A stretch of DNA of 22,417 nucleotides from a virus. Numbering within the stretch: position 1 is the stretch's first letter; every line of letters begins with the position of its first letter. Below are positions 1 to 22,417 of the stretch, in pieces. The DNA is taken from the IMG/VR virus record IMGVR_UViG_3300025674_000441, positions 1 to 22,417 of that record; one strand, given 5' to 3'. The notes below the pieces were generated by a model, which saw nothing but the letters and a program-made list of their open reading frames with translations, ran no database searches and was not told where the DNA came from. A program made the translations under genes and the position numbers.

Positions 1-1
1 T

Positions 2-2533
2 ATTGTACGATACGGAGATAACCTAAAGGAAAAAACAACATGGAATGTAGCAAGAGTAACCACACTTGTTGCTGACCCAACAACAAATCCTATTTTAGAC
101 AGGAGTTCTAAGGCGGCTATACAAAACACAACAGGAGACTTCTTGGTTATTGAAGATAACAACACGCCATTCTGGAACACAAGCAGTGTGCTTAAAGGTA
201 TATCAAGATGGAACGACAAGTGTGTCATTGAAATATACAGAGAGTCAGGAGCGTTTGAAGAAACATTTTACTACGAGGTAGGAGAAAATCTTTCTATAGA
301 TAGTAATGGTGTACACGAAACGCAAAGACCTAATCTTTTTCCGAGGTTAGTGTTCAACTCAATAGTCGCGGCAGACAGTGAATATGACATAGTAGCCAAG
401 GTAGACAGAAGAGTGTACAAAGGAGATATTATTTCTCGATCAAGCGGAAACAAACTTTTGTACGTTCATAACGTGGTTGCAGTAAACGATGATGCGTACC
501 CCTTTTTAATATACGGAAGAAGCACGCACAGTTACGCATTAGCAACTGAATATACCTTTACGGTAGAAAACCCAGACTCTATGGTTAGAATAGAACAAGG
601 GGATTCCTACTTCCGTTTGCGCACCTTGTTTTACGGCAGCGCACCAAGGCGTGGCGATGTTTGGAGAAATATGGCTGCGGCATTTTCTCAGAATGCAATC
701 GTAGATTTTATAGAAGACCCACGTGTTAGTGACTTCTATGCTTCGGACTACACGTCTCTCGGAAAGTCTTTTGCTTATCTGCCAGACAACAAGAGAATCA
801 AAAGATACGGTTCTATTACTTACTCGGATCCGTTTAGTTTCGAGGGAACAAAACTTGGATTGTCTTCATTTAACTTGACTACACAAAACTTTAAAGACTT
901 GTCTTATGACTACGGTTCTATAAAGTCTCTCGTTCCTTACGATGAATACCTATACTTAGTACACGAAAGAAGAGCAGGTATAATCCCTGTGGGAAGAAAC
1001 CTACTTACAGCGAACGATGGAGAATCCCTTACTGCCACCAATATGGTTGTTGGCCCTGTTAAGTATTACACAGGAGAGTACGGGGTGAATAACAATCCAG
1101 AATCTGTAGCGTGGTACAGAGGATACGTGTTCTTCGTAGATGCTAAAGCAGGCAAGGTAATTAGAATGAATTACCAAACAGGACTTCAGGTAATAAGCGA
1201 ACAACTTGTAGATGCGTTCTTTAAAAGTAAAATGTTCTCTACAAGCACTACTGCAAAAAACAGAAGATACAGAGCAGGAATAGACCGAGAGAACTACGAG
1301 TACATCATTAGTTCTGCGGCTTTGTTTACGGCACAATTAAGCATTAATGATACCTGTGCCTCAACAACAGCGAGCGGGTTCGGTAGAACGGATCAGGCGG
1401 GCACTATAATTAATGTATCCGCTGTATACGACAATACCTTGACCTTTGATTTTAATAACGACACAAGGCTTTGGGAGTGTGCTGAAGAAAATTGGGAGGA
1501 CGCAGGTAAAGCAATGCTGCTTATCGACCAACTAACAAACAACCCAGTCATAGGTATTGCAGAAGACTTGTCACCAACAGTGACAGGAGTCCTTGCTAAT
1601 ATACCCACGCTAATGACTTCATCAGCATACAGTGCTTTCCACACGGGAGAATACAGTCAGAACACAGAGGAGGTTACTCCTGATACAGGACTAAGCGGTT
1701 CCACATTCACCATAGGCACACCTGTCGAAACACTTCCTGCGTTTACCATAGCATTTGATGTTAAGTCTAATTACTGGAGCACGCGGTACTCGTACATAGC
1801 CGAAGAGTTTGCAGGGCTGTCTGATCGTTTGTACACGTTTAAAAACGGGGGTATCTATGAACACGACCCAAGCGCAACTCGGAATACATTCTACGGCGTT
1901 GCAGGTGATAGTATTATAGAGTGTATATCAAACTTCAATCCGTCTATGGTGAAAGCATACGAGGCGGTTAGTTTGGAAGGAAACAATTCCAATTGGACAG
2001 CAACGCTTACAAACAGTGAACAGACCAGTGCAATCGCCTCATCTATATGGCAGGAAAAAGAAGGGTTTTATTATGCCCCAATTCATCAGGACTCAACAAA
2101 CAATGTTGACTATACTGCAACTGCCAATGTTAGTTCCGTTAGCGGAACGTCTGAGGTTTTTGGAATCGGAACGGTGTCATCAATCACAGGGACAGACGCG
2201 CTCATAACATTTAAGAACTCTATATCTACAATAGGATTTCCTTTAGGAAACACTACAGCGCTGTACAAAGTAAGTGGCTCGGATTTAGTTCCGTTAAACC
2301 TGTACGCTTCCTCGATAAATGGAGATAAAATATTAGAATGTAACGGAACAGTTACAGGGCTTGTTGAGGACGATCAGGTTGTAATGATAGCCAACTCTGC
2401 TATTGAGGGTGATGCAATTCGTGACTACTACTTGAAGGCAAGGTTTGTTAATTCAAACACATCACCACACGAGTTGTATGCGATTAATTTTATATACAGC
2501 AAGTCTAATATACACAACCAACAAGGTCAATAG
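2..2533 (+). CDS. Large phage virion protein, 5'-truncated by the window edge (tail/DNA-stabilisation type)
   Basis: The reading frame is open from base 2, so the gene begins outside the window and 843 residues are visible; a TTG at 143 is an internal codon, not a credible start. The product is rich in beta-strand-forming residues, Tyr, Ser, Thr and Asn, with no membrane segment. A stretch with a YLYLVHERRAGIIPVGRN segment, followed by YGVNNNPESVAWYRGYVFF and a VDAKAGKVIRMN segment, resembles the propeller-like repeats of tail-hub or packaged-DNA stabilisation proteins annotated in Bacteroidota podoviruses and crAss-like phages; this is remembered family resemblance, not a search result. It lies directly upstream of the internal virion genes, as expected for a tail or connector component. 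It could also be a receptor-binding or tail-tubular protein. Virion protein: confident; exact role: uncertain. Confidence 0.6.
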   Translation: MVRYGDNLKEKTTWNVARVTTLVADPTTNPILDRSSKAAIQNTTGDFLVIEDNNTPFWNTSSVLKGISRWNDKCVIEIYRESGAFEETFYYEVGENLSIDSNGVHETQRPNLFPRLVFNSIVAADSEYDIVAKVDRRVYKGDIISRSSGNKLLYVHNVVAVNDDAYPFLIYGRSTHSYALATEYTFTVENPDSMVRIEQGDSYFRLRTLFYGSAPRRGDVWRNMAAAFSQNAIVDFIEDPRVSDFYASDYTSLGKSFAYLPDNKRIKRYGSITYSDPFSFEGTKLGLSSFNLTTQNFKDLSYDYGSIKSLVPYDEYLYLVHERRAGIIPVGRNLLTANDGESLTATNMVVGPVKYYTGEYGVNNNPESVAWYRGYVFFVDAKAGKVIRMNYQTGLQVISEQLVDAFFKSKMFSTSTTAKNRRYRAGIDRENYEYIISSAALFTAQLSINDTCASTTASGFGRTDQAGTIINVSAVYDNTLTFDFNNDTRLWECAEENWEDAGKAMLLIDQLTNNPVIGIAEDLSPTVTGVLANIPTLMTSSAYSAFHTGEYSQNTEEVTPDTGLSGSTFTIGTPVETLPAFTIAFDVKSNYWSTRYSYIAEEFAGLSDRLYTFKNGGIYEHDPSATRNTFYGVAGDSIIECISNFNPSMVKAYEAVSLEGNNSNWTATLTNSEQTSAIASSIWQEKEGFYYAPIHQDSTNNVDYTATANVSSVSGTSEVFGIGTVSSITGTDALITFKNSISTIGFPLGNTTALYKVSGSDLVPLNLYASSINGDKILECNGTVTGLVEDDQVVMIANSAIEGDAIRDYYLKARFVNSNTSPHELYAINFIYSKSNIHNQQGQ

Positions 2534-2542
2534 ATTAAATAG

Positions 2543-2550
2543 TATTTTTG
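2543..2550 (+). promoter_or_regulatory. Bacteroidota-type -7 promoter element (TAnnTTTG)
   Basis: The sequence TATTTTTG matches the Bacteroidota sigma-ABfr -7 consensus TAnnTTTG exactly. It lies in the 21-base gap between two structural genes, and only four bases separate it from the ATG at 2555. Transcription starting the usual few bases downstream would begin at or near the A of the start codon, giving a leaderless mRNA. No clear -33 TTG box is seen. It would drive the 273-aa, 550-aa and 1917-aa virion genes. Confidence 0.55.
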
Positions 2551-2554
2551 TATT

Positions 2555-3376
2555 ATGAAACACGGTAAGAAATTTTTTGTAGGAGGCTTAATAAACGTAA
2601 CAGCAGGACTTGGTGAACTGGGATACGGAATATATCAAGAGCGTCAGGCAAAAAAGAAAATGGCCCAAGCAGATGAACTTTCTAAAGGCCCTATAAGAAC
2701 ACAGGCGGCAAGAGAGCGAATCGCAGAGCAAGAAACAGATGCACAATCCGCTGTAGATGCAACACTAAGAGCACAAGCAACCGCGGCCGAACAGTTGGGT
2801 CAGACAGGCGGCTCACGTGCGCTCGTGTCTGCCACGCCTGGACTGATAAGAGCAACAGACATTGCTTCTCAGGGAGCAATAGAACAATTCGGAACTCAAG
2901 GAGCCGCTCTTAAGAAGCAAGAAGAGGCTATACAAAATCTTCAGCAGAACATAGGGGCGCAAAACAACTTAGATAGACTTGTAGAAATTGCAGGATTAGG
3001 AAGACAAACTGCTATTGGGGGTGTTACAAACATAATAAAAGGAGGTGCAGAAATTGCAGGCTCAATTGCAGACGGAAAAGAAAAGGAAGATAAACTTATA
3101 GACTTAGGCTCAACAGACGCTATAGGCAAAACGCTTGGAGAATTAGAGGAAGAAGAGTTTGAGGATGGAGGTGTTCAAAAAACCCCTGGTGAGTTCTCTC
3201 ACGACAGCAACCCTATTGACATAGTACAAGAGGGAGCGAAGATAGGAGAGATGACAGGCGGGGAGTATATCTTTAATCCAGATCAGGCTGAAAAACTTCT
3301 TGAACTTTCTAAAGAAGGGGACACTGAATTGCATGTATTCCTTCGTAACTTACTAAGTAAAGAACAATTTAAGTAA
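2555..3376 (+). CDS. Putative internal/ejected virion protein (273 aa)
   Basis: The N-terminus has a short glycine-rich hydrophobic segment (residues about 7-26), then a long alanine- and glutamine-rich helical region (about 28-150) likely to form coiled coil. A second hydrophobic Gly/Ala/Ile stretch (about 150-172) and an acidic linker follow. The C-terminal part contains GEFSH...NPIDIV and IGEMTGGEYIFNP, a segment I recall in internal virion proteins of Bacteroidota phages and reminiscent of GGE-type motifs in tape-measure C-termini. ATG is chosen because it sits four bases after a perfect -7 promoter element. The stop overlaps the next ATG by one base (TAATG), so translation is probably coupled. 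A DNA-ejection or core protein is inferred from composition and position. Confidence 0.6.
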   Translation: MKHGKKFFVGGLINVTAGLGELGYGIYQERQAKKKMAQADELSKGPIRTQAARERIAEQETDAQSAVDATLRAQATAAEQLGQTGGSRALVSATPGLIRATDIASQGAIEQFGTQGAALKKQEEAIQNLQQNIGAQNNLDRLVEIAGLGRQTAIGGVTNIIKGGAEIAGSIADGKEKEDKLIDLGSTDAIGKTLGELEEEEFEDGGVQKTPGEFSHDSNPIDIVQEGAKIGEMTGGEYIFNPDQAEKLLELSKEGDTELHVFLRNLLSKEQFK

Positions 3377-5028
3377 TGGCTGATACATCTACATTTATGC
3401 CAATGGCTCAACTACCGAGCGTAGATTACGGTGCGGTGTACAGAAACGCCAAGGCAAGACGAGAGTTGGAGGAAGAAAGAAAACTTCAATACCTTAATCA
3501 ATTCCAACAAGAACGTGGTGCATTCACGCCTGGCATGCAGGATGAGTTGCAAGCAGAGTGGGATGCTATTGAAGCAGACTTAGATTCGGGAGACATGTCT
3601 TTTGAAGCCAAGGCTCGAAGACAACGTATGTACAACACATACAAAGACCACGCATCATCTGCCCTAAACTACGCTACAGCGGTTAACAATCTTGAAGCAA
3701 GCGTACTTGCAGACCCGTCCTCATACAACGACCCCGCCGCAATCCTTGCGCAATTACAACAGTCTCGTGAATTAAATATTCCTGTAGCAGGGTTTCAAGA
3801 AGCAACTGCTGCATTGCCTAAGTTAGCAAGCCTAAGAAGGTTTCAATTAGAAGAAATCTCTCCAAATGCCGCAGCAGGTTCTATCTTACAGAACTTAAAA
3901 AACTCTGGAGGCATCAATAAGTTTTACGATATGGAGGGTACAGGTGCGTTAGACCCAAGTGCGATAGCGTCCTCTGTAGGTTCTTGGTTTAATACTCACG
4001 CTCTTTCTCAAGAAGAAGAAGACCAAGCGATTGCTTACGTGATGCATCAACAGGGTGCTCTTGACGGTTCAATGAAAGACCTGTCAAACATCAAGAATCT
4101 TACAGACGAGCAAAGAGAACAATACGTAGGCGAATACGCACAGTATGTAACGGAATCACTTTCTAATATGCTTGCTGATGATATCGAAACTGAAAAAGAA
4201 AAAACACAAAGAGAACTAAGCACTTACAGAACTAAAGCAAGAATACAGGCTGAAGAAGCGGCCGCGGCTAAAGAGGCGTCCACTCCTGAAATCTTTACAG
4301 CGATGACAGGAGATGTTCAGTATATACCCCCAATAACCCCAGACCAAAGGGGACAGTTTTTGAAGAGCGGTAATCCCGACAAGGTAAACGCAGGCATGCA
4401 AGTGCACGCGTTAATAGAGGGGACACAGCCATCGTATATGGGAGAAGATGGTAATCAATATTATATTGAGTCAATTGGTATAAACGATCAGGGACAAGAA
4501 GTTGCTGTTGTTCGTTACAATCAAAGTGTCATAAATAAAACGTCAGGAAGACCAGACAAGCATCCTGCGCACAAACAGGTTCTTGCGTCTGAAATTCCTT
4601 TGACAGGACTAAGTAATGCAAAGCAAGCCGATAAGATAGTTGAGACATACAATGCAATGCTTCCTTATTGGTCAAAGAACTTTGCAGGAAGAGAGATTCA
4701 GTCCAGTACATTTGACCAAGATGTTGCAGCCCTTGCTGAACTCGCTGTAGAGTCTGGCCCAATGCAAGACGTTCCTCTTCCGCCTGAAGGCATTCCGTTT
4801 AATGCAATGGCTCCTTCAAACGTGCCGAGAACAGAGTACTTTCCTGGCTTAACGTATGGGGATTATGTTGACGCAGGAAAATATCCAGGACGTCAGTCTA
4901 AAATTATAACAGATTTGGTTAGAGAAAACTACGGTTCTATTGCCTCATTGAGTCCTCAAGAAAGAATACAGGCACGAGAAGATATTAAAGCAAAACTCTC
5001 AGAGCAATTCGGAGTAGATATTAAATAA
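3376..5028 (+). CDS. Putative internal virion protein (550 aa), function unknown
   Basis: The start codon overlaps the stop of the preceding virion gene by one base, and the next virion gene begins four bases after this stop, so the three form one translational unit. Residues about 20-90 are highly charged and helical (NAKARRELEEERKLQYLNQF followed by more Glu/Arg/Gln-rich sequence), typical of coiled coil. Residues about 255-310 form a second Glu/Lys/Ala-rich helix. The remainder is mixed, with a Pro-rich segment near residue 465. No membrane segment, signal peptide or catalytic motif is visible. The position between two likely ejected proteins suggests a core, scaffold-like or ejected cargo protein. 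I do not recognise the family with certainty. Confidence 0.6.
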   Translation: MADTSTFMPMAQLPSVDYGAVYRNAKARRELEEERKLQYLNQFQQERGAFTPGMQDELQAEWDAIEADLDSGDMSFEAKARRQRMYNTYKDHASSALNYATAVNNLEASVLADPSSYNDPAAILAQLQQSRELNIPVAGFQEATAALPKLASLRRFQLEEISPNAAAGSILQNLKNSGGINKFYDMEGTGALDPSAIASSVGSWFNTHALSQEEEDQAIAYVMHQQGALDGSMKDLSNIKNLTDEQREQYVGEYAQYVTESLSNMLADDIETEKEKTQRELSTYRTKARIQAEEAAAAKEASTPEIFTAMTGDVQYIPPITPDQRGQFLKSGNPDKVNAGMQVHALIEGTQPSYMGEDGNQYYIESIGINDQGQEVAVVRYNQSVINKTSGRPDKHPAHKQVLASEIPLTGLSNAKQADKIVETYNAMLPYWSKNFAGREIQSSTFDQDVAALAELAVESGPMQDVPLPPEGIPFNAMAPSNVPRTEYFPGLTYGDYVDAGKYPGRQSKIITDLVRENYGSIASLSPQERIQAREDIKAKLSEQFGVDIK

Positions 5029-5032
5029 ACTT

Positions 5033-8000
5033 ATGGACGAAGAAAAACTATTACAGGCGCTTGAAGAGGCTTACAATAAAGGCGTAACCTTTGAGCAAAT
5101 GCAAGGCAAACTTAGCGATGAAGCGCTAATTGTCGCAGAAGATTTTTTTTCAAAAAAAAAAGCAAGTACCGAAGATTCTCAAATCGCCAGTCCTTCGGTA
5201 TCAGTATCAGAGCCTTCGGTAAGAAGTACGGGTTCACTCTCTACTCAACTCGAATCTGAATCTCAGGCGGTTAACAAAGGATTGATTAGCGCTATAGAAA
5301 GCGCAAAAGCAAAAGGTATTACCCTTGACCAAATGCAGGGTAAACTTTCACCCGATGCTTTTAATATAGCAAAGCAGTATTACAGTACTGTAGAATCAGA
5401 ACGTCCACATACTCGTACTATGAAAGACCATTGGTTAATCATAGACGACAACCCAAGTGAAATAGGTAGACTTTGGAATCGCGCGGTAGCAGGAGGTATT
5501 CTTGCTAACGAGATATCTATGGCTGAACAAACGGGATCTGGAATGGATTACGAAAAGATTGCATACCTAAACAGCATTGTTCAAAGAGATGCGGTTCGTG
5601 ATTCTGATTACCTATACGATGAATCAGGAAGTGCTGTAGATGACTTTGCTTTAGATATACTACGAATAATACCTGAGTCTTTAATCTCAATGGCTACAGC
5701 GATTAAGCCTGGCCTTGAGGGTGCAGGTGTAGGCGCAGGAGCGGGTGCGGCCGCAGGTTTAGCGGGTGGCCCGCTTGCGGGTGTAACCTCTACAGGAGGT
5801 GCTATAACTGGAGCAACTGCGGGATACTTTGGAGCAACCTCTCTTGCTTTAGAATACAGCCATTCTATTATGGACGTGCTTAGAGAGGAGGGGGTAAACG
5901 TAACAGACCCTCAAGCATTGGCTGACGCCGTGCAAGACGAGGAGATAATGAAGAAGGCTCGGGCTAAAGGTTTAAAAAGAGGTATTCCTATCGGTATATT
6001 TGACGCTGTATCTGGGGGTGTAGCAGGTAAGGTTGGCAAGACAGTAGTTAAATCAGTAAGTAAGTCTGCAAGAAATCAAGCAGCGAAAGTGCTTGCCGCA
6101 GAAACACTCGTTCAAGCAGGTCTTGGTGGCGGTGGTGAATTAGCAGGTCAACTTATAGCGGGAGAAGAACTTCGTCCGCGCGACATCGCTTTAGAGGCGT
6201 TCGCTGAGATAGGCCCTGCCGCTCCTGTGATGGCATATAAACTTACGGGAAGAATAGGAAAGACTCCTGGCGAAATAGGCTATTTAGATTGGGCAGAAAC
6301 ACAGGATCAGAAGGATTTAAAGGACGCAAACGAAATTGCTTTTCTTGTAAACAACGGAGAGATTACAAGCATTGACAATGAAATAGCACAACTAAGAGAA
6401 TCTCAAAAGAAAGACCCCACTGTAAAGAAGGCTGTCGAGGGAAAGATACGTAGGCTACGTAATCAGAAATACGACTTGCTTAGACAAGCATCTGAGCAGG
6501 TAATAAACTTGGAAGGGGAAAAAAGAATACAAGCAGCAGAACTCGCCAAAGAAATATATACAGCGGCAGAGGTTTTGAAGAAGGCAGACAATCTTTCTGC
6601 ACAAGAACAGCAGGCCATTGAGGAAGAAATGGAAGCAAACTCAAAGGCATTAGACGACTTGTTGCTTGATAAGCCGAAACAAGTAAGAGACGATGAGGAA
6701 GAAGTTACAGGCCAAGCAGCCCCAGAGGTTGAGCCTGTACCAGAGTCCCAAACAAGTAGAGCGAAGGCGCAAATTAACGATATACTTAAGGCACGCGCAG
6801 AAGATTCAGGACGCTCATCAAGACACATGAGTGCTAACCAAGCCCGACAAAAATTTGAAGGAAAGAAGAAAGGGTTTTTTAACTTATTCGACAAGAATGA
6901 TGCGGCCGCTTTAAGACAGATGCTTGAAGAAGGCAAGTGGTCAGACGGCACAAGAGTATCCCCTTTAGAACAGCGTACTCTTGCAAAACTAATTCTTGCA
7001 AGCGAAGCAATGCTTAGACTTGAACCCGACGCCACTCACTTTAATATTGGGTTTGGTAGAAAAGGATACAGGAAAGCAGGCAGGAATGCAGGGTTTACTT
7101 ATGAAAAATTAAGAGGTACCGCAGCAATTACGAGTGGTTTTGTAAGAGAAAAAACTGATATTGCAAACAGAGTTGCAGTTGAAATACCTTTAAGAGAAAG
7201 TAGTCTTGAAGGAAGGGGAACGCAAGACAGATACACACCACAAGGCGCAGCATATCACGAAATATATCACAACATTTTTAGAAGGTTTTTTAACGGCAAC
7301 CCAATTGATTTTAATCAGTTTAGAAAGTTAATTATACGAAGACTTAGCGAGTCTAACGTAAAAGAACTAAACGACTTTACAAAGAGGTACGAAGAGAGGG
7401 AAACTTCAGTGAGCGCAGGAGCCTACAGGTCTGAAGAATTTATGGTTGAACTTGGAGGCTTACTTGCAGATGAACGTATTGCCTTTCAACCTTCGTTTTT
7501 GGAAGAGGTACAGGCTTTTTTAAACGCTGTGGTAGGGAAACTTACAGGACAGCGGGTTCAGATTTTTGAAGAAGCCGCTCTCGCTAAAGACATTGCCGCT
7601 TACATGACAGGTCTTGCTAAGGCTGTTCGTGCAGGCGGTGACCTTAGTCAGGTAACTATGTCTGAAAGATTACAGACAGAGAGATTCCAAAGAAAAAGAC
7701 CAGAGGCAAAAGAAAAAAAAGAACTTGATGAATACGGATTCGAGAAACCTACTGGAGAAATGGAAGTTACGCCAAGCGAGAACCTTGCGGGTAAAAAGGA
7801 TCCAAAGAACTACGACAAGACGCTTGACCCTTTGGAACAAATTCTTGGATTTATTAAGCCAAGGATGGAAGGGTTTCTCAAGAAACTTGAAAAGACATTA
7901 GGGGTAGACCGACTAAGAGCCACACGTCGTGATGTATTACAGGCGTTAGAGGTTTCTGAGTCAATCAACGTACAGCACATCAATAGATTCTTCTTGGCTT

Positions 8001-10786
8001 TGCGTCAGGTAAATAGGATTACAAACAAACTATCCGAGGCAGACAGGGAGCGTGCAGCAAATCTTGCTAATGACTATTTGTTTGGAGAAAACAACGAGAC
8101 ACGAGAAGCAGCGCTTAAGGAGTTAATGGAGATGAACCCAGAGTTAGCCAAGCAACTCGGAAGACTACGAGCGGTACGTGCGTCTATGCAAGAGTCTATT
8201 CAGAACAGTTCTGTATTTGCAAAACTAAGCACAGAACTACAGGAGGTAATCATAGAGAACACAGCGAAGTACGGCACAAGAACTTATCGTGCCTTTACTG
8301 ACCCGAACTTTAAGTTTGATCCTAAGTTGCGCAGGGCTGCGTACAAAGCAATGGTAGAAGGCAAAATAATAGAAATGGCTTTTAACATTGAGGAGAACAT
8401 GACTGAAGAAATTGCAGAGGAGATGAGAAAAAATAAACTTGACCCCACGGATATGGACGACATCTTCCGTTATGTTGAGGCGACTAAAATAAATGCTATA
8501 AGAAAAAGCGTAAGCAATTCGTTGAGGGCTCTTGAGGAAGCAGCAGAAAACCAAAAAGGAACCTATGGAGAGGGGCTTTCAGGTTCGCGAGAACTGGGTA
8601 AAATGAGAATACCTACAAAAAAGTTACGAGAACGAAAAGACCTTCCTATAGAACTGATGGATTACCTTGGTGTAGAGAAAGACCCTTACATTAAGTTTAG
8701 TCAAACCATTGCTACACTTACCAATATGGTGCAGCAGTTTACTCTTACAGACAGGGTAAATGAAATCGCACAACAAAGCAATCTCGGTGACTTAATTATT
8801 ACAAAGTCCGTTATTAAAAGACTTGAGAATAACCTACTCAATTTTTCTCAACTCGTAGACTTAGCAAGAGACACTGGTCTTATGGAAAAAGGGGAAAGCC
8901 TTGTAGAGTTTTACAAAAGAGTTGGGTTAGACGAATTGGTAGATAAAGATGGTAACAGAACCCGTGACCAAATTGCAGAAAGAGACGCAGTATACGAGGC
9001 TTTATACAATTACTTTAAGAAAAACTACACTGTAATTACAGAGAGCAAGTCTCCAATGAATGGAAAGGCGGTGAAGAATGATTTTGCAGGTATGCTTAAG
9101 CAGACTCCGCTGTATCAATCCGACAAGAAAGTACTACAGGCGTATTACAAACTGCTTTTGCAAATGCGTAGAGTACGTGTCCTGTATAATCTACCGACAT
9201 GGAGAAAGAATATCATGGGTGGTTGGTACTTCTTGGGCGCTAACTTCGTATTGCCTTACAACAAACACAGAGGGGGTCTTACTGTAATGAAAGATTTACA
9301 GAATCGTTTTAAGAAAATGAAAGACGGGGTTACCGATCCTGAAATAGAAAAGGTATTGAACCGAATGGGTGAACTTGGATTGCTTGGCTCGTCTCCAAAT
9401 ATGGGTATGTTTACCGATATTAATCAATCCTTTATAGACCAACTCAATGGGGTTTCCCCAGATGTCGCCTGGAGATGGCTTCCTGAAAAGGTAAAACAAG
9501 CACAGCGGAAAATGGGTACCCGTGCTGCACGTGTTGCTTATCAATATGGTTTTATTGATGACTACACAAAGATGATTGCGTACCTAACGAAGCGTGAGAA
9601 CTTTGCTAAAAGACTTGCGACTAATCCAGAAGGAAAATCTTACAGTGAATTAAGCGCATCAGAACAACAACAGGTAGACGAAGCAGTAGCAGAGCGTATC
9701 AAACAGAACATGCCAACGATGTCTCGTATTCATCCTGCTTTTAGGAATCTATTTAAGACTCCCTTTGGTGATTTCTTATCGTTCCGCGTAGAGGCTTTCC
9801 GTAGTTTCTTTGGCATATACAAAAATGCCGTAGCAGATATTTCTGAAGCAATGACAAATCAAAACCTGACAAAATCTCAGCGCTCTGCATACATGGTTGA
9901 CGGAGCGGGCTCACTAAGCATGGGGATTATACTTGCAGGTGCATCTACTATGGGGTATCAAGCGATAGCCAACATGCTATTAGAAGACGACGAGGAAGAA
10001 GAACTTGCGCAACAAGCGAGAGGAACTAATTACATTCTTCCACCTTGGATGCAAGGGGCTAATATTGTCGCTGTAGATATGAACGAGCAGGGGAAGATTC
10101 GTTTTGCAAACATAAGTTCAGAAGACCCCTACGATGAAATACAGGGATTGATTTATGGACGTGAAGGAATCTCAAGAAGCAAAACCCTTACGAATATCGC
10201 CTCTGATTTCAGTGACCCTAACCTTGCAGCACGTTTGTTGTTCAACCTTGCTGACGGTAAAGATTCTTATGGAAGACCAATACTCAATAACCAAGACGTT
10301 GGGTGGTTTCACAGGTACATCATTGGCCCGTCTCTAACCGAGTGGTCTGATGCGTATGGGTCTTACGTATTCAAAGAAACTTTTATGCCACCTAACATCA
10401 ATTATATTGCTCGTGAGTACCGTAAGCGCGTGAAAGAGGCAGAGGAAAATCCAAACATAGAGTTACAACCTTTAGAGACAGCAGCACAATTATCTACAGC
10501 GGTATTATTCCGAGACTATCCTGTTGATATAGCGAAACAGTTTTACTACAACATGGCAGAACAAAACTTCCGTAAGCCATACGCTGAGTTAACAGAAAGC
10601 CAAAAGGTTAACCGCCAGGTAAGGTTGGATGAGATTAAAAGAGCGTATGAATTTGCAGTAAACTACTCAATGAAGTTTGGTAACTATAAAATTATGCAAA
10701 GCGTAGAGAGCACTATTAATAGGACATTCTCTAAAAGCCCAGAAGAAAAGTTGTACGTTCTTTACGACGTAGAACTTCCTAACTAA
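5033..10786 (+). CDS. Giant ejected virion protein with zincin metallopeptidase motif (1917 aa)
   Basis: This is the largest gene in the window and begins four bases after the previous virion gene. Domains in order: a 31-residue helical motif present twice (10-40 and 88-118, both with QMQGKLS); a Gly/Ala-rich hydrophobic stretch (about 228-270) of glycine-zipper character, able to insert into a membrane; charged helical linkers; a zincin signature HEIYH at 742-746 followed by an EEFMVEL segment (801-807) that could supply the third zinc ligand; long helical regions; and a C-terminal part (about 1560-1700) with a NYILPPW segment resembling the LPD38-type domain of polyvalent phage proteins (recollection, not a search). 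Such polyproteins are packaged and injected with the DNA. The protease could trim peptidoglycan-linked or host proteins during entry; substrate unknown. A T8-C-A10 run lies inside the gene at 5143-5161. Confidence 0.75.
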   Translation: MDEEKLLQALEEAYNKGVTFEQMQGKLSDEALIVAEDFFSKKKASTEDSQIASPSVSVSEPSVRSTGSLSTQLESESQAVNKGLISAIESAKAKGITLDQMQGKLSPDAFNIAKQYYSTVESERPHTRTMKDHWLIIDDNPSEIGRLWNRAVAGGILANEISMAEQTGSGMDYEKIAYLNSIVQRDAVRDSDYLYDESGSAVDDFALDILRIIPESLISMATAIKPGLEGAGVGAGAGAAAGLAGGPLAGVTSTGGAITGATAGYFGATSLALEYSHSIMDVLREEGVNVTDPQALADAVQDEEIMKKARAKGLKRGIPIGIFDAVSGGVAGKVGKTVVKSVSKSARNQAAKVLAAETLVQAGLGGGGELAGQLIAGEELRPRDIALEAFAEIGPAAPVMAYKLTGRIGKTPGEIGYLDWAETQDQKDLKDANEIAFLVNNGEITSIDNEIAQLRESQKKDPTVKKAVEGKIRRLRNQKYDLLRQASEQVINLEGEKRIQAAELAKEIYTAAEVLKKADNLSAQEQQAIEEEMEANSKALDDLLLDKPKQVRDDEEEVTGQAAPEVEPVPESQTSRAKAQINDILKARAEDSGRSSRHMSANQARQKFEGKKKGFFNLFDKNDAAALRQMLEEGKWSDGTRVSPLEQRTLAKLILASEAMLRLEPDATHFNIGFGRKGYRKAGRNAGFTYEKLRGTAAITSGFVREKTDIANRVAVEIPLRESSLEGRGTQDRYTPQGAAYHEIYHNIFRRFFNGNPIDFNQFRKLIIRRLSESNVKELNDFTKRYEERETSVSAGAYRSEEFMVELGGLLADERIAFQPSFLEEVQAFLNAVVGKLTGQRVQIFEEAALAKDIAAYMTGLAKAVRAGGDLSQVTMSERLQTERFQRKRPEAKEKKELDEYGFEKPTGEMEVTPSENLAGKKDPKNYDKTLDPLEQILGFIKPRMEGFLKKLEKTLGVDRLRATRRDVLQALEVSESINVQHINRFFLALRQVNRITNKLSEADRERAANLANDYLFGENNETREAALKELMEMNPELAKQLGRLRAVRASMQESIQNSSVFAKLSTELQEVIIENTAKYGTRTYRAFTDPNFKFDPKLRRAAYKAMVEGKIIEMAFNIEENMTEEIAEEMRKNKLDPTDMDDIFRYVEATKINAIRKSVSNSLRALEEAAENQKGTYGEGLSGSRELGKMRIPTKKLRERKDLPIELMDYLGVEKDPYIKFSQTIATLTNMVQQFTLTDRVNEIAQQSNLGDLIITKSVIKRLENNLLNFSQLVDLARDTGLMEKGESLVEFYKRVGLDELVDKDGNRTRDQIAERDAVYEALYNYFKKNYTVITESKSPMNGKAVKNDFAGMLKQTPLYQSDKKVLQAYYKLLLQMRRVRVLYNLPTWRKNIMGGWYFLGANFVLPYNKHRGGLTVMKDLQNRFKKMKDGVTDPEIEKVLNRMGELGLLGSSPNMGMFTDINQSFIDQLNGVSPDVAWRWLPEKVKQAQRKMGTRAARVAYQYGFIDDYTKMIAYLTKRENFAKRLATNPEGKSYSELSASEQQQVDEAVAERIKQNMPTMSRIHPAFRNLFKTPFGDFLSFRVEAFRSFFGIYKNAVADISEAMTNQNLTKSQRSAYMVDGAGSLSMGIILAGASTMGYQAIANMLLEDDEEEELAQQARGTNYILPPWMQGANIVAVDMNEQGKIRFANISSEDPYDEIQGLIYGREGISRSKTLTNIASDFSDPNLAARLLFNLADGKDSYGRPILNNQDVGWFHRYIIGPSLTEWSDAYGSYVFKETFMPPNINYIAREYRKRVKEAEENPNIELQPLETAAQLSTAVLFRDYPVDIAKQFYYNMAEQNFRKPYAELTESQKVNRQVRLDEIKRAYEFAVNYSMKFGNYKIMQSVESTINRTFSKSPEEKLYVLYDVELPN

Positions 10787-10790
10787 TGCT

Positions 10791-10798
10791 TATATTTG
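10791..10798 (+). promoter_or_regulatory. Bacteroidota-type -7 promoter element of the lysis/signalling operon
   Basis: TATATTTG is a perfect TAnnTTTG element. It ends four bases before the ATG at 10803, exactly the geometry seen at 2543-2550, which again predicts a leaderless transcript. The operon it would drive runs to 14116 with every junction overlapping, so holin, histidine kinase, receiver and spanin would share one mRNA. No -33 TTG box is apparent at the usual spacing. Confidence 0.6.
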
Positions 10799-10802
10799 TA
10801 GA

Positions 10803-11033
10803 ATGAGTTGGAAAGAAATATTTAAAGACAGCAACGATTGGAACGAGAAGTCAATTCTTGGCTCGCTATCTTTCGCTGTAATGGTTTTGGTAATGGCACT
10901 TGATGTAATCACTGGTGCTTTTGGAAAAGACTTGGTAATAAATGAAGCAGTGTACAACAGTTTTGTTATAGTAACCCTTGGGTCTTTTTCAATTGCAGGG
11001 ATTGAAAAGTTTGCTACGAAAAAAGGCAACTAA
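10803..11033 (+). CDS. Holin-like small membrane protein (76 aa)
   Basis: The protein has a short charged N-terminus (about residues 1-18), two hydrophobic segments (about 20-41, SLSFAVMVLVMALDVITGAF, and about 50-66, FVIVTLGSFSIAGI) separated by a short polar turn, and a basic tail ending KFATKKGN. Length, two-pass topology and a lysine-rich C-terminus fit class II holins, which form lesions in the inner membrane at the end of infection. It is the first gene behind a promoter, and the same transcript ends in a spanin-like gene, which supports a lysis role. The stop overlaps the next ATG by one base. No endolysin accompanies it here, so the partner muralytic enzyme must be elsewhere. An alternative is a generic phage membrane protein. 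Confidence 0.65.
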   Translation: MSWKEIFKDSNDWNEKSILGSLSFAVMVLVMALDVITGAFGKDLVINEAVYNSFVIVTLGSFSIAGIEKFATKKGN

Positions 11034-11188
11034 TGAACTTCACGGACGTAAAAGTATACACGTTTAATTCTCTTACAATGATGGTAACTTTTACTGACAT
11101 GGAAATGGCATTAAAAATATTACTACTTGTTGCCTCCATTGGGTACACTATTCAGAAGTGGTACCTAATGAATAAAGACGCGGAGTAA
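11033..11188 (+). CDS. Small one-pass membrane protein (51 aa) of the lysis operon
   Basis: This short gene fills the gap between the holin-like gene and the histidine kinase. It overlaps both by exactly one base (TAATG at 11031-11035 and at 11186-11190), which strongly supports translation. Residues about 1-24 are polar and Thr-rich, residues about 25-41 (ALKILLLVASIGYTI) form one hydrophobic helix, and the tail is charged (QKWYLMNKDAE). Small single-pass proteins beside holins are often antiholins, pinholins or holin partners; nothing in the sequence decides among these. Function unknown. Confidence 0.7.
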   Translation: MNFTDVKVYTFNSLTMMVTFTDMEMALKILLLVASIGYTIQKWYLMNKDAE

Positions 11189-12423
11189 TGAACCTTTCGG
11201 TTGCTTCGAAAATTTCCCTGGGGATTTCGATTGCTATCATATTTCTATTTCTGTCAATGCAGACAGCGATGGTAATCGGTTATGCAGAAATAAACTTCCA
11301 AAAAATAATGCTTGGATGGTTTTCTGTGATTTTGTTTATGCCTTTCTTTTTCTTTGTGGTAGTTGAGGTGACTCGCAAGATGCGCTACAGACTTCAGACT
11401 ATAGATGATACGCTTAGTGCTATCAACAAATCAAGCATTACTGTAGAGTTAGATACCGACGGAACCATAATTGATTGTAACGAAATCTTTTGTGAAGCAT
11501 TAGGTTACTCCAGAGAGGAGTTGATTGGAATGAAGCACAGGGAACTCACTGGAGATGACAAATTAGACAGCCACCAATACAATAGTTTTTGGTACGACTT
11601 ATCCAAGGGCCGTGTCAAGAGTGGTGAGTTCTTGAGAAAGAAAAAGAACGGTGATCTGGTGTGGATATACGGCACATACAATCCAATCATGAACCCATAC
11701 GGAGAGGTGTATAGGGTTTTAAAAATTGCCAGTGATATTACCGACAAGAAAAAAGCAGAGTTTGAAATAAACAAAAAGAACGCTTATCTCGAGCACGCCG
11801 CTAAAATACTGCGGCACGATATGCACTCAGGTATTAATACATACATACCTCGGGGCCTAAGTTCCTTAAAGAGAAGACTCACCTCGGAGAAAATCGCTGA
11901 ATTAAAAATAGCCTCACCCATAAAGATGATTAGCGAGGGGCTACAACACACACAAAGAGTGTATAAGGGTGTTAAAGAATTCACGAATTTAGTCAAACTC
12001 GAGTCTCAACTTGCAAAAGAAAAGCACGACCTTCGTGAGATATTATTAAACCACCTATCTGGGACAGCATACATAAAGCAGGTACAGGTAGAAGAACTTG
12101 GAGAGGTTAATGTAAACGAATCCTTGTTCTGTACAGCGGTAGATAATTTAATTCGTAACGGATTAAAGTACAACGACTCCGCAACAAAGCGTGTTTTAAT
12201 ATACAAGAGAGAAGATTTTCTTGCTATAGAAGATAATGGAAGAGGAATGTCTCAAGAGGATTTTAACCTAATGTCACAGCCATACATTAGGAGAAAGAAT
12301 CAGGAAGAACAAGGCAGTGGTCTTGGATTGAACATTTGTGTTGCTATTATGAAAGAGCATGGCTTTGAAATCTTTTGTGACAAAACAGAAACAGGAACTA
12401 TAATTACCATAAAACTAAAATGA
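11188..12423 (+). CDS. Phage-encoded PAS-domain sensor histidine kinase (411 aa)
   Basis: Two N-terminal membrane helices (about 8-32 and 39-61) are joined by a loop of only about seven residues, so there is no periplasmic sensor domain. A PAS fold follows (about 72-188; LGYSREELIGMKHREL is typical, ending in the PAC-like ASDITDKKKAE). The H-box is LRHDMHS with the phosphorylatable His at 210. The N-box is DNLIRN (319-324), the G1 box EDNGRG (348-353) and the G2 box GSGLG (376-380). All catalytic boxes look intact, so an active ATP-dependent autokinase is expected. The start overlaps the 51-aa gene by one base and the stop overlaps the receiver gene as ATGA. Base usage is like its neighbours, with no sign of a recent insertion. 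Kinase identity is secure; the signal sensed is unknown. Confidence 0.92.
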   Translation: MNLSVASKISLGISIAIIFLFLSMQTAMVIGYAEINFQKIMLGWFSVILFMPFFFFVVVEVTRKMRYRLQTIDDTLSAINKSSITVELDTDGTIIDCNEIFCEALGYSREELIGMKHRELTGDDKLDSHQYNSFWYDLSKGRVKSGEFLRKKKNGDLVWIYGTYNPIMNPYGEVYRVLKIASDITDKKKAEFEINKKNAYLEHAAKILRHDMHSGINTYIPRGLSSLKRRLTSEKIAELKIASPIKMISEGLQHTQRVYKGVKEFTNLVKLESQLAKEKHDLREILLNHLSGTAYIKQVQVEELGEVNVNESLFCTAVDNLIRNGLKYNDSATKRVLIYKREDFLAIEDNGRGMSQEDFNLMSQPYIRRKNQEEQGSGLGLNICVAIMKEHGFEIFCDKTETGTIITIKLK

Positions 12424-12857
12424 TAAACTCAATATTATTGGTGGACGACGAAGACCTTTTCCACCTGGTATTTGAAGACGCGTGCTCACTATTAGATATG
12501 ACCTTATCCCTTGAGGCCCTGAATTCTTCTGACGAAGCAGACAGGTTGTTCAAGAAGTGGTTTGACGAAAGACCATCAGACGACAAGCCCGAGTGTGTGT
12601 TTGTAGACCTGAACATCATAGGGTCTTCTTTTGACGGCATAGAATTGATTCGAAAGATAAACACAGACTACGGTAATGGCGTGGTAATAGGCATTATATC
12701 TTCCTCAGACGACAGCAAAGAAATCGAAAAAGCCAAAGAGGTTGGCGCTCAGTTTTGGATTATCAAAAGCGATGAGATTGAGCCAAGGTTAGAGGAGTTT
12801 GTTTTAGATTACGAAGGATACGTAAACAAGACAAGAGGTTTTAAAGTGTATAAATGA
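12420..12857 (+). CDS. Single-domain response regulator (receiver only, 145 aa)
   Basis: A complete CheY-like receiver is visible: acidic pair D9-D10, phospho-acceptor D63 (CVFVDLN), the conserved Ser/Thr position at S94-S95 (GIISSSDD) and K116 (WIIKS). The acidic and lysine residues needed for phosphotransfer are all present. After the receiver only about 25 residues remain (ending RGFKVYK), so there is no DNA-binding or enzymatic output domain. It overlaps the histidine kinase by four bases (ATGA) and the following membrane-protein gene by four bases, so the three are made together in fixed order. The output is therefore most likely a protein-protein contact, possibly with the coiled-coil membrane protein encoded next. 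The partner is inference; the receiver fold is secure. Confidence 0.92.
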   Translation: MINSILLVDDEDLFHLVFEDACSLLDMTLSLEALNSSDEADRLFKKWFDERPSDDKPECVFVDLNIIGSSFDGIELIRKINTDYGNGVVIGIISSSDDSKEIEKAKEVGAQFWIIKSDEIEPRLEEFVLDYEGYVNKTRGFKVYK

Positions 12858-13402
12858 TTAATGGAAACGACACGGTAAATGAAGCCTTGCTTAAAGCGAA
12901 AAGCAAAAAGGTTTACATAGAAGGAAACTTTGTAAAGATTTTAAAAGACTCTTTACAGGACGATGTCGTTGCATATATTAACGAGTGTAAACTCAGGGAC
13001 AAACAGGCCAGAAAGAAAAGGTTAGACGTAACCAAAAAGGTTCAACAACAAAACAGTGAACTCGAAGAGGCCGCTGTAGTGAAGGAGTCTTTACTTTTAG
13101 AACTGCAAAACGAAAAAGACGAAGCAGAAAGATTACGAGACGAGGCCGTTGAAGACTTGGATGTTTTACAGAAGCGCACGCAGTTTGAACTCATCGGTCT
13201 TATTGTAAAGGTGGCATTGATAGTTATAGTTGGGGTGGGAATAACCACCACTATACTATACACTGCGGCAATAATGACGGATAAAGACACCACGATACTT
13301 GGGAACGCTTGGAGTAATCTGTTTGGTATACTGTTAACCAACAGTTTTAGTATCATCGGAACTATAATGGGAGTGAAGTATGCCACAGAAAGCAAAGAAT
13401 AG
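12854..13402 (+). CDS. Coiled-coil two-pass membrane protein, possible output of the phage two-component system (182 aa)
   Basis: The N-terminal 45 residues are a small mixed domain (KKVYIEGNFVKILKDSLQDD...). Residues about 45-110 are a strongly charged heptad-rich helix (VQQQNSELEEA..., NEKDEAERLRDEAVEDLDVL), a clear coiled coil. Two membrane helices follow (about 112-139 and 153-174), with a short polar loop between them and a short tail. The coiled coil resembles linkers of signalling proteins. Both neighbours overlap it: the receiver by four bases and the next membrane gene by 23. Topology predicts a cytoplasmic N-terminal domain reachable by the receiver. I know no named family; function unknown, with a signalling adaptor or lysis regulator as a working idea. 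Confidence 0.7.
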   Translation: MINGNDTVNEALLKAKSKKVYIEGNFVKILKDSLQDDVVAYINECKLRDKQARKKRLDVTKKVQQQNSELEEAAVVKESLLLELQNEKDEAERLRDEAVEDLDVLQKRTQFELIGLIVKVALIVIVGVGITTTILYTAAIMTDKDTTILGNAWSNLFGILLTNSFSIIGTIMGVKYATESKE

Positions 13403-13703
13403 TTGGGCAGATAGCGTAAGGATCTGGGCAAAAGGATACGAGGACAGCGTTGCGGTGGATTACGACATGAGCCAGATGCGATACATCTACGTACACAAAG
13501 ACCATGAGGATAGTTGGAGAGGTGGTGTAGAAGATAAGCAGGGTTTATCTGCTACTGAATGGCAGTATTGGATGGTACCTACGTTCTTCTCTATAATGAT
13601 TGTTCTAATTATATTTGCCTTCATACTTTACAGAGACAACGAGGTAGCATTACGTTCCAAGCAAGGCTCTTTGATGTCTATGATTAAAAAAGAAAAACAA
13701 TGA
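13380..13703 (+). CDS. One-pass membrane protein of the lysis operon (107 aa)
   Basis: A polar, Trp- and Tyr-rich N-terminal region (1-62; SWADSVRIWAKGYEDSVAVD near the start, YIYVHKDHEDSWRGG further on) is followed by a single hydrophobic helix (about 64-84, WMVPTFFSIMIVLIIFAFIL) and a lysine-rich tail. It starts 23 bases inside the preceding gene; the next in-frame ATG is 28 codons later and would remove much of the soluble part, so the early ATG is preferred. It overlaps the spanin-like gene by four bases (ATGA). It may be a second holin component, an inner-membrane partner of the spanin or a target of the phage signalling proteins. No family recognised. Confidence 0.65.
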   Translation: MPQKAKNSWADSVRIWAKGYEDSVAVDYDMSQMRYIYVHKDHEDSWRGGVEDKQGLSATEWQYWMVPTFFSIMIVLIIFAFILYRDNEVALRSKQGSLMSMIKKEKQ

Positions 13704-14116
13704 AATGGCTACACGTATTAATCATGACCGTGTTATTGAGCAGTTGCGGAGCGCAATGGCACCTAAAGAAAGCAATAAAGAAAGACCCAACTATACTGAG
13801 CGCAGACACGGTTGCTGTGGTGGATACCATTGTAACTGCACCAGTGTTAGTGCGTGATACTATCACGCTGAAACAACGTGATACTATCACAATCACTAAG
13901 GATAAACTAAGGGTAAAATTAATTCGGTCACACGACACGATAAGGGTTGATGCTATCTGTGATTCAGACACCATCGTTCAGGTAGTAGAAGTTCCTGTGC
14001 CGTCCATCATTGTGAAGGACAGCGACAAGTGGTACAACAAGGTTTACAAGTTTTCTTTTTTTCTACTGCTACTACTTCTTTGTTTGTTGGTTTTAAATAA
14101 GAAACTATTTTCTTAA
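13700..14116 (+). CDS. Putative unimolecular spanin: lipoprotein with C-terminal membrane anchor (138 aa)
   Basis: The N-terminus is a lipoprotein signal peptide with lipobox LSSC (13-16), predicting lipidated Cys16 and outer-membrane anchoring. The middle (about 30-108) is rich in alternating Asp-Thr-Ile units (RDTITLKQRDTITITK and similar), predicting extended beta structure. Residues about 117-132 (KFSFFLLLLLLCLLVL) form a C-terminal membrane helix followed by a basic tail. An outer-membrane lipoprotein signal and an inner-membrane helix in one chain with a beta-rich linker is the defining layout of u-spanins such as phage T1 gp11, which fuse inner and outer membranes in the last lysis step. 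It is the last gene of the holin-led operon, which fits. A plain phage lipoprotein is the alternative. Confidence 0.75.
   Translation: MKWLHVLIMTVLLSSCGAQWHLKKAIKKDPTILSADTVAVVDTIVTAPVLVRDTITLKQRDTITITKDKLRVKLIRSHDTIRVDAICDSDTIVQVVEVPVPSIIVKDSDKWYNKVYKFSFFLLLLLLCLLVLNKKLFS
13852..13890 (+). repeat. Two palindromic repeats inside the spanin gene
   Basis: GTGATACTATCAC, a 13-base perfect palindrome, occurs at 13854-13866 and 13878-13890, exactly 24 bases apart. The first copy extends to a 17-base palindrome, GCGTGATACTATCACGC (13852-13868). Both encode the peptide RDTIT, so the repeat may only reflect the protein repeat, but use of the same codons makes a DNA-level role possible. Confidence 0.6.
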
Positions 14117-14218
14117 TCAAGACCCACACGCTTCACAATCTTCTGGGTTTTCAAGGTTGCAAGTTGGCTGTTCTGCGGACGTCAAGTCCTCTACGAATTT
14201 GTCGAAGTCTTCTTTCAT
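14117..14218 (-). CDS. Cysteine-containing acidic micropeptide (33 aa), last gene of the early operon
   Basis: This short ORF starts at ATG 14218 and stops at 14117, directly abutting the stop codon of the convergent spanin gene. The product is acidic, with an amphipathic N-terminal helix (MKEDFDKFVEDLTSAEQ) and three cysteines in a C-x7-C-x2-C arrangement, ending CNLENPEDCEACGS. I recall small proteins with a similar CEACGS-like end in Bacteroidota phages, but this is memory only. The cysteines could bind a metal or a partner. It lies 63 bases downstream of the GIY-YIG nuclease gene. The start has no Shine-Dalgarno, as elsewhere in this window. Function unknown. Confidence 0.55.
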   Translation of the reverse strand: MKEDFDKFVEDLTSAEQPTCNLENPEDCEACGS

Positions 14219-14243
14219 AATAGCGATAAAAAATTGGTTGTAT

Positions 14244-14259
14244 CCCACCGAATTGTGGG
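14244..14259. other. Small stem-loop between the GIY-YIG nuclease and the micropeptide gene
   Basis: CCCAC and GTGGG flank the six-base loop CGAATT. On the minus strand the stem is followed, after about ten bases, by a run of six T, so it could act as a weak attenuator before the 33-aa gene. The gap between stem and T-run is too long for a convincing intrinsic terminator. Confidence 0.3.
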
Positions 14260-14281
14260 GGCATCGAAGATACCATAATTA

Positions 14282-14626
14282 TTAATAACGAAAGCCGTTG
14301 AACCCTATAATATGTAACAAGGTTTCCACTAAGTGAGCGAGTCTTACGTTCTTAGTTTTTAGTACAACAAACGCATACTTTGTGTTTCTCCCTAATTCTT
14401 TGTGTCGTGACACTCGTCGTTGATAGTTCTTAGTCATACCCACGTATCTTTCTTTTGGTAGGTAGTAAACAACATACTCTCCTGGTACTTTCCCTTCGTT
14501 TTTTTTCTTCTTGCATTCTTTGCAATAACGCTGAAGACCAGAAGGTCTGCTCCTGTCTATATGAAAGGAAGATTTGGGTTTGTTTTTTTTACATTTACTA
14601 CACCTATGTGTCGGCGGGTAATTCAT
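14282..14626 (-). CDS. GIY-YIG nuclease with N-terminal zinc finger (114 aa)
   Basis: The N-terminus holds a treble-clef-like zinc finger: CSKC near residue 9 and CKEC near residue 36. A GIY-YIG core follows: YVVYYLP (GIY element), RYVGMT (YIG element), then the conserved Arg in YQRRVSRHK and a candidate metal-binding Glu in VETLLHIIG near the C-terminus. This family makes single- or double-strand DNA cuts; zinc-finger plus GIY-YIG fusions are common among phage and homing endonucleases. The chain is compact, close to a bare catalytic core. It starts 23 bases inside the upstream gene, and the short finger would be lost with any later start. It may be a free-standing homing endonuclease or serve in host DNA breakdown or recombination. 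Confidence 0.75.
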   Translation of the reverse strand: MNYPPTHRCSKCKKNKPKSSFHIDRSRPSGLQRYCKECKKKKNEGKVPGEYVVYYLPKERYVGMTKNYQRRVSRHKELGRNTKYAFVVLKTKNVRLAHLVETLLHIIGFNGFRY

Positions 14627-15122
14627 AATAGGGAGAGAATGCTTTTTCTACCACCTTCCAAGAACGAACTTGACTTGGCTTAAAGTGAGCGAGCGTATAG
14701 GTTTCGCTTGATGCAAATTTAATGAATAATACAATGTCACATTCTTCGCTGTCCATTGCCTTCTTGTTTGCCTTGAATGTTTGCTCACAAGTCTTTATAC
14801 TGATTCGATAACTCGTCTCTAAAGAATATGCTACAATGTCTGAGTCGTCAGTTATGTTTGTGCCTTTTTTAATTAGGGTAGATGCAGTGTAACGTATAAC
14901 CTCACCGCTTGTCTCTAAGTAATGTCTAACAAGCAACTCTCCGAGTATGCCCACGTACTCCGTGTAGTATTCTCTTGACACGCTACCCAATAGTAATGAC
15001 TTCTTGTAACCTGGTCTGTGTTTGTGTGTGTCCTTGTATCTGTCTTTGTTGTCCTTGATTCTAATGACTGCAAGGTCGTGAGCATAACTCTTTAGGTACG
15101 GCGGTATGTGTAGGGTTTTCAT
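14604..15122 (-). CDS. Possible PD-(D/E)XK-type nuclease (172 aa)
   Basis: A basic N-terminal region precedes a core resembling the restriction-endonuclease fold: helix YVGILGELLVRHYLET with a candidate Glu, then a DSDIV strand and YRISIKT strand giving D-x(n)-x-K spacing, then an alternating hydrophobic strand (CDIVLFIKF). The second acidic residue of the usual (D/E)xK motif is replaced by Ser (SIK), so activity is uncertain. The start overlaps the glycosyltransferase stop by four bases (ATGA), and the stop lies 23 bases inside the GIY-YIG gene. Placement between two DNA- or surface-modifying genes at the end of the early operon suggests an accessory role. Assignment rests on motif reading alone. 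Confidence 0.5.
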   Translation of the reverse strand: MKTLHIPPYLKSYAHDLAVIRIKDNKDRYKDTHKHRPGYKKSLLLGSVSREYYTEYVGILGELLVRHYLETSGEVIRYTASTLIKKGTNITDDSDIVAYSLETSYRISIKTCEQTFKANKKAMDSEECDIVLFIKFASSETYTLAHFKPSQVRSWKVVEKAFSPYYELPADT

Positions 15123-16084
15123 TGCAGTCCTTCAAGTCTAATCTTGTTTATATCCGAAAGGTCGTAATGTTCTTTGCAATACTTATGCAGGTTCTCGGCA
15201 AGCCTCCATGCCTTACCTAATGTCATGCCTTCTACGGCCTCCTTCCATTCTTTTGGAGTGCTACATAGGATACCTGTCTCTCCGTGCTTTATAACCTCCT
15301 TATATGGCGTTACGTTGGATGCTATGATTGCAGTCTTAGTGAACCCTGCTTCAATTACTTTGAGTTCCGATTTGCATCGGTTAAATTTAGAGTTCTTTAG
15401 CGGGCTTAATGATACATCGAAGAACTTGTACAACTGTCCATATTGTGTAATATCAGTAGCATTGATTCCGTACTTTGCTTTTAATCTCTCTCTGTAATCC
15501 ATAAGGTTCATGCAGTACAATTCGTGGTCTTCAAAGGTCATCCCCATTTCATCCAAGTCTTTTTGATGACCGTTTGCTCCGAGATAACCGAACCTTACCT
15601 TGTAGTCTTTTGGATTGTCCTTTTGTATATCCTTCCACTGCTTTTCCTCTGTGTAAACAGTATTGGGAACTATCCTGTATACAGCGGACTTGTTTATCTT
15701 ACGCATTTCCTTAATCAAGAACTTCGACGGGCTCCAGATTTCGTCTGCAATCTTAATGGTGTTCTTGATATTGTCTGCTTCAACTTTCTTGTACCATTCT
15801 TTGGCGGGGTTATCGGAAGGGAGAATCCAATAATCATCGTTGTCAAGAATTAGTTTAACGTCATTGTCTTTTAAAAACTTCTTAAACGCCTGATGATTAC
15901 TTACCGACACCCTTCTTGTCGTGACAAGGTTTTTGACTTTTGTTAAATCAAATTCCTTTAAGTCGTTGAAGTTTTGAATGAAGTGAATGTTGAGTCCCTG
16001 ATCGTGTTTTAATCTAAGGAAAGGTGTCATTACTCTGTGGTAGTTAATACCACTAAGGGAATCAAGGTATATCAGTGTTATCAT
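15119..16084 (-). CDS. Glycosyltransferase, group 1 / GT4-like (321 aa)
   Basis: The N-terminal half has a Rossmann-like start (ITLIYLDSLSGINYHRV), a strand-turn KLILDNDDYW and the segment ADEIWSPSKFLIKEM typical of GT-B enzymes. The C-terminal half carries the nucleotide-sugar-binding region, with FDVSLSPLKNSKFN, then KVIEAGFTK, and a glutamate in TPYKEVIKHGETGI. This fits group 1 glycosyltransferases, which move a sugar from an activated donor to an acceptor. The acceptor is unknown: modified phage DNA bases, a host surface polymer or a protein are all possible. It sits in the early operon, not with structural genes, which leans toward DNA or host modification over virion decoration. It overlaps genes on both sides (23 and 4 bases). 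Confidence 0.85.
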   Translation of the reverse strand: MITLIYLDSLSGINYHRVMTPFLRLKHDQGLNIHFIQNFNDLKEFDLTKVKNLVTTRRVSVSNHQAFKKFLKDNDVKLILDNDDYWILPSDNPAKEWYKKVEADNIKNTIKIADEIWSPSKFLIKEMRKINKSAVYRIVPNTVYTEEKQWKDIQKDNPKDYKVRFGYLGANGHQKDLDEMGMTFEDHELYCMNLMDYRERLKAKYGINATDITQYGQLYKFFDVSLSPLKNSKFNRCKSELKVIEAGFTKTAIIASNVTPYKEVIKHGETGILCSTPKEWKEAVEGMTLGKAWRLAENLHKYCKEHYDLSDINKIRLEGLQ

Positions 16085-16286
16085 AATACTCTAATAGCGC
16101 AGACCTAATTAAATCAAATTCCGAATCTATACTTCTTTTGTGCTTGCGTATAGTGTTGTGTAAACTTTCCGCGTCCGTTCTCGGGCATCCTCCATTACTA
16201 TGCAGGCTTTCATACAAGTCAGTAGCAGTCTCCTGTATCCTGCTTGTAGCCAGAAAGTAAACCTTACTCAGCGAGTCTATATCCAT
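16062..16286 (-). CDS. Hypothetical protein (74 aa)
   Basis: The gene lies between the RusA resolvase and the glycosyltransferase and overlaps each by exactly 23 bases, a strong sign of tight operon packing. The product is largely helical and charged: SKVYFLATSRIQETATDLYE, a short turn with SNGGCPRTD, then HNTIRKHKRSIDSEFDLIRS and an acidic end. The pattern fits a two-helix hairpin or small coiled coil. There is no membrane segment and only one Cys. I recognise no family. A helper of replication or recombination is a guess from position only. Confidence 0.6.
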   Translation of the reverse strand: MDIDSLSKVYFLATSRIQETATDLYESLHSNGGCPRTDAESLHNTIRKHKRSIDSEFDLIRSALLEYYDNTDIP

Positions 16287-16638
16287 GGCACTTTATCTTT
16301 GCTACGAACTCATCTTTATCCAAAGAGGGGTCGTACTTAGTTGATTGTGATGTAAAAAACTTTGGACTATCGTCCTTGATGTACCCATGATTACGCAAGT
16401 AGTCTGCCAAAAACTTACAGCAACATATAGCATTATCAACATCAAACCTACAATTGTACGAAACATCAATAGACATAGTGTCCATAGAGAACTTGTCCAA
16501 CTTGTCCATTGCTGTTTCAATTTGCTTCCAATACTTATCCTTATACTTTTTACGGACAGCATAATGTCTCCCCGAATAAAATTGATTTAAAGACGGGGGC
16601 TTAGGCAGGCTTACAGTAACTTCTTCATAAGTAATCAC
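16264..16638 (-). CDS. rusA: RusA-family Holliday junction resolvase (124 aa)
   Basis: The protein matches RusA in length (E. coli RusA is 120 aa) and in order of motifs: PPSLNQFYSGRHYAVRK near the N-terminus, the metal-binding acidic cluster in RFDVDNAICCCK (D66, D68 and K75), and D89-D90 in GYIKDDSPKF. These acidic residues coordinate magnesium in RusA, which cuts four-way junctions symmetrically. In phages it resolves recombination and replication intermediates before packaging. The start is three bases after the stop of the primase-helicase gene. The C-terminal tail is cysteine-containing and short. Family assignment is firm; activity is inferred from retained residues. Confidence 0.88.
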   Translation of the reverse strand: MITYEEVTVSLPKPPSLNQFYSGRHYAVRKKYKDKYWKQIETAMDKLDKFSMDTMSIDVSYNCRFDVDNAICCCKFLADYLRNHGYIKDDSPKFFTSQSTKYDPSLDKDEFVAKIKCHGYRLAE

Positions 16639-16641
16639 ACC

Positions 16642-18438
16642 CTAATATAACTCTAAAGTGCTATTCTTGTACGCTAATGGTTTAAAATTTTTCACACCTG
16701 ATGCAAGTTCCGTGAATCCCGTGCGAGATGAATTGATTTCTAACACCACAGGATCCTGGTATGGAGTGGGCGAGCCTCCTGTTTCTTGGTTGCGTTGCTT
16801 ACGCACATGTATCTCCGTGCGATTGCGTATGTAGTAGTCATCTGCCTGAACTTTTCTATGGAACGTCAAGAAGCAATCGGCCCTATTCACGAACTTAGAT
16901 CCGCCTTCAGTCATCGCAGCACTCGGAGCAACGGGTAGTCCGTCCTCTCCTTTCATTCTTTGAGCCTCAGTAACGCTGTGAGTATTCAACCATACAGCGA
17001 TGTTGTTATTAACGCTGAACGTAAGCATTTCTGATGCGGCCTCGTAGTGGTATTCGTGCGAAGACAACTGAGCGTTCTTAGATATGGTAGTCTTTAAAGA
17101 GTTGTAAGGGTCTATTAAAAATCCATCGTACTTTTCTTGACGAATTAGTTTTTCTGCAAACACAAGCAGGTCAGTGTAACTGTATACCTGAGAGTTATTG
17201 ATGATAGTAAAGTGCTCGTTCACCCACTTGTATGCAGCCACGCGTTCCTCGTAATGCATGTCGGTTATTGGTAAGTCTACTAAGAATTCCATTAGCCTCA
17301 TCTTAATCGCGGCCGTTTTGTTTTCGGAGGAGTAGATTATCCAACGCCAATTATGTATGACGGAAGCAGAGCACATAAGGAAAAGAGCCATAGTGGTTTT
17401 ACCTACATTGCTGTGACCATTAATAATGGTGAACTCTTTCTTGAACACAAAGTATTTGTCAAGATGTTTGAAACCTGTGGTCACCCCCTTCTCTATCTCT
17501 CCGTTTGCAAACTTGTTTATCCATTCCAGATCGCTATGGTCAGAAGATATAAAGGACATGTCTCCGTCATTGATTCGCATTTCTCTACGAATCTTATTCT
17601 CATCATCAATGACCTCACGAATAGGCATGTTCCTGCCTCGGTCTATTCCGTCAGCCATTGTCCTTCTCGCAAGTTCCATATTGTCTACACCCTTGCGTGA
17701 GAGTTCTCGCTCCATTACTCGAAGCGCTTCATCCTCTTCCATACGTCCTGCGCTGATGTATCCACCACACAATATGGACGCGCGTAAGAGTACGTTGTGC
17801 TTGTCCCCATCCTCGGCCTTACGAATCATGTGAACGATGATGTCTAACTTTTCGTAGTCGGTATAAGACTCTTGCTTAATAACCTCTTGATGTTCACTAC
17901 GTTCAGTCAACATAGCCCCGAATGTTTTGCAAGACTCGTTGCTTATCAAGTCTGGGTCGTAACTCTCGAAGCACGCGCGCGCAACATTGACGCCCGAGGG
18001 GTCTATTTCTAACCCATAGTTTCTTTCAAAGTAAGATTGTAATGCGCGGAAGTGGTCGCGATGGCGTTCAGGATTAGATATACGAACAAGAGCCTTGAGT
18101 CCATCTCCGCTTGGAGAAACCCAACATGCACGAATGTGTTCGTCTGTACCTAAGAGAGACTTGTAATCTTGAACATCAATGTGGTCGAAGTCTAATACAA
18201 TTAAACCGCTGTGTCCCTCTATGTGCTCGTCTTTCCTACCTACAAAAACCCCTGAGAACAGGGCTATTGGCAATTCCTTTTTTGCTTTCTTGTCTCCTTG
18301 CCTTACTTGTTCTACCGTATCCTTGCTTTTGCCGTCCTTGATTCTTTGCAAGGTGTCTTCAAGTGTTATGTAATGCGGTTCACTTGTATTGGTAACCGAC
18401 TGGAACATTGTTATTGCATTAGCCCCATTCACTTGCAT
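16642..18438 (-). CDS. Primase-helicase: VirE/BT4734-type primase domain fused to a DnaB-like helicase (598 aa)
   Basis: The N-terminal part (about 1-180) looks like the VirE_N/BT4734 primase family: LIVLDFDHID supplies the DxD pair (D83, D85), SPSGDGLKALVRI (108-120) the SGDG element, and VARACFESYDP the later basic-aromatic element. A helical linker (about 195-280) follows. The C-terminal part (about 305-570) is a RecA-fold helicase with Walker A GHSNVGKTT (341-349), Walker B GFLIDP (439-444) and an ATPase sensor region with H487 (WLNTHS). Together they would make primers and unwind DNA at the phage fork. This fused layout is characteristic of Bacteroidota and their phages and elements. Its 5' end overlaps the upstream gene by 20 bases. 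Confidence 0.85.
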   Translation of the reverse strand: MQVNGANAITMFQSVTNTSEPHYITLEDTLQRIKDGKSKDTVEQVRQGDKKAKKELPIALFSGVFVGRKDEHIEGHSGLIVLDFDHIDVQDYKSLLGTDEHIRACWVSPSGDGLKALVRISNPERHRDHFRALQSYFERNYGLEIDPSGVNVARACFESYDPDLISNESCKTFGAMLTERSEHQEVIKQESYTDYEKLDIIVHMIRKAEDGDKHNVLLRASILCGGYISAGRMEEDEALRVMERELSRKGVDNMELARRTMADGIDRGRNMPIREVIDDENKIRREMRINDGDMSFISSDHSDLEWINKFANGEIEKGVTTGFKHLDKYFVFKKEFTIINGHSNVGKTTMALFLMCSASVIHNWRWIIYSSENKTAAIKMRLMEFLVDLPITDMHYEERVAAYKWVNEHFTIINNSQVYSYTDLLVFAEKLIRQEKYDGFLIDPYNSLKTTISKNAQLSSHEYHYEAASEMLTFSVNNNIAVWLNTHSVTEAQRMKGEDGLPVAPSAAMTEGGSKFVNRADCFLTFHRKVQADDYYIRNRTEIHVRKQRNQETGGSPTPYQDPVVLEINSSRTGFTELASGVKNFKPLAYKNSTLELY

Positions 18439-18730
18439 AGTCTTTTTCTTTATGAGTTAATGAGTACCCAATTATTTTTTTAGACTGAATATTGTATACC
18501 CTAAAGTTTAATTTCTTAGCAGTCAGTTTAGTTTGTTGTTCAAGATTATGAAGAGTTGTCTTGTCTTTATTAAGGTCGTGTAAGTTTTTTGCTCTGCTTA
18601 CACACTCCATCCCTTTCCATTTGGTAATCACCATTTTTGATTTACCTCTTTTGGTCTGCCACATAACGTCTACAACGTACCAAAATATAGGCTGTCCATC
18701 TCGGTTCGCCCTAAATATTTCTATACTCAT
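18419..18730 (-). CDS. Hypothetical protein (103 aa) next to the primase-helicase
   Basis: This gene is locked between the DnaA-like gene (four-base ATGA overlap) and the primase-helicase (20-base overlap), so it is certainly part of the replication transcript. The N-terminal half alternates hydrophobic and polar residues (MSIEIFRANRDGQPIFWYVV, then KMVITKWKG) and is probably beta-rich; the second half is lysine-rich and helical. The overall charge is strongly basic, compatible with nucleic-acid binding. No catalytic motif or named family is recognised. A replication accessory role is inferred from position only. Confidence 0.65.
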   Translation of the reverse strand: MSIEIFRANRDGQPIFWYVVDVMWQTKRGKSKMVITKWKGMECVSRAKNLHDLNKDKTTLHNLEQQTKLTAKKLNFRVYNIQSKKIIGYSLTHKEKDYASEWG

Positions 18731-19188
18731 AACATCATGTCCTTTACACTCATAATCTCTACGTTGTTAAGAGCACTCGGGTCATTAGTATACAACACCA
18801 CCCTGTACCTCAAGTCCTTTGCGTATGTCTTACGTTCGCTCATCACCTGATCCAGTATCTCGCTGCCTTCTAAAAACTTTTTAGTGTACAGTTCATTCAC
18901 TCTTCTGCCGTTGCTAAAAATCTCAGTGTGCTTCTTGTGAGCCTTGAGTCCTGCTATTACTGTGGAGTGATGTTTACTAAACAACTTACCAAGACGACTA
19001 AAAGAAAGCGTTGTATGTTCTCTAAGGTATGCCCACACCATACAGCGGGTTTCTACAAGGTCTCTGTCTCTGCGATGATTTTGTAGTTGCTCAGGCAGGA
19101 CTCTATTGATTGTAGAGAATGTTTCTATTGCTTCGTTTATAGTGTGTTGGTCTATGGTTCTTATGTAGTAATACTCTCTACTTGCCAT
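18727..19188 (-). CDS. DnaA domain IV-like DNA-binding protein (153 aa)
   Basis: Residues about 44-88 match the DNA-binding domain IV of the initiator DnaA: a helix with RCMVWAYLREHTTLSFSRLG, then the signature-like KHHSTVIAGLKAH corresponding to the HSTV motif that contacts the DnaA box. There is no AAA+ ATPase domain; the rest is a helical N-terminus and a C-terminal extension (RVNELYTKKFLEGSEILDQV and beyond) of unknown type. It is encoded two genes before the primase-helicase and overlaps that intermediate gene by four bases, so it may mark the phage origin and recruit the helicase, or compete with host DnaA. The motif is seen directly; the role is inference. Confidence 0.75.
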   Translation of the reverse strand: MASREYYYIRTIDQHTINEAIETFSTINRVLPEQLQNHRRDRDLVETRCMVWAYLREHTTLSFSRLGKLFSKHHSTVIAGLKAHKKHTEIFSNGRRVNELYTKKFLEGSEILDQVMSERKTYAKDLRYRVVLYTNDPSALNNVEIMSVKDMML

Positions 19189-19318
19189 ACTTTAATTTTT
19201 CTTTGTAAACCTTGAGGTGTGGCTCCACTTTTTTCAAGAGTCCCAACTTCTTGTTATCGGATAGCAACTTGTGTAGAGCCACCAATTCCTCTTCGTTTAA
19301 ATCTATATAAAATCTCAC
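19178..19318 (-). CDS. Small helical protein (46 aa), GTG start
   Basis: The space between the cyclotransferase and the DnaA-like gene is coding throughout: a frame opens with GTG at 19318, which overlaps the TGA of the upstream gene as GTGA, and ends with TAG 11 bases inside the next gene. The product begins MRFYIDLNEEELVALHKLLS and continues with lysine- and leucine-rich amphipathic helix to KLKYGK. Overlap at both ends and coding-like composition support it, though GTG starts are otherwise not seen in this window. No family recognised. It may be a small regulator or an assembly partner. Confidence 0.6.
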   Translation of the reverse strand: MRFYIDLNEEELVALHKLLSDNKKLGLLKKVEPHLKVYKEKLKYGK

Positions 19319-19776
19319 CCTAAAAAAGATTCAAAGGTTTCATCCCCTTCCTTGTAGTATTCTTCAGGGGCAAGGTATACCCAGGGGGTAAGCGTTGTTC
19401 CATCAGTACATACTACGTCTATCTTTTCACGCTTGTACCAACGAGGGTGTCCTTCAAGCATGTCTAAACTTGAAAGCGTTCTCTCGTCTACTAAGTATAC
19501 CTCTACCTCTACATTCTTTCCTACCCCTTTTTGTTTCGCTAAGAACGGTAGCCCAGATCCTCCTATCACCAAGGGGTAGTTCTCTTTGGTTTTTCCTTCT
19601 GATATAAAAACAGAATCGTGTAGTAGCAAGTTGTTTCCGCAACCTCTCTTGAGGGTTCCGTAAACAGCAACTAAAATATCATGCAGTTGATTGCTATTAT
19701 TTTCTCGTACCAATTGTCCACGTCCATCTTCTCCTTGCTGCTGAACACTGTCTTTCCTTTTCGATTTAATATCCAT
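19315..19776 (-). CDS. Gamma-glutamylcyclotransferase-like protein, AIG2/GGACT type (up to 153 aa)
   Basis: The core (about 34-150) has the family's YGTLKRG loop (39-45), which binds the gamma-glutamyl group, and a catalytic Glu at 108 in LDMLEGHPRWYKRE, matching the LDxxEG-P--Y-R pattern of AIG2/GGACT proteins. These enzymes release 5-oxoproline from gamma-glutamyl compounds; their job in phages is not settled. The first 32 residues are polar, unconserved-looking, and lie wholly in a 106-base overlap with the 74-aa gene in another frame. The real start may therefore be later, near nt 19690, at a non-ATG codon. The full ATG-initiated frame is reported because no ATG exists closer to the domain. 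Confidence 0.75.
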   Translation of the reverse strand: MDIKSKRKDSVQQQGEDGRGQLVRENNSNQLHDILVAVYGTLKRGCGNNLLLHDSVFISEGKTKENYPLVIGGSGLPFLAKQKGVGKNVEVEVYLVDERTLSSLDMLEGHPRWYKREKIDVVCTDGTTLTPWVYLAPEEYYKEGDETFESFLG

Positions 19777-19895
19777 CTTTTTCTTTTTCGATTAAACTCT
19801 ATTGAATATGCAGACTTCACCTGAACAGGTGGTCTTCCACTAAAGGGTGTTACACTCCCGTAAGGAACCCTTTCTTCTCCTGTCTTCCGAGACAT
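19671..19895 (-). CDS. Hypothetical basic protein (74 aa)
   Basis: The gene begins right after the large hairpin region and ends inside the cyclotransferase frame (106-base overlap). The sequence looks like a genuine small domain: a Pro-rich N-terminus, then AYSIEFNRKRKRWILNRKGK, a beta-hairpin-like basic segment, then a helix DVDNWYEKIIAIN. The strongly positive charge suggests nucleic-acid contact. Either this gene or the N-terminal extension of the cyclotransferase frame is real over the shared bases; the domain-like pattern favours this frame there. Function unknown. Confidence 0.55.
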   Translation of the reverse strand: MSRKTGEERVPYGSVTPFSGRPPVQVKSAYSIEFNRKRKRWILNRKGKTVFSSKEKMDVDNWYEKIIAINCMIF

Positions 19896-19903
19896 AAATA
19901 AAT

Positions 19904-19964
19904 AATGAGGGGAGGGCCCTAATACAAAGATGCATGTTAAAATATCTTTTCCCTCCCCTTCATT
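19904..19964 (-). other. Large hairpin element between the SSB-like gene and the 74-aa gene
   Basis: On the minus strand AATG-A-AGGGGAGGG pairs with CCCTCCCCT-CATT: 13 base pairs with one bulged A, GC-rich in the middle, closing a 34-base loop. The loop contains a palindromic ATGCAT and CATCTTTG (19925-19932), one mismatch from the TAnnTTTG -7 element. It is the largest gap without a gene among the early genes apart from the tRNA-like region. It could be an attenuator or processing site, or hold a promoter for the 74-aa gene and those after it. No strong T-run follows, so a plain terminator is unlikely. Confidence 0.6.
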
Positions 19965-19969
19965 AAACT

Positions 19970-20248
19970 TTAGAACGGCAGATCATCCTTGCCTTGCGCA
20001 ACCGCTTGGTTGGCACGGCTTGGTGCGTTAGTTCCTGTTGCACGAGGGTTAAACACAGAGGTAAACGCTGTACCGTCCGTCTTAATAACGAAGTCGATGT
20101 TTACGTTACCCGCATTTGTGAGATACTTTTTCAACTCGTCCAATTGCGCCTCTTTAAAAGAGATTGAATACTTGACAACTCCGCTGTCAAACTCCTTGCG
20201 GTCACCTACATATCCAATGTAGTTGTCCTTTTTTCCATTCTGTTGCAT
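19970..20248 (-). CDS. SSB-like single-stranded DNA-binding protein (92 aa)
   Basis: The C-terminus is a flexible Ala/Gln/Asn tail ending KDDLPF, the acidic aromatic-tipped tail that SSB proteins use to recruit partners. The preceding part (YIGYVGDRKEFDSGVVKYSI, then GNVNIDFVIKTDG) alternates strand-forming residues as in an OB fold, though shorter than host SSB. It follows the exonuclease and annealing genes, as expected for a recombination and replication set. The chosen ATG (20248) lies 13 bases after the exonuclease stop; an upstream in-frame ATG at 20305 would add 19 residues overlapping the exonuclease gene and looks less like the domain. The assignment rests mainly on tail and context. 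Confidence 0.65.
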   Translation of the reverse strand: MQQNGKKDNYIGYVGDRKEFDSGVVKYSISFKEAQLDELKKYLTNAGNVNIDFVIKTDGTAFTSVFNPRATGTNAPSRANQAVAQGKDDLPF

Positions 20249-20261
20249 AGAAAGGTAGTGA

Positions 20262-21041
20262 TTAAATTTCCCCTTGAATAAAATACGTAGATGTATTCTT
20301 ACCACTCTTGTAGTGTTCCTTGATTGTTTTCAAGGCGTGAATAACCTTACGTTCGCCAGAGGCAAGGGTGTCCTCCGTTGCTTTATATACAGCGGGCAAG
20401 TACGGATATGCTTTCTCCTGTACTACCCAATAAAAATCATTGAAACCAAACGCGCGCGTGTACAAAAAGGCTTGTATGTCGTATCCAAAGACGCGAACGT
20501 CTCTTGAAAATCCTTTAACACTGCGTGATGATTTACTGTCGGATATAAATCCTTTTCCGAGACAGTCTAAGAATCCTCGAAAAGGGATTACCTCTCCGCT
20601 GATGTCAAGTTTCTGATGAAACTCAACTTGGTAATCCCCATCGAGGTAAATGCTCAACACTTTAGAATCGTCCAAGCGGGTAATCATATCAATACACTTT
20701 TGATAGTCCTCAATAGTCAGTATTACTTTACCCTTTGCCGTTTCTTCTTGTGATGCTTTCCATTCCTTGTACGCCTTGGTTACACGTGGGTTCTTTCCTC
20801 CCAGATCCTGTACGATTTGGGTGTCGTCCATTACATAAAACTGCTTGTCGAACTCGTGAGGCGTGAACAAAAGAGAATCGTAAGCGCTACCAAAGGTAAG
20901 TGCATCAGACTCTTTCTTCAATTTGCCTTGCATGTATAGTTCAAACAAAGCCATGTCTTGTAACGCGTACTTTATCGAGGAGTAAGACAAGTATTTCTTG
21001 CCCGTCTTCTCTACTAAAGATTCAAACCATCCATCAGTCAT
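20262..21041 (-). CDS. RecE-like PD-(D/E)XK exonuclease (259 aa)
   Basis: The sequence carries the marks of the RecE/Cas4-like nuclease group: LSYSSIKYAL and LTFGSAYDSLLFTP near the N-terminus, E140 in YQVEF, D159 in RGFLD, then D168-S-K170 as the (D/E)xK pair, and the QxxxY element YDIQAFLY (Q190, Y194) that aids DNA binding. Such enzymes resect double-strand ends 5' to 3' to expose single strands for annealing. It overlaps the annealing-protein gene by four bases (ATGA), the classic exonuclease-annealase pairing of phage recombination systems, and is followed by an SSB-like gene. The family is well supported; polarity is inferred. Confidence 0.85.
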   Translation of the reverse strand: MTDGWFESLVEKTGKKYLSYSSIKYALQDMALFELYMQGKLKKESDALTFGSAYDSLLFTPHEFDKQFYVMDDTQIVQDLGGKNPRVTKAYKEWKASQEETAKGKVILTIEDYQKCIDMITRLDDSKVLSIYLDGDYQVEFHQKLDISGEVIPFRGFLDCLGKGFISDSKSSRSVKGFSRDVRVFGYDIQAFLYTRAFGFNDFYWVVQEKAYPYLPAVYKATEDTLASGERKVIHALKTIKEHYKSGKNTSTYFIQGEI

Positions 21042-21574
21042 ACTAATTTCTCAAGTTTAGTTTGTTGTGCTTTAGTTAAAGTGTCGCCGTACTTCGCTGT
21101 GATTTGCGCCAAGCGTGTTGCTCGTTCAGGCTTGTTCTTACCATCCTTAATGTATGTGACGGAACTGGCGAACACATCGCTACCGCTTTTACCTTTGTCT
21201 TTTGATGTGCTGTCTTGCTTCTTGATAGCCATATCAACTTCATCCGCTGTGGCTATGGATGTCTCAATGCCTATACCTAAGAACCCAAGCGCGCGACCTA
21301 CGGCTGAGGTTTCACAATTTTCTACAAATGATGTTTGATTGATGCGTGAAGAAGACTTGTCTTCCTGCGCCATTCCTTGAGCAATGATTGCTCCTTCTTT
21401 GTTACTGATTGTTGCGCGAACCACACAAGACGATTCGTCTATGTGTAATAGTTCCGTTGTTAATGCAAACCCTTTGTATTCAGAAAGGGTTCGGAAAGCA
21501 ATGACGCGTTGATTAACCTCAACGTACTGCTTGCCTTTGATGTTCGTTGTCTTGAACTGATAAGTGTTGCTCAT
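21038..21574 (-). CDS. Putative single-strand annealing/recombination protein (178 aa)
   Basis: The N-terminal 115 residues form a compact beta-rich domain, with YVEVNQRVIAFRTL, then alternating strands, then the hallmark ENCETSAVGRALGFLGIG (85-102). That hallmark is widespread in phage proteins placed beside exonucleases and often regarded as Rad52/Sak-like annealing proteins (from memory). A charged, Lys/Ser-rich linker (about 117-135) leads to a short helical C-terminus (RLAQITAKYGDTLTKAQQTK) reminiscent of tail domains in such proteins. The ATGA overlap with the RecE-like exonuclease strongly supports a joint recombination role. The exact annealase family is not decided from sequence reading alone. 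Confidence 0.65.
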   Translation of the reverse strand: MSNTYQFKTTNIKGKQYVEVNQRVIAFRTLSEYKGFALTTELLHIDESSCVVRATISNKEGAIIAQGMAQEDKSSSRINQTSFVENCETSAVGRALGFLGIGIETSIATADEVDMAIKKQDSTSKDKGKSGSDVFASSVTYIKDGKNKPERATRLAQITAKYGDTLTKAQQTKLEKLV

Positions 21575-21595
21575 GAAATATAAATTAAAATTAGT

Positions 21596-21677
21596 GACGA
21601 GTGAGGAATCGAACCTCAGTTTTAAAACCTAACGTATTGCTAATACCAAACACTCCGTGCGCCTCGCAACTCTCGTC
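21596..21677 (-). tRNA. tRNA-like element, anticodon unclear
   Basis: On the minus strand a six-pair closing stem (GACGAG with CTCGTC) encloses a perfect T-arm, TGAGG-TTCGATT-CCTCA, with the canonical T-loop. The length of about 82 bases fits a type II tRNA. The rest is not canonical: TGCG-AGG-CGCA and GTATT-AGC-AATAC can form hairpins, and a seven-base loop TTAGCAA (T33, A37) would read AGC but closes with only three pairs. No CCA end is encoded. It is either a degenerate phage tRNA or a tRNA mimic. It fills most of the gap between two early genes. Confidence 0.4.
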
Positions 21678-21686
21678 TTATTGTGG

Positions 21687-21827
21687 CTACGAATTTACGT
21701 TATCCTCATTTAATTCACAAGGATATTCCGTAATATTTTCTAACGCCCGCGCCATCTGCTCTTGATTGCTATAGTGGATGTTGTTTATTTTCCTCATCCA
21801 ATCCACAAACTTTTCTTTTCTACTCAT
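21687..21827 (-). CDS. Small hypothetical protein (46 aa)
   Basis: An ATG at 21827, eight bases inside the preceding HTH gene, opens a frame ending at TAG just before the tRNA-like element. The product starts MSRKEKFVDWMRKINNIHYS, continues as an amphipathic helix (QEQMARALENITEYP) and ends acidic with one Cys. Overlap with the upstream gene and coding-like composition support it. It has no membrane segment and no recognised family. It may be a small early host-takeover protein, but that is only position-based. Confidence 0.55.
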   Translation of the reverse strand: MSRKEKFVDWMRKINNIHYSNQEQMARALENITEYPCELNEDNVNS

Positions 21828-22050
21828 CTTTAGTTAAATCAGGACATTTCCAATCTAATTCCCACCTGTCTATTAATCTAAAGACAGTTCGTTCTGATAC
21901 GCGTAAATACTTTGATGCTTCCTTCGCTCCTCTGTACTTACGTAGGGCGTACAATGTCATGTACTTCCAGTTCCTTTCGATGTTTAAATCTTCTTCAGGC
22001 TTTTCGTTGCCTTTTCTTTTCTTAAAGATTAACGATTGCGACTTCTCCAT
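21820..22050 (-). CDS. Fis-like helix-turn-helix DNA-binding protein (76 aa)
   Basis: The C-terminal half carries a clear Fis/HTH_8-type motif: LYALRKYRGAKEASKYLRVS then ERTVFRLIDRWEL, with the alanine and turn positions in place and the recognition helix in SERTVFRLI. The N-terminal 30 residues are lysine-rich and probably flexible. Being near the start of the early operon and of regulator size, it may switch early transcription or bind phage replication sites. It overlaps the small genes on both sides (22 bases upstream, 8 downstream). The HTH is clearly visible; the target is unknown. Confidence 0.75.
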   Translation of the reverse strand: MEKSQSLIFKKRKGNEKPEEDLNIERNWKYMTLYALRKYRGAKEASKYLRVSERTVFRLIDRWELDWKCPDLTKDE

Positions 22051-22145
22051 CTTGCGTACATTTTAGATGCCCATGCCCTTCTTTGCATTGGGTGTTTGTA
22101 AATAGACCTCAGTCTCGCCATAGCAATCCGAAGGAACTGCTCCAT
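22029..22145 (-). CDS. Very basic micropeptide (38 aa)
   Basis: An ORF from ATG 22145 to TAA at 22029 fills the space between two early genes, four bases after the upstream stop and 22 bases into the HTH gene. The sequence (MEQFLRIAMARLRSIYKHPM, then QRRAWASKMYARWRSRNR) is one amphipathic, Arg-rich helix with conspicuous Trp residues and almost no acidic residues. It could bind nucleic acid or an acidic host protein. The tight spacing makes translation plausible. No family is known to me. Confidence 0.5.
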   Translation of the reverse strand: MEQFLRIAMARLRSIYKHPMQRRAWASKMYARWRSRNR

Positions 22146-22149
22146 TGTT

Positions 22150-22359
22150 TTAGTCTCTTTCGATTCCATACTTATCTAAATCATTGTTAAACATTTCAAT
22201 CATGCTATTGGTTTTTGAGTCACCGCTGATCTGGCTGTTTACCCAAAGGTCGTATTCTTTTTCAAACCTTTGCCTTGCCTCTGTGTGCGACGCGGTCTTG
22301 TTTGATTCGGCACGATACATGATGCCAGAAACAAACCAATGCCAACTCTTCTTATCCAT
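22150..22359 (-). CDS. Hypothetical early protein (69 aa)
   Basis: The ATG at 22359 lies four bases after the stop of the truncated gene at the window edge, and the stop is four bases before the basic micropeptide gene. The product starts MDKKSWHWFVSGIMYRAESN, then has a charged helical middle (EARQRFEKEYDLWVNSQ) and an acidic tail. No membrane segment, Cys pair or catalytic motif is seen. Equal four-base spacings on both sides point to one operon. Function unknown. Confidence 0.6.
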   Translation of the reverse strand: MDKKSWHWFVSGIMYRAESNKTASHTEARQRFEKEYDLWVNSQISGDSKTNSMIEMFNNDLDKYGIERD

Positions 22360-22363
22360 ATCT

Positions 22364-22417
22364 TTACTCTTTGGTGTTAAATCTTTTCATCCATTGCCCA
22401 TAGGCACTATCGGGATG
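22364..22417 (-). CDS. 3' end of an early gene running off the window
   Basis: The minus strand is open from the window edge for 17 codons (HPDSAYGQWMKRFNTKE) and stops with TAA four bases before the next ATG. The spacing and coding-like composition suggest the tail of a real gene, but so short a piece cannot be assigned. Confidence 0.4.
   Translation of the reverse strand, partial: HPDSAYGQWMKRFNTKE

Follow-up and report, generated by a model that had tools for sequence, protein, structure and literature searches.

Gene content and layout of the operon

The window analysed here is the whole 22,417-base stretch of the IMG/VR virus record IMGVR_UViG_3300025674_000441, which is probably a fragment. 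Downstream of a gene for a 1917-aa protein, seven open reading frames lie on the + strand between positions 10803 and 14116 with an overlap at every junction, and the seven-gene unit that had been proposed in an earlier note, made from the DNA letters alone, was thus recovered in full. The central three genes encode a histidine kinase (HK), a receiver (RR) and a third protein, E, and are flanked on both sides by genes for small membrane-associated proteins.

The first gene of the run, A (10803..11033, +), encodes a 76-aa holin-like protein with two TM segments, while the last, G (13700..14116, +), encodes a 138-aa u-spanin-like lipoprotein, where a lipobox (LLSSC, residues 12-16) and a C-terminal TM segment (residues 115-133) would together give the layout of a unimolecular spanin. 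The topologies therefore agree with the holin-like and u-spanin-like labels of the earlier note, but support at the level of protein families did not follow: neither protein had a significant match in PHROGs or Pfam, and for G an Rz-like spanin PHROG was reached only at E 0.17. In phages of Bacteroidetes, the unimolecular spanin has been reported as the sole spanin type (PMC12596118). Relatives of gene A in other phages adjoin endolysin, DUF5675 or Phage_holin_4_1 genes, on either side of HK, and 6 clusters have relatives of G, which lie +2 to +5 kb away from HK (the clusters, 127 in number, were grouped at 90% HK identity). Gene B (11033..11188, +), immediately 5' of HK, encodes a 51-aa small membrane-type protein that is kept at the equal position in 19 clusters, its place being taken in 25 others by another small membrane protein, family f8. 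Gene F (13380..13703, +), which encodes a 107-aa protein with a single TM segment (residues 65-83), is found immediately 3' of E in 18 clusters. An adjacent holin and endolysin cassette was seen at many related loci, whereas no endolysin could be recognised in the operon of the window, and we count this against a role of the operon in gating lysis.

The kinase and the receiver are intact and maintained

HK (11188..12423, +) is a 411-aa membrane histidine kinase with two TM segments at about residues 12-30 and 40-58, separated by about nine residues, followed by PAS, DHp and HATPase_c regions. Pfam identified the PAS domain (PF13426, E 5e-14) and the HATPase_c domain (PF02518, E 8e-14), and although there was no match to HisKA in Pfam, the H-box LRHDMHSGIN is present, with the phosphoacceptor H210 encoded at 11815-11817. 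The residues H210, D211, N320, N324, D349, G351, G353, G376, G378 and G380 are identical in 127/127 HK clusters. The DHp helices are near-fixed and the TM and PAS regions are variable; across the clusters, two TM segments were counted in 90/125 and none in 17. RR (12420..12857, +) is a 145-aa stand-alone receiver (PF00072, E 3e-8, above the cut-off) with its phospho-acceptor D63 encoded at 12606-12608. D9, D10 and D63 are kept in 126/126 clusters, S94 and K116 in all of the 125 that are ungapped at these positions, and across the first 30 phages the receivers were 76-91% identical to that of the window. The earlier note had read the pair as a kinase with all catalytic boxes and a receiver with all phosphotransfer residues, and would have given up its proposal on lysis if the catalytic residues were not conserved; the kinase residues proved intact in every cluster and those of the receiver in 125-126.

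This degree of conservation across clusters excludes chance. Moreover, synonymous sites are saturated and dN is low, and together with the invariant catalytic sites this implies an enzyme pair that is maintained rather than carried along. The existence of bacterial homologues could be taken to mean that the pair is an accidental passenger, recently acquired from a host; that idea is refuted by the invariance over 127 clusters, the saturated synonymous sites with low dN and the obligatory third gene described below, and we give it next to no chance.

A third gene accompanies the pair in every flanked viral locus

Searches of IMG/VR with HK, RR and E gave at least 594, at least 343 and at least 538 candidate stretches, respectively. 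In contrast, a tblastn search of 50,697 named phage records returned no match for RR or E, and for HK a single weak match confined to residues 68-195, the PAS region. When loci were fetched through E alone and had at least 2.5 kb of upstream DNA, RR and HK were present in 56/56. Similarly, examination of 340 sequences, some of them overlapping stretches of one contig, gave 321 E proteins, and each of these combines the N-terminal domain with the TM hairpin. Three RR loci were initially scored as lacking E. Two of them, L319 and L320, do encode E, which overlaps RR there and was mis-scored by the rule based on ORF starts, as a direct reading of L319 showed; the remaining one, L138, is a bacterial chromosome. 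Thus, E follows RR in every sufficiently flanked viral RR locus of IMG/VR. The junction of HK and RR is overlapping in 78/123 clusters, and the gap between RR and E is below 50 bases in 105/123.

None of the first 135 loci had relatives of the virion genes of the window (796, 273, 550 and 1917 aa), which indicates that the module resides in many different phages. Contigs that bear the triad reach 430 kb, and its carriers, hundreds of uncultured aquatic phages, include unrelated ones.

Protein E has the build of a kinase without the catalytic core

E (12854..13402, +) is the 182-aa protein presumed to be the output of the system, and consists of an N-terminal domain, a long coiled coil and a two-TM hairpin. 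The AlphaFold model has N-terminal helices, one helix over residues 36-142 and a TM helix over 147-180, and its overall shape is uncertain given a pTM of 0.33 and a mean pLDDT of 78.6. Two TM segments were counted in 121/124 cluster representatives, and no other part of the protein is as conserved as TM2, in which 19/24 residues are invariant among 37 sequences. The earlier note had listed E as a coiled-coil membrane protein and overlooked its constant membership of the triad and its kinase-like build.

Two genuine bacterial relatives were found, both in Bacteroidetes MAGs. In one of these, L137 (MAG RH-18aug17-329), the gene order is the same as in the window (HK, RR and a 349-aa third protein; L137:5709-9090), the receiver is 69% identical to that of the window, and the third protein (L137:8041-9090) likewise starts with the N-terminal domain of E and a coiled coil. 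E residues 18-72 (12905..13069, +) make up the domain shared with this bacterial histidine kinase; the match lies within the first 72 residues of the L137 protein, with 42% identity over 53 residues (BLASTP E 3e-10), and in the alignment of this region 14 columns are invariant (n = 15 sequences). The profile built from the alignment matches L137 at E 7e-30, a value obtained with the L137 row already in the alignment. Beyond the N-terminal part, the two proteins differ. The L137 protein ends in a histidine-kinase core, HisKA and HATPase_c, where the phages have the TM hairpin, which in E covers residues 111-176 (13184..13381, +), and its locus is chromosomal, with no phage genes around it. From the alignment, E looks like a protein of bacterial-kinase build in which the catalytic core was exchanged for a membrane hairpin in the phages; the form with the kinase core is known from this one bacterial genome. 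In a midpoint-rooted quick tree, the two bacterial pairs cluster with the viral contigs L280, L274 and L302. The bacterial HK-RR DNA had no match among plasmids.

The bacterial relatives also bear on the idea that HK and RR act as a decoy in host signalling, feeding phosphate to host regulators or draining it from them while E does no more than anchor RR at the membrane. A stand-alone receiver that is very conserved, as it would be with a fixed partner, and a related system in Bacteroidetes chromosomes are what such a decoy would lead one to expect. Close bacterial relatives are, however, very rare: among 296, 395 and 291 genomes of related groups, a close relative was found in one genome of each set, the starting genome every time, and no second copy of the kinase-receiver-kinase architecture came up. 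This rarity makes a common host partner unlikely. Furthermore, E is kept at every viral locus, and a mere anchor needs no invariant TM2, so that we regard the decoy as quite unlikely.

Linkage to lysis genes

The families that recur beside the triad, annotated after clustering, include an amidase with PG_binding_1 (f9), a relative of Phage_holin_4_1 and of a PHROG holin (f5), an endolysin-like family (f15), DUF5675 (f16) and spanin-like families. Within the first kb upstream of HK, a locus had on average 0.66 lysis-type genes, compared to 0-0.04 at 3-6 kb upstream. Since the modelled lysis families had been chosen near HK, two fairer tests were run. When random neighbours within ~2 kb were compared with PHROGs, holin was the top family (9/145), and several families of endolysin, amidase and chitinase came next. 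Farther out, at 4-8.5 kb, the genes matched structural and replication families, with one endolysin among the matches listed. In an independent set of 63 divergent clusters, the peak of lysis genes was repeated with other endolysin families; Pfam matches of 140 neighbours in this set comprised Glyco_hydro_19 (9), PG_binding_1 (8), phage lysozyme and Phage_holin_4_1 (3), and genes of other kinds, thioredoxin and YceI among them, were also neighbours. Of 39 well-flanked clusters, 20 had one or more of the modelled lysis genes nearby, and none was recognised in the remainder; with about half of them lacking such a gene, the link is frequent and not universal. The earlier note had named a pair lying away from the lysis genes in related phages as a finding that would speak against it. 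This is not the general pattern, since holin, endolysin and spanin-like genes concentrate beside the pair in many unrelated phages, but about half of the 39 clusters have none of the modelled families. Overall, the interpretation given in the earlier note is supported in part.

A location among late genes could also be that of convenient cargo. It can be hypothesized that the triad is a superinfection or takeover module, in which E, driven by HK and RR, depolarises the membrane or seals it against rival phages, or alters host physiology. This would suit the membrane nature of E, its invariant hairpin and the thioredoxin and YceI neighbours of the divergent clusters, and in T4 it is superinfection sensing that controls lysis (PMC11413866). 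Cargo, however, is not expected beside holin and endolysin genes in so many unrelated phages, and the PADLOC defence models had no match for any of the seven proteins; on balance, we consider a module of this type unlikely.

A proposed pathway from kinase to membrane

According to Pfam, RR has neither a DNA-binding nor an enzymatic output domain, and so lacks the output of a classical two-component system. Without an output domain, the partner of RR must be a protein, for which E is the sole constant candidate. The late-type operon downstream of the 1917-aa protein might hint at transcriptional timing, with RR steering late transcription through some other phage protein and E serving as the membrane partner of HK. 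RR, however, does not carry a DNA-binding domain, and the triad is not constantly accompanied by any regulator, which makes this highly improbable. With these two absent and E constant, the simplest path would run from a cue through HK, RR and E to the membrane. From the shared domain and the hairpin, we infer that the N-terminal part of E would be the site of RR action and the hairpin the output.

In the pathway that we propose, HK would use its PAS domain and its two TM helices, which lie close together, to sense a cue in the membrane or the cytoplasm; as most HKs have two TM segments and some have none, the cue may be membrane-borne or cytoplasmic, depending on the phage. The proteins encoded before HK, B or its f8 counterpart, are possible accessory sensors. 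HK would then autophosphorylate at H210 and pass the phosphate to D63 of RR, the phosphorylated receiver would dock on E at its N-terminal domain and coiled coil, and docking would alter the state of the two-helix membrane hairpin. The hairpin may act as a holin itself or may tune the neighbouring holin in the manner of an antiholin, and either would result in signal-gated lysis.

Taken as a whole, a phosphosignalling module of HK, RR and E with a membrane-protein output that gates lysis is the best explanation, and we hold it to be somewhat more probable than its opposite, considering that the triad is obligatory, the catalytic residues are invariant, the N-terminus of E is kinase-like, TM2 is conserved and the lysis genes are linked. 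The stronger proposal, that the triad represents a new output class in which a pore or antiholin is gated by a phosphorylated receiver, the kinase core having been exchanged for a hairpin, and in which a wide range of uncultured phages would thereby couple lysis to a sensed cue, is possible, and we put it forward tentatively.

In mean-field DCA with 189 sequences, HK-RR residue pairs made up 37 of the top 100 couplings, against 22% expected, and RR-E couplings occurred at the expected rate, giving no docking signal. Points counted against the best explanation are this lack of an RR-E signal, the roughly one half of the 39 well-flanked clusters without a modelled lysis gene nearby, the thioredoxin and YceI neighbours, the absence of a significant similarity between the hairpin and gene A and the single genome behind the kinase-core form of E.

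Comparison with known systems

In known phages, the time of lysis depends on the holin allele, on antiholins and on membrane energy. A lysis sensor that is enzymatic and based on phosphorylation would, if true, be a new control principle. The individual parts are of known kinds, but their combination, a receiver and a membrane-hairpin output in phage lysis regions, was unmatched in the families, defence models and papers searched, and a literature search that extended to few subscription journals found no paper on a phage-encoded HK-RR pair controlling lysis. The closest published case is that of the agr genes of phiCDHM1, a phage of Clostridioides difficile, with a kinase and no response regulator. 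There, the histidine kinase gene adjoins the lysis genes (PMC3901668), but it belongs to a quorum-sensing cassette, no receptor domain was found in its AgrC, and the phage has no response regulator (PMC3901668). In T4, the membrane proteins holin T and antiholin RI make lysis depend on a signal, but phosphorylation plays no part there and RI attaches directly to the holin in the periplasm (PMC11413866).

Among bacterial systems, LytSR resembles the triad as a two-component system over the holin-like LrgAB/CidAB, but works via transcription, and we know of no E-like protein in it. Receivers of the CheY/Spo0F type likewise have no output domain and act through protein docking, but RR belongs to another family, and its presumed partner is the membrane protein E. 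Such coupling of a receiver to a membrane hairpin rather than to DNA could be useful for switchable lysis. Since the triad is widespread in aquatic virus contigs and was not found in the 50,697 named phage records or the papers searched, it may be a common strategy that has escaped notice.

Class II holins are small proteins with two TM helices and both termini inside; E ends in a two-TM hairpin, but is 182 aa long and has a presumed cytoplasmic domain. PHROG and Pfam held no holin family that matched it, and the sole Foldseek match of the E model was to its own viral relative, which is uncharacterised. By eye, the hairpin of E has a likeness to gene A (GKDLVINEAVYNSFVIVTLGSFSIAG vs DKDTTILGNAWSNLFGILLTNSFSIIG) that is not significant; homology of the two is not claimed, as hhalign scores lay inside the column-shuffled range and pairwise shuffles gave p 0.025-0.056. 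Terminator-like sites outnumber those in shuffles, and the majority of them lie within genes.

Genes within and beside the triad

In some phages, the interval between the receiver and the coiled-coil membrane protein E of the triad, which begins with the histidine kinase, holds at least one gene of the MKITRRQLR...I type (position 6429 in each of the retrieved loci L245, L259 and L293). Since genes of this type are, we presume, known from marine T4-like phages, their placement between the receiver and E hints that T4-like genomes also host the triad. In one lineage, the same interval is occupied by a conserved membrane protein of 163-166 aa, MIKK.GHILTYHDSEPTEVLQGLIW... (L058:3147, L061:8870, L071:9673, L116:8435 and L131:8435, where the number after the colon is the position in the locus). 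Among the divergent phage clusters, thioredoxin, YceI and FKBP-type genes repeatedly adjoin the triad. In one case, a relative of the holin-like gene A appears at the C-terminal end of an open frame of 447 aa with a glycosyltransferase-like start, reflecting either a fusion or an effect of assembly or of the choice of ORF start.

Window genes outside the operon

Immediately 5' of the operon lies a gene for a 1917-aa protein (5033-10786), for which a Pfam search at E 0.01 returned no match. Elsewhere in the window, the gene at 18727-19188 encodes a phage protein that carries the C-terminal DNA-binding domain of DnaA (PF08299, E 4e-10) and is adjoined by a primase/helicase gene. The replication region also encodes a gamma-glutamyl cyclotransferase-like protein (19315-19776; PF06094, E 6e-22).
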